Below, one piece after another: positions 1 to 64,000 of a DNA stretch of 64,000 nt. The notes beneath the pieces were generated by a model, which saw only the letters and a program-made list of their open reading frames with translations, ran no database searches and was not told the DNA's origin. The position numbers and the translations under genes are program-made. The stretch is from positions 1-64,000 of the forward strand of contig CATBQD010000001.1 in the NCBI GenBank assembly GCA_949505625.1, in the 5' to 3' direction. How positions within the stretch are numbered: position 1 is the first letter of the stretch; each line of letters starts with the position of its first letter. Source of the stretch: an uncultured Bacilli bacterium. Lineage in GTDB: Bacteria; Bacillota_I; Bacilli_A; RF39; UBA660.

Positions 1-1679
1 ATAATTTGATGACAGGAGTAACAGTAAGTGATAATCATAGTACACCAACAGTGACCACAAGTGGGACATTAAGTGCAGTACCAGGAACATATACGATTAC
101 ATATACAGCAAAAGATGAAGCAGGAAATATAGAAACGAAAACAAGAACAATTACAGTATCAAAATCATATAATACAGATTGTGCATTAACAACAAAAACA
201 ATAGGTGGAAAGACAGTAACAGGATGTTTTAATACAGATACGAGTGGAAATGTAAGATACAAAGGAAGTAGTCCAAATAACTATGTATGCTTTGGAACAG
301 ATGCAGAGAATTGTTCTGGCAAACAACTCTGGAGAATAATAGGAGAAGTAGATGGAAATCTAAAATTAATAAGTACAGAATATTATAGTAGGTCAATTGC
401 ATATGATACAAGCAAGAATAAGAGCTGGACAAGACCAGCGACTTTAAATACAGAGTTACATAGTAATGTATATAATAATACATCATGGATAAATTCAACG
501 ACCCAGAAAGGATGGATGTTAAATAATAGATGGAAATTAGGAGGTAGTGGCTCATCATTTGCAACAGGGGCAATGGAAAAATTTGAAACGGCAGAGAAAA
601 CTGGAGGATACACAACATCAAATTATATAGGATTAATGACAGTAACAGATTTTGCTTATGGTTCGTCTGCTTCCAGCTGTGATGCCAATGCTCGTTTGGA
701 TGATGGTTCTTGTGGAGTTAATAATTGGTTAAATAATAATTATGTTAATGAATGGACAATGACACCATATAGTGGAGATTCAGAAGTGATATGGAATATA
801 AGTCCTAGTGGAGGAGTTGGGAATCTTTTTACAGATGCGACAGTAGGAGCACGTCCAGTAGTAATATTAGATTCCAATATAAAAATAAAGAGTGGAGATG
901 GAACAATAGAAAATCCATATAAATTAATTAAACCAATGAATGGTTCTGAATTAGCTACTAAAGATAATTTACCAAATTTGGCAAATTTAAAAAGATATAG
1001 AGGATCGAATCCAAATAACTGGATATGTTTTGGATCATCAAATATAGCAAATCCAACAGAGTGTGATGATAATCATAAATGGAGAATTATAGGAATAGAT
1101 AATTCAGGAAGGATGAAGATAATGACAAATTATTACTATAGTAATGGAATAGCATGGGATACAAGTAATAGTAATAATTGGGGAAGACCAGCAACATTGA
1201 AGACTGAATTAAATGGATCGTCATTCTATAGTAATAATGCTTATATAGATGCAACACATAGAGGTTATATTGCGAATGCAACGTGGTATACTGGTGGAGA
1301 AAACCCAGCTGGGACATATACAATGCAAGCTTTTATATCAGGAGAAAGGAATAATAGTACAACAGGATATGTAGGATTAATGAGTATGGTAGATTTCGGA
1401 TATGCTGGAAGTAAGTGTGTTACGTCAATTGAATTAAATATGGCAGGAAATGCATGTATGAGTAATAACTGGATAGGATATTCAAATTATCAATGGACAA
1501 TTACAGTTCGTGGCAATCATGCAGAAGGCGTATGGGCCGTATATGAGGACGCTCGTACTTATCCGCCTTTGTCAAGCTGGTCTGCTTATGGAGCACGCCC
1601 AGTTGTATATTTAGATTCTAATGTAAAAATAGTTGGTGGAACAGGAACAAGTTCAAGTCCATATATATTAACAAAGTAG
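1..1679 (+). CDS. Large surface protein, C-terminal part (5' truncated by window)
   Basis: The reading frame is open at the left edge, so the first Met-like codon (about position 6) is not taken as the start. Visible residues 1-50 form the end of an Ig-like domain (GTYTITYTAKDEAGN, as in HYR or DUF5011-type repeats). Two tandem copies of a domain of about 225-235 residues follow, at roughly nt 250-930 and 990-1676. Each begins with a YKGS/YRGS..PNN..CFG motif followed by WRIIG, and ends with GARPVV.LDSN.KI..G.G...PY. The ending resembles DUF6273/FGE-like carbohydrate-binding folds seen in giant gut Firmicutes surface proteins; that family link is tentative. No LPXTG motif or C-terminal membrane helix is visible, so the attachment mode is unknown. 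Probably secreted or cell-surface, possibly adhesive. Confidence 0.75.
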   Translation, partial: NLMTGVTVSDNHSTPTVTTSGTLSAVPGTYTITYTAKDEAGNIETKTRTITVSKSYNTDCALTTKTIGGKTVTGCFNTDTSGNVRYKGSSPNNYVCFGTDAENCSGKQLWRIIGEVDGNLKLISTEYYSRSIAYDTSKNKSWTRPATLNTELHSNVYNNTSWINSTTQKGWMLNNRWKLGGSGSSFATGAMEKFETAEKTGGYTTSNYIGLMTVTDFAYGSSASSCDANARLDDGSCGVNNWLNNNYVNEWTMTPYSGDSEVIWNISPSGGVGNLFTDATVGARPVVILDSNIKIKSGDGTIENPYKLIKPMNGSELATKDNLPNLANLKRYRGSNPNNWICFGSSNIANPTECDDNHKWRIIGIDNSGRMKIMTNYYYSNGIAWDTSNSNNWGRPATLKTELNGSSFYSNNAYIDATHRGYIANATWYTGGENPAGTYTMQAFISGERNNSTTGYVGLMSMVDFGYAGSKCVTSIELNMAGNACMSNNWIGYSNYQWTITVRGNHAEGVWAVYEDARTYPPLSSWSAYGARPVVYLDSNVKIVGGTGTSSSPYILTK

Positions 1680-1702
1680 TAAAAAACTATACTAAATAAT
1701 GT

Positions 1703-1805
1703 CTAACCACAAGAGAAGAAAAGACATATTCAAAAAATCATCTTGTGTTTAGAGCAGCCCTCAATATTTCACTTCATTTCTATTTCTATTCTAATATTGG
1801 GGGCT
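1703..1805 (+). other. Two adjacent large stem-loops downstream of the surface-protein gene
   Basis: Stem-loop 1 pairs 1703-1714 (CTAACCACAAGA) with 1741-1752 (one mismatch). Stem-loop 2 pairs 1756-1768 with 1793-1805: 13 bp, one G-U pair, and a 24-nt pyrimidine-rich loop. Neither is followed by a T tract, so they are not simple terminators; a real terminator follows at 1820. They could be a 3' UTR structure, a small RNA or a recombination site. Confidence 0.5.
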
Positions 1806-1819
1806 ACTTATATAGATTT

Positions 1820-1853
1820 AAAAAAGAATGACTATAATAAATCATTCTTTTTT
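1820..1853. terminator. Bidirectional intrinsic terminator
   Basis: A perfect 12-bp stem, AAAAAAGAATGA (1820-1831) with TCATTCTTTTTT (1842-1853), is A/T-flanked on both sides. It serves the surface-protein gene on the plus strand and the convergent ybaK-like gene on the minus strand. Confidence 0.85.
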
Positions 1854-2316
1854 ACACTTTTGTAACATCTACCCATTCAATCATTTTGCTCAGTTGTTCC
1901 AATTCTTCTATAGAAAGAGCAATAGCAGAATGCGAATTTCCACAAGCTGGATAAACAATATCATGATCTTTTAATGAAATATCTAAATAAACAGGAAGAC
2001 TATTTTTTAATCCAAATGGACAAATTCCACCTACTGCATGACCAGTAAATTCTAAAGCTTCATCTGGAGAAAGCATTCTAGCTTTTCTACCGAATGTTTG
2101 TTTAAATTTTGCGTTATCAATTTTTCTAGTACCAGCTACGACGATTAATAAGCAACTATCATCAGCTTTAAATGTTAATGTTTTAGCAATCTTATCTGGT
2201 TCAACATGTAATGCATTAGCAGCCTCTAAAACAGTTGCAGTTTTTTCTTCTAATACAATAATTTTATCTTTATAACCAATTTTTTCAAATTCATTTGTTA
2301 CTTCTAATAATCCCAT
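1852..2316 (-). CDS. YbaK/EbsC-type aminoacyl-tRNA deacylase
   Basis: The 154-residue protein has the size and pattern of the YbaK/EbsC/ProX editing family, which hydrolyses mischarged Cys-tRNA(Pro) in trans. Supporting motifs are KIAKTLTFKAD near the N-terminal third, the GGICPFGLK loop and the late CGNSHSAIAL segment around the substrate pocket. The start Met is preceded by a strong AGGAGGT site. It is a single-gene unit convergent with the surface-protein gene and ends in their shared terminator. The exact tRNA specificity cannot be read from sequence; Cys-tRNA(Pro) is the usual assignment. Confidence 0.88.
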   Translation of the reverse strand: MGLLEVTNEFEKIGYKDKIIVLEEKTATVLEAANALHVEPDKIAKTLTFKADDSCLLIVVAGTRKIDNAKFKQTFGRKARMLSPDEALEFTGHAVGGICPFGLKNSLPVYLDISLKDHDIVYPACGNSHSAIALSIEELEQLSKMIEWVDVTKV

Positions 2317-2484
2317 AAGAAACCTCCTATCTTTTTATTTTAGCACACTTATTTATTATTGAAATTGTTTTTCTTATCATAATTGTAAAATAATTGCCGA
2401 ATTTTCTTTAAACTCTAGGATTTCTTTTATGAACGAAATAAAACTCGAGAGAACTTTTAAAATTTAATAAAAGGTATCAGAATA

Positions 2485-2513
2485 TTGACACAACAAAATC
2501 CTTTTTATATAAT
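2485..2513 (+). promoter_or_regulatory. Consensus sigma-A promoter
   Basis: Perfect -35 TTGACA (2485-2490) and -10 TATAAT (2508-2513) with a 17-nt spacer, 21 nt upstream of the start of the next gene. It probably drives the orf-engB-orf group. Confidence 0.9.
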
Positions 2514-2534
2514 AGAACCCATGGAAGTGATATA

Positions 2535-3008
2535 ATGAGCTATCAAGAGATCTTATATGAAAATGAAAATCAATATAATAAAATAGAGGCAGATATGTTT
2601 GGAAAAATAGTAGATACTTTTCAAAAAGATAGTGAACTTGATGTTCAGTCGATCATTTGTAAAAGTGGGATTTCTTTAAGTGATAAAGAGGGATCCTTTT
2701 GGGCATTGCATACTTATTTATTGAATCATCCTAGTTATGAAATGCAGCTATTTTTTGAATTACTAGATCAATTTCATTTTAATTTTAAAAAAGGATTGTG
2801 TTCTTATATTCGAACATTAGCATCTCATACGATGAATACAATTCCTGATTATATTTATGAAGCTCTGTTAAGAATTCCAATAATAGATGAAATAGAGTGC
2901 CAAAAAGGAAGAATTACAATTTACAGTGATAAATTAGGAAGATATGATTTTACATCAATCGAAACTTTGACAAAAAAAACCATCACATGTTATAATAAAG
3001 TAACTTGA
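2535..3008 (+). CDS. Conserved-looking hypothetical protein, 157 aa
   Basis: Not recognised. A soluble, mostly alpha-helical protein without signal peptide or membrane segment. The N-terminal half is acidic (YENENQYNKIEADMFG) and the centre is rich in aromatic residues (LFFELLDQFHFNFKK). The start follows a GGAAGTGAT ribosome site behind a perfect promoter, so expression is likely strong. It lies 25 nt upstream of engB and is likely co-transcribed with it. It ends with a TGA codon, one piece of evidence that TGA is a stop here. No catalytic motif is evident. Confidence 0.7.
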   Translation: MSYQEILYENENQYNKIEADMFGKIVDTFQKDSELDVQSIICKSGISLSDKEGSFWALHTYLLNHPSYEMQLFFELLDQFHFNFKKGLCSYIRTLASHTMNTIPDYIYEALLRIPIIDEIECQKGRITIYSDKLGRYDFTSIETLTKKTITCYNKVT

Positions 3009-3033
3009 TTGTTTTGTAGAAAGGATGTAATTT

Positions 3034-3615
3034 ATGAAAGTAAACTCTGTGAATTTAGTCATTAGTGCAGTAAGAAGAAGTCAATATCCAACAGATGAGA
3101 AACCAGAATTTTTATTAGTAGGAAGGTCAAATGTTGGAAAAAGTAGTTTTATAAATACCATTATTCATAGGAAAAATTATGCAAGAACTTCAGCCACGCC
3201 AGGAAAGACGCAAACAATCAACTTTTATTTAGTAAATGATGAATTCTATTTGGTAGATGCTCCAGGATATGGATATGCAGCCTTAAATAAAGCCAAACAA
3301 AAGAAATTTGGATTAATGATGGAAGATTATTTGAAAAATAGACCAAATTTAAAACAAGTATTTATGTTAGTAGATTTTCGTCATAAACCAACTAGTGATG
3401 ATATTATGATGTATAATTTTTTAAAATACTATAAACTCCCAGTAACCATTGTAGCAACTAAAATTGATAAAGTAGGAATTACACTGCATCAACGTCAAAG
3501 AAGTGCGATTTTAGATGAATTAGAACTTGTTGTAGGGGATGATTTTGTATTATTTTCTAGTGTAACAAAAGAAGGATCTGAAGAAATCAGTGAAAAAATA
3601 AGTAGAACAATTTAA
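3034..3615 (+). CDS. engB: Ribosome biogenesis GTPase EngB (YsxC/YihA)
   Basis: A 193-residue TrmE-Era-EngA-EngB GTPase required for late 50S ribosomal subunit assembly. G1 is GRSNVGKSS (residues 30-38), G2 lies in the ATPGKTQ segment, G3 is DAPGYG (75-80), G4 is TKID (142-145) and G5 is the SSVTKEG segment near the C-terminus. Length is typical of the family. The start has an AAAGGATG site. It is followed by an unrecognised gene and then by der, a second 50S assembly GTPase, so this is a ribosome-assembly neighbourhood. Confidence 0.95.
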   Translation: MKVNSVNLVISAVRRSQYPTDEKPEFLLVGRSNVGKSSFINTIIHRKNYARTSATPGKTQTINFYLVNDEFYLVDAPGYGYAALNKAKQKKFGLMMEDYLKNRPNLKQVFMLVDFRHKPTSDDIMMYNFLKYYKLPVTIVATKIDKVGITLHQRQRSAILDELELVVGDDFVLFSSVTKEGSEEISEKISRTI

Positions 3616-3662
3616 TGTTTACCACGCAGCTATTCTTTTCATATAATACTTTAGGTGATAAA

Positions 3663-4166
3663 ATGAAAGTATTAAAAAAAGATGGAAAAAACGTGGTTAT
3701 TTTTTTGCCATCATTTAATATCTTTTTAGATAGATTAAAAAAAGATGAATTAGAAGACTATTTTAGAGCACTTTTTTTAAAGTTAGAAGAACGCTATGGA
3801 ATTGATCAAAGTGGATTTTATCAAATCTATGTTTATAAAGATATTTATTATGGAGTAGTTTTAGAAATAGAGGAAGAAGAAATACCATATTTAGATTATT
3901 TGGATAATGAAGTAGAAATGAATATTCATATTCCAAAAGAAACTATCTTTATGTACCAACTAGAAGATATTTTAGCTTTAGATTTGGATACTTTAAAAGC
4001 ATCTGATCTTTATTTTTATCAAAATAAGTTTTATATAGAGCTTAAAAAAGAAATTTCCAAAAAGAATTATTTTCAATTACTAGAATATGGAGAATTAATT
4101 TATGGTGATAAAACAAAAAAAATTCAGAAATTAGGAAAGTTATTCCATAGTATATTTTGTGAATAA
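3663..4166 (+). CDS. Hypothetical acidic protein, 167 aa
   Basis: Not recognised. I place the start at the ATG at 3663 because it has an AGGTGAT ribosome site. The longer frame from 3615 overlaps the engB stop and has no ribosome site. The protein is rich in Glu, Asp, Tyr and Phe, with an EEEEIPYLDYLDNE stretch and no membrane segment. Overall character (acidic, about 170 aa, two halves with alternating beta/alpha patterns) would suit an adaptor-type protein, but there is no motif to support that. It lies between engB and der, 47 nt after engB. Confidence 0.6.
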   Translation: MKVLKKDGKNVVIFLPSFNIFLDRLKKDELEDYFRALFLKLEERYGIDQSGFYQIYVYKDIYYGVVLEIEEEEIPYLDYLDNEVEMNIHIPKETIFMYQLEDILALDLDTLKASDLYFYQNKFYIELKKEISKKNYFQLLEYGELIYGDKTKKIQKLGKLFHSIFCE

Positions 4167-4184
4167 ATAAATGTATGTTATAAT
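4157..4184 (+). promoter_or_regulatory. Promoter of der with extended -10
   Basis: TTGTGA (4157-4162), a 16-nt spacer, and TATAAT (4179-4184) preceded by TGT, an extended -10. It overlaps the end of the upstream gene and precedes a GTGAGGTGA ribosome site. Confidence 0.65.
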
Positions 4185-4204
4185 GTAGCAAGTGAGGTGA
4201 GACT

Positions 4205-5524
4205 ATGAGAAAACCAGTTGTAGCACTATTAGGTAGACCAAATGTAGGGAAATCAACTATCTTTAATCGGTTGGTTGGAAAAAAGATTTCTATAATAGAA
4301 GATACTCCTGGAATTACCAGAGATCGTATTTATGGAACTGTAAATCATAATAATACAAGTTTTCATTTAATTGATACAGGTGGAATTGATATAGAAGCAG
4401 AAGGTTTTAATACTGATATAAAAGCCCAAGCAGAACTTGCAATCGAAGAAGCTGATATAATTTTATTTGTAGTAGATGGAAAAGAAGGTCTTACTTCTAA
4501 TGATCTAGTTGTACGAGACATGCTAAGAAAATCAAAAAAAACAGTTTATGTAGTAATCAATAAAACTGATAGCAAATTTTATAAAGATCATGAATTTGAC
4601 TTTTATGAACTTGGATTTGAAAATTATTTTCCAATAAGTGGAGAACAGAATTTAGGAATTTATGATCTATTAGAAGAAATCACAAAAGACTTTCATACAG
4701 TGGAAGAAGAAATTAATGAAAAAGCGATTCACTTTTCAGTAATCGGAAGGCCGAACGTAGGAAAAAGCAGCTTAGTAAATGCGTTACTAAATGAAGAGAG
4801 AGTCATTGTTTCTAATGTGGCAGGAACAACGAGAGATGCAATCGATACACCTTTTACTTATCATGGCGAAGAATTTGTCGTAATTGATACAGCAGGAATG
4901 AGGAAAAAAGGAAAAGTATATGAAAGCGTAGAAAAGTATAGTTTACTTCGATCTATGAAAGCAATTGATCGCTCTGATGTTTGTTTGATTGTATTAGATG
5001 CAAGTACAGGTATTATTGAACACGATAAACATATTGCAGGATATGCATTAGAAGCAGGAAAAGCTGTAATCTTAGTCGTTAATAAATGGGATACGATAGA
5101 AGATAAAGATACTGCTATGAAGAACTTTACAAAAGAGCTTAGAAGTGAATTTCAGTTTATGACATATGCACCAATTGTATTTTTGTCAGCACTTACAAAA
5201 AAAAGAATTCATACTTTAATGCCGGAAATTAAACGAGTATATGAGAACAGTAAACGAGAAATAAAGACCAATTTATTAAATGATGTTATTAATGATGCGT
5301 ATGCTTTGAACTTACCTCCATCTTATAAGGGGAAACGTTTAAAGATTTACTTTAGTCATCAGGCAAATACTTGTCCACCAACATTTAATATTCAAGTAAA
5401 TAATAAAGGCCTTGTTCACTTTTCTTATGAAAGATATTTAGAAAATAAGATTAGAGAGTCGTTTGATTTTGAAGGAACTCCAATTGTAATTCAATTTAAA
5501 AATAAAGGAGAACAAGAAATATAA
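4205..5524 (+). CDS. der: Ribosome assembly GTPase Der (EngA)
   Basis: A tandem-GTPase protein of 439 aa, the family's usual length. The first G domain has GRPNVGKST near residue 10 and DTGGID as G3. The second has GRPNVGKSS near residue 180, DTAGMRKKG as G3 and NKWD as G4. The C-terminal KH-like domain (KIYFSHQANTCPPTF region) completes the architecture. Der acts in 50S subunit maturation in the cytoplasm. It has its own extended -10 promoter. Confidence 0.97.
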   Translation: MRKPVVALLGRPNVGKSTIFNRLVGKKISIIEDTPGITRDRIYGTVNHNNTSFHLIDTGGIDIEAEGFNTDIKAQAELAIEEADIILFVVDGKEGLTSNDLVVRDMLRKSKKTVYVVINKTDSKFYKDHEFDFYELGFENYFPISGEQNLGIYDLLEEITKDFHTVEEEINEKAIHFSVIGRPNVGKSSLVNALLNEERVIVSNVAGTTRDAIDTPFTYHGEEFVVIDTAGMRKKGKVYESVEKYSLLRSMKAIDRSDVCLIVLDASTGIIEHDKHIAGYALEAGKAVILVVNKWDTIEDKDTAMKNFTKELRSEFQFMTYAPIVFLSALTKKRIHTLMPEIKRVYENSKREIKTNLLNDVINDAYALNLPPSYKGKRLKIYFSHQANTCPPTFNIQVNNKGLVHFSYERYLENKIRESFDFEGTPIVIQFKNKGEQEI

Positions 5525-5548
5525 AAACGCCAATTAGGTGCTTTTTTT
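5523..5548. terminator. Weak terminator between der and a convergent gene
   Basis: A short hairpin (CGCC/GGTG with flanking A/T pairs and one A-C mismatch) followed by a T7 tract on the plus strand, starting at the der stop codon. Confidence 0.5.
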
Positions 5549-6154
5549 ATGAATAAATAAGTATAAAATAGAATTTTTATAAGAACGATATTTTAGTTTT
5601 AGCATATTTGAATTCCATTTTCTACGATAAATTTTTTCTAAAACTTCTGGAAGAGAATCCGTTATTGTAAGTGGGGAAGTCTCACTATTAAAAATTAGTT
5701 CTTGTACATTTTCTTTATAATAACTATCGATTTTTTCAGATAGATTCCAATTATACTTTTGGATAATTGGCAAAAAGTCTTTTGCTTTTGATATTGGCAT
5801 TGTAATTAATGGCTTAGTTGTTTCTAAAAAATCAAAACTTCTTTCTACTAATAAGATTCCTTCTTTTCTTTTTTGATATTTTGGTTTGATATATAAGGTG
5901 CATATTTTTTTCTCATGAGCATCTTTTTTTAAATTTGCGACTCCAATAATTTTTCCATTTTTAATTGCCAAAACAATATCTCTAGTTCCATTAAAGAGCC
6001 CAGGAACAAATTTCTCTAAAAACCATGTTTCATATCCTGGGTAATCGGTTTTAGCGGGCAATGTAATCTCTAATACTTCTATTAATAAGCGATTGATGAA
6101 TTCTTGTGGGAGACCTTTTTTAATGAGATTAGAAAAATAAACATAGTTTGTCAT
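5534..6154 (-). CDS. GNAT-family N-acetyltransferase
   Basis: A 206-residue protein with a GNAT-like core. The segment IVLAIKNGKIIGVANLK is the usual beta2-beta3 hairpin, followed by KKICTLYIKPKYQKRKEG, which fits beta4 and the acetyl-CoA loop (divergent Q/R-x-x-G-x-G/A). The C-terminal third is basic and lacks clear family features. Substrate unknown. It is a stand-alone gene convergent with der and divergent from the sporulation pair. Other acyltransferase subfamilies are possible. Confidence 0.65.
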   Translation of the reverse strand: MTNYVYFSNLIKKGLPQEFINRLLIEVLEITLPAKTDYPGYETWFLEKFVPGLFNGTRDIVLAIKNGKIIGVANLKKDAHEKKICTLYIKPKYQKRKEGILLVERSFDFLETTKPLITMPISKAKDFLPIIQKYNWNLSEKIDSYYKENVQELIFNSETSPLTITDSLPEVLEKIYRRKWNSNMLKLKYRSYKNSILYLFIHKKST

Positions 6155-6244
6155 ATAATCACCATTTTTAGTATAACAAAAACTTTTTTCTCTTACAAGG
6201 AACCAAAAACTAAAATTATCATATTTTAACGTAGGAGGTATATT

Positions 6245-6490
6245 ATGTTTAACTTTTCAGATAACTTTTTTAATAAAATTGAGAAAAAAACAAATGTTGG
6301 GAAAGATACCATCTTAGAACTCGCTAGTAAATTGCAACAAGGTGATATGAAAGATGAAGGAACATTAAGAGAGATTATAAGAGAATTAGGAAAAATGACA
6401 GGAAAAGAAGTTAGCAAAGAAAAAGAAGATAAAATTATCTCAGCTGTAGTAAATGATAAAGTACCAAAAGATTTAGATAAATTTGTATAG
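6245..6490 (+). CDS. spoVIF: Stage VI sporulation protein F-like (SpoVIF)
   Basis: An 81-residue protein matching the small SpoVIF family: NFFNKIEKKTNVGKD at the N-terminus, a helical LQQGDMKDEGTLREII centre, and the family-typical end SKEKEDKIISAVVNDK followed by VPKDLD. In Bacillus, SpoVIF acts late in the mother cell in spore coat maturation. A strong TAGGAGGTAT ribosome site precedes the ATG. It lies directly upstream of spoIVA, consistent with a spore-coat pair. Confidence 0.85.
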   Translation: MFNFSDNFFNKIEKKTNVGKDTILELASKLQQGDMKDEGTLREIIRELGKMTGKEVSKEKEDKIISAVVNDKVPKDLDKFV

Positions 6491-6572
6491 TCTGATACTT
6501 TTTTTCTTATTTTGTTCTAACTATAAAAAACAACTCATATAGTTTAAATGAATTAAGGAAAGTAGGGAATAT

Positions 6573-8048
6573 ATGGAAAAAATAGATATTATTAAAAGTA
6601 TTACTGAACGAACAGGTGGAGATATCTATCTTGGAGTAGTAGGAGCAGTACGAACTGGAAAATCAACATTCATCAAAAAGGTAATTGAAAATTTAGTTGT
6701 TCCAAATATTGAAGATGAATATGAAAGAAAGCGTGCTCTAGATGAGATTCCACAAAGTGCTCAAGGAAAAACCATTATGACAACAGAACCGAAATTTGTA
6801 CCTAGCAATGCGGCATCTATAAAAATAGATGATTTTACAGCAAATATTAGATTGGTTGATTGTGTCGGATATGTTATTCCTGGTGCCAAAGGTTATGAAG
6901 ATGAGAACGGACCAAGACTAGTGAAGAGTCCGTGGTATGATGAACCGATTCCGTTTGTAGAAGCAGCTGAGATAGGAACTGAAAAAGTTATTCGAGATCA
7001 TTCTAGTATTGGAGTAGTGGTGACAACTGATGGCTCTATAGGAGAGATTAGCAGAACTAACTATATAGAGGCAGAAGAAAGAGTTGTTAGTGAGTTAAAA
7101 GAAATAGGAAAGCCTTTTATTGTTCTTCTAAATTCTACTCATCCAATGCTTCCTGAAACTGAGAGAATGGCCGAGAAATTACATGAAAGTTATGGAGTAC
7201 CTGTCATGCCTATTAGTATTGAAAATATGACAGAAAGGGATATTTATTCCATTTTAAGAGAAGCTTTATATGAATTTCCGGTACTAGAAGTCAAGGTAGA
7301 TATGCCAGAATGGATTGCTCTTTTATCTCCAAGTAATTGGTTAAAGAAAATATATATAGAAAAAATTAGAGAAAGTGTAGTAGAGATTGATAAATTAAGA
7401 GACATTGATACAATCACAGGACATTTTGGTGATTCGGAATATATCAGTAAAGCTTATTTATCAAATGTAGATACAGCAACAGGAGAAGTTACTATTACAT
7501 TAGAAGCACCATCCAACTTATATGATCAAGTATTAAAAGATATTATTGGAATTGATATTACTAGTAAAGCTCAACTTTTAAATCTATTCCAAGAATACAA
7601 TGAGGCAAAATTAGAATATGATCAAATTAAAGTAGCTTTAAAAACAGTAAAAACAACAGGATATGGTGTAGCTTGCCCAACACTCACTGACATGAAATTA
7701 GATACGCCTGAAATTATTAAACAAGGAAGTCGATATGGAATTAAATTAAAAGCAGTTGCTCCTTCTATTCATATGATTCGAATTGATGTAGAATCGACAT
7801 TTGAACCAATCATAGGCTCTGAACTTCAAAGTAAAGAATTAATTGATTACTTAATGAGGGATTATGATACAAATCCAGATAATATTTGGAAAAGTGAAAT
7901 ATTTGGAAGAAGTTTGGATGTGATTGTGAAAGAAGGTATCCAAGCAAAACTATCTTTAATGCCAGAAAATGTAAGATATAAGCTTCAACAGACTTTAACC
8001 AAATTAGTAAATAAAGGATCAGGAAATTTATTTGCAATTGTATTATAA
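6573..8048 (+). CDS. spoIVA: Spore morphogenetic ATPase SpoIVA
   Basis: At 491 aa this nearly equals the usual 492. The N-terminal TRAFAC-type ATPase domain carries Walker A GAVRTGKST (residues 24-32), the characteristic QGKTIMTTEPKFVPSNAA segment, and VDCVGYVIPGAKGYEDENGP as switch/Walker B region. The C-terminal domain carries the polymer-forming and membrane-anchoring portion. SpoIVA polymerises on the forespore surface as coat basement layer. The ribosome site is AAGGAAAG. Clear evidence that this organism forms endospores. Confidence 0.97.
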   Translation: MEKIDIIKSITERTGGDIYLGVVGAVRTGKSTFIKKVIENLVVPNIEDEYERKRALDEIPQSAQGKTIMTTEPKFVPSNAASIKIDDFTANIRLVDCVGYVIPGAKGYEDENGPRLVKSPWYDEPIPFVEAAEIGTEKVIRDHSSIGVVVTTDGSIGEISRTNYIEAEERVVSELKEIGKPFIVLLNSTHPMLPETERMAEKLHESYGVPVMPISIENMTERDIYSILREALYEFPVLEVKVDMPEWIALLSPSNWLKKIYIEKIRESVVEIDKLRDIDTITGHFGDSEYISKAYLSNVDTATGEVTITLEAPSNLYDQVLKDIIGIDITSKAQLLNLFQEYNEAKLEYDQIKVALKTVKTTGYGVACPTLTDMKLDTPEIIKQGSRYGIKLKAVAPSIHMIRIDVESTFEPIIGSELQSKELIDYLMRDYDTNPDNIWKSEIFGRSLDVIVKEGIQAKLSLMPENVRYKLQQTLTKLVNKGSGNLFAIVL

Positions 8049-8077
8049 AAAAGCTGAGATAATCAGCTTTTCTTTTG
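8047..8077. terminator. Bidirectional terminator after spoIVA
   Basis: The 9-bp stem AAAAGCTGA/TCAGCTTTT (8049-8057 with 8063-8071) is flanked by A and T runs. It overlaps the end of the convergent coiled-coil gene and serves both strands. Confidence 0.85.
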
Positions 8078-9262
8078 AGTTGGTTCAGCAAAACTTAAAT
8101 CTAATGCATCAACTTCTTTAAAGATGCCTTGCATTCCATGCTGTAATTGTTCTAACTGAGCTTCAGCAACAACAGCACGGTTTCTATAATGATATTTTTT
8201 ATCTTCTTCAGAAGCAAGTCGATCAGTTAATTCTTGATTCGCACATTTTAAGTCAGCAATTTCTTGTCTTAGCTCTCTTTCCGTTGCTGTTTCTTCAGAG
8301 ATTGTTCTAGGCTGAGTAGGTTCTGATGGAATAGGAGAAACTGTTAGAGCAAGTTTTTCTTCATTTAATTTTTCTATTTGTGTTTCTAGATCTTTTTTTT
8401 CAGTAGCTGCTAAAGCAAGTTGCTGTTTTAAACTATCATTTTCAACTCGAAGTCGTCTTAAAATTTCTTCCAATTCTTTATTGAATTTTACAAGTGAATC
8501 ATTTCTAGAACCGAGTTCTTCATTTTGATCTAATAGTCTAGTACAATATCGTTGCATAGAATCAATATGATGTAAAAGTTCTTCACTAACAATTCCTGGT
8601 AAAGAAGGAGATACAGTTGCGCTTTGTTCATGAACTGGTAATTTTTCTTCTTTTTCAGCTATTTTCTTTTTATCACTCTTTTTAGTTGTTCTTCCCTTTT
8701 TTGTTGTAGTTGCTGCCTTTTGCCCTGAAACATTCCGCATTGGGTCATATAAAGGCTTTAAAGCGCCAGAAGTAGCAAGAGCTCCAACTGCATCAATTAT
8801 AGAATCAGTTTCTATCTTTGGCTCTCCTAATCCACCCTCTTTTTCTATTTGCGCTAAATATTGTTCATATTTTCCAATTTCAGTTACTTTTTGAATGACA
8901 AATGGAGCTGGAATTTGATAAGCATCAGAAATAAGACGGACGTTTTTTCCAAATTTTGTCTTGTAATCTGCCAAAAATTGATTGTTGTCAAAAACAAAAA
9001 TATTAATCTTTATTAACGTAGAACATTCTTTTTCTTTTGGGTCAGAAGAGGCATTGGCAGGAATATTATATTTAACAAATAGTTCTTCTATTATTTTTGT
9101 TTTTTCTTTAGGGGTTTTTGCATTACTTAATAGTTCGGTATTTTCTAACCGAATTTTCTTAGCAAACATTAATGTATCATAGTATTCTTCATAAGTTAGA
9201 AGGGAAGGATTTGATTTTGGTTTTGTTAATTCAGTAATTGGCTGTGATTCTGTATTTGCCAT
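8063..9262 (-). CDS. Coiled-coil protein of unknown function, convergent with spoIVA
   Basis: Not recognised. The 399-residue protein has an N-terminal globular part (residues 1-165). A low-complexity Lys/Thr linker follows (TTTKKGRTTKKSDKKK near residue 190), then two long heptad-rich segments (about 225-300 and 325-390) separated by a Pro/Ser/Thr linker. It has no signal peptide or membrane helix. The N-terminal part contains FDNNQFLADYKTKFGKN and AYQIPAPFVIQKV, which suggest a helix-turn-helix-like or metallopeptidase-remnant fold, but this is weak. Its position tail-to-tail with spoIVA makes a coat-scaffold role conceivable, not shown. A GGAGGGATAT site precedes the start. Confidence 0.75.
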   Translation of the reverse strand: MANTESQPITELTKPKSNPSLLTYEEYYDTLMFAKKIRLENTELLSNAKTPKEKTKIIEELFVKYNIPANASSDPKEKECSTLIKINIFVFDNNQFLADYKTKFGKNVRLISDAYQIPAPFVIQKVTEIGKYEQYLAQIEKEGGLGEPKIETDSIIDAVGALATSGALKPLYDPMRNVSGQKAATTTKKGRTTKKSDKKKIAEKEEKLPVHEQSATVSPSLPGIVSEELLHHIDSMQRYCTRLLDQNEELGSRNDSLVKFNKELEEILRRLRVENDSLKQQLALAATEKKDLETQIEKLNEEKLALTVSPIPSEPTQPRTISEETATERELRQEIADLKCANQELTDRLASEEDKKYHYRNRAVVAEAQLEQLQHGMQGIFKEVDALDLSFAEPTQKKS

Positions 9263-9374
9263 AATATCCCTCCTATTTTCTTATACTGATATGATTATAA
9301 TATAAAAGGCTTCCTTTAGTCAATGTTACAAGTTAAAAAAGAAAAATTAGTTTATTAGAAAAATGAAAATTTTA

Positions 9375-9403
9375 TTGACAAATTGCATAAACTATCATAT
9401 AAT
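9375..9403 (+). promoter_or_regulatory. Promoter of the asnS T-box transcript
   Basis: Perfect TTGACA (9375-9380), 17-nt spacer and perfect TATAAT (9398-9403). Transcription should begin near 9410, at the base of T-box stem I. Confidence 0.92.
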
Positions 9404-9410
9404 CTATATG

Positions 9411-9632
9411 TGCGATGAGAGGGAAAAGTAATAATAATACTAACAAAAGCGAGTCTGATATGGTGAAAGCAGATAGTCAAAGGTTATTATGAAGAACACC
9501 CAGGAGCAATTTTTCCGAAAAAATATTTTTAGTAGGTTAAATCGGGTTGTAATCCGTTATCATTACATAAGAGAGATCATTTATGATAATTTGGGTGGCA
9601 CCGCGGAATAGATTCGTCCCATATAGGACGAA
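9411..9632 (+). promoter_or_regulatory. T-box riboswitch, asparagine specifier
   Basis: The leader has the stem I features: 5' GATGAGAGGG, an AGTAATAATAAT strand pairing with GTTATTAT, and an apical GGTGAAAGCAGA loop. The specifier triplet AAC (Asn) at 9495-9497 is followed by A. The T-box core GGGTGGCACCGCGG starts at 9593; its TGGC bulge matches a GCCA tRNA end, as expected for a tRNA-Asn with discriminator G. The competing hairpin TTCGTCC/GGACGAA (9613-9619 with 9626-9632) is followed by A-rich sequence with no T tract, so it is not a normal T-box terminator. A tRNA gene follows immediately. Confidence 0.9.
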
Positions 9633-9643
9633 AAAATAAAACT

Positions 9644-9719
9644 GCTCAATTAGCTCAGTTGGTAGAGCATCCGGCTGTTAACCGGCAGGTCGTAGGTCCG
9701 AGTCCTACATCAGGCGCCA
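9644..9719 (+). tRNA. tRNA-Asn(GUU), structurally aberrant, inside the asnS leader
   Basis: 76 nt with encoded CCA, anticodon GTT at 9677-9679, canonical D arm (GCTC/GAGC, loop AGTTGGTA) and a full 5-bp T stem. Defects: acceptor pairs 4:69 (C-A) and 5:68 (A-C) are mismatched, 3:70 is G-U, anticodon-stem pair 27:43 is T-C, and T-loop position 55 is C in place of U. The discriminator is G, which fits Asn and the T-box TGGC. It starts 11 nt after the T-box hairpin, so it is presumably transcribed from the T-box promoter. It may be a functional tRNA, a decaying copy or a regulatory tRNA mimic. Confidence 0.8.
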
Positions 9720-9729
9720 GTTTGATAAT

Positions 9730-9765
9730 AAATAAGTCCTAGTATATTAGGACTTATTTTTGTTT
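9730..9765 (+). terminator. Strong intrinsic terminator between tRNA-Asn and asnS
   Basis: The stem AAATAAGTCCTA (9730-9741) pairs with TAGGACTTATTT (9748-9759), and a T-rich tail follows. It is the only canonical terminator in the asnS leader, so control of asnS may act here and not at the T-box hairpin. Confidence 0.85.
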
Positions 9766-9785
9766 ATAAGAAAAGGAGAGATAAT

Positions 9786-11156
9786 ATGGATGTAAAAGAA
9801 TTATATGAAAAAATAGATGGATATAAAGATAAAGAAGTAACATTGCAAGGATGGATCCGTAACCATAGAAGACAAAAGGATTTCGGATTTTTAGATTTTT
9901 CTGATGGAACATGTTTTAAAAATGTTCAAATTGTTTATGATAGATCATTAAAAGACTTTGATGAAATAACAAAAATATTAGTTGGAAGTGCTGTTACAAT
10001 AACTGGTCTTGTTAAAGATTCAGAAGGAAAACAGGACTTTGAGATCAAATTAAATACCATTAAATTAGAAGGTGCTTGTCCAGAAGATTATCCAATTCAA
10101 CCAAAAAGACATACGAGAGAATTTTTAAGAGAAGTGGCATATTTAAGACCAAGAACAAACTTATTTAGTGCTGTATTTAGAGTAAGAAGCGTTGCAGCAT
10201 ATGCAATTCATAAATATTTCCAGGATAATGGTTATGTATATTTTCATGCTCCAATTATTACTGCTAGCGACTGTGAAGGAGCAGGAGAAATGTTTCAATT
10301 GACAACCTTAGATTTGGATAAAGTGGCCTCAAATGGAGAAGTTGATTATAGTAAAGACTTCTTTGGAAAACAAGCAGCTTTAACAGTAAGTGGACAATTG
10401 CAAGCAGAAACATTCGCTCTTACTTATAAAAAAACTTATACATTTGGTCCAACATTTAGAGCAGAAAATTCCAACACAAAAACACATGCATCTGAGTTTT
10501 GGATGATTGAACCAGAAATTGCTTTTTGTGATTTAGATGGCGATATGGAAATCATGGAAGGTATGCTTAAATATGTTGTAAAATATGTATTAGATACTTG
10601 CCCAGATGAAATGAAATTTTTTGATCAATTCGTAGAAAGTGGTTTAATAGAAAAATTAGAAAAACTAGTAAATAGCCATTTTACTAGAATTGATCATAAA
10701 GATGTTATTAAAATTTTAAAAGAAGCAAATGTAAAATGGGAATTTGAGCCAGAATATGGAGAAGATATTGCCAAAGAACATGAAAAATATATTACAGAAT
10801 ATTTTAATGGACCAGTATTTATTAAAAATTGGCCAAAAGATATTAAAGCGTTTTATATGAAACAAAATGAAGATGGGGAAACAGTAGCAGCTGTAGATTT
10901 AGAGGTTCCAGGAGCAGGAGAATTAATGGGAGGTTCTCAAAGAGAAGAAAATTATGAAAAATTAAAACAAAGAATGAAAGATATGAATGTTAGTGAAGAA
11001 GGACTAGAATGGTATCTAAATTTAAGAAGATATGGAGGATGTGTTCATTCAGGATTTGGAATGGGGTTTGAAAGATTACTAATTTATTTAACTGGAGTAG
11101 ACAATATTAGAGATGTAATTCCATATCCAAGAACTCCAAAAAATTGTGAGTTTTAA
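9786..11156 (+). CDS. asnS: Asparaginyl-tRNA synthetase
   Basis: A class IIb synthetase of 456 aa charging tRNA-Asn. The N-terminal OB-fold anticodon-binding domain contains VTLQGWIRNHRRQKDFGF. Class II motif 2 is the FRAENSNTKTHASEF segment and motif 3 is GFGMGFERLL near the C-terminus. The ATG follows an AAAGGAGAG site. Regulation: Asn-specific T-box, then a tRNA-Asn gene and a terminator upstream. Asn rather than Asp specificity follows from the family sequence pattern and the AAC specifier. Confidence 0.96.
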   Translation: MDVKELYEKIDGYKDKEVTLQGWIRNHRRQKDFGFLDFSDGTCFKNVQIVYDRSLKDFDEITKILVGSAVTITGLVKDSEGKQDFEIKLNTIKLEGACPEDYPIQPKRHTREFLREVAYLRPRTNLFSAVFRVRSVAAYAIHKYFQDNGYVYFHAPIITASDCEGAGEMFQLTTLDLDKVASNGEVDYSKDFFGKQAALTVSGQLQAETFALTYKKTYTFGPTFRAENSNTKTHASEFWMIEPEIAFCDLDGDMEIMEGMLKYVVKYVLDTCPDEMKFFDQFVESGLIEKLEKLVNSHFTRIDHKDVIKILKEANVKWEFEPEYGEDIAKEHEKYITEYFNGPVFIKNWPKDIKAFYMKQNEDGETVAAVDLEVPGAGELMGGSQREENYEKLKQRMKDMNVSEEGLEWYLNLRRYGGCVHSGFGMGFERLLIYLTGVDNIRDVIPYPRTPKNCEF

Positions 11157-11215
11157 TAAGACTTTGTGTTTATTTGCGTGAATAGAACTAGAAAGCTATA
11201 TTTTAATTTCATTAA

Positions 11216-11247
11216 AAAATAGATAGGGAAACATTCCTATCTATTTT
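11216..11247. terminator. Strong bidirectional terminator ending the radical-SAM operon
   Basis: A 12-bp perfect stem, AAAATAGATAGG (11216-11227) with CCTATCTATTTT (11236-11247), with an A run at the left end, which is a T run on the minus strand. It overlaps the methyltransferase stop codon and also lies downstream of asnS. Confidence 0.88.
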
Positions 11248-11908
11248 CCTTCTTCACAACAAATAAATGATATGGCTTTGGCTTAAAATACTTTTTAAAA
11301 TTAACAATTCTTTTAGATAGTGGTTCTCTATTCATACCTGTTTCTTCAATGATAACTCCACCTGAATCTTTAATTAGCTTTCTCCAATATGATAATTCTA
11401 AAACTCTTTCATTTCCATATTTTGCTTCTTTTGGCGAAAAATACTTTGTTGGAATTCCTACAATTACAGTTTTAGCAACATATAATTGTTGTTTGATAAT
11501 GTTTACAATTTCTTCATCTGTAAAATGCTCTAATACTCCATTACTAAAAGCAACATCAAATAAATTCTGAGAATATCCAAGATCAAAGATAGATTTTTTC
11601 TCGAATATTATATTTTCCTCACTATAATTGAATGTTTTAAAATAATCACTTGCTAAGCTTTTAGATAATTTGATAACACCGTCTTCTATATCAATAGCAG
11701 TTACTTGATAACCTAAGGAAGCTAAATGTATAGAAATTACAGAAGTACCACTACCACATTCTACAACTTTTTTGTTTGCATATTTTTGAATTAGATGAAT
11801 TAATTTTTTCTTTTTATTGATTTTGCTTAAAATATATGGAATATTACCACCTTTTTTTCTTACATCTGCTTCATATATTTTTCCCCACCTATTGGTTTCT
11901 GTATTCAT
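11237..11908 (-). CDS. Class I SAM-dependent methyltransferase (last gene of operon)
   Basis: A Rossmann-type methyltransferase of 223 aa counted from the ATG at 11908, which has an AAGGAG site 10 nt upstream; a TTG two codons earlier is an alternative start. Motif I is VVECGSGTSVISIHLASLG, followed by an acidic strand end AIDIEDG that binds the SAM ribose. FDVAFSNGVLEHF is the motif IV region. The target is unknown. It is 6 nt downstream of the ITPase-like gene and ends in the operon terminator, so it probably modifies a small molecule made by the cluster; that is inference. Confidence 0.85.
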   Translation of the reverse strand: MNTETNRWGKIYEADVRKKGGNIPYILSKINKKKKLIHLIQKYANKKVVECGSGTSVISIHLASLGYQVTAIDIEDGVIKLSKSLASDYFKTFNYSEENIIFEKKSIFDLGYSQNLFDVAFSNGVLEHFTDEEIVNIIKQQLYVAKTVIVGIPTKYFSPKEAKYGNERVLELSYWRKLIKDSGGVIIEETGMNREPLSKRIVNFKKYFKPKPYHLFVVKKENR

Positions 11909-11914
11909 GAGCAA

Positions 11915-12463
11915 TCAACTCCTTAAATGTTTTACTAAGTCTTGCCAATTCTCGTTACTATATTTTTTAGCTCTTTCTTTTTGACTAAAATTAGCAATCG
12001 TTTTATCATCTCCATCGCAGATAAAAATTCTATCGTAATTATATCCTTCAGCTCCAGATAATTCAGTAGATAATGTACCATAGGTATAAGTGGTAAAAAG
12101 AACTGGTTTTTTTCCATATTCACAATATGCTAGAACCTCTTTGTAATAAGCTTTCCTATTTGTCTTATGTTCCATCATTTTAAGAATATCTTTAGCATCT
12201 AATTTCCGTTCAACATATTCAGCATATGGACCAGGAAAGCCATTTAATGCCTCAATATAAAATCCAGTATCAACTTTGACTACATTTTGTTTTGTAAAAT
12301 TACTTGCATATAAAGCTGAAGTTTTTGCAATTGTTTCATTATCATCACTTTGAATTTCTGGACAATCAATTTTCATTGCTCTCACATTTATATTTTCTTG
12401 ATTAAGAATCGTATTTGCAATTCTTACTTTTTCTTGATTTCCAGTTATAAATAAAATTTCCAT
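11915..12463 (-). CDS. ITPase/Ham1-family nucleotide pyrophosphatase
   Basis: 182 aa with the Ham1/RdgB signature: FITGNQEKV at the N-terminus (NTP phosphate-binding loop), VDTGFYIEALNGFPGPYAEY near residues 64-83, and GAEGYNYDRIFI toward the C-terminus. The PGPY form of the loop is nearer to the eukaryotic/archaeal ITPase type than to bacterial RdgB (PGVYSARY), so this may be a specialised enzyme rather than the housekeeping RdgB. The family cleaves non-canonical (d)NTPs to NMP and PPi. Ribosome site AAAGGAAT. Its place in an operon with other nucleotide enzymes supports a pathway role. Confidence 0.88.
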   Translation of the reverse strand: MEILFITGNQEKVRIANTILNQENINVRAMKIDCPEIQSDDNETIAKTSALYASNFTKQNVVKVDTGFYIEALNGFPGPYAEYVERKLDAKDILKMMEHKTNRKAYYKEVLAYCEYGKKPVLFTTYTYGTLSTELSGAEGYNYDRIFICDGDDKTIANFSQKERAKKYSNENWQDLVKHLRS

Positions 12464-12495
12464 ATATAAGCATTCCTTTCCTATAGAATTTAATC

Positions 12496-13878
12496 TTAGT
12501 TTTTAATATAATTTTCATTTAATATGGCTTCTGCACATAAAAGTCCTGATGCCATAGCTTGTAGTACTCCGCGAAAATGCCCAGTAGCATCTCCGATAAT
12601 ATAAATACCGTCTATATTTGTTTCAAAATTTTTATTTAAAATAAATTTCTTCCATCCCATTTCAAAAGAAGGTGCATAAACAGTATTTTTATCATCTGCG
12701 AATCCTGGTAAGACTTGATCAATTTTATGAATGAAATCTTTTAAAACAAGCAATGTTTTTTCTGGCATGTAATCATTGATATTTGCTTCTATTACATCAG
12801 GCATACTAAAATTAGTACTAAATATATTTTTCTCATTTGTATTATTCATAAAATTTCTCATTGATTGCACAATTGGCTTTTTCTCAATTGATATTTTATC
12901 AATAATATCATAGATTTGTTCTATTGGAAAATCTACTTTATACCTATGATGAACCGCTAAATTAACAACATCAGAAAGTTTGCCACCATCTTCATCAGTT
13001 CCAATAATATGGCCATCTAAAGAAGATACCAACTTATCTCCAGTCATATTATAAACACATTTTGTAATAAATCCTTTATAATCTTGACAAAATGTTCTTA
13101 ATTCGCTTCCATCTTCAAGCTTCATTTTTAATTTTAAATCATTATGAATATTATTTACTTTATTAAAAACATGATATGGCATTTCTATCCTAACACCAAT
13201 TTCAATTTCTTGGGCTTCATCTTCATATTTTATTCCTAATTTATTTGAAAACTTTGTTAATTGTCTACTTCCAATTCTCCCAACAGCAAATAAAATTTTA
13301 TCAGCATTATATTGATCTTTATTTGTTTTTAATAAAAATGTTCCATTGTCAAGTCTCATAATGTCTTTGACTTGTTCTTGTAATTGAATATCAACACCGT
13401 TTTTTAAAAGCTCTTCTTTTAAGCTAAAAGCAATTTTATTCATGGTAAGCTTTGAAACTTTTTGAGAATTATAATATTTCATTTCAATTCCTTGAATATC
13501 AAATTCCTCTTTTAATTTTAAAATAGCTTCTTTAGAAGGAGCTAGTCTAGGACTTTTTCCATGATGTTCTAAAATATTGTCAACTTTTTCATATAACTTA
13601 TCAATATTCATATCATCATCTATAAATTCTAATAGTCCACTTCCGGCAGGGAATATACTTAATTTTGTCCCTTCAAAAAACTGCGCTCCTCCAAATCCAC
13701 CAATAATATGACAAGTGGGCTTACAATACATACATTTTCCACATGTCTCGATTTTACACTCTTTATCTTTTAAATCGACCCCAGCATCCAACAATAAAAC
13801 TTTTTTCTTTAAAGATAATTCTTTTGCCGCAAATAAACCAGCAGGGCCAGCTCCAATAATAATTACATCATAATTCAT
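12496..13878 (-). CDS. FAD-dependent oxidoreductase (COG2509-like)
   Basis: 460 aa. The N-terminal dinucleotide-binding motif is DVIIIGAGPAGLFAAKE (residues 4-20), and the C-terminal FAD motif is GIYIIGDATGHFRGVLQA. A cluster of five cysteines follows the N-terminal motif (C41, C46, C49, C52, C56) just before the family's GGFGGAQFF glycine-rich loop; it could bind a metal or Fe-S cluster or be redox-active. Relatives are FAD-dependent dehydrogenases of uncertain substrate. It lies 3 nt from the upstream radical-SAM gene, so tight translational coupling is likely. It could supply electrons or oxidise an intermediate in the pathway. Confidence 0.85.
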   Translation of the reverse strand: MNYDVIIIGAGPAGLFAAKELSLKKKVLLLDAGVDLKDKECKIETCGKCMYCKPTCHIIGGFGGAQFFEGTKLSIFPAGSGLLEFIDDDMNIDKLYEKVDNILEHHGKSPRLAPSKEAILKLKEEFDIQGIEMKYYNSQKVSKLTMNKIAFSLKEELLKNGVDIQLQEQVKDIMRLDNGTFLLKTNKDQYNADKILFAVGRIGSRQLTKFSNKLGIKYEDEAQEIEIGVRIEMPYHVFNKVNNIHNDLKLKMKLEDGSELRTFCQDYKGFITKCVYNMTGDKLVSSLDGHIIGTDEDGGKLSDVVNLAVHHRYKVDFPIEQIYDIIDKISIEKKPIVQSMRNFMNNTNEKNIFSTNFSMPDVIEANINDYMPEKTLLVLKDFIHKIDQVLPGFADDKNTVYAPSFEMGWKKFILNKNFETNIDGIYIIGDATGHFRGVLQAMASGLLCAEAILNENYIKN

Positions 13879-13881
13879 TTT

Positions 13882-14586
13882 TTACTCCTTTCTTGTCCAT
13901 GAATTGGAAATTTCTCCATTTGGAAATATCTTCCAAGGTTTTACATTGTTTTTAATATGAGGTAAGTCTGCTCTCATAATAACGTGTCCTCGATAAATCA
14001 TAGCAGGATAAAATTCAAATACTCTCACAAATTCTGTATTTGGTAAAGAGTCGAGATAATCAACTTTCTTTCTTTTTAAACACCAATCATTTGCTGTATT
14101 TAGAGTTGAAAATTTTAAATAATACTTTTTTTCAAACTGATCAATAAAATGGTCTAAATCTTTTCTTGTTGGAAATCTTTCTTGCCATATAATTGTAGAT
14201 AAAGTAATATCTGATTTGAAATCTTTTTGGTCTGGTAATTCTTTTTGATCATAATAAGAAATATTAAAGCTATCAACGATTCCATCTAATTGTTTCATTA
14301 TTTCTGGATTTTCATAGTTGGTAGTCAATACTAAATTAAAATTTCTCTTTTTTACCATTTTAGCAATTTCTACAATATTAGGGTGTTTTGTCGGTTCTCC
14401 ACCTGTCAAAAAAATATCTTTTACTTTTAACTTTTCTGCATAATCTAATCCTTTTTCAACATTTTCAAAACTGATGTATTCATTTCTGCCTCGATATTTA
14501 TCTGTACAAAAAGGGCAATTGCGACCACACTCATGAGTTGTAACAATAATAAAATAGTCAGTATCTTTTGTTTTTATATTATACAT
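13882..14586 (-). CDS. Radical SAM protein, short (234 aa)
   Basis: The [4Fe-4S] motif is CX3CX2C (C20, C24, C27: CGRNCPFC). The SAM-binding motif is LTGGEPT near residue 61, and ISYYDQKE lies on a later core strand. The C-terminus carries an IFPNGEISNSW segment, which is shared with two other radical-SAM proteins of this operon, so the three are paralogues. No SPASM-type cysteine cluster is present. The Cys motif differs from the CX14CX2C of B. subtilis-type QueE. Function unknown. Ribosome site is weak (GGAGATGTAAT). Confidence 0.88.
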   Translation of the reverse strand: MYNIKTKDTDYFIIVTTHECGRNCPFCTDKYRGRNEYISFENVEKGLDYAEKLKVKDIFLTGGEPTKHPNIVEIAKMVKKRNFNLVLTTNYENPEIMKQLDGIVDSFNISYYDQKELPDQKDFKSDITLSTIIWQERFPTRKDLDHFIDQFEKKYYLKFSTLNTANDWCLKRKKVDYLDSLPNTEFVRVFEFYPAMIYRGHVIMRADLPHIKNNVKPWKIFPNGEISNSWTRKE

Positions 14587-14603
14587 ATTACATCTCCATT
14601 CTC

Positions 14604-16748
14604 TTATAATGGTTTAAATCTTTTTACTTTTTCTTTATCTACGTGAAGCCCTAGTTGTGTTCTTTCTATAATTCCATTTAGAATAATAGATAAATCATTT
14701 TTATGCTTTTTGACATATTGTTTCCATGTGTCAGTATCAATAGTTTCTGAATTACTAGCTAACTTTAATGCTAAAAGAATAATTTCTTCCCAAACAATGA
14801 TTTCAGCATCGTTAATCTCTTCTGCAATATCTTGCCATAATTGATTCTTAGAATACTCTTTTACTTTAGCTAATATAAAATCATTTACTCTAGCATTATA
14901 ATCGGCAAATAATTCTTTTGCAATATCAATTAAAATAGAAAATGTTTCTACTTTTTGATCTTTAAATCTTGTTATTTTTCTTTCATAAAAAGGTAATCCA
15001 TCTGGGCTCTCTTCCTTGATTGCTCTATATAAGTCGGTCCCATAGTAAAGATTCAATTTATTGTATAAGTTATGTTTTGTATATCCACCTATTTTTAATA
15101 TCCATGTTACATTTTCAGTTAATTGTTCATAAGTTAACTCTGGGTCAATCATAATGTATCCATATTCAGCAGTTACATCTAATTTTTGTAAGATTTTTAA
15201 GGCTTCTTCTGCTTGATTAGGCGTATGTCCTTTTCTATATTTTCTTAACGTTTCTAAATTACCACTTTCAAATCCAATAAATAAATTATCTAAGCCGACT
15301 TCTTTTAAAACTTTAATAATAGGTTCACTAATAGAATCAACTCTAGCTTCAGCATGAAAAAGAATCTTTACATGTTGTCTTTTCATTTCTTTACAGAAAT
15401 CATAAATCCAACTTAAATTTGTTTTATCAATAAATAGTTCATCAACAAAATAGAAACAATTAATTCCATATGTTTCCTGTAAATATTTAATTTCATCAAC
15501 AACATTTTTAGGACTACGCACTCTGCGGCCGTGTTGATCAGTTAAACAGCTCATTGAACAGAAACTGCAATTTCCATAACATCCTCTTCCAGCAGATATA
15601 TGTGCATAATAAAATCCTGAACTGATTTCTTTTTTCATATCATCAAAAAAATCTTTAGCAGGAAATGGTAACTCATCTAAATTTTCTATGACATTTTTAC
15701 TGCCATTTACATGTACATTTCCAAGTTCATCTCTATAAACAATACCGGGAATATCTTGATAATTTCCTTGCTTTTTTATGATTGAATTTAAATAGTCTAC
15801 AATAAATTTTTCTCCTTCTCCTAAGCAAATCGCATCCACATCTTGGCATTCTTTTAAAATTAGTTCATATGCGATAGAAGGGAAAATGCCACCTAAATAA
15901 ATAGGTACAGAAGAAACTTCTTTTATTTTCTCTGCATATTCTTTTACGATTGGATAAGCTCTTTGGGCTGTTAAAGAAATTCCTATTACTTTAGGAGAAT
16001 AATGTTTCACCAATTTTTGAATATCATCTTTTGTATATTTGTTATGTTCAGCATGAATAATTTTAACACTATATCCCGCTTTTCTAGCACTGCTTGTTAA
16101 ATAGCCTAAGGCTAAATTATCTTTAGAACGTAACTCATTTTTCCAATTAGCGTCTTCTAGATACGGAAAAATAAATAAGCAATCAACAGGTTCTTTTTCT
16201 AATGTATTAGGGACTTTTTTTTTGTTTTCTGTAAGTTTACTGCTTAGTCCAAAATATTCCATGGCATATTTCACTGAATTTTCTACACATCCACTAGTAG
16301 AAGTATTTACAATTGGAATATGAAATTTGTTAGCGATTTTTAAATTAATATCAATCCAATAGCTGTTATCATACCATTCTGATTCATCTTCATCTCGAAG
16401 TTTTAATCGTTCAATGGTATCTTCCAATGTTGCATAACATAAAACAACTGGTATTTTTTCAAAGTATTCTTGAAATTCATCCCATCTTTCTTCTGGTAAT
16501 GCACTAATTGGTGTGATTAAACCTCTATCAAGAACAATATCTTGTTCTTCTAATAAAGCTTGATCTAGTGCTTTTTTGGTCATGAAAATGAGTTCTTCAT
16601 CCGTTACCGATAATGGCTCTATGTCATAATTTACTCCATATTCGGAAAAGAAATGAACGTATTTTGCGCCAATCAATTCGGCGATTTTTTTGGCTATAGA
16701 AGTTTTCCCAGAACCGTCATAACCTTCTATCATATAAATTTTTCCCAT
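14604..16748 (-). CDS. Thymidylate-kinase-like domain fused to B12-binding radical SAM enzyme
   Basis: 714 aa. Residues 1-170 form a P-loop nucleoside-monophosphate-kinase domain: Walker A EGYDGSGKTS (8-17) and DRG motif VLDRGLITP (72-80), most like dTMP kinase or deoxynucleoside kinases. Residues about 185-330 form a cobalamin-binding-type Rossmann domain (LALGYLTSSARKAGYSVKII; IYLGGIFPSIAYELIL), without the DXHXXG motif for base-off B12. The radical-SAM core begins at AGRGCYGNCSFC (C390, C394, C397), followed by EARVDS and GFESGN. The C-terminal helical part is of B12-rSAM type. The kinase fusion is unusual and ties the chemistry to a nucleoside or nucleotide substrate (inference). Confidence 0.88.
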   Translation of the reverse strand: MGKIYMIEGYDGSGKTSIAKKIAELIGAKYVHFFSEYGVNYDIEPLSVTDEELIFMTKKALDQALLEEQDIVLDRGLITPISALPEERWDEFQEYFEKIPVVLCYATLEDTIERLKLRDEDESEWYDNSYWIDINLKIANKFHIPIVNTSTSGCVENSVKYAMEYFGLSSKLTENKKKVPNTLEKEPVDCLFIFPYLEDANWKNELRSKDNLALGYLTSSARKAGYSVKIIHAEHNKYTKDDIQKLVKHYSPKVIGISLTAQRAYPIVKEYAEKIKEVSSVPIYLGGIFPSIAYELILKECQDVDAICLGEGEKFIVDYLNSIIKKQGNYQDIPGIVYRDELGNVHVNGSKNVIENLDELPFPAKDFFDDMKKEISSGFYYAHISAGRGCYGNCSFCSMSCLTDQHGRRVRSPKNVVDEIKYLQETYGINCFYFVDELFIDKTNLSWIYDFCKEMKRQHVKILFHAEARVDSISEPIIKVLKEVGLDNLFIGFESGNLETLRKYRKGHTPNQAEEALKILQKLDVTAEYGYIMIDPELTYEQLTENVTWILKIGGYTKHNLYNKLNLYYGTDLYRAIKEESPDGLPFYERKITRFKDQKVETFSILIDIAKELFADYNARVNDFILAKVKEYSKNQLWQDIAEEINDAEIIVWEEIILLALKLASNSETIDTDTWKQYVKKHKNDLSIILNGIIERTQLGLHVDKEKVKRFKPL

Positions 16749-16752
16749 ATTA

Positions 16753-17289
16753 TTACCTCATTTCTTTATCTGGATATCGTAATATTTGAATGTTAAAATC
16801 ATGATGCAATTGATCTAATAAATCACTAATGTTTTTTACTTCTTTTACATGCACATTTCCAGGATTTATCTTTTCAGCCATTCCAATAACATACCATTGA
16901 TTGGTATGATAAAGGTCTGATTCTGTTTCAGAAGAAATATAGTAAATATACATTGGTTTTTTATTTTGAGCAGCATACATCATTTCTCCCAAAGTCCCAG
17001 CTGTTATTTCTTTTTGTAAAAATGCAACAAAGATATCGATTGTTGGAATAATAGCAAATTCCCTTTTCAAAATTAGTTTTGAGGATAAAGATGGTTTTCC
17101 AAATTCATCTGCATAATAGAATGATGGCCAACCATAAGCATATTCTTCATTCAACGGAATGGGATCAAATGGCATTAAAATTTTTTCACTATCTACAATA
17201 CAACAACGATAATCCTTAGTTAAATTAGATAGTTCTTTGTTTTCAAAATCAATTTCCATATGTCCAGCAAAATAAATATTTTTTCGCAT
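16753..17289 (-). CDS. Nucleoside 2-deoxyribosyltransferase / nucleotide N-glycosidase-like protein
   Basis: 178 aa. The start IYFAGHM matches the beta1 and loop of the NDT fold (IYLAGPM in relatives). The segment IDIFVAFLQKEITAGTLGEM with MYAAQNKKP (residues 84-112) matches the D-x-x-VA-...-GT-x-x-E-x-x-YA pattern, in which the Glu (E102 here) is the glycosidic nucleophile. Family members transfer deoxyribosyl between bases or hydrolyse nucleotides to base and sugar phosphate (Rcl/DNPH1, MilB, BlsM). The gap to the kinase-rSAM fusion is 4 nt. Residue-level specificity cannot be judged. Confidence 0.75.
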   Translation of the reverse strand: MRKNIYFAGHMEIDFENKELSNLTKDYRCCIVDSEKILMPFDPIPLNEEYAYGWPSFYYADEFGKPSLSSKLILKREFAIIPTIDIFVAFLQKEITAGTLGEMMYAAQNKKPMYIYYISSETESDLYHTNQWYVIGMAEKINPGNVHVKEVKNISDLLDQLHHDFNIQILRYPDKEMR

Positions 17290-17301
17290 AAAAATTCCTC
17301 C

Positions 17302-18126
17302 TTATTGTATTTTTTTTAATAATTCTATTACTTTATTTTTATAATCAATTTCCATATCATCGCTTTTCCAAGTGGTACTTAAATTTCCATTTGGATATAA
17401 TTTTAATGTACAAATATCTTCTATTTTTGGTAAATGTACATGTGGTAGTTTAATGAGACGACCTTTATAAAGAGCAGCGCCAACATTTCCACGGACATCT
17501 TGTTTTTCTAATTTTGGGATCAACTTTGTTTCTACCCAATCTGGTTGATAAGAACTGAAATTTGGCGTTGTTTCTTGTAATGTAGAAAAATCATAATTAA
17601 ATGGTAACTTATTTGTTTGATCAATAAATGAATCGAATTCTTCGAATGTTTTAAAAAACTCTTTCGAAATCAGTTTTGAAATTGTAATGCTTGATTTTTT
17701 AAAATCATATAAATAATTCATATTATGAAAAGGTAATAATCCTTTCCCATAATTAGAAATCGTAATAAAATCTATATATCCATCTAATTCTAATAATTTC
17801 TCATTTAAAGTTCCATTTGTATAAAATTCTGTTTTATAGCCAAATTGATGGGCTAAATCTGAAATTTCTTGTAACATTTCTATTGGTAATAAAGTAGGTT
17901 CTCCCCCAAGAAGTACAATAATACATTCTTCTAATTTTTCTATATATTTTAAATAGATCAAAAAATATAATATATCCGATATTTTAATAAAACCTTTTTT
18001 CTTTTTTCCTAGTTCATAATTAATACAAAAGGAACAGTTCATATTACATTCATAAGTAACAATGATCTGTGCTCTTCTAATATTCCAATTTCTAAGATTG
18101 ATTCCACCATCTTTTTTTGCTTCCAT
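17302..18126 (-). CDS. Radical SAM protein (274 aa)
   Basis: The [4Fe-4S] motif is CNMNCSFC (C27, C31, C34), the SAM motif is LLGGEPTLLP, and the core strand is ITISNYGKG. The C-terminal LKLYPNGNLSTTW segment aligns with the same element in the neighbouring radical-SAM genes, and the middle FSTLQET motif is also found in the gene upstream (FSTLQEN). It is therefore a paralogue of the N-terminal half of that gene. No auxiliary-cluster cysteines are obvious. Ribosome site AAAGGAAT, 15-nt gap from the upstream gene. Substrate unknown. Confidence 0.88.
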   Translation of the reverse strand: MEAKKDGGINLRNWNIRRAQIIVTYECNMNCSFCINYELGKKKKGFIKISDILYFLIYLKYIEKLEECIIVLLGGEPTLLPIEMLQEISDLAHQFGYKTEFYTNGTLNEKLLELDGYIDFITISNYGKGLLPFHNMNYLYDFKKSSITISKLISKEFFKTFEEFDSFIDQTNKLPFNYDFSTLQETTPNFSSYQPDWVETKLIPKLEKQDVRGNVGAALYKGRLIKLPHVHLPKIEDICTLKLYPNGNLSTTWKSDDMEIDYKNKVIELLKKIQ

Positions 18127-18141
18127 TTTTTTATTCCTTTC

Positions 18142-19749
18142 TTATAGCGATTGATAATCGAAATCTTCAAATAAAGTTAAGGTTTCTTCAATGATCGGAT
18201 AATATAGCTTTAAATTTTCTTTTGGTTTACTTGGTAAATAAGGAATTCCATTTTCTTGTGCTACCAAGTGTCTAATGACTACTTTTTTGTAATAATGAGT
18301 TCCATTATCATCATTTCCAAAATAGAAATTGCCATCATTATCAATAAGATAATCATATTTTTTCTGGATATCTTGAAGAAAGAATTCATCATAGCCAGAA
18401 ATTTTTTTCAAACCCATTTCCTCTACAGAATTTAAAACGCTTTGTTTCTTCAACTGATGAGGAATAATTAAAGTATGAGAGTGAATACCACTATCATTTT
18501 TGATGATATTTTGCCAAGCATTTACAAGAGATATAAAGACGTTTTCTTTATTATCTTCTGTTACGATTTCCATAAATTTAGATAATTCTTTTTTTATAGA
18601 TTCATAATGATTGGCTGCATGCTCACTAACAAGTGCCTTAAATTGAAATTTCTGTTCTAAGAATTTGGATACTTTATCTAACATTTCTAAAAAATCTTTT
18701 TTTTCATTTTCATCATATTCTAATGGTGATAAATGAAATTTTTTAGAGGCAATACTAACAGTACCTGGGACAAAACATTTATTAATTGTCATTAAAAGCA
18801 TAGTGTCATTTTCTGCAATAACAGTACTATATATGGGGTTAGGAATTCCTGATTTATAGTTTGTATAACTTCTCTCAAGCCAATGATTTCTAGAAGAATA
18901 ATCAAGAGCTTCTATTAGTTTTTTATGATATTCTTGATTTTTAAATTTATAATTTTTTTTGTATTCTATTGTCGAATCTTCATTCCCGAAATCTCTATTT
19001 GCACTTCCATTTGGATATAATTTTGGGTATGGAGGAAACTCTATACTTGCATTTTGATCATGATAATGCATGATTTTAATAATATATCCTTCATATTCTG
19101 CAGCATGTAAGCATTCTAAAACAGGAACTACATTACAAGTTGGTAATAGTTCATCATCTACCCATTTAGGATGTAATTCATTTAAGTTATATGTATTTTC
19201 TTGTAATGTTGAAAAACGATAATTTAAAGGACAGGATTTTGCTTCTTTGATAAATTCTTTAAAGCTATCAAAAGTAGGGAAAGCGTCTTTGGTAATTAGT
19301 TTTGATAACGTAATCTCAGTCTTTTTGAACTGATATAAATAATCTTTATCCATAATGGCTCTTTTCCCATAATGTGATACGTTAATAAAATCAATATAAC
19401 CATCTAATTCTAACAACTTTGCTCCAGACTGTCCATTGGTTGTCATAGCAGCATTAAATCCATAATAATGGATTAAATCAGCAACTTTTTTCAAATAGTC
19501 AAATGGAACTTTTGTAGGTTCTCCTCCTAAAATCAAAACGGAAGACATGTTAGGATGCTCTTTTTTTTCTGTTTCTGCAAGAAATTTTAGATAATCTTCA
19601 ATATCAGATAAGCTAGTGACATCATGGTAAGTATCTACAAATTTATCAATACAAAATTTACATCCTATTCCACAAGTATGAGTAACAAGTAAATCAGCGT
19701 GCCAACATTCTAAATCATGGACTGAGAATCGATGTTTTTTATTTGTCAT
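18142..19749 (-). CDS. Radical SAM enzyme fused to a divergent HIT-like domain
   Basis: 535 aa. The N-terminal 270 residues are a radical-SAM domain: CGIGCKFC (C26, C30, C33), LGGEPTK (74-80), INVSHYGKR, FSTLQENT and KLYPNGSAN (243-251). Residues 285-520 resemble HIT-superfamily nucleotide hydrolases/transferases: FVPGTVSIASKKFHLSPL for the N-terminal strands, SEHAANHY (375-382), SGIHSHTLIIP (420-430) in the place of the H-x-H-x-H-x-x-P triad, and DYLIDNDGNFYF with a late KKVV segment. The middle (catalytic-type) His H425 is kept while the third His is replaced by Leu. The HIT assignment is by pattern only. Confidence 0.82.
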   Translation of the reverse strand: MTNKKHRFSVHDLECWHADLLVTHTCGIGCKFCIDKFVDTYHDVTSLSDIEDYLKFLAETEKKEHPNMSSVLILGGEPTKVPFDYLKKVADLIHYYGFNAAMTTNGQSGAKLLELDGYIDFINVSHYGKRAIMDKDYLYQFKKTEITLSKLITKDAFPTFDSFKEFIKEAKSCPLNYRFSTLQENTYNLNELHPKWVDDELLPTCNVVPVLECLHAAEYEGYIIKIMHYHDQNASIEFPPYPKLYPNGSANRDFGNEDSTIEYKKNYKFKNQEYHKKLIEALDYSSRNHWLERSYTNYKSGIPNPIYSTVIAENDTMLLMTINKCFVPGTVSIASKKFHLSPLEYDENEKKDFLEMLDKVSKFLEQKFQFKALVSEHAANHYESIKKELSKFMEIVTEDNKENVFISLVNAWQNIIKNDSGIHSHTLIIPHQLKKQSVLNSVEEMGLKKISGYDEFFLQDIQKKYDYLIDNDGNFYFGNDDNGTHYYKKVVIRHLVAQENGIPYLPSKPKENLKLYYPIIEETLTLFEDFDYQSL

Positions 19750-19753
19750 AATT

Positions 19754-20608
19754 TTATCCTTTCAAAACTTTTTGTTTTTCACCTATAGTTGGTTTTACTA
19801 ATTTTTCAAATAAGGGATAATACTGATCGATAAAGCTTCCAGAAACAATTACAATGAAGTTTTTTACTTGCTCTTCTGAGAACACGTGAAGAGTTCCCTC
19901 GTTTCCATAAGATTGTTCGATGTATTGTTTGGTTTTTTGAATGACTGAACCAATATTTTGATAATCAACTTCAGAAATACCAGGATTAGTAAAAGTTTTA
20001 GCACTTTCTAATAATGCTTTACTATCAAAAGACACTCCATAAAACTCTAACATCAAACGGTTCATGACTGTATAATCTTGATAAATACTGACATTACTAT
20101 CATGAGCCCAAACATCTTCTTGCTTTTCTATTTTTCCACTTTTTTTTATAAGCATAAACATTAATTCATCTGCATATTTAGTTGGTTTTAAATCCGCATC
20201 TAAACAATCAAATGCTGCACAAAATAAATCATTAAAAAATAATTTGTCAGTATATATATGATAAAAATATCCTAGTGCACTAAAATCAGATTCTAATAAT
20301 TTTTTATATTTTTCTAAAAACATTTCTAAATTAGGAACTTGAATACATAGTCTATAATCTTCTTTATCTCGAAAGTGAGTTGCTATTTTTTCTTCTTGAA
20401 CTAATCTTTGAAATTCTCTTTTCCAGACTTTTTTCTCTTCTTCTGTTAGCTGTTCTGGGATCTCTTTTTGTAGCCTTGTTGAGTCTACAATTAAATTTCC
20501 AAGTAAAAATTCATGTCTTTGTTTTTCTGTTAATGTAACTCCATATTTTTGTTCTAATTTTTTTAAAAACTGTTCTCCAGCAATGTTGTGGATAACAAAT
20601 GACGCCAT
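19754..20608 (-). CDS. Zinc-dependent phospholipase C-like protein (first gene of operon)
   Basis: I start it at the ATG at 20608, which has a perfect AGGAGGT site; the longer frame to 20692 runs through the divergent promoter. The 284 aa contain the Zn-PLC fold pattern: VIHNIAGEQF (His7), FLLGNLIVDSTR (34-45), ATHFRD (76-81) and LGYFYHIYTDKLFF (112-125). His and Asp at these places bind the zinc ions in relatives. It has no signal peptide, unlike secreted PLCs, so it is probably a cytoplasmic phosphohydrolase. It leads the operon; it may act on a phosphorylated intermediate (inference). Confidence 0.78.
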   Translation of the reverse strand: MASFVIHNIAGEQFLKKLEQKYGVTLTEKQRHEFLLGNLIVDSTRLQKEIPEQLTEEEKKVWKREFQRLVQEEKIATHFRDKEDYRLCIQVPNLEMFLEKYKKLLESDFSALGYFYHIYTDKLFFNDLFCAAFDCLDADLKPTKYADELMFMLIKKSGKIEKQEDVWAHDSNVSIYQDYTVMNRLMLEFYGVSFDSKALLESAKTFTNPGISEVDYQNIGSVIQKTKQYIEQSYGNEGTLHVFSEEQVKNFIVIVSGSFIDQYYPLFEKLVKPTIGEKQKVLKG

Positions 20609-20635
20609 AAAATTACCTCCTTTGTCATTTTGCAC

Positions 20636-20668
20636 TTGTATTATAAGAAAAAATGAGCTATAATACAA
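20636..20668. promoter_or_regulatory. Palindromic divergent promoter pair
   Basis: The perfect 10-bp inverted repeat TTGTATTATA (20636-20645) and TATAATACAA (20659-20668) holds two promoters. Plus strand: -35 TTGTAT (20636-20641), 17 nt, -10 TATAAT (20659-20664), towards LysR. Minus strand: -35 TTGTAT (complement of 20663-20668), 17 nt, -10 TATAAT (complement of 20640-20645), towards the radical-SAM operon. Each -10 overlaps the other promoter's -35, so only one polymerase can bind at a time. Confidence 0.8.
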
Positions 20669-20690
20669 ATACTTTTTTGATATAGCACAC

Positions 20691-20705
20691 ATAACTGGTG
20701 GTTAT
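20691..20705. promoter_or_regulatory. Candidate LysR-type operator
   Basis: ATAAC-TGGTG-GTTAT is a perfect inverted repeat with the T-N11-A layout of LysR boxes. It lies in the leader between the divergent promoter and the LysR start, where it could autoregulate. Confidence 0.45.
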
Positions 20706-20722
20706 TGTAAGGTGAGGGTTAT

Positions 20723-21607
20723 ATGAATATCGATTTAGAATTATATAGGGTGTTTTATAGTGTTGCAAGGAATAAAAATATTACAAAAGCATCTTTGGAA
20801 CTTAGAATTAGTCAACCTGGAGTAAGCAAAAGCATTAAGAATCTAGAAGGACAATTAGGATGTACTTTGTTTGTTAGAAATAAATATGGAGTTGTTTTAA
20901 CAGAAGAAGGTAAAGTTTTTTATGAACAAATAGAAAAAGCAATGGAATTTATTGAACATGCAGAAGATGCGATTTCTGAAATGATTAACATGGAAACAGG
21001 AGTATTAACAATTGGGATTAGTAATACATTAACACAAAAGTATTTGCTACCTTTTATACAAGAGTTTCATGAATTATATCCTAAAATAAAAATTAAAATT
21101 ATTACAAATCCAACATTTGAATTGATTAATAAAGCAAGAAATGGTTTATTAGACTTTATTATATTAAATTTGCCATATCAGATTCCAAATGATTTTGTGG
21201 AGTGCAAATTAAAAACAATTCATGATTGTTTTGTAGCGAATCAGAAATTTAAACATTTAAAAGGAAAAAAGTTATCTTTAAAAGAATTAAATGATTATCC
21301 ATTAATTTTAATTTCGCAAGGTTCCAATACTAGATATTTTTTAGATAAAATCTGTTTGGAAAATGGAGTTGTTTTAAAACCTGAAATTGAATTAACAAGT
21401 TATTCTTTGGTAACCCAGTTTACAAAAATTGGTTTAGGGATAGGATTTGTAACAAAAGAATATTTGGAACATGAAATAGAAGATGGAACACTATTTGAAA
21501 TAGATTTAAAAGAAAAAATAGAAGATCGTTATATTGGAATGATCTATATGGAAAATAGAGTACTTTCTAATACATCGAAAAAATTTATAGAACTTTTAAA
21601 AAGATAA
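20723..21607 (+). CDS. LysR-family transcriptional regulator
   Basis: 294 aa with the standard N-terminal winged HTH (LYRVFYSVARNKNITKAS and QPGVSKSIKNLE, residues 6-40) and a periplasmic-binding-protein-like effector domain from about residue 90. It is transcribed away from the radical-SAM operon out of a shared palindromic promoter, the usual arrangement for a LysR protein that controls its divergent neighbour and itself. The effector is unknown; a pathway intermediate or product is likely. Ribosome site AAGGTGAGGG. Confidence 0.93.
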   Translation: MNIDLELYRVFYSVARNKNITKASLELRISQPGVSKSIKNLEGQLGCTLFVRNKYGVVLTEEGKVFYEQIEKAMEFIEHAEDAISEMINMETGVLTIGISNTLTQKYLLPFIQEFHELYPKIKIKIITNPTFELINKARNGLLDFIILNLPYQIPNDFVECKLKTIHDCFVANQKFKHLKGKKLSLKELNDYPLILISQGSNTRYFLDKICLENGVVLKPEIELTSYSLVTQFTKIGLGIGFVTKEYLEHEIEDGTLFEIDLKEKIEDRYIGMIYMENRVLSNTSKKFIELLKR

Positions 21608-21630
21608 TCCTTAAAAGAGGGGGAGTGTAT

Positions 21631-22740
21631 ATGAAGAAATTTCAAGAAGATATGATGAGCTGGTATGGAAATCATTATTATCCGTTAGAATTTGAAATCA
21701 GAAGTTTATTAGAAACAAATCCTTCTTTAACATTATCAGAAATAAAATGCCTTTTAAAACAATCTAAAATAGAGTATACAGATGAGATGATAGAAGAGTG
21801 TTTATATAATTTATTGGTACGTTATGGAGCTATTGTGAAAGATGACTTTTGGGACGGAGAACCAAGGTATCATTATATAGAGCAATATCGACAAGATTCT
21901 TCTTATACGAAAAGTTATTATTCGTTTAATGTAGATAATAATCAAAATAAAAAGTTTTTATTAACTGCAGATACTCATATTGGAAATCCAGAATTTGAGA
22001 ATTTTAGACTGGTAAATAATGTATATGAAAAAGGCATTGAAATGGGTGCGAATAAATGTTTTCATTTAGGAGATATATTTGATGGAAGATATCTAGTTTA
22101 TTCAGATGAAGAAGCAGAAAAACAATTGGAAGCATTTATAAAAAAATATCCAAATCCAGATAAGTCAGAAATGATGACTTATGCATTATTAGGAAATCAT
22201 GATGAATGGATTCATGGTTCTGTTAACCATATATCAAAATATGGTCAGGCTTATTATTATGATTTTCGTTGTTTATCAAAATATATTCCGAGTTTTAATA
22301 CATTTCAAAGAGATAAATGGCAGACAAGCTTTGGAGATATTGGAACTTTATTCAGTCATCGATTATATATTAGTTGGATTTATCCGGATAAAAGACTTCA
22401 CCAATTAGAAGACATAGAAGAGGAAAAAAGATGGATGAATTCGGATTATCGATTGTTAGTTTCAGGACATTTACATTGTGGATTTCTCTATAGTGCAGAT
22501 GATTTAAAATACTCAAAAGATGATATTATATTTCTTGGCGTTCCGTCAACAAGTAATAGAAATTTAGGAGGAACAGTAGCTTATGTTATTTCTATGAATT
22601 ATAAAAATGGTTTACCACAAAATATGGAGATTACTCCATTAGATTGCGATAGAAATTGTTCAATTTATGAAGGAGAAACATTTGAATGGAATTTTCGTGG
22701 AAAAAATAAAGTATATCAAAAAACATTCAATATAAAGTAA
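21631..22740 (+). CDS. Calcineurin-like metallophosphoesterase
   Basis: 369 aa counted from the ATG at 21631 behind AAAGAGGGGGAG; a GTG two codons earlier is less likely. All metallophosphoesterase blocks are present: TADTHIGN (D-x-H), HLGDIFDGR (GD-x-x-D), LLGNHDEW (GNHD) and VSGHLHCG (GH-x-H). An N-terminal region of about 90 residues has winged-helix character (LTLSEIKCLLKQSKIEYTDEM). It lies 23 nt after the LysR gene and is probably co-transcribed with it. The substrate may be a nucleotide, nucleic acid or phosphoprotein. Confidence 0.9.
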   Translation: MKKFQEDMMSWYGNHYYPLEFEIRSLLETNPSLTLSEIKCLLKQSKIEYTDEMIEECLYNLLVRYGAIVKDDFWDGEPRYHYIEQYRQDSSYTKSYYSFNVDNNQNKKFLLTADTHIGNPEFENFRLVNNVYEKGIEMGANKCFHLGDIFDGRYLVYSDEEAEKQLEAFIKKYPNPDKSEMMTYALLGNHDEWIHGSVNHISKYGQAYYYDFRCLSKYIPSFNTFQRDKWQTSFGDIGTLFSHRLYISWIYPDKRLHQLEDIEEEKRWMNSDYRLLVSGHLHCGFLYSADDLKYSKDDIIFLGVPSTSNRNLGGTVAYVISMNYKNGLPQNMEITPLDCDRNCSIYEGETFEWNFRGKNKVYQKTFNIK

Positions 22741-22878
22741 CAAACATTATCAATGATAGAAATAAAAATGTAATCTTATAAAAAGAATATGGCATAATTG
22801 TCATATTTTATTTTAAGGTTTTGTCATTTACAAAAATAAAATCCAATGTTATACTTAATATAATAAGGGTGATAGCAA

Positions 22879-23964
22879 ATGGGATTAGATGAATTAGAAA
22901 AGTATCAAATTGAAGTTTTGATTGAACGTTTGAAAATATCATATCCAAATGTTTTAAATGAATTGGCAGCAACTGAGTTAAAAGAGAAAATGTTAAATAG
23001 TAAGCAAGACTTTACGACCCTTTCCAGAGAACTAAGTATAGCGTTTCAAGATCAAATTAAATTAGAGGGGTTGTTGTTTAAATATCAATTAAAAGCGAAA
23101 GAAATAGTGACGGAAAAAGCTGATGGAGAAATTCAACAAGCATTAAATATGAGTGAAGTTACTGATTTTACGAAAGATGGAAAAACGTATATCAAAATTA
23201 CTTATAGAGATGGAAGAGTTCAAATAATAGAAAATAGAAGCGGAAAAGATACAAAAGAGATTTTTAAGGATATTCAACGCTTAAAGGCTCTAAATAATAT
23301 AGATGGGACAATGAATGCAGAAGCAGCTTTTAGAGAACTATTAAAGGATTATAGAGAAGTATCATTAAATAATACAATGTTTTTAAATCAAGATAAATTA
23401 GAAATAAAGGAACAGTCTAAATTAAATTTTGTTCAGATGAATTTCCCAAATAATCAAGTATTTGCATCAGTAACAGAAAATATTTTCATTATTAAAGGGA
23501 ATCCTGATATTACAGTAGAAGTAATAGAACAAGATGGTCATTATACTTTAAAGCAAGTAGGAGAAGCTAGTTATGGTGTGCAAGAAGAAGTTAAAGAAAA
23601 TGTTATGCCTCTAGAAACGATTGAAAGACCAAATGAGATAAAGCAAGAGAATTCAATCGAAGAACTTGAAAAAATTACAGAGGGAATGACAGAAGAAGAA
23701 ATCGTAGAATATTTAAGAATACATGGAAAAAATCCTAGTCAAATAATGATGATTTTATTATCTTTAGAAGAGGCAAAAGCAGTTAGAAAGGAAGAAAAAC
23801 AAAATGAGACTTTAGAAAAACCAAAACAATTGATTTTAAGTAATCCAAAAAAAAGAGGAAAAATGGCGGCGTTTGTAGATACACTTTATTTAGCTTTTTT
23901 AGTAGGTATGATAAGTGGCGCTATATTTTTCGCGATGTTACGCTTTATATTACATTCCTTATAA
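22879..23964 (+). CDS. Tail-anchored protein of unknown function
   Basis: Not recognised. 361 aa, acidic and helical, with no signal peptide and a single C-terminal membrane segment (about residues 333-358, FVDTLYLAFLVGMISGAIFF) directly after a basic KKRGK stretch. This predicts an N-in tail-anchored topology with a large cytoplasmic domain. The centre is beta-rich (YIKITYRDGRVQIIENRSG; NIFIIKGNPDITVEVI). The ribosome site is AAGGGTGAT. It is monocistronic, between the phosphoesterase and the HU gene. A membrane-linked regulatory or sporulation role is possible, but nothing in the sequence decides it. Confidence 0.7.
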   Translation: MGLDELEKYQIEVLIERLKISYPNVLNELAATELKEKMLNSKQDFTTLSRELSIAFQDQIKLEGLLFKYQLKAKEIVTEKADGEIQQALNMSEVTDFTKDGKTYIKITYRDGRVQIIENRSGKDTKEIFKDIQRLKALNNIDGTMNAEAAFRELLKDYREVSLNNTMFLNQDKLEIKEQSKLNFVQMNFPNNQVFASVTENIFIIKGNPDITVEVIEQDGHYTLKQVGEASYGVQEEVKENVMPLETIERPNEIKQENSIEELEKITEGMTEEEIVEYLRIHGKNPSQIMMILLSLEEAKAVRKEEKQNETLEKPKQLILSNPKKRGKMAAFVDTLYLAFLVGMISGAIFFAMLRFILHSL

Positions 23965-24074
23965 AATTTAAAAGAAAATCGGTAAAAAATAATGAAATAT
24001 ATTGATTTTATAGATAAAAGATGATATTCTTAAAATGTAAGCAAAATAGCTTAACACAATAGGGAGGTAAAACG

Positions 24075-24347
24075 ATGACAAAAACAGATTTAATCAATTT
24101 CATTGCAGAAGAAACAGGATTAACAAAAGCAGATTCAGCAAGAGCTTTAGAAGCTATGATGAGTGGAGTTATTAAAGGATTAAAAGAAGATGGAAAAGTA
24201 ACTTTAACTGGTTTTTGTACTTTCACTGCTAAGAAAAAAGAAGCAAAAGAAGGACGTAATCCAAGAACTGGTGAAACTGTTAAAATACCTGCAAGAATCG
24301 CTGCAACAATCAAAGCTGGTACTAAATTAAAAGACGCTTTAAACTAA
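24075..24347 (+). CDS. hup: DNA-binding protein HU
   Basis: A 90-residue histone-like protein with the HU fold: MTKTDLINFIAEETGLTKAD at the N-terminus, LTGFCTFTAKKK before the arm, and the DNA-intercalating arm GRNPRTGETVKIPA. It compacts the nucleoid and bends DNA. A strong AGGGAGGT ribosome site and an immediately following hairpin terminator indicate a highly expressed single gene. A plausible promoter is TTGATT-17-TATTCT just upstream. Confidence 0.97.
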   Translation: MTKTDLINFIAEETGLTKADSARALEAMMSGVIKGLKEDGKVTLTGFCTFTAKKKEAKEGRNPRTGETVKIPARIAATIKAGTKLKDALN

Positions 24348-24368
24348 AAAGACGAAAGTCTTTTTTTC
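24346..24368 (+). terminator. Terminator of hup
   Basis: AAAAAGAC-GAAA-GTCTTTTT stem with a GNRA-type tetraloop and a T7 tract, starting at the hup stop codon. Confidence 0.93.
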
Positions 24369-24388
24369 TATAAGAGGATGTGGATACT

Positions 24389-25474
24389 GTGAATACAAAA
24401 TTATTAAATTTATTAAATAAAATAGCAGAAGCTGGATATGAAGCATATTTGGTAGGGGGCTATCCAAGAGACTTATATTTAAAAAAAACGACAACCGACT
24501 ATGATGTTACAACAAATGCAACTCCAGAAAATTTAAAAAAGATTTTTTCAGTTATTGATGATAAAGATTCTAAATTTGGAAAAGTAACAGTCCGAACAGA
24601 AGATATTACTGTGGAAATCACGACATATAGAATTGAAACAGAATATGAAGAGCATAGAAAACCAATAGTTACTTTTACACAAGATTTATCAGTTGATTTA
24701 AATAGAAGAGACTTTATTATGAATACATTATGTATTGATAAAGATGGGAATTTTGTAGATTTATTGGGTGCCAGAAAAGATATAGATAATAGAATAATAC
24801 GGGTAGTAGGAGATGCAAAAAAGAAAATAGCGGAAGATGCTTTACGAATATTAAGAGCGATTCGTTTTGCAACTGTTTTAAATTTTACCTTAGATGAACA
24901 ATTAAAAGAAGCAATTTCTTTATATAAAAAAAATTTGAAAGAATTATCTTATTTTAGAAAACAAGAAGAACTAAACAAAATTTTTGCAAGTCCTAATATA
25001 GAATATGGAATTAAATTATTAAAAGATTTAGAAGAGGAATTAGAGATTTCTGGATTATCGCAATTAAATCCACATACTTCGTTGTTAGGAATATGGGCAC
25101 AATTAAAATTTACTTCAAAATATGAATTTTCAAAGATTGAAAAAAAAGAAATAGAAAAAATAAAACAGTTATTAGAAAAAAATATTTTAGATCCATTTAC
25201 TTTATATCAATATGGTCATTACTATTCTGGAATAGTAGCTGAAATAAAAGGATTTTCAAAAAGTGATGTAATAGAAAGTTATCGAAGACTTCCTATTCAT
25301 CATCGTGATGAGATCGCTCTTTCTTCAAAAGAATTAAAATTAATGGTTCCAAAAGAAAAAATAGGAGAAATATATGAAGATCTAGAAAAAAAGATTTTAT
25401 CAGGGAAACTAGAAAATCTTAAGATATTTATTCGCCGCTATATTTTAGAAAATTATGATGGACGAAAAGAATAA
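24389..25474 (+). CDS. cca: CCA-adding tRNA nucleotidyltransferase / poly(A) polymerase family
   Basis: 361 aa from a GTG at 24389, which has an AGAGGA site 10 nt upstream; an in-frame GTG at 24380 is too near that site. The class II nucleotidyltransferase motifs are VGGYPRD (G-G-x-x-R-D), DYDVTTNATPE (catalytic D-x-D), LNRRDFIMNTL and ALRILRAIRFATVL. The enzyme adds or repairs the 3' CCA of tRNAs. It lacks a C-terminal HD domain, as in Bacillus-type Cca, and is near the usual length. Confidence 0.93.
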   Translation: MNTKLLNLLNKIAEAGYEAYLVGGYPRDLYLKKTTTDYDVTTNATPENLKKIFSVIDDKDSKFGKVTVRTEDITVEITTYRIETEYEEHRKPIVTFTQDLSVDLNRRDFIMNTLCIDKDGNFVDLLGARKDIDNRIIRVVGDAKKKIAEDALRILRAIRFATVLNFTLDEQLKEAISLYKKNLKELSYFRKQEELNKIFASPNIEYGIKLLKDLEEELEISGLSQLNPHTSLLGIWAQLKFTSKYEFSKIEKKEIEKIKQLLEKNILDPFTLYQYGHYYSGIVAEIKGFSKSDVIESYRRLPIHHRDEIALSSKELKLMVPKEKIGEIYEDLEKKILSGKLENLKIFIRRYILENYDGRKE

Positions 25475-25513
25475 ATTGTTATATAATAAATAACACACGT
25501 AAGGTGGTGCTAT

Positions 25514-26173
25514 ATGACGGAAGAATTGTGGAAAATATTAAAAACAGGAGATATTTTAATTCCTAAATTATTGCTTTTAAAATACCAAGATTTAAAGCTA
25601 ACAGATCGACAATTTATTTTGCTAATTTATTTGTTAGATATTCAAAATACTTCTTTTAATCCAAAACAAATAGGAACAGATCTTCATTTATCTTTAGAGG
25701 AAGTAATGGAAGAAATTACAGTTTTAACTTCTTTAGGATTAGTCAAATTGGAAGTGAAAAAAGTAGGAAATATGAGAGATGAATTTGTAAATTTGGATGG
25801 CTTATATCAAAAACTTGTTTATGTAATTATAAATGGGGTAGTAGAAGAACCGAAAAAAGAAATCTCCACTGATATTTTTACAACTTTTGAACATGAGTTT
25901 GGAAGAACTTTATCTCCTATGGAATATGAAATTATTAATGCATGGCTAGATGGAGATTATACAGAGGAACTTGTTTTGTTAGCTTTAAAGGAAGCTATTT
26001 ATAATGGCACTACAAATCTTCGCTATATTGATAGAATTCTTCATAATTGGTATAAAAAAGGTATTAGAACAGCTACAGATGTAGAAAAAGATAAGAAAAC
26101 ATTTCAAACTAGAAAAGTAAAATCTTTAGAGATTTTTGATAATTATGATTGGTTGAATGATGGCAATGAATGA
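25514..26173 (+). CDS. dnaD: Primosomal protein DnaD
   Basis: 219 aa with the N-terminal winged-helix DnaD domain (LTDRQFILLIYLLDIQ; IGTDLHLSLEEVMEEI) and the C-terminal DnaD-like DNA-binding helices ending YIDRILHNWYKKGI, the YxxxI/LxxW motif of this family. DnaD loads the helicase at the origin and at restart sites in Firmicutes. The gene overlaps nth by 17 nt, the classical dnaD-nth pair of this phylum. Ribosome site AAGGTGGTG. Confidence 0.94.
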   Translation: MTEELWKILKTGDILIPKLLLLKYQDLKLTDRQFILLIYLLDIQNTSFNPKQIGTDLHLSLEEVMEEITVLTSLGLVKLEVKKVGNMRDEFVNLDGLYQKLVYVIINGVVEEPKKEISTDIFTTFEHEFGRTLSPMEYEIINAWLDGDYTEELVLLALKEAIYNGTTNLRYIDRILHNWYKKGIRTATDVEKDKKTFQTRKVKSLEIFDNYDWLNDGNE

Positions 26174-26786
26174 GATAATGAATTATTTAGATACTCTTTT
26201 TCCGAATCCAAAATGTGAATTAAATTATAATAAAGATTATGAATTATTAATTGCAGTTATGTTGAGTGCACAAACAACTGATAAACGAGTAAATATGGTA
26301 ACAAAGATTTTATTTCAAAAATATCCAACTTTGGAGAATTTGAGACAAGCTCCACTTGATGATTTAATTGAGATTATAAGACCAATTGGGACATTTCAAA
26401 GAAAAGCTAAAAATATAAAATTAATAGCAGAAGAGCTTTTAGATAAAACAAACGGAGTTGTACCAAATGATAGGGAATTTTTAGAATCTTTAAGTGGTGT
26501 AGGTAGAAAAACAACAAATGTAGTACTCAGTAATTTATATGGAGCAAATGTGATTGCTGTTGATACTCATGTAAGTAGAGTTAGTAAAAGACTTGGATTA
26601 GCAAGATCAACAGATGATGTTTTTGTAATTGAAAAAAAATTAACAAAGAAATTTCCAAAAGAAAAACTAGGAAGACTTCATCATCAACTTGTTTTATTTG
26701 GACGATATTATTGTAAAGCATCTAATCCTGATTGTGAAATATGCCAATTAACAGATATTTGTAAAGAAAAAAAGAAGGAACATTGA
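26157..26786 (+). CDS. nth: Endonuclease III (DNA glycosylase/AP lyase)
   Basis: A 209-aa HhH-GPD base-excision repair enzyme for oxidised pyrimidines. The helix-hairpin-helix is LSGVGRKTTNVV, with the catalytic Lys in the family's first part of the HhH and Asp in VDTHVSRV. The C-terminal [4Fe-4S] loop has CX6CX2CX5C spacing (CKASNPDCEICQLTDIC). It overlaps the end of dnaD; the starts at 26157, 26160 and 26166 are all possible since translation is probably coupled. Confidence 0.95.
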   Translation: MMAMNEIMNYLDTLFPNPKCELNYNKDYELLIAVMLSAQTTDKRVNMVTKILFQKYPTLENLRQAPLDDLIEIIRPIGTFQRKAKNIKLIAEELLDKTNGVVPNDREFLESLSGVGRKTTNVVLSNLYGANVIAVDTHVSRVSKRLGLARSTDDVFVIEKKLTKKFPKEKLGRLHHQLVLFGRYYCKASNPDCEICQLTDICKEKKKEH

Positions 26787-26800
26787 AATTCCTTCTTTTA
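26771..26800. terminator. Bidirectional terminator between nth and the PBP gene
   Basis: AAAGAAGGAA (26771-26780) pairs with TTCCTTCTTT (26789-26798), 10 bp, spanning the nth stop and the end of the convergent PBP gene. Confidence 0.85.
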
Positions 26801-29800
26801 TTCTATTGTAATATTTAGTTCAACTATTCTATTTTTCTTTTTATAAGATACATTTAATGTCGCTTTATAAGTTGTTCCAGGTTTTGTATAATCAAAAGGA
26901 TCATGAGATACTTCGATAGTAGCCTTCTTTGTAACATCTGTTAAAACTCCGTTGATTCGTTCTGTAACCATAATATAAGAGAATCCTGTTTCATCAAATT
27001 GTTTTGTTTCTGAAATTTTTATATTTTTGCTGCCATTGACAAGAATAGAAATTTCTTCTTTTTCTTCATCAGGTTTTTCATCTGGATTAGATTCTACATC
27101 AACAGTTATAGGAACTTCAATACCATTGCTAGCAGCTCCTGTGAAAATAGAATAAGTTGATTTGACGATGTATGTATTTTTTCCGCTTACAGTTTCTGTA
27201 AAGGTTACTTCGTTTTCACTTGATTTTGCCATCAAAGTTAATGAACCATCATTATTTTTTCTATATACATGATATTCCAATTGTCCAAGAACACTATTGT
27301 TATAATTTAATCGAGAATTAATGTAGTCTTCTAAGTAAGTATCCTTTTTAAATAAATCTTTATAAATATTACGAATTCCATCTGCTGTCATATAATTCGA
27401 TGGCTCAATTCCATTCCAAGAAAGAGTCACTTTACTTCCAACTGTTTTTCCTTTTAGATTTGAGACATCGTTTAAAGAAGCAAATCTAGTAGATGTTTCA
27501 GTAGGCTCAGTTCCCTTTTTAAATAAAGCTGTTGTAATCATATCACTTGGAGTATTTTCACTTGGTAGTGCAAGTGGATAACTATCTTTTTCAATTTCAA
27601 CTTCAATAACTCCATTTGGTTTAGAAAAACTAGTTCCCTTTTCAAAAAGTGCTCGACCTAATGTTTGAAATAATCTTAAATGGTTATATTGTCCTTGTTT
27701 ATTAATGTAGCCTGCGGAAACATCTTCTGGAGTTAAGTGATCATAACCATACCAAGCAGAGATTGTATAATTAGGACTGGAACCAACAACCCAGAAGTCA
27801 CGAACTGAATTCATTGGTAAGTTCCATGCTTTAAAAGTAGCATCATCAAAATTAGTAGTTCCAGTTTTTGCTCCATAAGTAACTCCAGGAATATTTGCAT
27901 AACCACCCAAAGCATAAGATGGTGTTTCTAAAAGCATATGCATAACGATATAAGCTGTTTCAGGAGACATTGCTTGTGTTTTTTCAACCTTTTTATTATA
28001 AACTTCTCCAGTTTCTCTAAATTCAATTTTTGTATAACTATGTGGGGTAATATAATATCCTCCATTAGCAAAAGCACTATAGGCTGCAGCAAGGGAAACA
28101 GGAGACTCTCCAAGGTAACCTCCAATAGAATGAGCTTCATGAATAATACCATCACTCATTTCTGGACTCAAATGTAGATTGGAAACAAATTTCTGAATAT
28201 CTTTATTATCATTTGCTTGGAAAGCTTTAATAGCTGGAATATTTCTTGACATACGTAGCGCATCTTGTGCAGTCATCATACCCATATATTTTAAATCCCA
28301 GTTATTAACAGTTCCACCGCTAGTATAACCATGTTCATCATCAACAATTGGTTGCATATTACTCCAATTTAAATATTCAATTGCTGGACCATAATCGTAT
28401 AACGGTTTTGCAGTAGATCCAATTTGATGTGGAATAATTGCATAATTGTTATCTTTTACACCATACATATGATGACGTCCTCCACTAATAGCTAAAATAG
28501 CACCTGTTTGATTATCAATCATAGCAATACCAGCATCTACTGATGGATTTTGCCATTTATAAGTTTCTCCTGTTAAAATTTTATTAATTTCATCTTGTTT
28601 AGACGTATCTAAAGTCATATATACTTTCATTGGTGTTGTATAAGGATCAAGCGCAGTTCCAAATTCACGTTTTGTATCCTCAGCGATTTCTTTGATTACT
28701 AAATCGATGAATTTCATATATTCATTTCCAGTATCACTGGTTTCTGTATTTGGATTTAGTATTTTTTCTACAGTCATAGAAGAAGCTATTTTTCTTTCTT
28801 CTGATGTAATATAACCATGTCGTTCCATTAAATATAAAACTGTTTGTCTTCTATTCTCACAACCTTCTGGATTAATGAATGGATCATAACCCGCTGGAGA
28901 TTGAAATAGTCCAGCTATCATAGCTGCTTCCGCTAGATTTAAATCAGCAGCATGTTTATTAAAATAAGTTAAAGATGCTTGTTCAACACCATAAGAACTT
29001 CCGCCTAAATAGTTATCATTGACATAAAATTCAATAATTTCTTTTTTTGTATATGTTTTTTCAAGTTGGTACATTGCCATATAAATATCGGTAAATTTAC
29101 GTTTTATTCCATCCCAACCTTTACTTTCTGTACTTGTATAATTATTTTTTGAAACTTGCATTGTAAGAGTTGATGCACCTCCGCCCCCTTTTCCGAGGAC
29201 TTGGCTTACTGATGCTTTTAGGAAACGAGGAAGGTCAAATCCGTTGTGTGCAAAAAATCTAGAATCCTCTGTAGCAATAATAGCGTTGATCAAATTTTCA
29301 GACATTTGATCGTAAGTTATTTTTTCCCGTTTCTGAGCTCCTACTTTTGCGACTTCTTTTCCTGTAACATCTATGAATACAGACGCTTCTTGCCGATCTA
29401 GTCGTTCAGGATCAAACTTAGGAGCATTTTTTGCGATATCTCTAAAAAATAGACCAACTGCAATGCATCCAGCAATTCCAATTAGAATACAAAGAATAAA
29501 AAGTCCAATTAATATTCTTTTTAAAATCTTTCTTTTTTTCTTTTTCCTTTTTTCTTTTGGTTTCTTTTCAACTTTTTTAGAATTGCTCGTTTTATTCGCA
29601 GAAACTGTTTTAGCTTTCTTAGGTTTGTTTTTATTTCCTTTTTTCTTTATCATTTTTAAAATCGTGGGCGCAAAAAGGCATAAATCAATAATTCCAACAA
29701 TTAAGAATGATTTTAAAAATCCAATTGCAAAAATTCCCACAATTAAAGCCAGAAAACTAATGCCGCCGATCACTAAATTCATTTGATTTTGTATAATAAA

Positions 29801-29824
29801 TCGCTTTAATTTCTTTTTATCCAT
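26798..29824 (-). CDS. ponA: Class A penicillin-binding protein (PBP1a-type)
   Basis: 1008 aa. The GT51 glycosyltransferase domain has ATEDSRFFAHNGFD as catalytic motif 1 and GGGGASTLTMQVSKN as motif 2. The transpeptidase domain has the SxxK serine in GSTAKPLYDYG, the SRN triad and KTGTTN. After it come an FN3-like stretch and a C-terminal Ig-like beta domain (about 880-1008). The N-terminus is unusual: a two-helix hairpin (about 17-57), a Lys-rich linker (58-103) and then the usual signal-anchor (103-128). It synthesises and cross-links peptidoglycan. The recU-ponA order is typical of Firmicutes. Confidence 0.95.
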   Translation of the reverse strand: MDKKKLKRFIIQNQMNLVIGGISFLALIVGIFAIGFLKSFLIVGIIDLCLFAPTILKMIKKKGNKNKPKKAKTVSANKTSNSKKVEKKPKEKRKKKKRKILKRILIGLFILCILIGIAGCIAVGLFFRDIAKNAPKFDPERLDRQEASVFIDVTGKEVAKVGAQKREKITYDQMSENLINAIIATEDSRFFAHNGFDLPRFLKASVSQVLGKGGGGASTLTMQVSKNNYTSTESKGWDGIKRKFTDIYMAMYQLEKTYTKKEIIEFYVNDNYLGGSSYGVEQASLTYFNKHAADLNLAEAAMIAGLFQSPAGYDPFINPEGCENRRQTVLYLMERHGYITSEERKIASSMTVEKILNPNTETSDTGNEYMKFIDLVIKEIAEDTKREFGTALDPYTTPMKVYMTLDTSKQDEINKILTGETYKWQNPSVDAGIAMIDNQTGAILAISGGRHHMYGVKDNNYAIIPHQIGSTAKPLYDYGPAIEYLNWSNMQPIVDDEHGYTSGGTVNNWDLKYMGMMTAQDALRMSRNIPAIKAFQANDNKDIQKFVSNLHLSPEMSDGIIHEAHSIGGYLGESPVSLAAAYSAFANGGYYITPHSYTKIEFRETGEVYNKKVEKTQAMSPETAYIVMHMLLETPSYALGGYANIPGVTYGAKTGTTNFDDATFKAWNLPMNSVRDFWVVGSSPNYTISAWYGYDHLTPEDVSAGYINKQGQYNHLRLFQTLGRALFEKGTSFSKPNGVIEVEIEKDSYPLALPSENTPSDMITTALFKKGTEPTETSTRFASLNDVSNLKGKTVGSKVTLSWNGIEPSNYMTADGIRNIYKDLFKKDTYLEDYINSRLNYNNSVLGQLEYHVYRKNNDGSLTLMAKSSENEVTFTETVSGKNTYIVKSTYSIFTGAASNGIEVPITVDVESNPDEKPDEEKEEISILVNGSKNIKISETKQFDETGFSYIMVTERINGVLTDVTKKATIEVSHDPFDYTKPGTTYKATLNVSYKKKNRIVELNITIE

Positions 29825-29826
29825 AT

Positions 29827-30393
29827 CTATTCTCCTTCAAAATAAATTTTATTAACAATTGTTAAATAATCTAGTCTTGGGTTATATTTCTCTTTTAATA
29901 GATGACCTTCATTCATAAAATATTCTCTTGGAATTGATTTTCTAGTAGAAGATTCTAAAAAAGAGAATAGTTTTAACGCGCTTAAATAATATGTTTCTCC
30001 AATTGAAGAAAAGCGAACAATGATAAAACCAATTCCCCCATGATTTGTTATTTTTCTTAAATGTTCAATTTGATGATTATGTATATTAGCAAGTGGAAAA
30101 TAAAGATGCCTTGTTTCTTTAGCTTCAAAATCAATATATTTTCCGCGGTAAATCCCATTATAATCTGTTGTAGATGGAATTTTAAAATAAGCTTCTTTTA
30201 TCACAGCTTCCAGTCTAGATGGATAATCAACTTTCTGAATAGTAATTGGAGTTGGTTTTTTATGAATGACCGCAATATTATTATTTAAATAATATTCGTT
30301 TGTCTTATTAATATCATCTTCTAAACCCATTCCACGATTTCCATGGTAAACTTGTTTTTCAAAATTTTTTTTTGTTCCAGTTGGGTAATTCAC
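29827..30393 (-). CDS. recU: Holliday junction resolvase RecU
   Basis: 188 aa. The N-terminal HGNRGMGLEDDINKTN motif, the TTDYNGIYRGKYIDFEAKET block with the nuclease Asp, Glu and Lys, and HQIEHLRKITNHGGIGF are the RecU signatures. It resolves four-way junctions in recombination and helps chromosome segregation. It sits 2 nt before the PBP1a gene and is probably its operon leader, as in B. subtilis. In the Bacillus enzyme an N-terminal region of similar length precedes the core. Confidence 0.95.
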   Translation of the reverse strand: MNYPTGTKKNFEKQVYHGNRGMGLEDDINKTNEYYLNNNIAVIHKKPTPITIQKVDYPSRLEAVIKEAYFKIPSTTDYNGIYRGKYIDFEAKETRHLYFPLANIHNHQIEHLRKITNHGGIGFIIVRFSSIGETYYLSALKLFSFLESSTRKSIPREYFMNEGHLLKEKYNPRLDYLTIVNKIYFEGE

Positions 30394-30551
30394 TTTTAAT
30401 CACCAACAACATTATACTATAAATTTAATATTTTTTCTACGTCTTTCTATATATATGAAAAAAATGTCACATTTAAAAACTTTTTCTAGTTTTGTCGAAA
30501 GAAAAGAATGAATAAAATCTTTATGATAAATTATACTTAGAGGTGATAAAA

Positions 30552-30641
30552 GTGAAAGAACATCATATAGAACGAATTTTTAATACCATGATAGAAGATA
30601 TTAAATTTTTAAAGCGATCTACTTATTTTAAAAGAAAATAG
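30552..30641 (+). CDS. Possible small protein, 29 aa
   Basis: In the 335-nt gap between recU and the transglutaminase gene, a GTG at 30552 sits 5 nt behind an AGAGGTGAT ribosome site. It opens a 29-codon frame (MKEHHIERIFNTMIEDIKFL... ending YFKRK) closed by TAG. A TATACT -10-like box lies about 20 nt upstream. The peptide is basic and amphipathic helical. No family recognised; expression is unproven. The rest of the gap holds no other gene that I can see. Confidence 0.4.
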   Translation: MKEHHIERIFNTMIEDIKFLKRSTYFKRK

Positions 30642-30728
30642 GTAGTTTTTATTTTATTATAGAATTATTGATTTATAAAGTAGTTTTATATATAATTAAT
30701 ATAATATTAATAAGAAAAGAGGCGTAAA

Positions 30729-31661
30729 ATGAGTTCACATTTGATTCTTCCTACCTTAAAAAGTTATTTTTGCGGAAAAAGAAAACTAGATCCTAATAGT
30801 TCTTATATATTGAGAAAACCTGAGGAATTATGTGCAGCCTTAGATAAACAAAATATTACGATTCATTATCATCCTAAGAATGAAAGAGAAAAACAAAAGC
30901 TAATTGAGATTATTAATTTTTTAAATCAAAGAGGAAAAAATGTAACAGTGACAGAGTTTGAAAGAATATTTGAGGATGATTTGTTGCTAGAACTTGCAAA
31001 CCGAAATTTAGATTTTAAAATTTGTCTTAGATATATGTTGGAATCTTATCAAAGTTTTAAAAATGTAGAAATGGAATATTCGTTATCAGAATACCAAGAA
31101 GTTATTAAAAAAGTAAAATATTTTAAAATGAGAGTAGAAGAACTTTATACTACAGAAGAAGAAAAGGTATTGTTTGTGATAGACCAATTGGCAAATTATA
31201 TTCATTATCCAACAAAAAAACAATTAGATGTTGATCCAGATAGGGATTTGCTATCAAATTTCTATGCTTCAATTGGAAGGGGAGAAGCTGTTTGTGTAGG
31301 ATACTCAATGGCGTTATGGAAAATATTAAAGGAATTAAATATTCCTTGTCGTATTATTTTGGGGAGTGTACCAAGTGTTGAAGAAAATAATGGGCATGCA
31401 TGGAATCAAGTATATATAAATGGGATTTGGTATAATGTTGATTTGACTTGGTTTTCTGGGGATAAAAATATTGAGCATTTGCTACAAAATGATCAATATT
31501 TTCCGAATCATATTCCATATGAAGAAGATAGGCTAGAAAAATGCTCATTACAATACCCTAGAGAACGAATCCATTTTTTTTTAGAAACAATAAAAAATTA
31601 TCCCAATTTTTTTGCAGAATATGAAGAAAAAGAAAAAGAAGAAAGACATAAAATAGCTTAA
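30729..31661 (+). CDS. Transglutaminase-like cysteine protease-fold protein
   Basis: 310 aa without signal peptide. The catalytic triad pattern of the transglutaminase core superfamily is visible: Cys in GRGEAVCVGYSMALWKIL, His in NNGHAWNQVYING, and Asp in YNVDLTWFSGD. The N-terminal 140 residues are helical and unassigned. The intracellular position suggests a peptidase or amide-processing role rather than protein cross-linking. A second gene with the same fold is present at 53.5-54.7 kb. The ribosome site is AAAAGAGGCG. Confidence 0.8.
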   Translation: MSSHLILPTLKSYFCGKRKLDPNSSYILRKPEELCAALDKQNITIHYHPKNEREKQKLIEIINFLNQRGKNVTVTEFERIFEDDLLLELANRNLDFKICLRYMLESYQSFKNVEMEYSLSEYQEVIKKVKYFKMRVEELYTTEEEKVLFVIDQLANYIHYPTKKQLDVDPDRDLLSNFYASIGRGEAVCVGYSMALWKILKELNIPCRIILGSVPSVEENNGHAWNQVYINGIWYNVDLTWFSGDKNIEHLLQNDQYFPNHIPYEEDRLEKCSLQYPRERIHFFLETIKNYPNFFAEYEEKEKEERHKIA

Positions 31662-31722
31662 ATGAAGGAATTTAATAAAGTAAATTTTATATTTTTTCTT
31701 ACCAGTTGTATTTAGGATGAAA

Positions 31723-31751
31723 TTGACAAATAGTAGTTTTTTTGAGACAAT
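31723..31751 (+). promoter_or_regulatory. Promoter of gpsB
   Basis: TTGACA (31723-31728), 17-nt spacer, and GACAAT (31746-31751) as an imperfect -10. Confidence 0.55.
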
Positions 31752-31783
31752 AGTATCGTATAAATGAGTGAAGAGGTGGAGTT

Positions 31784-32113
31784 ATGTATCAAGAGAGAAT
31801 ATTATTGACTGTAAAAGATATTTTGGAAAAAGAATTTAAAATAGATACACGTGGATATCGTCCTCAAGAAGTAGATAAATTCTTAGATATAATTATTCGT
31901 GATTACGAAGAGATGACTTCCATCATAAAAGAGCTTGAAAAAGAGAAGAAAGAATTAATGGAGGACAACTTAAGACTAAAACAAGATGTGAGAAATTTAA
32001 GAACCAAATTAGAAGTAATTCGTGATGAAGGCGGAGATAAGGTAATTCCATCAAATGCAGATGTTTTAAGGCGATTATCAAACTTAGAAAAAATCATTTA
32101 TGGAAAAGAATAA
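31784..32113 (+). CDS. gpsB: Cell-division regulator GpsB
   Basis: 109 aa. The DivIVA/GpsB N-terminal membrane-binding domain is KDILEKEFKIDTRGYRPQEV followed by DKFLDIIIRDYEEM, then a coiled coil (KELEKEKKELMEDNLRLKQD), and the short C-terminal trimerisation part (NADVLRRLSNLEKIIYG). GpsB shuttles PBP1 between septum and side wall in Firmicutes; its gene lies close to recU-ponA here. Its stop codon overlaps the start of RNase P RNA. Confidence 0.95.
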   Translation: MYQERILLTVKDILEKEFKIDTRGYRPQEVDKFLDIIIRDYEEMTSIIKELEKEKKELMEDNLRLKQDVRNLRTKLEVIRDEGGDKVIPSNADVLRRLSNLEKIIYGKE

Positions 32114-32467
32114 TACTTGGGCAAACGCTGTGTGCTAGTCACATAGAGGAAAGTCCATGCTCACATAGTCTGTGATGACTATAATGTTCGTGCATAGGGA
32201 AATAATAACCTATGGTAGTAGAAATACTAACGGCGCTTTTAATCCTAAGTAGAAATATATGGAGGCGAAGCATAAAGTGCCATAGTGACGAAACTATTAG
32301 AAATAGTAGTAGTGGAACGGGTAAACCCCACGAGTGAGAAACCCAAATTTTGGTAGGGGAACCTAATAAGAGAGAATTAGAATCTCTTATGGGATCAAGA
32401 AATTGATAGATAGATGTTTGCCACCTAGAAATAGGGACAGAACATGGCTTATAAAGTATTATTTTTT
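32112..32467 (+). ncRNA. rnpB: RNase P RNA, Bacillus type B
   Basis: P1 is formed by AATACTT (32112-32118) and AAGTATT (32454-32460), and a T tract follows. Conserved region I GAGGAAAGTCCATGCTC starts at 32146. The type-B block GAGAAACCCAAATTTTGG with GTAGGGGAACC lies at about 32336-32365. CAGTGACGAAACT and AGTAGTGGAACGGGTAAACC are also present. The 3' conserved segment is GACAGAACATGGCTTA (from about 32436). It processes pre-tRNA 5' ends together with RnpA. The gpsB-rnpB order matches Bacillus. Confidence 0.96.
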
Positions 32468-32494
32468 GTTTATATAATGAAAGTAGGTGTGAAA

Positions 32495-32983
32495 GTGAAA
32501 GAAATCGGAGCAAAATTAAAAATGGCTCGCGAAGATATGGGAGTTTCCGTAGAAGAAGTAGCAGAAGATTTAAAATTACGTCCTTCTCAAATTGAAAATA
32601 TTGAAGAAGGAAACATGGATGCTTTTAAAGATATATTTTACTTAAAATATTTTATTCGTGACTATGCAAAATATCTTGGTTTAAGTTATGAAGACATGGT
32701 AGATGATTTTAACGAATATTTATTTGATTATACATCTAAAATTTCATTAGACGATATAAAGAAAGCGCAAAAAGAAACAAGTAAGAAAAAAGTCGAAGAA
32801 ACAAATAAAATTACTTCTCCATATACAATAGAATATGAAAGCAAATTCCCACTCATACCATTCATTGTCATTACTGTATTTGTAATTATATTTGCAATTA
32901 TGATAATTGCAATTGCAAATCGTCCCAAAAAAGATGATACGAAAAAGCCAAGTAATGTAATAGCGATGAATATAATTAAATAG
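32495..32983 (+). CDS. rodZ: RodZ-like membrane protein with Cro/C1-type HTH
   Basis: 162 aa from a GTG at 32495 with an AGGTG site 5 nt upstream; the longer frame would overlap rnpB. Residues 1-70 form an HTH_25-type domain (GAKLKMAREDMGVSVEEVAE and LRPSQIENIEEGN), followed by a linker and one membrane helix (about residues 115-140, FIVITVFVIIFAIMIIAIAN). It lacks the large extracellular RodZ domain, so it is a short form. RodZ links MreB to the cell-wall machinery. It stands just before pgsA, as rodZ does in many Firmicutes. Confidence 0.82.
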   Translation: MKEIGAKLKMAREDMGVSVEEVAEDLKLRPSQIENIEEGNMDAFKDIFYLKYFIRDYAKYLGLSYEDMVDDFNEYLFDYTSKISLDDIKKAQKETSKKKVEETNKITSPYTIEYESKFPLIPFIVITVFVIIFAIMIIAIANRPKKDDTKKPSNVIAMNIIK

Positions 32984-32993
32984 GAGGCTTTTT

Positions 32994-33593
32994 ATGAATT
33001 TACCAAATAAAATTACTTTATCTAGAATTTTTTTAACATTACTTATCATTGTTATTTTAATTTTCCCATTTGAGGCAACTGGAATCTCAATTCCAAAATT
33101 ATTTGTAAACGAATCTATTGTGATTGATATTAAATATATTGTAGCAGGTATTTTATTTATTATTGCTTCATTAACTGATTTTCTAGATGGATATTTAGCA
33201 CGGAAATTAAATATTGTTACAGATTTTGGAAAAATGTTAGATGCAATAGCCGATAAAGTACTAGTTAATTGTATTTTAGTAATTTTAGCCGCTAGTGGCT
33301 TTATTCATCCAATTATTCCAGTGATTATTATTTTTAGAGATATTGTAGTAGATTCTATTAAAATGATTGCTGGAAATAAGGGGGCAGTAGTAGCTGCTAT
33401 TAATACTGGAAAATGGAAAACTGCATGCATGATGTTAGGAATTACTCTTACTTTATTTTATAATTTACCATTTGAATTATGGAATTTTCAAATTTCCGAT
33501 ATATTTCTTATTATAGCATGCGTATTATCTGTTATTTCTGGTGTTCAATATTATAAGATGAATCAAGACTTTATTATGGAATCAGGAAAATAA
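32994..33593 (+). CDS. pgsA: CDP-diacylglycerol-glycerol-3-phosphate 3-phosphatidyltransferase
   Basis: A 199-aa integral membrane CDP-alcohol phosphotransferase. The signature D-x2-D-G-x2-A-R-x8-G-x3-D-x3-D is complete in DFLDGYLARKLNIVTDFGK followed by MLDAIAD. About five to six hydrophobic helices are visible. It makes phosphatidylglycerol phosphate, the precursor of phosphatidylglycerol and cardiolipin. An AGGAGGC site precedes the ATG, 10 nt after the RodZ-like gene. Confidence 0.94.
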   Translation: MNLPNKITLSRIFLTLLIIVILIFPFEATGISIPKLFVNESIVIDIKYIVAGILFIIASLTDFLDGYLARKLNIVTDFGKMLDAIADKVLVNCILVILAASGFIHPIIPVIIIFRDIVVDSIKMIAGNKGAVVAAINTGKWKTACMMLGITLTLFYNLPFELWNFQISDIFLIIACVLSVISGVQYYKMNQDFIMESGK

Positions 33594-33611
33594 AAATCTG
33601 GTTCTTTTTTT
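33579..33611 (+). terminator. Terminator after pgsA
   Basis: GAATCAG (33579-33585) pairs with CTGGTTC (33598-33604), followed by T7. It starts within the last codons of pgsA. Confidence 0.7.
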
Positions 33612-33670
33612 ATATAATTTTACAATTTTTATATAGCAAATTTTTTAAATTTAAAGCACAAAGTAAAAAG

Positions 33671-33722
33671 TAAACAAATGTTTGCTTTTGGTATTGACAA
33701 AGAAAAAAAACTATTATAAAAT
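33671..33722 (+). promoter_or_regulatory. recA promoter with LexA-like operator
   Basis: TAAACAAATGTTTG (33671-33684) fits the Bacillus LexA box CGAAC-N4-GTTCG at 12 of 14 consensus positions. Just downstream are TTGACA (33694-33699), 17 nt, and TAAAAT (33717-33722). The operator lies directly upstream of the -35 and would allow SOS control of recA. Confidence 0.65.
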
Positions 33723-33749
33723 GATTATGTTAGATGAGGAGGAAGAAAC

Positions 33750-34766
33750 ATGGTAAAATCATCAAATGATAAAACATTGGATCAAGTATTGGCCGATATA
33801 GAAAAACAATTTGGAAAAGGGGCTGTGATGAAGTTAGGGGAAAATGAACATCAAAAAATAGATGTCATTCCTAGTGGCTCACTTTCTTTAGATATAGCAC
33901 TTGGGATAGGAGGATATCCAAAGGGAAGAATTATTGAAATTTATGGTCCAGAATCAAGCGGAAAAACAACATTTGCCTTACATGCAATTGCGGAAGCGCA
34001 AAAAAAAGGTGGTAGAGCCGCTTTTATAGATGCAGAGCATTCATTAGATCCTCAATATGCTGCAGCTTTGGGTGTTAATATTAATGACTTATTATTGTCA
34101 CAGCCAGATAATGGAGAGCAAGCTTTAGAAATCTGTGAAGCTTTAGTAAGAAGTGGTGCTATTAGCGTAATTGTAATTGACTCTGTAGCAGCACTTGTTC
34201 CACAAGCAGAAATAGAAGGAGAAATGGGAGATTCTCATGTTGGATTACAAGCAAGACTTATGAGTCAAGCTCTTAGAAAATTATCTGGAATAATTAATAA
34301 AACAAATACAGTTGCAATTTTTATTAATCAATTAAGGGAAAAAGTAGGTGTTATGTTTGGGAATCCAGAAGTAACTCCAGGAGGTAGAGCACTTAAATTT
34401 TATTCTTCTATTCGTTTAGAAATTAGACGTTCTGAACAATTAAAATTAGGAAGCGATATTGTTGGGAACAAAACAAATATCAAGGTAGTAAAAAATAAAA
34501 TGGCTCCTCCGTTTAAAACTTGTACTATAGACATTATGTATGGCGAAGGAATATCGACTAGTGGAGAAATTGTAGATCTTGCTTCTGATGCTGGTATCAT
34601 AGAAAAAAGCGGAGCTTGGTATGCATATAATGGGGAAAAACTAGGTCAAGGAAAAGAAAATGTGAAAGAACTTCTAAAAAATAAGCCGGAATTAAAAGAA
34701 GAATTGGAAGTAAAAGTAAGAGAATATTATGATATAGCTCGTTCAAATACAGAAGAAAAGAAATAG
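33750..34766 (+). CDS. recA: Recombinase RecA
   Basis: 338 aa, a little shorter than usual (about 345). Walker A is [12 protein letters not shown], Walker B the [12 protein letters not shown] strand, and the signature is [14 protein letters not shown]. It also has the LexA/ssDNA loop [15 protein letters not shown]. The acidic C-terminal tail is short. It catalyses strand exchange and activates LexA self-cleavage. A strong GATGAGGAGG site and a candidate LexA box lie upstream, a terminator right at the stop. Confidence 0.98.
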
Positions 34767-34786
34767 AAAAAGCTGTTTCTTTTTTA
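34756..34786 (+). terminator. Terminator of recA
   Basis: AAAAGAAATAG pairs with CTGTTTCTTTT (11 bp, one G-U), followed by T residues; the stop codon lies inside the stem. Confidence 0.75.
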
Positions 34787-34825
34787 TTTGAAAATAATTT
34801 TAACATCTTTAAAAAAAATAATAGC

Positions 34826-34854
34826 TTGACTTCTATCGTTAGAAACATTAAAAT
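34826..34854 (+). promoter_or_regulatory. Promoter of rny
   Basis: TTGACT (34826-34831), 17-nt spacer, TAAAAT (34849-34854), 66 nt upstream of the gene. Confidence 0.65.
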
Positions 34855-34919
34855 AAAAGTAGAGTGAAATAATGTATTTTACTTTACATAGATTTATATA
34901 TCAGAAATGGAGGTAATAT

Positions 34920-36473
34920 ATGAATGATGTTATTTTCTCCATTTTACTCGTCTTAATTGGAATTTTTGTTGGCATAATTGTCATAGTTGTTTTTAATTAT
35001 ATAAGAGGAAATCAAGCAACGAAAAAAATAGATGGAATGCTTGAAAAAGCGAAAAAAGAAGCTGAAAAAATAAAGAGAGATTATTTGTTAGAAGCAAAAG
35101 AGGAAACTCATAAATTAAAAATAGAAACAGATAAAGAAATTAAAGAAAAAAAACAAGAAGTAAAAGAGGCTGAAGAACGTCTAATAAACCGTGAAAATAG
35201 TATGGATCGACGTGATCAAACACTTCAAAATCGTGAACAGATGTTAGAAGAAAAAGAAAATAATTTAATTAATAAACAAAAAGAAATCCAAAATGAACAA
35301 GTAAAAGTGGAAGACTTAAAAAAAGAACAAATAGAAATGTTGGAAAAAATTGCTGGTTTTTCAAAAAATCAAGCAAGAGAAATGGTAATGAAAAAAGTCG
35401 AAGAAATGATGAGCCTAGAAATTGCAGCTTATATAAAAGATGCAGAGGCGGAAGCAAAATTAGAAGTAGATAAAAAGGCAAAATCATTACTGGTTTCATC
35501 TATGCAAAAATATGCAAGTGATGTTGCAAATGATCAAACGGTCACTGTTGTGAATCTTCCAAATGATGATATGAAAGGCCGTATTATTGGTAGAGAAGGA
35601 AGAAATATTAGAACGATAGAAGCAGTAACTGGGGTTGATTTAATTATTGATGATACACCAGAGGCAATTGTTCTTTCCAGTTTTGACCCATTACGTAGAG
35701 AAATTGCTAGAGTTACTATTGAAACATTAATCAAAGATGGAAGAATTCATCCAACTAGAATAGAAGAACTTTATGAAAAAATCAGCGCAGATATGAGAGC
35801 AAAGATTTTAGAATATGGGGAGGCAGCTTTATTTGAATTAGGACTTACAAAAATGGACCCAGAGTTGGTAGAACTGATTGGTAAATTACATTTTAGAACA
35901 AGTTATGGGCAAAATGCCTTACAACATTCTATAGAAGTAGCTGAATTGTCAGGAATCTTAGCTGCAGAGATAGGGGAAAATATAGCATTAGCAAAACGTG
36001 CAGGTTTACTGCATGACATTGGAAAATCCATTGATCATGAAGTTGAAGGAAGCCATGTAGAACTTGGCTCTAATTTAGCGCAGAAATATAAAGAAAATGA
36101 AATTGTAATTAATGCAATAGAATCTCATCATGGAGATAAAGAACCAACGAGTGTTATTCCAATTCTTGTAGCAATAGCAGATACTTTATCGGCTTCCCGT
36201 CCAGGAGCAAGAAATGATTCTTTAGAAAATTATATTAAACGTTTACAAGATTTAGAGAACATTGCTAATGTAATGCCAGGAGTAGATAAGACTTATGCAG
36301 TGCAGGCTGGTAGAGAACTTCGAGTGATAGTAAAACCAGAGGAAATTGATGATTTAGGAAGTCATAAAGTAGCTCGTGATATCAAAAATAAAATAGAAGA
36401 GGAAATGCAATATCCTGGAACTATTAAAGTAACTGTTATAAGAGAGACAAGAGCAACAGAGGAAGCTAAATAA
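34920..36473 (+). CDS. rny: Ribonuclease Y
   Basis: 517 aa (B. subtilis 520). One N-terminal membrane anchor (about residues 4-26) is followed by a long charged coiled coil to about residue 180. The KH domain has [16 protein letters not shown], and the HD phosphodiesterase domain has [15 protein letters not shown] near residue 360. The membrane-bound endonuclease starts mRNA decay in Firmicutes. GGAGGTAA is the ribosome site. It follows recA as an independent unit, a conserved neighbourhood. Confidence 0.97.
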
Positions 36474-36491
36474 TAGTGAAATAAGAAAAAT

Positions 36492-36520
36492 GCAAACAGA
36501 ACAAAATGTTTGCTTTTTTT
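36492..36520 (+). terminator. Terminator of rny
   Basis: GCAAACA (36492-36498) pairs with TGTTTGC (36507-36513), followed by a T8 run. Confidence 0.85.
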
Positions 36521-36553
36521 TATGTTTTGATGTGGAAGAAAATTAATTTATAA

Positions 36554-36580
36554 CAAAAAATACAGTTCTTATGAACTGTA
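36554..36580 (-). terminator. Terminator of the Pro/Tyr-rich small gene
   Basis: On the minus strand TACAGTTC/GAACTGTA (8 bp, 4-nt loop) is followed by T6, 15 nt past the stop codon. Confidence 0.8.
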
Positions 36581-36595
36581 CTAGAATAAAAATAT

Positions 36596-36859
36596 TTAAA
36601 ATGGTCGATAATATGGATATGGACGTGGTGGGTAATATGGAGGGTATGGTCTAGGATATGGTTGATAAGCTGGTCTCCAGAAAGCAGGAGCAAGTGCGGC
36701 TCCAGTTACACCGCCAAGTAAGAACGGAAAAGCAAAACCTCCAGCAATGAGCCTATCGTCTCCACTTCCATAAACGGTACTAGAAGTAGGCATATTAGGC
36801 ATTGTTGCATTGCGATTCTGATAATTATTTGTAGGGATGCTATAATATTCTTGATACAT
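36596..36859 (-). CDS. Pro/Tyr-rich small protein, possibly spore coat
   Basis: 87 aa. The N-terminal third is Tyr/Asn/Thr-rich (YQEYYSIPTNNYQNRN). The centre is a Gly/Ala/Phe-rich hydrophobic patch (IAGGFAFPFLLGGVTGAA). The C-terminal 25 residues are almost only Pro, Tyr and Arg (PYPRPYPPYYPPRPYPYYRP). Low-complexity proteins of this kind are common among spore-coat and exosporium components of Bacilli, for example the YxPxP-type coat proteins. A strong AAAGGAG site and its own terminator indicate a real single gene. No homologue is recognised by sequence alone. Confidence 0.75.
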   Translation of the reverse strand: MYQEYYSIPTNNYQNRNATMPNMPTSSTVYGSGDDRLIAGGFAFPFLLGGVTGAALAPAFWRPAYQPYPRPYPPYYPPRPYPYYRPF

Positions 36860-36918
36860 ATGAATTCTCCTTTCATATTATAGTATGTAAAAGGAAAGAA
36901 AAGGGTGATTTTACAAAT

Positions 36919-38028
36919 ATGAATTCGAAAATTAAAAATTTGGCAGAAACAATTGTGAAGTATTCATTAAAAGTAAAAGAAAATGATAAAGTATTAATTA
37001 CGTCAGGAAGTCCTAGAACAAATGAATTAGTAAAAGAATTAATTAAAAAGACAGTAGAGAAAAAAGGAGTTCCATTTGTCCGTTATGTAGATGCAGACAT
37101 TGATTCTTTATTGACAGAGTTAACGAATGAAAATAGAATAGAGGAAATAAAAAAACAAAAACAATTTGATGTAGATAACTATGATTGTTTTATTAATATT
37201 CGTTATTTAACAAATGATTATGTAAGTAAAAATGTACCATCAGAAATAAGACGACAAATTGGAGAAGCAACAGAAGAAATAGATGATATCAGAATTAATG
37301 AAAGACGTTGGGTATTGCTTAATTATCCATCACATTTGGATGCTTATAAAGCAAAAATGACGAATGAAGAATTTGAAAATTATGCATTTGATGTTATGAA
37401 TGTAGATTATGAAGCCATGATGGAAATGGTAAAACCATTAAAAGAATTAATGGAAAAAACGGATAAGGTAAGAATTGTTGCTCCAAATACAGATCTTACA
37501 TTTTCAATCAAAGATATTCCTGTAATCCCATGTTGTGGTACTGCTAATATTCCAGATGGTGAAATTTATACAGCACCAATAAAGAATAGTGTAAATGGAA
37601 TGATTACTTATAATACCCCTTCTCCATATCAAGGAAATGTTTTTAATAATGTATCTTTAACTTTTGAAAATGGAAAAATTATCAAATGTTCTTGTAATGG
37701 TGATAATCAAAAACTAGAAGAAATTTTTAATACTGATGAAGGCGCAAAATATGTGGGAGAATTTGCAATCGGACTTAATCCAATGATACTAGATCCTATG
37801 GGAGATATCTTATTTGATGAAAAGATTATTGGTAGTATCCATTTTACTCCTGGTAGAGCTTATCAAGACGCTTTTAATGGAAATAAATCCGCAATTCATT
37901 GGGATATGGTTTTGATAGAACGAGAAGAATATGGTGGAGGAGAGTTATATTTTGATGATTTGTTAGTGAGAAAAAATGGGATTTTCGTTTTACCAGAATT
38001 AGAACATTTAAATTATGATTTAAAATAG
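36919..38028 (+). CDS. M29-family aminopeptidase
   Basis: 369 aa, shorter than the usual 400-410. The M29 metal ligands are recognisable: Glu in PDGEIYTAP, Glu in YVGEFAIGLNP, His in GSIHFTPGRAYQDA and the HWD pair in SAIHWDMVL. These residues bind two metal ions in aminopeptidase T/AmpS. The N-terminal domain (KNLAETIVKYSLKVKENDKV) has the usual opening. It trims N-terminal residues from peptides in the cytoplasm. The ribosome site is GAAAAGGGTGAT. An independent plus-strand gene divergent from the coat-like gene. Confidence 0.93.
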   Translation: MNSKIKNLAETIVKYSLKVKENDKVLITSGSPRTNELVKELIKKTVEKKGVPFVRYVDADIDSLLTELTNENRIEEIKKQKQFDVDNYDCFINIRYLTNDYVSKNVPSEIRRQIGEATEEIDDIRINERRWVLLNYPSHLDAYKAKMTNEEFENYAFDVMNVDYEAMMEMVKPLKELMEKTDKVRIVAPNTDLTFSIKDIPVIPCCGTANIPDGEIYTAPIKNSVNGMITYNTPSPYQGNVFNNVSLTFENGKIIKCSCNGDNQKLEEIFNTDEGAKYVGEFAIGLNPMILDPMGDILFDEKIIGSIHFTPGRAYQDAFNGNKSAIHWDMVLIEREEYGGGELYFDDLLVRKNGIFVLPELEHLNYDLK

Positions 38029-38071
38029 TCTAGGAATGGGAACTTCTTCATATACTCTATTAGGTGATATC

Positions 38072-38923
38072 ATGAAGAAGTTTTTTGAATGCATAGGAAT
38101 GATCAGTCTTGTTTGTGTTAGTTTCTTTTTTACTGAAAAAACTGCACGAGTTGTAAAAGAAACTGACGAAATTATGGTAGAAATTAAAAAGACAGCTGAA
38201 ACACATATCAATAAAAGTATAGACGCAATTATAAAAGATGATACAATCATTCCAGGTATTTATGGCGGCGTTGTTGACATTGGAAAAAGTTATGAAAAAA
38301 TGAAACGTGTAGGTTCTTATCAAGAAAATTTATTGATATATAAGAAAATAACACCATCTGTATCAATTGAAAAAAATTTTGACAAATATATTATTTCTGG
38401 AAATCCTAAAAAAAATATGGTTACATTACTTTTTTTAATTAAAGATAATGAAGATACAACAAAGATAGAAAAAATCTTAAAACAAAAAGGAGTAAAAGCA
38501 AGCTTTTTTGTAGATGGTAATTGGTTTGAAAGTCATAATGACAAGATATATGAGTGGATTAATAACGATTATACTGTAGGAAATTTAAGCTATAATATGG
38601 ATTACACCAATAGTTCTTTCATATGGATGGACACGATTATTAAAAGGGTAGGAAATCAGCAGGTTAGTTTCTGTTATAATGAAAACCCAAATAAAGAAGC
38701 TTTAAAAATATGTGCAATAAATAAAAACTATACAGTTAGGCCGACTACTATCATTTCCAATTCACCATTATCGGAAGTAAAAATGAATTTAACATCTGGA
38801 AGTATTATTGCACTTCCAATTAATCAAACAGTAGAAAAAGAATTGCCAGTAATAATAGAATATATCAAAGGAAAAGGATATAAAATAGAAAATCTTTATA
38901 ATCATTTGAATGAAGCTAGTTAG
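38072..38923 (+). CDS. Polysaccharide-deacetylase-fold protein, probably catalytically inactive
   Basis: 283 aa from the ATG at 38072 behind TTAGGTGAT. An N-terminal hydrophobic segment (FFECIGMISLVCVSFFF) acts as signal or membrane anchor. The C-terminal domain has the NodB shape: VTLLFLIKDNED in place of TFDDG, KGVKASFFVDGNWFE, and VGNLSYNMDYTN in place of the H-x3-H metal motif. The catalytic Asp pair and both His are missing, so metal-dependent deacetylation is unlikely. It recalls PdaB/YlxY-type sporulation proteins, but is degenerate. It is the only deacetylase-like gene in the window. Confidence 0.7.
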   Translation: MKKFFECIGMISLVCVSFFFTEKTARVVKETDEIMVEIKKTAETHINKSIDAIIKDDTIIPGIYGGVVDIGKSYEKMKRVGSYQENLLIYKKITPSVSIEKNFDKYIISGNPKKNMVTLLFLIKDNEDTTKIEKILKQKGVKASFFVDGNWFESHNDKIYEWINNDYTVGNLSYNMDYTNSSFIWMDTIIKRVGNQQVSFCYNENPNKEALKICAINKNYTVRPTTIISNSPLSEVKMNLTSGSIIALPINQTVEKELPVIIEYIKGKGYKIENLYNHLNEAS

Positions 38924-38950
38924 AATTCTATTATAAATAGAATTTTTTTT
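38924..38950 (+). terminator. Terminator
   Basis: A 9-bp stem AATTCTATT/AATAGAATT with a 3-nt loop and a T8 run, directly after the stop codon of the deacetylase-fold gene. Confidence 0.85.
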
Positions 38951-38966
38951 AATTTCAAAAAAACGG

Positions 38967-38996
38967 TTGACGAACAAATGTATAGATTGATATAAT
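38967..38996 (+). promoter_or_regulatory. Promoter with LexA-like box upstream of the SPL-like gene
   Basis: TTGACG (38967-38972), 18 nt, TATAAT (38991-38996). The -35 and spacer overlap CGAACAAATGTATA (38971-38984), which fits the Bacillus LexA consensus at 12 of 14 positions and shares the 9-mer AACAAATGT with the recA site. Confidence 0.5.
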
Positions 38997-39071
38997 GAAT
39001 ATAGAAAGTGAAATGATTAGAGAAATCTTTTTATTTCAATTCTTTTTTGTTATAGTAATTAGAGGTGATTT

Positions 39072-39902
39072 ATGATTGTAAATGAGGTAACTGTTAATGA
39101 TTATTTAACAAAATCAAATCTTCCGTCTAGTGATTATGTTATTAACCCTTATATTGGTTGTTCACATGGGTGCAAATATTGTTATGCATCTTTTATGAAA
39201 CGTTTTACAGGTCATAAAGAAGAATGGGGCTCTTTTATAGATATTAAAAAAAGTTCGAAAAAAATTAATTTAAACAAAATCAGTAAAAAAAATGTTTTCT
39301 TATCTTCAGTAACAGATTGTTATAATTCTTTAGAAGAAAAATATAAACTTACTAGAAGTATTTTAGAACAATTAGTAAACTCTGATTGCTATTTGTCAAT
39401 TTCTACAAAGTCAAAACTGATTTTAAGAGATGTTGATATATTGAAGAAAATGAAGAATTTAACAGTTAGTATGTCAATTAATACACTTGATGAAAACTTT
39501 AGAAGAGATATGGATAATGCTAGCTCAATAAAAGAGAGACTAGATACATTGAAAGAGCTACATAATAATGGAATTCATACAGTTTTATTTATGTCACCTA
39601 TATTTCCTTATATTACAGAATGGAAAGAGATTATAGAAAAATCGAAAGATTATATAGATGAATATTGGTTTGAAAATCTTAATTTAAGAGGGCAATATAA
39701 ATCTTATGTAATGAATTATATTAAAGTGAATTATTCTAAATATTATCATAATTATGAAGATATTTATATAAACAAAAATAAAAAGTATTGGCAAGATTTA
39801 GCAAGTGAAATAAATGAATATTGTGAAGAAAATAATATCAATTACATTAATTATTTTTATCATGAAGAATTAGTAAAAAATAAAAAGGATGGAAATAACT
39901 AA
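39072..39902 (+). CDS. SPL-family radical SAM protein (spore photoproduct lyase-like)
   Basis: 276 aa. INPYIGCSHGCKYCYASFM contains CX3CX2C and the Y-C-Y-A element typical of the SPL/COG1533 family. Next come VFLSSVTDCYNSLEEKY and VSMSINTLDENFRRDMD. SplB itself is longer and has a conserved Cys near the C-terminus that I do not see here, so repair of spore photoproduct is not established. The candidate LexA site upstream would fit a DNA-damage role. Ribosome site AGAGGTGATT. Confidence 0.85.
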   Translation: MIVNEVTVNDYLTKSNLPSSDYVINPYIGCSHGCKYCYASFMKRFTGHKEEWGSFIDIKKSSKKINLNKISKKNVFLSSVTDCYNSLEEKYKLTRSILEQLVNSDCYLSISTKSKLILRDVDILKKMKNLTVSMSINTLDENFRRDMDNASSIKERLDTLKELHNNGIHTVLFMSPIFPYITEWKEIIEKSKDYIDEYWFENLNLRGQYKSYVMNYIKVNYSKYYHNYEDIYINKNKKYWQDLASEINEYCEENNINYINYFYHEELVKNKKDGNN

Positions 39903-39971
39903 TTTATGTTTAAAATCGTCAAAATGCATAAGAAACAGATATAAATAGTGTAGTTGTAAAGAGGTGTAAGA

Positions 39972-42900
39972 ATGCAAGATAAATTAAAAATCTTATTAGA
40001 ACAATTAAACATAAATGAGGCAGAAAAACATTTTTTTGAGGGTGGTGTTTTAGAACGAATAAAATGTAACAAGCAGGTTATGAGTTATAGCTTTGAAATC
40101 ACATTAAAAAAATTATTGCCTCCAGTTTTGGCATACTATTTTTTAGAACGGTTGCATCAAATTTTTGAAAATATTGGAGAAGTAGATGCTACATTTAAAA
40201 TCTCTGAAATAGAAGTGGAAAAAATAAAAGAATATTATTTTTATTTACTAGAAAAATATAGTGAAAATTCTCCAAGCTTAGAAATATTAAAAGACTATCA
40301 TCCTGATTATCAAAATGGCATTTTAACTATAGTTGTAGGGAATAGAGCCGAACAAATGAAAATAGAAGAATTGGAACCATATTTTTTATCTGATTTTGGG
40401 AAAGTTGGAATTAATATTTCAATGATTGTTAATGTAAATAGTGATATTAACAGTGAAATTGAAAAGGAAATAGAAGAAGAAAAATTGGCTTCTATTAATG
40501 AAGAATTATTAAATAGACCTGAACCAGTTCCAGAGCAAACAGAAGAACCAAAGAAGAAATTTGTTCCAAAGGAGTATAAACGAAAACCATTAATTCAAGA
40601 GCCAGAAAACCCTGATGTTGTAATTGGTTCATTGATTGAAACCGAAGTTACAGAGTTAAGACAAATAGCTGGAGAAGTACCTAATGTAACAATTGAAGGA
40701 TATATTTTTGGAACCGAAGTACGTGAAACCAAAACAGAACTTAAAATTATTACTTTAAAGATTACGGATTATACAGATAGTATTTATGGAAAAATATTTG
40801 TAAATGATGAAGAAGAATTTAAAACCATTTCAAAACAATTAAAAACGGGAAAATGGTTTAAGTTTAAAGGTGCTACAAAAAATGATGCTTATAGTAAAGA
40901 ATTAACTTTTTCAATTAGAGATATCAACATTCTAAAAAAAGAAATTGCGAAGAGAATTGATGATGCGCCTGTTAAAAGAGTGGAACTTCATGCTCATACT
41001 TTTATGAGTCAAATGGATGGTCTAGTAGATGAATCAAAATTAGTAAAACAAGCAATGGAATGGGGACATAAAGCAATAGCGATTACAGATCATAATGGAG
41101 TTCAAGCATTTCCACATGTTTATAATATGGTAAGAGATTATAACAAAGGAAAAGAGGATAATGAAAAATTTAAAGCATTGTATGGAACTGAACTAACTAT
41201 GGTAGATGATGAAGTTCGAATCGTCGTAAGACCAAATGATAGCAAATTACTTGATAATACTTATGTTGTATTTGATTTTGAAACAACAGGATTTAATGCT
41301 GGTGGTGGAGACTCTATTATCGAAATCGGAGCAGTTAAAATATTAAATGGAGAGATTATTGATAAATACGATGAATTAATTAATCCGGGGAGACCTCTTC
41401 CAAAAAAGATTACAGAAGTAACAAGTATTACTGATGATATGTTACAAGATAAAGATAATGAAGAAAATGCCATTAAACGTTTTATAGAGTGGTATGGAGA
41501 TTGTCCGATGGTAGCTCACAATGCGAAATTTGATGTGTCTTTCTTAGAGATGGCCCATCAGAAATATAACTTAGGAGAATATACGAATACAGTTATTGAT
41601 ACTTTAGAATTATCTCGTACCATGGATAGCTCTTTTGGAAGGCATAGCCTATCAGCATTAGTAAAACGATATGATGTACCTTTTGATGAGGAATCACATC
41701 ATAGAGGAGATTATGATGCAGAAGCAACGGCTTATGTGTTTCATAAAATGATGAAAAAGTTAGAAGGAATGAACTTTGAAAAAATATCTGATTTAGATAA
41801 GCTTGTTTCTAAAGATGAAATTCACAAATATGGACGAACTTTTCATATTAATTTAATCGCTAAAAATAAAGTTGGTTTAAAAAATCTATTTAAGATAGTA
41901 AGTCTTGCGAATACAAAATATTTATATAAAACTCCTAGAATTTTAAGAAGTGAAATTGTTAATTTAAGAGAAGGAATCTTAGTAGGTAGTGGTTGTTATG
42001 AAAGTGAAGTATTTACAGAGGGAAGAAGTAAAAGTGATGAAGAATTAAGCAATATTATTAAATTCTATGACTATGTAGAAGTACAACCACCAGAAGTATA
42101 TAATCATTTATTACAAATGAATGATTTTGCGAATGAAGCAGAGCTTTTAGAACATTTAAAAAAAATAATTCGTGTTACAGAAGAAGCAGGGAAGTTAGTT
42201 GTGGCAACTGGAGATGTTCATCATTTAAATAGAGATGATAAGATATATAGAAGTATTATTGTAAATCAAAAGGTACCTGGAGGTGGAAGACATCCACTAG
42301 CACGTAATAACATTAAAGAAATCCCTTGCCAACATTTTAGGACGACTCGTGAAATGGTAGAAGATTTTTCTTTTCTAGATGATGAAACAATACAAAGAAT
42401 CGTTATTGATAATCCTAATAAAATAGCCGATATGTGTGAAATTATAGAAGTAATCATAGAAACAGGCGGAGTTCCATTTTCTCCTAAAATCGATAAATCT
42501 GTAGAAACAGCAACTGATTTAGTTTATACAAGAGCAGCAGATTGGTATGGGGATCCGCTTCCACAAAATATTGAGGAACGTATTGCAACAGAACTTTATG
42601 GTGATGGTGTATTAAAAGCAATTAAAGAAAATATGAAAAAAGAAGGTAAACAAGAAGGAGAAGAATTTACAAAAGAGGCATTAAAAAAATTACATGATAT
42701 TATTTTGGAAGGATTTGAACCAATTAAAGACTTGCTTAGAGAAAATATTAAGGCGAATAGTGAAGAAGAACTGTCATTAGAAGATTTAGAAAAAAAAGTG
42801 AAAAAAAGTCTAGGGGGAATCATAGGAGGGGGATTCGATGTAATTTATTTGATTGCACAGAAACTTGTAAAGCACTCAAATGATGATGGTTATTTAGTTG

Positions 42901-44600
42901 GTTCCCGTGGTTCTGTAGGATCATCCTTTGTTGCTACAATGATGGGAATTACAGAAGTAAATCCTCTTCCAGCGCACTATAGATGTTTAAAATGTAAACA
43001 TAGTATTTTTGAAGATGAAAATGGAAATGCATTAGGAGCTACTTATTCTAGTGGATTCGATTTGCCAGATAAAGTTTGTCCAAACTGCGGAGAAAATATG
43101 TATAAAGATGGACAAGATATGCCATTTGCCACTTTCTTAGGATTTAATGCTGATAAGGTTCCAGATATTGACTTAAACTTTTCAGATTTGAACCAAGCTT
43201 CTGCTCATGATTATACCAAAGTTCTGTTTGGTGTAGATAACGTATATCGTGCAGGAACCATTGGTACAGTAGCAGAAAAAACAGCATTTGGTTTTGTAAA
43301 AGGATATTTAGAAGATAAAAACTTAGTCATGAGAAGCGCTGAAATAGAACGTATTGCAATGGGATGTACTGGTGTAAAAAGAACAACAGGACAACATCCA
43401 GGAGGAATTGTTGTTATTCCAGGATATATGGATGTATTTGATTTTACTCCATTTCAATACCCTGCAGATGATGCAACAGCTGCTTGGAGAACAACGCACT
43501 TTGATTACCATGCTATCGATCAAGATGTATTAAAACTAGATATTTTAGGACACTCAGATCCAACTCAACTTCGTATGATTCAAGATATTACTGGAATGGA
43601 TATTACAAAAGTACCACTTGATGATAAAGAAACAATGGCTATATTCTTATCTCCAGAACCATTAGGGGTAACACAAGATCAAATTATGTGTCCAACAGGG
43701 ACTTTAGGAATTCCAGAATTTGGAACACCATTTACGATTGGAATGCTTGTAGATACCAAACCAACTACTTTTTCAGAATTAATTAAAATTTCTGGTCTTT
43801 CTCATGGTACAGACGTTTGGCTTGGAAATGCTCAAGAACTTATTCGAAATAAAGTTGTACCATTCAAAGATGTTATTGGGTGTCGTGATGATATCATGGT
43901 CTACTTAATGTATAATGGTGTAGAACCTATTAAGGCATTTAAAATTATGGAATTTGTTCGTAAAGGAAAAGCAAGTAAGGATCCAGATACTTGGGCTGGT
44001 CATGTTGAAACGATGCAAAAAGCTGGAATAGCTGATTGGTTTATCGGTTCTTGCGGAAAAATTAAATACATGTTCCCCAAAGCGCATGCAGCTGCATATG
44101 TTATTAGTGCATTTCGTATTGCATGGTTTAAAGTTCATATGCCAGTTATTTATTATGCGACCTATTTGTCTGCACGTATTACCGATTATGATATAGATTC
44201 AATGATTGAAGGATATGATGCAATTAAAAGGAAAATGCAAGAAATAGGGAATAAAGGATATGATGCAACAAATAAAGATGCAGCAGTTTTGGAAACTTTG
44301 AAAATAGCGCTTGAAGCGACTGCTCGTGGTATGAAATTCGCACCAATTGATTTAAATAAAAGTGAAGCCACAACATTTGTAGTAGAAGGAGAAGATACTT
44401 TAATTCCTCCATTTTCTACTATTGATGGACTTGGAGATACAGTTGCGAAAACACTTGTAGAAGAAAGAAAAAAACATCCATTTATGAATATAGAGGATGT
44501 TCAAAAGAGAGGAAAAGTATCAGCAACATTAATGGAAAAAATGAAATTGATGGGAATTTTTGATGGAATGGATGAATCTAGTCAATTAAGTTTATTTTAG
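39972..44600 (+). CDS. polC: DNA polymerase III alpha subunit, PolC type
   Basis: 1542 aa, about 100 longer than B. subtilis PolC. Order: N-terminal domains; OB fold (VPNVTIEGYIFGTEV); PHP (VELHAHTFMSQMDG); proofreading exonuclease (VFDFETTGFN ... HNAKFDVSFLE ... HHRGDYDAEA); zinc-finger cysteines (CLKCK, CPNCG); polymerase core with catalytic PDIDLNFSD; RTTGQHPGGIVV; ending in a QLSLF beta-clamp-binding tail. An extra segment of about 65-75 residues (about 878-946, Lys/Glu-rich) precedes the GGGFDVIYLIAQKLV helix. It replicates the chromosome. Ribosome site GAGGTG. Confidence 0.98.
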   Translation: MQDKLKILLEQLNINEAEKHFFEGGVLERIKCNKQVMSYSFEITLKKLLPPVLAYYFLERLHQIFENIGEVDATFKISEIEVEKIKEYYFYLLEKYSENSPSLEILKDYHPDYQNGILTIVVGNRAEQMKIEELEPYFLSDFGKVGINISMIVNVNSDINSEIEKEIEEEKLASINEELLNRPEPVPEQTEEPKKKFVPKEYKRKPLIQEPENPDVVIGSLIETEVTELRQIAGEVPNVTIEGYIFGTEVRETKTELKIITLKITDYTDSIYGKIFVNDEEEFKTISKQLKTGKWFKFKGATKNDAYSKELTFSIRDINILKKEIAKRIDDAPVKRVELHAHTFMSQMDGLVDESKLVKQAMEWGHKAIAITDHNGVQAFPHVYNMVRDYNKGKEDNEKFKALYGTELTMVDDEVRIVVRPNDSKLLDNTYVVFDFETTGFNAGGGDSIIEIGAVKILNGEIIDKYDELINPGRPLPKKITEVTSITDDMLQDKDNEENAIKRFIEWYGDCPMVAHNAKFDVSFLEMAHQKYNLGEYTNTVIDTLELSRTMDSSFGRHSLSALVKRYDVPFDEESHHRGDYDAEATAYVFHKMMKKLEGMNFEKISDLDKLVSKDEIHKYGRTFHINLIAKNKVGLKNLFKIVSLANTKYLYKTPRILRSEIVNLREGILVGSGCYESEVFTEGRSKSDEELSNIIKFYDYVEVQPPEVYNHLLQMNDFANEAELLEHLKKIIRVTEEAGKLVVATGDVHHLNRDDKIYRSIIVNQKVPGGGRHPLARNNIKEIPCQHFRTTREMVEDFSFLDDETIQRIVIDNPNKIADMCEIIEVIIETGGVPFSPKIDKSVETATDLVYTRAADWYGDPLPQNIEERIATELYGDGVLKAIKENMKKEGKQEGEEFTKEALKKLHDIILEGFEPIKDLLRENIKANSEEELSLEDLEKKVKKSLGGIIGGGFDVIYLIAQKLVKHSNDDGYLVGSRGSVGSSFVATMMGITEVNPLPAHYRCLKCKHSIFEDENGNALGATYSSGFDLPDKVCPNCGENMYKDGQDMPFATFLGFNADKVPDIDLNFSDLNQASAHDYTKVLFGVDNVYRAGTIGTVAEKTAFGFVKGYLEDKNLVMRSAEIERIAMGCTGVKRTTGQHPGGIVVIPGYMDVFDFTPFQYPADDATAAWRTTHFDYHAIDQDVLKLDILGHSDPTQLRMIQDITGMDITKVPLDDKETMAIFLSPEPLGVTQDQIMCPTGTLGIPEFGTPFTIGMLVDTKPTTFSELIKISGLSHGTDVWLGNAQELIRNKVVPFKDVIGCRDDIMVYLMYNGVEPIKAFKIMEFVRKGKASKDPDTWAGHVETMQKAGIADWFIGSCGKIKYMFPKAHAAAYVISAFRIAWFKVHMPVIYYATYLSARITDYDIDSMIEGYDAIKRKMQEIGNKGYDATNKDAAVLETLKIALEATARGMKFAPIDLNKSEATTFVVEGEDTLIPPFSTIDGLGDTVAKTLVEERKKHPFMNIEDVQKRGKVSATLMEKMKLMGIFDGMDESSQLSLF

Positions 44601-44625
44601 AATGTCAATTATGACATTCTTTTTG
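44599..44625 (+). terminator. Terminator of polC
   Basis: A 9-bp perfect stem AGAATGTCA/TGACATTCT with a 4-nt loop and a T4-5 tract, beginning at the stop codon. Confidence 0.88.
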
Positions 44626-44703
44626 TATATTGAAACATATTTTAATAAATTCTTCTTTTTTAGATGAATATTTTTTAGTATAATGAAGATAGAGGTGAAA
44701 TAG

Positions 44704-46077
44704 ATGAATCTTGTAAAAGATATTAACCCTAATATATTTAGGGAGTATGATTTAAGGGGAATTTATCCAGAAGATATAACAGAAGATGTAGCTTATACTT
44801 TAGGAAAAAGTTTTGGTACCTATATTAAAAAATTTGGATTTGAAAAAACTGTTGTGGGACATGATAATAGATTATCTTCTCCATCATTATCTGAATCTTT
44901 AATAAAAGGAATCTTAGATACTGGAATAGATGTCATTAATTTAGGGCTGGTAACTACACCAATGTATTACTTTGCAAAATATCATTTAGAAATATACTCT
45001 GGTATTATGATTACAGCTAGCCATAATCCAAAAGAATATAATGGATTTAAAATGTCTTTTTCAAAAGTTGGAAATGCTTATGGAGAGCAAATACAAGAAT
45101 TTCGTAAATTTACAGAAGCATTAAATTTTGATGAAGGAAAAGGAACAGAAATTAAACTTGATTTAAAAAATAGTTATTTAAAGCTTTTAAAAAATTCTGT
45201 TAATTTTGGAAATAGAAAAATTAGAGTTGTTGTCGACTGTGGAAATGGTACTGGATCTATTGTAATTAAAGATGTATTAGATATGTTACCTATTGAATAT
45301 GAATTATTATATTGTGAAAGCGATGGTAATTTTCCAAATCATCATCCTGATCCGAGTGTTGCATCTAATATGATTGATTTGGGTAGAAAAGTAAAAGAAT
45401 TAGGATATGATTTTGGAATTGGTATAGATGGAGATGCTGATAGAGTAGGAATTGTGGATGAAAATGGAAAAGTAATTCCAACAGATTTAGTAATGGCGAT
45501 CATCTATCGTTATTTATTACCAACAATGAAAAATAAAAAAGCTTTATTTGATGTGAAATGTTCAAAAGCTTTAATTGATGATTTAGAAGAACTAGGTATT
45601 GAACCTATTATGTATCGTACTGGAAATTCGTATACAAATATGAAAATGCAAGAAGGAGATTTTGACTTTGGTGGAGAATATTCTGGGCATATTTTCTTTA
45701 GAGATAAATTTCCAGGATTTGATGATGGAATTTATGGTGGGCTTCGTATTATTGAAATTCTATCACATAGTGATAAAAATTTCAGTGAGTTATTAGATGG
45801 AATTCATGAATATTATTCAACAGAAGAAATTAAAATTGCAGTTACAGATGAAACCAAATTTGATATTGTAGAAAAAGTAAAAGAATATGCTTTATCTAAA
45901 AATTATACTATTATTACATTAGATGGAATAAGAGTATCGTTTGATGACGGTTGGGCATTAGTAAGAGCTTCTAATACAGGTCCTAATTTAACAGTACGTT
46001 TTGAAGCTGTATCAGAAGAACGTTTGGAAGAATTACAAAATGAATTTTTAAATGTTATAGAAACTTCTAGAAAATAG
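44704..46077 (+). CDS. Phosphomannomutase/phosphoglucomutase
   Basis: A 457-aa alpha-D-phosphohexomutase. The phosphoserine loop is TASHNPKEYNG, the metal loop GIDGDADRVG, the sugar-specificity loop GGEYSGHIFF and the phosphate-binding loop RASNTGPNLTVRFEA. The EYSGH form is typical of the dual PMM/PGM (AlgC/ManB) group rather than GlmM. It interconverts hexose 1- and 6-phosphates for cell-surface glycan precursors. A TATAAT box and AGAGGTGAA site are just upstream. Confidence 0.93.
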   Translation: MNLVKDINPNIFREYDLRGIYPEDITEDVAYTLGKSFGTYIKKFGFEKTVVGHDNRLSSPSLSESLIKGILDTGIDVINLGLVTTPMYYFAKYHLEIYSGIMITASHNPKEYNGFKMSFSKVGNAYGEQIQEFRKFTEALNFDEGKGTEIKLDLKNSYLKLLKNSVNFGNRKIRVVVDCGNGTGSIVIKDVLDMLPIEYELLYCESDGNFPNHHPDPSVASNMIDLGRKVKELGYDFGIGIDGDADRVGIVDENGKVIPTDLVMAIIYRYLLPTMKNKKALFDVKCSKALIDDLEELGIEPIMYRTGNSYTNMKMQEGDFDFGGEYSGHIFFRDKFPGFDDGIYGGLRIIEILSHSDKNFSELLDGIHEYYSTEEIKIAVTDETKFDIVEKVKEYALSKNYTIITLDGIRVSFDDGWALVRASNTGPNLTVRFEAVSEERLEELQNEFLNVIETSRK

Positions 46078-46088
46078 AAGTTTTTTTT
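46061..46088 (+). terminator. Terminator of the phosphohexomutase gene
   Basis: AAACTTCTA (46061-46069) pairs with TAGAAGTTT (46075-46083), then T5; the stop codon lies in the stem. Confidence 0.88.
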
Positions 46089-46120
46089 GTTATACTAGTT
46101 TTAGTGAGGAAGTGTATAGT

Positions 46121-46681
46121 ATGTCGATAAAAGAGCAAATAGAAAGGTTTGTTCCTGAAAATGAACAAGAGCAAGCAGATAAACAATATTTTTTAAAATG
46201 GATAGAAACTTTTGATGATATTTTAACACGTGAAAATGCTTTTGCTCATTTTTCTTCTAGTGCTTTTGTAGTAAATCATAATAGAAGTAAAATGTTAGTT
46301 GTATATCATAATATTTTTGATGGATGGATTTACCCAGGTGGCCATGCAGATGGAGAAGAAGATTTACTTGCAGTTGCAATTAGAGAAGTAGAAGAAGAAA
46401 CTGGACAAAAAGTAACAGTTTTAAATAATCAAATATTTGGAATACAAGCTAATCCAACCAAAGGACATATCAAAAGAGGAAAATATATTTCTTCTCATAC
46501 CCATTTAGATGTCATTTATTTGCTAGAAGCAGATGACCAAACACCATTAACTTATAGAGAAGATGAAAGTAAAGGCGTAAAATGGATTTCATTAGAAGAA
46601 GCAACAGATGAAAGCATTGTTGATTTTGCTAGACCAGTACATAAGAAATTGATAAAGAAATTAGAAAGTATGAAGAAATAG
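46121..46681 (+). CDS. Nudix hydrolase
   Basis: 186 aa from the ATG at 46121 (GAGGAAG upstream); an in-frame GTG at 46112 is an alternative. The Nudix box GX5EX7REUXEEXGU is complete: GGHADGEEDLLAVAIREVEE followed by ETGQ. The preceding GWIYPGG strand and the HTHLDVIYLLEA strand complete the fold. It hydrolyses a nucleoside diphosphate linked to some moiety; the N-terminal 45-residue helical part and lack of other motifs leave the substrate open. It is followed by a terminator, so it stands alone. Confidence 0.92.
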   Translation: MSIKEQIERFVPENEQEQADKQYFLKWIETFDDILTRENAFAHFSSSAFVVNHNRSKMLVVYHNIFDGWIYPGGHADGEEDLLAVAIREVEEETGQKVTVLNNQIFGIQANPTKGHIKRGKYISSHTHLDVIYLLEADDQTPLTYREDESKGVKWISLEEATDESIVDFARPVHKKLIKKLESMKK

Positions 46682-46725
46682 CAATTACAAGGAAATCATA
46701 TATTTCATATCATATTTACATTATT

Positions 46726-46757
46726 AAAAGACAGTTAATTCTACTGACTTTTTTTTG
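46726..46757 (+). terminator. Terminator after the Nudix gene
   Basis: AAAAG-A-CAGT pairs with ACTG-A-CTTTT (one A-A mismatch), followed by a T tract. Confidence 0.65.
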
Positions 46758-46830
46758 ATTGACTTATCTTAAATTTTTATTATGCTAGCATTTCTATTGT
46801 TTTTCTTGTATAATGAGACTAGGTGATGAT

Positions 46831-49419
46831 ATGGCAAAAATAATACTAGTAGATGGAAACAATCTCTTATTCAGAAGTTATTATGCAACAGCATATACAG
46901 GTAACTTTATGAAAAATAGTAAGGATTTTCCAACTAATGCACTATTTGGATTTACCAATATGATAAATAAAATCATTTTAGAAGAAAAACCAACCCATAT
47001 TATGGTAGCTTTTGATAAAGGAAAAACATTTAGACATGAAAAATATACGGATTATAAAGGTGGAAGAATTGAAACTCCAAATGAACTAAAAGCACAGTTC
47101 CCAGTGGCAAAACAATTACTAACTGAAATGGGAATTACATCTTTTGAAATTGATCATTATGAAGCAGATGATATCATAGGAACCTTTGCGCGTTATTGTG
47201 ATGAATCGCCAGAGTGGGTAGGGACAATTATTAGTAGTGATAAAGATTTATTACAATTAATTAGTCATGATGTTGATATGAAGTTATTAAAACAGAAAGA
47301 TTATATACGTTATAACTATCAATCTTTTCAGGATGATTATGGAATTATTCCAGAACGAATGGTAGATTTAAAATCTTTAATGGGCGATAGTTCAGATAAT
47401 ATTCCTGGAGTAAAAGGAATCGGGGAAAAAACAGCCTTAAAGCTATTGCAGGAATATGGGACCTTAGATGGTATTTATGAAAATTTAAATAAAATAGGAA
47501 CTAAAACAGCCTTAAAATTAGAAGAGGAAAAAGATAAAGCTTATATGAGTTATGATTTAGCGACCATTTATAAAGAAGTACCAATCCCTTTTAATCCAGA
47601 AGAACTAGTTTATAAAGGAAACCAAAAAGGATTAAATGACTTATATGAAGAATTAGAATTTTATTCTTTTATAAAGAAAAATAAAAAAGAAGAATTAGAT
47701 AAAAAATCATTAGATATTGAGATTTTAACAGACTTAGAAAATGTGAATTTAGAAGGAGAAGTTGCTGTTTATTTAGAACTTTTTGGAGCTAATTATCATA
47801 CTGCTGAACCATTAGGATTAGGTGTTTATAATAAAGATAGGGCTTTCTATATACCTATTGACACATTAAAAAAATATCCTGAATTTTTAAAAAATAATCC
47901 AAAGTATACTTATGATTTCAAAAAAAATATTGTAGCATTAAAGCATCTTGGAATTAATTTTACTAATTGTACTTTTGATACTATGATAGCAGCATACTTA
48001 CTTGAATATAATGTAAAAGAAGATATTGCCTATTTAGCAAATCAATTGGATTATGATATCTTTTTCTATGAATCTATTTTTGGAAAAAATAAAAAATTAG
48101 AAAAACCAAATGCGGAAATAATTGCATATCATGCAGTTATGAAGGCAAAATTTATTTATGAGACAAAAGAATTGTTTCAAAATAAATTAGAAAAAGAAGA
48201 AATGTGCTCCCTATATTATGATATTGAATTACCTCTTTCTATCGTTCTTGCAGATATGGAATATACCGGTGTGTATGTAAGTAAAGAGACCATAGAGGAA
48301 ATGGGGAAAGAAATAAAAACGAAAATTGATTTATTACAAGATGAAATTTATAAACATGCTGGATGTGAATTTAATATATCATCTCCAAATCAACTCGGTG
48401 AAATCTTATTTGATAAATTGGAATTACCTCATGGTAAAAAAGGAAAGAAAGGCTATTCAACTGCAGTAGATGTTTTAAAAAAACTTCAAGGATCACATCC
48501 AATTATTGATGCTATTATGGAATTTAGAACATTGACGAAATTGTATACAACTTATATAGAAGGTTTAAAGAATTCGATTATGGAAGATTCTAAAATCCAT
48601 ACAATTTATATGCAAGCTACAACAAGAACAGGAAGATTATCTTCAATAGAGCCAAATCTTCAAAATATTCCAGCAAGAAATGAGTATGGGAAAATAATCA
48701 GGAAAGCCTTTATTCCTAGTCCTGGATCTATTATCTTAAGTAGTGATTACTCCCAAATTGAACTAAGAATGCTTGCTCATATAGCTGATGTAGATTCATT
48801 AAAAAAAGCCTTTCATGATAATATTGATATTCATACCAAAACAGCTAGTGACTTATTTAAAACTCCATTAGAGGAAGTGACAAAATTACAAAGACGAATG
48901 GCAAAAGCTGTTAATTTTGGAATTATATATGGAATTAGTAGTTTTGGATTATCCGAAAATTTAAGCATTCCACCTAAAGAAGCAAAAGAATTCATCGATA
49001 ATTATTTACTTACTTATCCTGGTATTAAAGATTATATGGATAAGATTGTAGATCAAGCTTATCAAGATGGGTATGTAAAAACATTATTAGGTAGAAAAAG
49101 ATTACTACCTGAACTCAAGAATCCAAATTATATGATTCGTGGTAGCGGAGAAAGAATGGCTTTAAATACACCAATTCAAGGTACAAGTGCAGACTTAATA
49201 AAAAAAGCAATGGTTGATATTTATAAAGAATTTGAAAAACAAAATATTAAAAGTAAAATGATATTGCAAGTACATGATGAACTTGTATTTGACTGCTTAT
49301 TAGAAGAAAAAGAAAAGGTAATTGCCATTGTATCTGAAAAAATGGATCAAGTATATCCCTTATCTATTCCGTTAGAAGTAGATATTGAATATGGAGATAA
49401 TTGGTATGAGGCTAAATAA
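46831..49419 (+). CDS. polA: DNA polymerase I
   Basis: 862 aa from the ATG at 46831 behind AGGTGATGAT. The N-terminal 5'-3' exonuclease has LVDGNNLLFRSYYA, YEADDIIGT, SSDKDLLQL and GDSSDNIPGVKGIGEKTA. In the middle domain the proofreading Asp-x-Glu is replaced (VAVYLELFG), so 3'-5' exonuclease activity is probably absent, as in Bacillus PolA. The polymerase has motif A SSDYSQIELRMLAH, motif B RRMAKAVNFGIIYG and motif C QVHDELVFD. It acts in repair and Okazaki-fragment processing. Confidence 0.97.
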   Translation: MAKIILVDGNNLLFRSYYATAYTGNFMKNSKDFPTNALFGFTNMINKIILEEKPTHIMVAFDKGKTFRHEKYTDYKGGRIETPNELKAQFPVAKQLLTEMGITSFEIDHYEADDIIGTFARYCDESPEWVGTIISSDKDLLQLISHDVDMKLLKQKDYIRYNYQSFQDDYGIIPERMVDLKSLMGDSSDNIPGVKGIGEKTALKLLQEYGTLDGIYENLNKIGTKTALKLEEEKDKAYMSYDLATIYKEVPIPFNPEELVYKGNQKGLNDLYEELEFYSFIKKNKKEELDKKSLDIEILTDLENVNLEGEVAVYLELFGANYHTAEPLGLGVYNKDRAFYIPIDTLKKYPEFLKNNPKYTYDFKKNIVALKHLGINFTNCTFDTMIAAYLLEYNVKEDIAYLANQLDYDIFFYESIFGKNKKLEKPNAEIIAYHAVMKAKFIYETKELFQNKLEKEEMCSLYYDIELPLSIVLADMEYTGVYVSKETIEEMGKEIKTKIDLLQDEIYKHAGCEFNISSPNQLGEILFDKLELPHGKKGKKGYSTAVDVLKKLQGSHPIIDAIMEFRTLTKLYTTYIEGLKNSIMEDSKIHTIYMQATTRTGRLSSIEPNLQNIPARNEYGKIIRKAFIPSPGSIILSSDYSQIELRMLAHIADVDSLKKAFHDNIDIHTKTASDLFKTPLEEVTKLQRRMAKAVNFGIIYGISSFGLSENLSIPPKEAKEFIDNYLLTYPGIKDYMDKIVDQAYQDGYVKTLLGRKRLLPELKNPNYMIRGSGERMALNTPIQGTSADLIKKAMVDIYKEFEKQNIKSKMILQVHDELVFDCLLEEKEKVIAIVSEKMDQVYPLSIPLEVDIEYGDNWYEAK

Positions 49420-49421
49420 AG

Positions 49422-49490
49422 TTGACATATTTTTAGAACTATTTTATAATGAATGGACATATATTAGAGTACTATTAAATAGTGCTTTTT
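49422..49490 (+). promoter_or_regulatory. Promoter and short leader with terminator-like hairpin
   Basis: Perfect TTGACA (49422-49427), 17 nt, TATAAT (49445-49450). About 10 nt past the expected start, AGTACTAT (49468-49475) pairs with ATAGTGCT (49479-49486), one G-U, then T4-5. This is an intrinsic-terminator shape between promoter and ribosome site, so attenuation of the next gene is possible. Confidence 0.65.
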
Positions 49491-49506
49491 CAATGAGGTG
49501 AAATAG

Positions 49507-50799
49507 ATGGATAAAGTAACAAAAGTAATGGGAGTTAGTATAGCTACTAATATTTTTCTTTCAATTGTAAAAATAATAACTGGACTAATAGGAAAAAGTA
49601 GTGCATTAATTGCAGATGGAATTCATTCTTTTAGTGATTTATCAACAGATTTTATTGCAATTATAGGAAATTATTTATCTAGAAAACCAGCAGATGAAAA
49701 ACATCCATATGGGCACGGGAAAATAGAATATATTACTAGTATTATTATTAGTCTTGTAATTTTATTTTTAGGTAGTACCATTATTTATAGTTCTATTCAA
49801 AAAGATATTGCAATTCCTAGTATGATAGTTGCTATCATTAGTTTTTTAACAATTGCTTTAAAATTTCTGTTATCTAGATATCTCATCAAAAAGGGAAAAG
49901 AATATAAAAATAATATTTTGCTAGCAAGTGGTTATGAAAGTAGTACAGATGTCATTAGTTCTATTGTTGTATTTGTATCAGTAATATTGATGCAACTATC
50001 GAATATATTTGAGTTTTTTAAATATGCAGACATGATAGCTAGTATTGTTGTAGGACTATTAATTATCAAAATTGGATATCATATTTTAAGTGATAATATG
50101 AGTATAATTTTAGAGGAAAAAGAAACGAATGCTGAATATTTAAATCACATAGAAAAAATCATATTAGAAAAAAAAGATATTCATAAAGTAGATGATTTGT
50201 TAGTTTTAAAATATGGTTCTTATTATAAATTAGTAGCTGAAGTGAGTGTTGACCCCAATTTATCAATTATGGAAGCACATCAATATGTTCATGAAGCTGA
50301 AAATCGACTTAGATTATTTGATTCTAGAATTCTTTATGTAACAATACATATTAATCCAGATCAAAGTTATAAATTAATAAAAGCAACGAAGAAAGATTTT
50401 GAACAAATTAATCAATATCGTTTAAAAACAATTATTACAGAAGAAGAACCTGATATAGAAGAGAAAAAAAGAATTATAAAATATGTGAGAAGAACTTTAA
50501 AAGAACATTTAGATGATTATTTTATGATAGAAGTAGATAATAAGAAAGTAGGAACAGTTGGATATTATGAAGAAGAGGCAAATACTATTTTAATTGAAGA
50601 ACTTTATTTAGAAGAAGCATATAGGAACTGTAAGATAGGAACTTCTATTTTAAAAAGTATTATAGAAAAGAATAAGAATAAGAATAAGAAAATAACACTT
50701 TGGGTATATAAAACAAATAAGATCGCAATTTCTTTATACCAACATTTAGGGTTTCAAATATTAGAAGAAACTGAAGAAAGAATGAAAATGATAAAATAG
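49507..50799 (+). CDS. Cation diffusion facilitator fused to a GNAT acetyltransferase domain
   Basis: 430 aa. Residues 1-290 are a CDF (YiiP/FieF-type) metal exporter. It has helices from residue 7, DGIHSFSDLSTD with the metal His/Asp residues (H40, D44, D48), HPYGHGKIEY, a second site SSTDVISS and the cytoplasmic dimerisation domain ending TIHINPD. Residues about 295-430 are GNAT-like: YFMIEVDNKKVGTVGYYE, IEELYLEEAYRNCKIGTSIL (acetyl-CoA loop) and ALSLYxxxGF-like ISLYQHLGF. CDF proteins export Zn, Mn or Fe with proton antiport. The C-terminal acetyltransferase fusion is not a usual CDF architecture. Single-gene unit. Confidence 0.9.
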   Translation: MDKVTKVMGVSIATNIFLSIVKIITGLIGKSSALIADGIHSFSDLSTDFIAIIGNYLSRKPADEKHPYGHGKIEYITSIIISLVILFLGSTIIYSSIQKDIAIPSMIVAIISFLTIALKFLLSRYLIKKGKEYKNNILLASGYESSTDVISSIVVFVSVILMQLSNIFEFFKYADMIASIVVGLLIIKIGYHILSDNMSIILEEKETNAEYLNHIEKIILEKKDIHKVDDLLVLKYGSYYKLVAEVSVDPNLSIMEAHQYVHEAENRLRLFDSRILYVTIHINPDQSYKLIKATKKDFEQINQYRLKTIITEEEPDIEEKKRIIKYVRRTLKEHLDDYFMIEVDNKKVGTVGYYEEEANTILIEELYLEEAYRNCKIGTSILKSIIEKNKNKNKKITLWVYKTNKIAISLYQHLGFQILEETEERMKMIK

Positions 50800-50800
50800 C

Positions 50801-50830
50801 TTGACAATGTTTTTTATATAGTGCTACAAT
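50801..50830 (+). promoter_or_regulatory. Promoter of serS leader
   Basis: TTGACA (50801-50806), 18 nt, TACAAT (50825-50830), directly after the CDF-GNAT stop codon. Confidence 0.8.
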
Positions 50831-50839
50831 AAATGCATA

Positions 50840-51034
50840 AATCGTGGATGAAGATTAGTAATAGTAGGACTTTTTAAAGAGAGTTCATGGTTGGTGAAAA
50901 TGAATATCAGAAATACTATGAATCTACTTCAGAGAGAAATGTAAACATTTCCGGGAAGACCGTTATCAGAATTAAGTAAGACTTTTTATTAGGATGGTAC
51001 CGCATCATATGCTCCTAATGATAGTCTTTTTTAT
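50840..51034 (+). promoter_or_regulatory. T-box riboswitch, serine specifier, with canonical terminator
   Basis: Stem I has AGTAATAGTAGG pairing with TACTAT, and TCT (Ser) at 50923-50925 followed by A as the likely specifier. The T-box core is AGGATGGTACCGC (50991-51003). The terminator pairs AAGAC and ATTAGGA (50978-50994) with TCCTAAT and GTCTT (51013-51028) and ends in T6. Uncharged tRNA-Ser would favour the antiterminator and serS expression. Confidence 0.9.
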
Positions 51035-51052
51035 TTGAAAAGGAGAGAGAAT

Positions 51053-52342
51053 ATGTTAGATATTAAATTTTTAAGAGAAAATAAAGACGCAGTTAAAGAA
51101 AATCTGAAAAAGAAATTTCAAGAGGAAAAATTACCACTTGTAGATGAGGTAAGCGAAAAATATGATCGTAAAAGAAATTTACAACAACGAATTGATGATC
51201 TAAGAAAAGAGCGAAATGAAACTTCTTCACTTATTGGTGGACTAATGAAAGATGGTAAAAAAGAAGAAGCAGAGGAGAAAAAGAAACGAGTTGTAGAAAT
51301 TAATACATCTTTAGTAGATTTAGAAAAAGAAGCAGAAGAATTAGATGTTGAAATAAAAAAAATTATGATGACAATTCCACAAATGATAGATGCCTCTGTA
51401 CCAATTGGGAAAGATGACAGTGAAAATGTGGAAAATGAAAAATTTGGTGAACCAGTAGTACCAACTTATGAAATACCTCATCATGCAGATATTTGCGCAA
51501 AATTGAATGGAATAGATAAAGAAAGTGCCGGGAGAACATCGGGAAATGGATTTTATTATTTAATGGGAGATGTAGCTAGACTTCACTCAGCTATGATTTC
51601 TTATGCAAGAGATTTTATGATTGATAAAGGGTTTAATTATTGTGTTCCTCCATTTATGATTAGAAGCGATGTTGTAACTGGAGTAATGTCATTTACAGAA
51701 ATGGAAAACATGATGTATAAAATTGAAAATGAGGATTTATATTTAATAGGTACTTCTGAACATTCTATGATTGGTAAATTTAAAGACCAAATTGTAAAAG
51801 AAGCAGAACTACCAATTGCAATGACATCCTATAGTCCTTGTTTTAGAAAAGAAGTTGGTTCTCATGGTATAGAAGAAAGAGGACTATATAGAGTTCATCA
51901 ATTTGAAAAACAAGAAATGGTTGTGCTTTGTAAGCCAGAAGATGCAATGGATTGGTACAATAAAATGTGGTCATATACAGTAGAGTTCTTTAGAAGTTTA
52001 GATGTTCCTGTTAGAACATTAGAATGCTGTAGTGGTGATTTAGCTGATTTGAAAGTAAAATCTTGTGATGTTGAGGCATGGAGCCCAAGACAACAAAAGT
52101 ATTTTGAAGTAGGTTCTTGTTCTACTTTAGGAGATGCACAAGCAAGGAGACTTTCTATTAGAGCAAAAGGAGAAAATGGAAATTACTTAGTTGCGACTTT
52201 GAATAATACTGTACTTGCGACTCCTAGAGGATTAATTGCAGTATTGGAAAACAATTATAGAGAAGATGGAAGCATTAAAATTCCAGAAGCTCTAAGACCA
52301 TATATGGGTGGAAAAGAAACCTTAGTTCCTAAAAATAACTAA
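51053..52342 (+). CDS. serS: Seryl-tRNA synthetase
   Basis: 430 aa (including the start Met) from the ATG at 51053 behind AAAAGGAGAG; a longer frame begins inside the leader. The N-terminal coiled coil (residues about 30-100) binds the long variable arm of tRNA-Ser. The class II motifs are the SPCFRKEVGSHG segment (motif 2) and NNTVLATPRGLIAVLENN (motif 3). It charges tRNA-Ser (and tRNA-Sec where present). T-box regulated. Confidence 0.97.
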   Translation: MLDIKFLRENKDAVKENLKKKFQEEKLPLVDEVSEKYDRKRNLQQRIDDLRKERNETSSLIGGLMKDGKKEEAEEKKKRVVEINTSLVDLEKEAEELDVEIKKIMMTIPQMIDASVPIGKDDSENVENEKFGEPVVPTYEIPHHADICAKLNGIDKESAGRTSGNGFYYLMGDVARLHSAMISYARDFMIDKGFNYCVPPFMIRSDVVTGVMSFTEMENMMYKIENEDLYLIGTSEHSMIGKFKDQIVKEAELPIAMTSYSPCFRKEVGSHGIEERGLYRVHQFEKQEMVVLCKPEDAMDWYNKMWSYTVEFFRSLDVPVRTLECCSGDLADLKVKSCDVEAWSPRQQKYFEVGSCSTLGDAQARRLSIRAKGENGNYLVATLNNTVLATPRGLIAVLENNYREDGSIKIPEALRPYMGGKETLVPKNN

Positions 52343-52387
52343 TAAAGATGAGGTTTTATGAAATTGTTAATAAAAAGAGGAAACAAA

Positions 52388-52415
52388 AAAACAGTTTTTT
52401 ACTGTTTTCTTTTTA
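52388..52415. terminator. Bidirectional terminator after serS
   Basis: AAAACAGT (52388-52395) pairs with ACTGTTTT (52401-52408), with A and T runs on both sides; shared with the convergent ATP-grasp-like gene. Confidence 0.75.
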
Positions 52416-53379
52416 TGAATTTTTTTTCAAATAAGTATGATAAGGATGGATGTAATTTATTTTCTCCAGTTAAAGCTTGATGGTAATCATGGGAAAAACT
52501 TCCTGGAATATCATCAAATAATGGAGAGGATGGAGATTCTTCACATTCAAAAGAACATTTATGAGCTTTATACTTAGGGATTGCAGTTATATTTTGATGT
52601 GTAAGGTCTTCTGAGATTGCAGCAACTCTAGAGTTATAAAGATAAGGCATCGCTGTTTCTATTGGATTAAATTCTAAAATATCCAATTGTCTATTGATGC
52701 TTGCAATATCTAAAACAAAATAATCAGGAAAATCGTTTGGTAATTCAGCGATAACTGCATTTATGAAATCAACCACTTCATTAGGAATTCTATGATATGT
52801 TTTATGTAAAGGTCTAGAAATAGACGTAATGGTTCTATTATGAACGAATGCTCGATATTCTTTTTTTCCTAAGTCATCTTCATCTATAGTGACAACTGGA
52901 CTTATCATAAATTCATCTGAAAGATGATATTTCATTGCTTTTCTAAATGGACTATCTGGGTCTACAATATCTATAATAGAAACAGTACCATGAAAATCTT
53001 TATCAACTGTTTTCAAAAAAATAGAACCATTAACTCCATATTTTTCAAAAAGGTAAGTAAGAAAGGATAAATCTTCAAAGTCTTTTCCCGTTACAATAGA
53101 CATATCTCTATGATAAGGTTCTATAAAGCTTGCCCAGTGCTTTACAGTTTCTATATCTTCCATCGTATTGATAGGAATTCCATTAAAATCATCTATTAAA
53201 TCGAGCATATCATACAATCTAAAAATATCAGAAATAACAAGAATTTTATTCCCTTCAATATTAACTTTCTTTTTATTGCGATTTAAAAAGCAATCTTTTC
53301 TTTCATCAAAGTAGATAAAATTATCGAGTTTACTTTCAGAAATTACTTTTTTAAGTTCAATTGGAAAACAATAATACAT
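52399..53379 (-). CDS. ATP-grasp-like protein (tentative)
   Basis: 326 aa, cytoplasmic. The segment EYRAFVHNRTITSISRPLHK followed by DYFVLDIASINRQLDILEFN and P-x-E-x-A matches the order of catalytic strands in ATP-grasp enzymes of the R2K/DUF4343 kind (basic R-x-F, then D..., then E-x-N). The SIFLKTVDKDFHG stretch would be the nucleotide-binding Lys strand. The ligase substrate is unknown. It is divergent from the transglutaminase-HD pair through a shared promoter region, so a joint function is possible. Confidence 0.55.
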   Translation of the reverse strand: MYYCFPIELKKVISESKLDNFIYFDERKDCFLNRNKKKVNIEGNKILVISDIFRLYDMLDLIDDFNGIPINTMEDIETVKHWASFIEPYHRDMSIVTGKDFEDLSFLTYLFEKYGVNGSIFLKTVDKDFHGTVSIIDIVDPDSPFRKAMKYHLSDEFMISPVVTIDEDDLGKKEYRAFVHNRTITSISRPLHKTYHRIPNEVVDFINAVIAELPNDFPDYFVLDIASINRQLDILEFNPIETAMPYLYNSRVAAISEDLTHQNITAIPKYKAHKCSFECEESPSSPLFDDIPGSFSHDYHQALTGENKLHPSLSYLFEKKFIKRKQ

Positions 53380-53405
53380 ATAATATCCCTCTTTCTTGAA
53401 AGTCT

Positions 53406-53455
53406 ATTATAATATATGTTTATAAATTTGACAAATTAAGGAAATCTGTTAGAAT
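53406..53455. promoter_or_regulatory. Divergent promoters sharing overlapping -35 elements
   Basis: Plus: TTGACA (53428-53433), 16 nt, TAGAAT (53450-53455). Minus: TTGTCA (complement of 53429-53434), 17 nt, TATAAT (complement of 53406-53411). The two -35 boxes overlap in TTGACAA, so the two genes probably compete for polymerase. Confidence 0.65.
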
Positions 53456-53491
53456 AAGTACAATTAAAAAAGGGGAAAAGAAGGTGGAAGA

Positions 53492-54730
53492 GTGGAATTT
53501 TCATTAGTAGAAGCGATAAATATAGATAATGCTTTAAAGAAAAAAGGAATAGACCGCGAAATTGGTATTTTAAATAAGGCCTTTCCATTTTTTTCATTAG
53601 AACAATTAGCAGTAATAGATGAATTTGTCGTAGAAGGAAGTGAAGATATTTCCTTTTTGAGGCATTTACCAAATTTGCGAAAAGTTATTATTAGAAGCTT
53701 TGACTATGATAGAGTCATTGCAACAGGAGAATATCAAGGAAATAGTTATTTTAATCAAATCCATGATTTTAGTGTTTTAAGAGAATGTCAAAATCTTGAA
53801 GACCTTTATATTGAAAATGATATTTGTATTAGAGAATTAGATGTTAGTGGTTTAACCAAATTAAGAAATGTTTATTTAATTAATAATCCGAGGCTTGAAA
53901 AAATTAGTGGTTTGGATGAGCAACATCATTTAGAACAAGTAGTAATGTATGGAAATAATATTAAACAATTTACGAATATTACAGATTATTTATACAATAC
54001 ATTAGATGCTAAACAGAACATTTTAGATATTAGTATTTTCTTTGCCTGTATTCAGTCAATAGAACAAGCTAGAAAATTATATGATGCTTATTTAAAGGGA
54101 CTTGTACATGTATCTTTTGCAGAGAAAAATGGTTTAACCAATTATACAACTCATACAATTGAACAAATCACAAGTTTGTATATTAAGTTTAGACGTTTGT
54201 TTGAACAAAAAGGACTAATGTTAGCAGAAGATTCTGAAAAAATTAGTTATGTATTTCGTTATGTTGTAGGATATATTCATTTTGCAACAGAAGAAATCGA
54301 GATGCGTGATAAACTTTATACAGAATTGATTGAAACCTATCGCGGAATCCCAGAGTTTTACAAGAGAAACATGGGAGCATTACATAATAGTTTTAATACC
54401 TATCATTTTAGAAGTGGAAATTGCGAAGGTATTGTGAATTTGATGAGGTTTATGTTATCGATTTTAGGAATTGCAACTGAAAATGTACATTGCCACGATA
54501 GAAGATGTAAACAAACAATGGAATTAAATCATGCATTATTAAGGGCATGTGATAACGGAAAGTGGTTGTATTATGATGCCACATATGACAGAAAAAATAT
54601 CAAAAGATTTTATGGAAAGTCATTTGAAGAAATAACAGATTATGTAGATTTAAGTATATTTGAAAAAATGATTAGTGAGGAAACAGAGTATGGAATTAGA
54701 CAATCTAATGGAACATTTATTAAATGTTAG
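53492..54730 (+). CDS. Transglutaminase-like protein with LRR-like N-terminal repeats
   Basis: 412 aa from a GTG behind GAAGGTGG. Residues about 40-170 contain irregular leucine-rich repeats (LPNLRKVIIRSF; QNLEDLYIEND; LTKLRNVYLINNPRLEKISGL). The C-terminal 150 residues have the transglutaminase-core triad: Cys in GNCEGIVNLMRFML, His in ELNHALLRA and Asp in LYYDATYDRK. No signal peptide. Its 3' end overlaps the HD-domain gene by 41 nt, which implies coupled translation. Confidence 0.75.
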   Translation: MEFSLVEAINIDNALKKKGIDREIGILNKAFPFFSLEQLAVIDEFVVEGSEDISFLRHLPNLRKVIIRSFDYDRVIATGEYQGNSYFNQIHDFSVLRECQNLEDLYIENDICIRELDVSGLTKLRNVYLINNPRLEKISGLDEQHHLEQVVMYGNNIKQFTNITDYLYNTLDAKQNILDISIFFACIQSIEQARKLYDAYLKGLVHVSFAEKNGLTNYTTHTIEQITSLYIKFRRLFEQKGLMLAEDSEKISYVFRYVVGYIHFATEEIEMRDKLYTELIETYRGIPEFYKRNMGALHNSFNTYHFRSGNCEGIVNLMRFMLSILGIATENVHCHDRRCKQTMELNHALLRACDNGKWLYYDATYDRKNIKRFYGKSFEEITDYVDLSIFEKMISEETEYGIRQSNGTFIKC

Positions 54731-56195
54731 AATTGATTACCCAATATTAAATTGTTATTTTAGAAGTTTAACAAAAGAAGAACAAGAAAAATTTTACAAA
54801 ATAATACATGATATGAAGAGAAAGAAATTATATAAAAGTCCAATTCACGGTGTATATCATAGTGAAAAAGTTTGCCTATTTGCTTTTCTTCTAGGGAGAA
54901 AGCTTGAACTTGATGAAGAGGATATGCAAATTTTAACAGATGCGGCGATGTATCATGATTTTAAAAGAGAAAATGATTTTGAAGACCCCTTTCATGGCAT
55001 GGTAAGTGCCGACCATATTGAAGAAATAATGCCCCTAGGGGCAGTTTACTCTAACAGAGTAAACTTAACTATGTTAAGGGCTATTATTGATTTTCATTCT
55101 CAGCCAGATAGAAAGTTAAGAATTAACTTTGATAATTATGAATTACCAGAAGCATCTTTTAATAGATATCAGCGATTAGCGTATCTGTTAAAAGATGCTG
55201 ACGCTCTAGATAGAACTAGATTTAGTGAAAAATGCCAAGCTGCATTAAATCCTGAGTATTTACATTTTCCAGAATCAGTATCTATGATTGCTTTAGCGCA
55301 AGAAGTAAATGGAGCTTATAATAAACTTATGGAACGAAATTGGAGTGATGATATTCCATTAGAAAAGATGAATGGAGACTGTCTTCATAGTATAGGATTT
55401 GATTTCTTCCGAATTTCTAGTGTGCTAGAAAATGGAATATTATCATTCTCTGAAATGAAAAAAACAACTATGAATTTTCCTAGAAACTTTGATGGAGGAA
55501 ATTCATCTAGATGGATTTCTGTAGTTCCAACATCATTTGTCAAAGATGATGAACAGGCATTTGGAACATTTATACGAAATGGTATTTCATTTTTCTGTGA
55601 TAATCAGCAATTATATTCACCTATGGAATTTAATAAAAAAGCAACCGCAATTTTAAAAGGATTACCATATGATAAAAGTGGATATTTAGATGAAAGATAT
55701 GTATTTGAAAAGATTGATGTAGAAGCAATCAAATCTGTTTTTGTAGTAAAAGAACATGCTATTAGAGATGTGAATGAATTATCTTATTTATATAATACCC
55801 TTTACTATGGAACATTAGAAAGTAAAGTTATTTATCTATTAAATAACATGGGAATAAGAACAATAGATTCAGTGCCTGAGCTAATAGAACCATTAGCTAG
55901 GTATAAAAAGGAATTAGATGACTATGGGGCAGTTGATATCATAGAGCGAATTATGGTAGCTCCTAGAATGAAGAAAGTATTAAATGCAATGTTGAAGGAT
56001 ATTAATGCAATTATACAAAGATTAATTCATAATTATTATGCTTGTATGTTAAAGCGCCCGGCTGATTCTAAGATTACAGTAGCGGATGCTTTAGAATATG
56101 AAATTTCAAAAACAAATAAAAAAATAACAATGGTGGATGGGCCAGATGAATTACTATTTTTTATAGATGAACCTCAAAAACAAAAATTAAAATAG
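54690..56195 (+). CDS. HD-domain phosphohydrolase-like protein
   Basis: 501 aa from the ATG at 54690 (AGTGAGG upstream), inside the end of the previous gene. The HD metal-binding pattern is [14 protein letters not shown] (first His), [11 protein letters not shown] (HD), an H in [14 protein letters not shown], and a late Asp in [13 protein letters not shown]. The remaining 300 residues are unassigned. HD proteins cleave phosphoester bonds in nucleotides or signalling molecules. Likely co-transcribed with the transglutaminase-like gene. Confidence 0.8.
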
Positions 56196-56200
56196 CATTT

Positions 56201-56241
56201 TAGCACTCGCACTTGACGAGTGCTATTTTTGGTGCTACAAT
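56201..56241 (+). promoter_or_regulatory. CIRCE operator overlapping the clpB promoter
   Basis: TAGCACTC (56201-56208), exactly 9 nt, GAGTGCTA (56218-56225): a perfect CIRCE element. The promoter TTGACG (56213-56218), 17 nt, TACAAT (56236-56241) overlaps it, so HrcA binding would block the -35 and silence clpB at normal temperature. Confidence 0.92.
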
Positions 56242-56274
56242 AAATATGGTTTTAAACCAGAAGGAGGGATTTAT

Positions 56275-58398
56275 ATGAATAATGGAAATCCATATGAAGA
56301 AAATTTAAAAAATGTATTAGAAAAATATGGTAGAGACATTGTTGGGGATGTAAAAGACGGAAAAGTTGATCCAGTAATCGGAAGAGATGAGGAAATCAGA
56401 AGTATTACTAGAATCCTTTCTAGAAAAACAAAAAATAATCCAGTATTAATTGGAGAACCTGGAGTAGGTAAAACAGCAATTGTAGAAGGATTAGCGAACA
56501 GAATTGTAAAAGGTGATGTTCCAGCCTCTTTAAAAAATAAGCGAATTTGGGAACTTGATATGGGAGCATTAATTGCAGGTGCGAAATATCGTGGTGAATT
56601 TGAAGAAAGATTAAAAGCAGTTCTAAAAGAAATTAAAGACTCTAATGGAGAAATTATCATGTTCATTGATGAAATTCATATGATTGTTGGAGCAGGCGCA
56701 TTAGAAGGCGCTATGGATGCTGGAAATATGTTAAAACCAATGCTTGCACGTGGTGAAATTAAAGTAATTGGAGCAACAACTTTAAATGAATATCGTAAAT
56801 ATATAGAAAAAGATGGAGCTTTAGAAAGACGTTTTCAAAAAGTTTTAGTAAAAGAACCAAATGTTATGGATACAATTACGATATTAAGAGGATTAAAACA
56901 ACGTTTGGAAGTATATCATGGAGTAAATATTAAAGATAGAGCATTAGTAGCAGCAGCCACTTTATCAGACCGTTATATCACAGACCGTTTTTTACCAGAT
57001 AAAGCAATTGACTTAGTAGATGAAGCGTGTGCCACAATTAAAGTACAAATGGATTCTGTTCCAGTTGAGCTAGACGCTTTAACTAGAGAAATTATGCAAC
57101 TAGAAATAGAATTAGAAGCTTTAAAAAAAGATAATGATGAATTATCTAAAAAAAGAGTATCAGAAATTAAAGAGAAAATTGCAACTTTAAAACAAGAGGA
57201 AACAGAACTACGTAATAAATGGCAAGAAGAAAAGGAAATCAATGACCGAGTAAAATCAAAAAAAGCAGAATTAGAAAAGTCAAGATTTGAACTAGAACAA
57301 GCAGAAAATAATTATGACTTAGAAGCAGCAGCAAGATTAAGACACGGAACAATTCCAACTCTTGAAAAAGAATTAGAAGAGTTGAAAGCAAATGATAAAT
57401 CAGATATGTTAAGTGATACTGTTGATGATGAAGGTATTGCAGCAATTATTTCTAAATGGACGAATATTCCAGTTCAAAAACTAGTAAGTGGAGAAAAAGA
57501 AAAACTGATTCATTTAGAAGAAAATATGCAGAAAAGAGTAAAAGGACAAGAAGAAGCTTTAAAACTAGTAAGTGAGGCAATCATTCGTGCTAGGGCTGGT
57601 ATCAAAGACCCGAATAGGCCAATTGGTTCATTCATTTTCCTAGGTCCTACTGGAGTCGGAAAAACAGAAGTAGCTAGAACTTTAGCGTATGAGTTATTTG
57701 ACGATGAACGTCATATGATTCGTATTGATATGAGTGAGTATATGGAAGCCCACTCTGTTTCAAGACTAGTAGGAGCGCCTCCAGGATATGTTGGTTATGA
57801 TGAAGGTGGACAGTTGACAGAAGCAGTTAGAAGAAATCCTTATAGCATTGTTTTATTTGATGAAATAGAAAAAGCCCATAAAGATGTATTTAATATTTTA
57901 TTACAAATATTAGATGATGGGAGAATTACAGATAGTCAAGGTAGAACAGTCGATTTTAAAAATACAATCATTATTATGACTTCTAATTTAGGTAGTGAAC
58001 ATATTTTAGAAAACAAAGAAAATAGTGAAGAATTAATTCAATTAGAACTAAAACATACATTTAAACCAGAGTTTTTAAACCGTATTGATGAAATTATTAT
58101 TTTTAAACCATTAACAAAAGAAGTTGTATATGATATTTTAGATAACATTATTAAAGAAATTGAATATAGACTTCGTGATAAACATCTTAATATTGAATTA
58201 ACAGAACAAGCGAAAGACTACATTATCAATGAGTCCTATGATGAAAATTATGGAGCAAGACCAATCAAACGTTATGTAAGTAGAAATTTAGAAACATTAC
58301 TTGCTGAAAAGATTATTATGGATGAAATCAAATTTGATAGTAAAGTCATTGTGGATGTCAAAGATAATACATTGATATTAAAAAACGTAGAAAAATAA
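56275..58398 (+). CDS. clpB: ClpB-type disaggregase without N-terminal domain
   Basis: 707 aa; full-length ClpB is about 860. It begins directly before AAA1, lacking the N domain. AAA1 has [15 protein letters not shown] as Walker A and [10 protein letters not shown] as Walker B. The coiled-coil M domain (about 265-370) is somewhat short. AAA2 has [14 protein letters not shown] and [10 protein letters not shown], followed by the C-terminal D2 small domain ([13 protein letters not shown]). Short ClpB proteins of this size occur in Mollicutes. It rescues aggregated proteins with DnaK. AAGGAGGGAT ribosome site, CIRCE control. Confidence 0.95.
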
Positions 58399-58413
58399 AT
58401 CTACGTTTTTTTT
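58381..58413 (+). terminator. Terminator of clpB
   Basis: AAAAACGTAGA (58381-58391) pairs with TCTACGTTTTT (58400-58410), 11 bp, then T3 more; the stop codon is in the loop. Confidence 0.92.
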
Positions 58414-58485
58414 GTATGATAAAAAAATAATCAATAAAACAATGTATTATTTTACACTCTATATTTTTATTTTATCTTATCACAA

Positions 58486-58514
58486 TTGACGCTTGAAACA
58501 AAAATAGATATATT
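58486..58514 (+). promoter_or_regulatory. Promoter of DUF3419 gene
   Basis: TTGACG (58486-58491), 17 nt, TATATT (58509-58514), upstream of a TAGGAGAGATG ribosome site. Confidence 0.6.
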
Positions 58515-58537
58515 ATAAATAATAGGAGAGATGAAAA

Positions 58538-59506
58538 ATGGAAGTAAATGTAAAAGAAGCCATATCAGGAACCATAGAATATTTAAATAGAAAATTTTAT
58601 TCCTTAGTTCGTCCAGATTTTGGAAAGTATAGTGGGGTTTATTCCTTTTCGACTGAAAATTTATCTTATTTAGAAAAAATTGATATAGAAGGAAAAGATA
58701 TACTAACAGTAACAGGTAGCTTTGACCAATCTTTTAATTTAGTTTATGAAGGCGCAAAAAAAGTTTGTAATTTTGATACCAATGTCAATACTGTTTTTTA
58801 TGCTCATTTCAAGATGGCTGCTATGAAAGCATTTTCCTATCAAGAATATTTACAATTCTTTTTTGGAGAAAATAGAATGGAGTATGGAATGTATCAAAAA
58901 TTAATTCCATTTTTACCAAAACCATATTTGGAATACTGGAATTCCATGTACCAGTTATTTGGAAACGATGGAAATGCATTGGCTACTTCAAGATTATTAG
59001 AGCAACCATCTAATATAAAGAATACGATACTTGGAAACCCATATTTATATAGTGAAGAAAACTATGAACAAACAAAATCAAGATTAAGTCAAGTAGAAAT
59101 ATCATTTGTAGAAAAAAATTTACTAGAAATAGGAGAAGGAAATGAACAATATGATGCAATGTTTTTTTCTAATATTGAATCTTATTTAGTAAGTGATTAT
59201 TTTAGTACAATGAGTGAAAGCGAATATCTAGAATTTGTCCAAAACAAAGCAAGTAAACAATTAAAAGAAGGTGGAATTATTCAAGTTGCTTATCAATATG
59301 CATATAAAACGAAGATACGAGCAACAGGTAATTTTCTAAAAAGAATTTTTGGAACAAAATTTGAATTAAAAAAAATCGATTATTTAGATGGAAAATATAA
59401 AACCATTACTTTTACTAGTTTCCCCTTATGGAGAAATGTAGAGATGTCTAAAGATATAGAAGATTGCATTTATATATATGAAAAACCAAAGGGAAAGAAA
59501 ATGTAG
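58538..59506 (+). CDS. DUF3419-family SAM-dependent transferase
   Basis: 322 aa. ILTVTGSFDQSFNLVYEGAK is the glycine-rich SAM-binding turn of DUF3419/BtaA-type proteins. The following acidic NFDTN and AHFKMAAMKAFSYQEYLQFF are also typical of that family. Relatives transfer the aminocarboxypropyl group of SAM to lipids (BtaA) or have unknown substrates. The C-terminal half includes YDAMFFSNIESYLV, a usual strand-4 motif. Single gene with its own terminator. Confidence 0.82.
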   Translation: MEVNVKEAISGTIEYLNRKFYSLVRPDFGKYSGVYSFSTENLSYLEKIDIEGKDILTVTGSFDQSFNLVYEGAKKVCNFDTNVNTVFYAHFKMAAMKAFSYQEYLQFFFGENRMEYGMYQKLIPFLPKPYLEYWNSMYQLFGNDGNALATSRLLEQPSNIKNTILGNPYLYSEENYEQTKSRLSQVEISFVEKNLLEIGEGNEQYDAMFFSNIESYLVSDYFSTMSESEYLEFVQNKASKQLKEGGIIQVAYQYAYKTKIRATGNFLKRIFGTKFELKKIDYLDGKYKTITFTSFPLWRNVEMSKDIEDCIYIYEKPKGKKM

Positions 59507-59525
59507 AAGCGTCTACATTTTTTTC
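59499..59525 (+). terminator. Terminator of DUF3419 gene
   Basis: AAATGTAGA (59499-59507) pairs with TCTACATTT (59512-59520), loop AGCG, then T4. Confidence 0.9.
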
Positions 59526-59580
59526 TTGACCAAGCAAAAATAAAGATGTATTATAATTCCTAGTTAAAAGGTGGAAATGT

Positions 59581-60846
59581 ATGAAAAAAATTTGGATAGG
59601 CGGATTAGGAGCTTGTGGAAATCATCATGAAAAAGATATGATTAAAAATTTAGCTAAGAATTTGAATTTTGAATTTGTAGAACCAGAAGAAGCAGATATT
59701 ATAATTATAGTAGATACTTGTCTATCAATTTATCAACAGATGCTTAATAGTTTTGAATGTATAAAAGATGTTGTCAAAAGAGCAAAACCAGATGCGAGAA
59801 TAATCATGAGTGGATGTCTATCAAAAGGAGTAAAATTTGAGCTAGCAGAAGAACAAAAAGAATTATTATTAAAGGTAGAAACAATAAAACAAGAAGATTT
59901 AGTGCCATATGTAGCAAAATTGTTAAGAGGGTACAACATAGATGACGATTTTGATATACCTTATTCAGTAGCAGGCTTATCTATTCGGATATCTCTAGTT
60001 TCAGGATGTTTAAATCACTGTAGTTTTTGTAAAAGCAATTATATGAATTTTGAATTAAAAAGTTATCCATTTGAAAAGGTGGAAAGTTTAGCGAATGATA
60101 TTGAAGCAATAGATTATCCTTTCTCTCGAATTGCAATAGCAGCATCAAATTTAAGTCTTTATGGAGTTGATTTATATGGTAAGAGAAGAACCCATGAAGT
60201 AATTAGTACATTTACAAAGCCTGATAAAATTCACTATGCATATGTAGGTGCATTAATTAATTGGTATCCAGAATTGGTGAAGGAAATTATAACAAATTTT
60301 AAAATTAAAGAAATTTTTATTTCATTAGAAAGCGGAAGCCCTAGGGTTTATCAATTAATGAACCGCTCAATTTCATTAGAAGATTTAATTAGACTCATTC
60401 GTTTTATCAAACAAGAAAGACCTGATATTATTATTCATACAGAATTTATAACAGGATATCCAACAGAAACAATAGATGATTTAAAGAAAACTATTGAGTT
60501 AATTTATGAGCTTGATATTAATCCAGCTTATATACATAGTTATGAGAATTCAAAACAAATTCCTTCTTCACAACTTACAGGGCATTCCCCAGAGTATTGT
60601 TTAGAAAGTGCATATTATGCAAGTGATAAAGTACGACCATTGCGTGAAAAAATTAAAAATATTATTCAAACTGGAGAAATGTTTGTTTTTAAGAAACATG
60701 AGAAAGAACAAATTTATGTAACAATGCTAGTGAATGGCGTGTTAAAAAATATTCGTTTTGACCAATTAGATAGAGACTATCAAGAAGGTGAAATTATTCC
60801 AGCAAATACAGTAAAACCAAAACAATTTGTAAAAAGAAGATTTTAA
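59581..60846 (+). CDS. Methylthiotransferase-like radical SAM enzyme (MiaB/RimO family)
   Basis: 421 aa. The N-terminal UPF0004-like domain keeps the three auxiliary-cluster cysteines, C12 (GLGACGNH), C47 (VDTCLS) and C79 (MSGCLSKG). The radical-SAM motif CX3CX2C is C143, C147, C150 (SGCLNHCSFC). ISLESGSPRVYQLMNR is the typical core strand, and the C-terminal 60 residues are of TRAM size. MiaB, RimO and MtaB insert sulfur into tRNA or ribosomal protein S12. The GLGACGN opening is divergent, so the substrate is not assigned. A promoter TTGACC-17-TATTAT lies upstream. Confidence 0.85.
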   Translation: MKKIWIGGLGACGNHHEKDMIKNLAKNLNFEFVEPEEADIIIIVDTCLSIYQQMLNSFECIKDVVKRAKPDARIIMSGCLSKGVKFELAEEQKELLLKVETIKQEDLVPYVAKLLRGYNIDDDFDIPYSVAGLSIRISLVSGCLNHCSFCKSNYMNFELKSYPFEKVESLANDIEAIDYPFSRIAIAASNLSLYGVDLYGKRRTHEVISTFTKPDKIHYAYVGALINWYPELVKEIITNFKIKEIFISLESGSPRVYQLMNRSISLEDLIRLIRFIKQERPDIIIHTEFITGYPTETIDDLKKTIELIYELDINPAYIHSYENSKQIPSSQLTGHSPEYCLESAYYASDKVRPLREKIKNIIQTGEMFVFKKHEKEQIYVTMLVNGVLKNIRFDQLDRDYQEGEIIPANTVKPKQFVKRRF

Positions 60847-60870
60847 AAGTATCTAAAAAATACTTTTTTT
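60845..60870 (+). terminator. Terminator before hrcA
   Basis: AAAAGTAT (60845-60852) pairs with ATACTTTT (60860-60867), followed by T3. Confidence 0.8.
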
Positions 60871-60877
60871 CAATCTT

Positions 60878-60948
60878 TTAGCACTCATATATTGACAATG
60901 CTAACATATAATGATATACTGATAGCAGTGTTTCGTTAAGAGTGCTAA
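60878..60948 (+). promoter_or_regulatory. Two imperfect CIRCE elements flanking the hrcA promoter
   Basis: Element 1: TTAGCACTC (60878-60886), 9 nt, CAATGCTAA (60896-60904). Element 2: GATAGCAGTG with TAGCAGTG at 60923-60930, 9 nt, GAGTGCTAA (60940-60948). Each has one perfect and one two-mismatch half. The promoter TTGACA (60892-60897), 17 nt, TATACT (60915-60920) lies between and overlaps element 1. This gives HrcA autoregulation of the hrcA-grpE-dnaK operon. Confidence 0.85.
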
Positions 60949-60962
60949 AGAGGTGAAACAAA

Positions 60963-61952
60963 ATGATGAATGATAGACAAATAGAATTGCTGAAATTAAT
61001 TATTGAAGATTATATTAAAACAGCAAGACCCGTCAGTTCAAAATCACTTTGTGAAATCATGAATTGTTCTAGTGCAACCATTAGAAATGAAATGGCTATA
61101 TTAGAAGACTATGGCTACTTAGAAAAAACACATACTTCATCTGGGCGTGTTCCGAGTGAAAAAGGTTATCGCTATTATGTAGATTACATTATGAAGCCAA
61201 AAGAGATGAATGGCGAAGATATGTTAAAACTACAAACAATCTTTCATAATCAATCTCTTGCTTTAAATGATGCAATCATAAGAAGTATGGAAATTATTTC
61301 TGAACTAACAAGTTATACTTCTATAGTTTTAGGAAGCTCTTCTAAAGAAAATAAAGTCACAAAAGTAGAAGTTGTTCCATTAAGTGATTTTCATTTTATT
61401 ACAATTGTTGTAACAGATAAAGGTCATGTAGAACATAGAACTATGAATTTGCCAGATACAATTTCTGTAGAAGAAGTTAGACAAACGGTAGAATTAATTA
61501 ATAAATTAATTATTGGTACACCAATTGATGAAGTTAGTAGCAAACTGGAATTTGAAGTAAAACCAGTGATTGCCAAATATGTAAAACAGCACGAGGTCCT
61601 TTATAATGCTTTCTATAGTGCCTTTAGTGATTTTACGAAAGAAGCGAATATTAGAGTAACAGGAACAAAGAATATTTTAATGCAACCAGAATTTGATGAT
61701 GCATCTAAAATCAGAGAAATTATGAATAAATTTGAAGACCAAAGTATGATTAATAGCATCAAAGAAGAAGACAATGGAATTAATATTTATATTGGAAGCG
61801 AAAATGAGTTCGATGATGATGTCACTGTTATTAAAACAAAATATTCATTAGGTGGAGAAGAAGGAACAATTGCTTTAATAGGACCAAAAAGGATGGAATA
61901 TGACCGAGTAATTGCATTACTCGACTATATTAAACAAAACATAGGGATATAA
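60963..61952 (+). CDS. hrcA: Heat-inducible repressor HrcA
   Basis: 329 aa. N-terminal winged helix (MNDRQIELLKLIIEDYIKTA; SSATIRNEMAILEDYGYLEK; HTSSGRVPSEKGYRYYVD) and the HrcA GAF-like core, ending with IGPKRMEYDRVIALLDYI. It binds CIRCE operators, here in front of itself and of clpB. GroEL normally helps its folding. An AGAGGTGAA site precedes the start; the ATG one codon later is an alternative. Confidence 0.97.
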   Translation: MMNDRQIELLKLIIEDYIKTARPVSSKSLCEIMNCSSATIRNEMAILEDYGYLEKTHTSSGRVPSEKGYRYYVDYIMKPKEMNGEDMLKLQTIFHNQSLALNDAIIRSMEIISELTSYTSIVLGSSSKENKVTKVEVVPLSDFHFITIVVTDKGHVEHRTMNLPDTISVEEVRQTVELINKLIIGTPIDEVSSKLEFEVKPVIAKYVKQHEVLYNAFYSAFSDFTKEANIRVTGTKNILMQPEFDDASKIREIMNKFEDQSMINSIKEEDNGINIYIGSENEFDDDVTVIKTKYSLGGEEGTIALIGPKRMEYDRVIALLDYIKQNIGI

Positions 61953-61971
61953 TTTCTAAAGGAGGTATAAA

Positions 61972-62610
61972 ATGGAGAACCAAGAAAATATCGTAACAGA
62001 GGAAGCTTGCCATACTGAAAATTGCAGTTGCGAAGAAAACTGTGAGTGTGAAGAAAATTGTGGTTGTGAAGATGGATGCAACTCTGAGTCATGTGAATGT
62101 GAAGAAAAAGAAAATAAAAAATTATTTGGGAAAAATAAAAAATCAAATAAATTAGAGCGTGAATTAGAAGAATTAAAAGAGGTTAACAAAGATTTAGAAA
62201 ATAAATTATTAGTGAGCAAAGCAGACTTTATCAATTATCGAAAACGAAAAGATGAAGAAATTAGTCGTTTGTTAAAATATTCTGGAGAGGATATGATTAA
62301 GGATATGCTTTCCACTGTAGATAATTTTGAACGTGCTATTGCTTTAGATGATGAAAAATTAGATGATGAGCTTTCAAAATTTTTAGAAGGATTTAAAATG
62401 ATTTATTGCAATTTTGTAAATGTCTTAGAGAAATATGAAATTAAAGCAATTGATGGAAATAATAAACCATTTGACCCAGCTTATCATCAAGCAGTAATGA
62501 CTGCTCATGTAGATGGTATGGAACCTGGAATGGTAATCGAAGTATTGCAAAAAGGATATTTATATAAAGATAGAGTAATTAGACCAGCTATGGTTCGAGT
62601 AAGTGAATAA
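61972..62610 (+). CDS. grpE: Nucleotide exchange factor GrpE with cysteine-rich N-terminal extension
   Basis: 212 aa. The C-terminal 150 residues are standard GrpE: long coiled coil, LVSKADFINYRKRKDEEISR, SGEDMIKDMLSTVDNFERAI and the beta domain (GYLYKDRVIRPAMVRVSE). Residues 12-45 form an unusual extension with ten cysteines, C13, C18, C20, C24, C26, C30, C32, C36, C41 and C43, mostly alternating with Glu, so a metal- or redox-responsive segment is possible. GrpE releases ADP from DnaK. Ribosome site AAAGGAGGT. Confidence 0.95.
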   Translation: MENQENIVTEEACHTENCSCEENCECEENCGCEDGCNSESCECEEKENKKLFGKNKKSNKLERELEELKEVNKDLENKLLVSKADFINYRKRKDEEISRLLKYSGEDMIKDMLSTVDNFERAIALDDEKLDDELSKFLEGFKMIYCNFVNVLEKYEIKAIDGNNKPFDPAYHQAVMTAHVDGMEPGMVIEVLQKGYLYKDRVIRPAMVRVSE

Positions 62611-63027
62611 ATGGATAGATGTTATTTTATAGATAAAGAAACGTTTGAAGTTTATAAGGACCATCCAAAAGTATTTTCATGTGACCCTATGATAGCAGAT
62701 ACAATTTCTAAATTAAATAAATTAGGTTTTTATACATTAGCTAGTTGTGAAGGGCATTATGAAATCAAAGAATATGATATTTCTTTTCCAACAGAATCTA
62801 GAAAAACTGGAATTTATATTCTGTTTAAAGAAATTTATTCATTTTCAAATATTCCTGAAGGATTTGAATTAGAAAATTTTGATGATAAAGTTTGTTTAAG
62901 ACATACAATGGAATATTATGATGAAAAAGGAAATTACAGAAATAGATTTGACTTTGAAAGAGAAAAAGAAAAATACAATAAAATATTAAATGAATGGGTA
63001 GGGAATTTACCCAAAAAGGAAAGGTGA
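62611..63027 (+). CDS. Hypothetical protein inserted between grpE and dnaK
   Basis: 138 aa, start codon directly adjoining the grpE stop (TAA-ATG), so it is probably translated by coupling. Not recognised. It has a central [17 protein letters not shown] element (Cys and His adjacent, resembling small T/S-C-x-G-H metal-binding motifs in phage and bacterial proteins), then a beta-rich segment and a charged C-terminal helix ([18 protein letters not shown]). The typical order in Firmicutes is hrcA-grpE-dnaK-dnaJ without such a gene. Confidence 0.7.
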
Positions 63028-63032
63028 TAAAT

Positions 63033-64000
63033 ATGAGTAAAATTATAGGTATTGATTTAGGAACAACAAATAGTTGTGTATGTGTATATGATGGAGGAGA
63101 AGCAAAAGTAATTGCCAATCCAGAAGGTTCTAGAACAACTCCTTCCGTAGTTGCATTTAAAAAAGATGGTGAAAGAATTGTTGGTATTAAAGCAAAAAAC
63201 CAAGCAATGACAAATCCAAATACAGTATCAAGTGCAAAAAGAAAAATGGGTACAAACCACAAATTTGAAGTAGATGGTAAAAAATATACTCCACAAGAAA
63301 TTAGTGCAATGGTACTAGAAGACTTAAAGAAAACAGCAGAAGCATATTTAGGAGAAAAAGTAACAAAAGCAGTTATTACAGTACCAGCATACTTTAATGA
63401 CGCACAACGTCAAGCAACAAAAGATGCAGGAAAAATTGCTGGATTAGAAGTTGAAAGAATTATCAACGAACCAACAGCAGCAGCTCTTGCCTATGGATTA
63501 GATAAACAAGAAAAATCAGAAATGATTTTGGTATTTGACTTAGGTGGAGGAACATTTGATGTCTCTATTCTAGAAACTGGAGATGGAGTATTCGAGGTAA
63601 AATCAACAAGTGGAAATAATAACTTAGGTGGAGACGATTTCGATAATCGTGTTATGGAATACTTAGCTGATGAATTCAAAAAAGAAAATGGTGTAGATTT
63701 ACATAAAGATTCTATGGCTATGCAACGTTTAAAAGAAGCAGCAGAAAAAGCCAAAAAAGACTTAAGTGGAATGAGTTCTACAGAAATATCACTTCCATTC
63801 TTATCACAAGGAGAAGATGGACCACTTCACTTAAATTTGAGTTTATCAAAAGCAAAATTTGAAGATTTAATTCGTGACTTAGTAGAATCTACTATGGAAC
63901 CAGTTCGTAAAGCTTTAAAAGATGCCGGATTAACAGCAAAAGATATTGACAAAGTATTATTAGTTGGTGGTTCTACTCGTATTCCAATGGTTCAAGAATT
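63033..64000 (+). CDS. dnaK: Chaperone DnaK, N-terminal part (truncated by window)
   Basis: The ATG at 63033 has an AAAGGTGAT site. The first 322 residues are visible. ATPase motifs: [20 protein letters not shown] (phosphate 1), [14 protein letters not shown] (phosphate 2) and [15 protein letters not shown] at the edge (adenosine motif). [12 protein letters not shown] is also present. The frame continues past the right edge, so the substrate-binding domain is not seen. It is the Hsp70 of the HrcA-controlled operon. Confidence 0.98.

Follow-up and report, generated by a model that had tools for sequence, protein, structure and literature searches.

Radical-SAM pathways that act on nucleotides have given oxetanocin, albucidin, the ddhCTP of viperin and molybdopterin, and each of these was new chemistry when it was found. 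Many operons that contain radical-SAM (rSAM) or B12-binding radical-SAM (B12-rSAM) enzymes are RiPP pathways. Within the first group, OxsB and AlsB, of the oxetanocin A and albucidin pathways, use dAMP/dATP as substrates, and OxsB works beside the nucleotide-phosphate enzyme OxsA (PMC13331322). Homologues of the N-glycosidase MilB are recognised by the signature F-L-(G/A)-(G/A)-P-F-x-x-L-(L/V/T) (PMC4081090).

We analysed a window of 64,000 nucleotides of DNA from an uncultured Bacilli bacterium, in which a minus-strand operon of nine open reading frames runs from 20608 down to 11237. Judged from its proteins, the operon may work in parts like the viperin, OxsB and bacimethrin-type pathways, but by the tests run its members fell outside viperin and MilB. 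On balance we lean, without strong conviction, towards a horizontally exchanged cassette whose product is a modified nucleotide (or nucleobase), with a pyrimidine nucleotide as the probable starting material. Searches of the open-access literature turned up no such operon, although absence there is not proof of novelty.

Operon layout and the radical-SAM enzymes

The nine genes are separated by gaps of 4, 15, 12, 4, 17, 3, 32 and 0 nt, and a purine-rich ribosome-binding site precedes most of them. This confirms the tight operon of an earlier sequence-only reading, whose gene list and coordinates are right except for the start of gene 1. We place that start at 20608, where AAAGGAGG lies 5' of the ATG; a far-upstream ATG at 20692 was rejected in favour of it. 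Divergent from the operon, on the plus strand, are genes for a LysR-family regulator (20723..21607) and a calcineurin-like metallophosphoesterase (21625..22740; PF00149, 2.3e-7). A perfect 10-bp inverted repeat (20636-20645 and 20659-20668) between the operon and the LysR gene gives TTGTAT-N17-TATAAT on either strand, so the divergent promoter claimed earlier is real in outline, as a candidate promoter/operator (20636..20668, both strands) based on consensus and symmetry only. The terminator placed at the operon end corresponds to a 14-bp intrinsic hairpin on the minus strand (11214..11249; dG -15.7, z -4.1), which the folding z-score picked up and a consensus terminator scan did not. Neither the operon nor three related operons contained a cobalamin riboswitch or any other Rfam element.

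Four radical-SAM proteins had been read in the operon, and all were confirmed. Three of them are small and are encoded on the minus strand by gene 2 (rSAM1; 18142..19749; 535 aa), with a radical SAM domain at residues 1 to about 270 and a HIT-like C-terminus, gene 3 (rSAM2; 17302..18126), which is 41% identical to the N-terminus of gene 2, and gene 6 (rSAM3; 13882..14586). Their radical SAM domains match at 2e-15, 2.5e-10 and 0.0016, and the N-terminal part of rSAM1, rSAM2 and rSAM3 are paralogues with about 30-41% identity. The CxxxCxxC cysteines are the sole invariant cysteines in 11 aligned small rSAM sequences, and since only these three are invariant, the small rSAMs should have no SPASM or auxiliary cluster, as in viperin. 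As in pVip systems, small single-cluster rSAMs share their operon with a kinase domain, and the PADLOC pVip models match the cores of all three. However, the viperin model NF038283, which has a cut-off of 180 bits, gave only 29.3, 39.9 and 31.9 bits and aligned with no more than the N-terminal core, and the operon differs from pVip in the C-terminal KLYPNGN..W signature of its small rSAMs, in the presence of three paralogues and in the additional B12-rSAM. By the tests run, the small rSAMs are not viperins.

Relatives of this rare family also occur outside the operon context. An orphan rSAM on four Vibrio plasmids of about 0.9 Mb is 48% identical to rSAM3, and a search of viral contigs with the family alignment gave full-length matches in three distinct phage lineages (27-31% identity to rSAM1), which have the ending K-L-Y-P-N-G-N in common with the small rSAMs of the operon. 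Narrower scans of viral contigs gave no further phage rSAMs of that kind, and scans with alignments of gene 2, gene 4 and gene 5 gave no matches. In one phage lineage, the rSAM and thyX genes overlap by 14 nt, a thioredoxin gene stands directly upstream of the rSAM gene and a family A DNA polymerase gene (polA) is nearby; the order thioredoxin - radical SAM - thyX is seen at L058:3057-4994 and L059:7612-9549. It is possible that these phage genes carry out a radical modification of a thymidylate-type nucleotide, and the thyX overlap links the family, independently but in a single lineage, to deoxypyrimidine metabolism, in agreement with the TMPK-like kinase described below. On a jumbo phage contig (L056:8007-9019), the rSAM relative adjoins an acyl carrier protein gene with overlapping stop and start, and on the Vibrio plasmids an acyl carrier protein gene is found two genes from the rSAM relative (L014:14995-16316).

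The fourth radical-SAM protein is encoded by gene 5 (14604..16748, minus strand), which had been read as a TMPK-like/B12-radical-SAM fusion. We found the expected domains: a P-loop TMPK-like kinase half (residues 1 to about 180), a B12-binding domain (15804-16118; PF02310, 3e-16) and a radical SAM domain (about 15114-15596; PF04055, 2e-16). The kinase half matches phrog_761 'thymidylate kinase' (7e-11 over residues 1-144) and AAA_18 (2e-5) and contains the P-loop GYDGSGKT and a DRG motif, while its scores stay below the thymidylate kinase cut-offs (PF02223, 16.6 vs 27 bits; TIGR00041, 19.7 vs 83 bits). In the other half, C390-x3-C394-x2-C397 is invariant, and the B12-binding domain followed by a CxxxCxxC radical SAM domain is an OxsB-type architecture, found on one chain in OxsB and AlsB as well. 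OxsB is also the best solved-structure match (residues 211-551, 7e-22; profile 3e-23). In contrast to OxsB and AlsB, the N-terminal domain of gene 5 is a P-loop kinase, and the operon lacks an OxsA-type gene and includes three small rSAMs in addition. Profile scores, moreover, put gene 5 at least as near to BchE/HpnJ-type B12-rSAMs as to OxsB. Among NCBIfam models, BchE, HpnJ and HpnR score highest (145-115 bits, BchE 145), so the substrate class of gene 5 is not settled by sequence. In the PADLOC candidate system PDC-M51, too, a B12-rSAM comes with a small partner protein, which resembles the kinase end of gene 5 (M51A, 4.9e-8 over residues 201-552; M51B, 8e-4, residues 1-30 only), but here a single fused chain stands in a nine-gene operon and the scores are low and generic. 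The neighbourhoods of three plasmid B12-rSAM matches contained no TMPK-like kinase or NDT partner.

Gene 5 also matches the RiPP C-methyltransferase model TIGR03975 at 2e-25. Together with the many rSAM/B12-rSAM operons that belong to RiPP pathways, this would fit a RiPP or cofactor pathway in which the nucleotide enzymes are incidental. We consider such a pathway very improbable, as gaps of at most 32 nt leave no room for a precursor peptide within the operon, the small rSAMs have no SPASM cysteines, a peptidase, a leader-binding domain and a peptide exporter are all missing, and the accessory genes of related operons are mostly of nucleotide type. No conserved small peptide gene was seen beside the operon in the four loci compared.

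Predicted functions of the remaining genes

Three calls of the earlier reading proved sound, namely a flavoprotein, an ITPase homologue and a methyltransferase, all on the minus strand. Gene 7 (12496..13878) encodes an FAD/NAD(P)-dependent oxidoreductase (FAD/pyridine oxidoreductase, 1.8e-17). Gene 8 (11915..12463) encodes an RdgB/HAM1 (ITPase) homologue (PF01725, 5.5e-31), placed in this family by a Ham1p_like domain of 108 bits against a cut-off of 22.5; it matches PRK14821 at 2.3e-48, but its 164 bits are below the equivalog cut-off of 203. Gene 9 (11237..11914), with a TTG start, encodes a class I SAM methyltransferase (PF13847, 8.6e-12).

Gene 1 (19754..20608, minus strand; 284 aa) is a putative Zn-PLC/P1-nuclease-like hydrolase, assigned via its relatives. 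It is about 22% identical to the first genes of the three related operons, which are 57-66% identical among themselves, and H9, D44 and H119xxxD123, possible metal ligands, are invariant in all of these proteins. The Zn-PLC domain (PF00882) reached 17.4 bits (0.0045) in L003 and 13.2 bits in L001, below the cut-off of 26.8, and a Pfam search of the window's own protein gave no match. The original Zn-PLC-like call thus recurs in orthologues, at scores below the cut-off.

Gene 4 (16753..17289, minus strand) had been described as an NDT/MilB-like N-glycosidase. The NDT domain (PF05014) was found in three orthologues at 0.0035-0.009 (16.6-17.9 bits; gathering cut-off 28.8), and the best PDB match of gene 4 is the CMP N-glycosidase 4jen (E 0.008). 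Its motif T96-A-G98-T-L-G-E102 is kept as T96-A-G98-T-x-G-E102 in all four orthologues, where x is L or I, and thus has the catalytic Glu after S/T-x-G-T-x-x by which the MilB/BcmB and NDT superfamily is recognised. Gene 4 resembles MilB, BcmB and BlsM in size, in its NDT-like region and in the S/T-x-G-T-x-x-E motif; it differs from them in that the MilB-family signature is absent from the orthologues, with an invariant YFAGHMEIDF in its place, and the operon has no hydroxymethyl-CMP synthase partner. A profile of the four NDT-like proteins had no match in PDB. By the tests run, gene 4 does not belong to MilB; what stands of the call is an NDT-like protein, below threshold but recurring in orthologues, with the catalytic motif and a resemblance to 4jen.

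The HIT-like C-terminus of gene 2 and its orthologues scored 0.015 and 0.14 with PF01230, and 0.006-0.06 in a further search. The orthologues have the HIT-like domain in the same place at 13-18 bits, below the cut-off of 21.5. In its motif H423-S-H425-T-L427 the middle histidine is kept and the third is missing in comparison with HxHxH, and profile-profile alignment against canonical HIT proteins had a plausible register but a probability of 4%. The proposed HIT-like fusion therefore recurs consistently, but below threshold and with an incomplete motif. AlphaFold2 models of genes 2 and 4, built from four-row alignments, had pLDDT values of 36 and 43, and neither fold was settled.

The resemblance to OxsB and 4jen brings to mind a nucleoside-type antibiotic or antivitamin, in the style of bacimethrin or oxetanocin, that reaches the outside by a general route and targets competitors, and RdgB and the phosphoesterases could then give self-protection. 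We regard this as unlikely, since the DNA block inserted with the operon has no transporter or resistance gene, the MilB signature is missing and there is no thymidylate-synthase-like MilA partner. The parallel with MilB/BlsM nucleoside antibiotics drawn earlier accordingly keeps the 4jen match and the catalytic Glu and loses the family signature.

Related operons and the site beside asnS

We scanned 84,980 species genomes with gene 5 peptide patterns, which detect close relatives only, and distant versions may exist. Three further operon copies were found (L001, L002 and L003). The order rSAM1/HIT - rSAM2 - NDT - kinase/B12-rSAM - rSAM3 - FAD is common to the four genomes, RdgB and the methyltransferase come next in L001 and L002, and the L003 contig stops inside the FAD gene. 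All four operons have the PLC-like first gene. The eight common proteins show 72-91% pairwise identity, compared with 65-74% for AsnRS, the sole housekeeping yardstick used for cassette versus genome divergence, in the same four genomes. With its order kept in four genomes and a dN/dS of about 0.1, indicating purifying selection, in all eight genes common to the four loci, the operon is one unit under selection. The co-occurrence of the neighbouring genes was thus borne out, as the same gene set and order are present in three other genomes with different flanks and the site is empty in congeners.

The related operons carry accessory genes that are mostly nucleotide-related. L001 and L002 both encode a second RdgB (6.5e-55 in L001) and a winged-helix regulator of NrtR type (1e-13), and in L003 a type I phosphodiesterase/nucleotide pyrophosphatase gene (NPP-type; 1.4e-16) separates rSAM2 from the NDT-like gene. 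The L003 operon also has LysR and metallophosphoesterase genes beside it (34% and 28% identity to those of the window). Only L003 has a 127-aa cysteine-containing ORF (L003:5414-5797), which follows the PLC-like gene and precedes rSAM1. A reading of L002 as a plasmid or ICE was abandoned, as the ORF at L002:22-573, first read as a relaxase tail, gives only coiled-coil Pfam matches.

Within a genus, AsnRS is mostly 88-92% identical, and the carriers, at 65-74%, were therefore taken as different genera. Carriers make up 1/6, 1/17, 1/39 and 1/22 of the genomes compared per genus, and searches with gene 2 of 193 genomes of the family, 395 of the class and 392 of the phylum found only the window's own genome. 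Each of the four carrier genomes (G000, G679, G680 and G681) has the gene 5 fusion as its sole PF02310 protein above the cut-off, and five congeners have none. A carrier cell would need cobalamin import for gene 5 alone.

In congeners, asnS is followed by the gene found at position 22879 of the window, directly or after short unrelated DNA. This empty site indicates that a block of about eleven genes (about 11160..22825, edges approximate), the LysR and metallophosphoesterase genes included, was gained here or lost there, and the sporadic pattern favours gain. From these comparisons, we infer that the cassette is transferred as one piece from genus to genus. No repeats of at least 10 nt are common to both insertion ends, and the block contains no integrase. 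In the congener G003, asnS is followed by unrelated DNA of about 0.76 kb that includes a protein fragment (L023:2395-3155), and the site after asnS may be variable. Upstream, the window has a T-box leader, an immediately adjoining tRNA-Asn gene and asnS in this order (9406-9786), so that transcription of the tRNA-Asn may be controlled by its own T-box. The layout T-box - tRNA-Asn - asnS is shared by four congeners (L022, L023, L024 and L025), which have two tRNA-Asn copies, compared with one, of lower tRNA score, in the window's genome.

The inserted block contains no exporter, transporter or resistance gene. A horizontally moved unit of sporadic occurrence, without an exporter and with an empty site in congeners, would also suit an anti-phage role, in which the operon, in the manner of prokaryotic viperins, makes an intracellular chain-terminating nucleotide whose triphosphate pool is raised by the kinase; the pVip matches of the three rSAM cores and the matches of the gene 5 halves to the two PDC-M51 proteins agree with this. 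However, these PADLOC matches are to generic cores and are far below other families such as BchE, the viperin scores of 29-40 bits are well short of the equivalog cut-off, the LysR, metallophosphoesterase and 22879 genes have no PADLOC match, and the pathway is large for a defence module. We therefore think an antiviral role improbable. Quite unlikely, too, is its fullest form, a mobile innate-immunity pathway of small-genome Bacilli in which three viperin-like enzymes and a kinase-fused B12-rSAM make a new antiviral nucleotide and RdgB protects the producer.

A proposed nucleotide-modifying pathway

Our preferred reading, a pathway to a modified nucleotide, draws on the RdgB homologue, the phrog_761 match of the kinase half, the NDT similarity with its catalytic Glu motif, the second RdgB, NPP-type phosphodiesterase and NrtR regulator of related operons, OxsB as the best solved structure for the B12-rSAM half, small rSAMs that are single-cluster as in viperin, and the overlap of one phage rSAM relative with thyX. 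Against it, the NDT and HIT domains are below their cut-offs and the NDT profile finds nothing in PDB, few B12-rSAM structures exist, the top NCBIfam models of gene 5 are of BchE/HpnJ type, enzymes that do not act on nucleotides, and two other rSAM relatives are near an acyl carrier protein gene without nucleotide genes. The nucleotide theme of the sequence-only reading is thus upheld for RdgB, the kinase and the relatives' accessory genes but not for the sub-threshold NDT and HIT domains, and a modified nucleoside or nucleotide as the product is suggested by this theme.

In the proposed pathway, the TMPK-like kinase half of gene 5 would set the phosphorylation state of the nucleotide and feed it to, or receive it from, the B12-rSAM half. 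The latter and the three small rSAMs would remodel the sugar or base, on the model of OxsB/AlsB acting on dAMP/dATP and viperin acting on CTP. The NDT-like enzyme could break or exchange the N-glycosidic bond, and the FAD enzyme and methyltransferase would complete the product. RdgB and the phosphoesterase/PLC-type hydrolases may strip phosphates, either for product release or to keep the triphosphate form from the producer's own DNA and RNA. Since the block has no exporter, the product perhaps acts inside the cell.

In conclusion, the cassette is real, conserved, probably mobile and rarely sampled, and is most likely a new form of radical-SAM nucleotide-analogue biosynthesis. The kinase/B12-rSAM fusion offers a direct clue that a phosphorylated nucleotide may be passed to or from a cobalamin radical enzyme. 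Overall, genomes of about 1.3-1.5 Mb here carry a compact unit of about 11.7 kb with four radical enzymes, its own regulator and no exporter.
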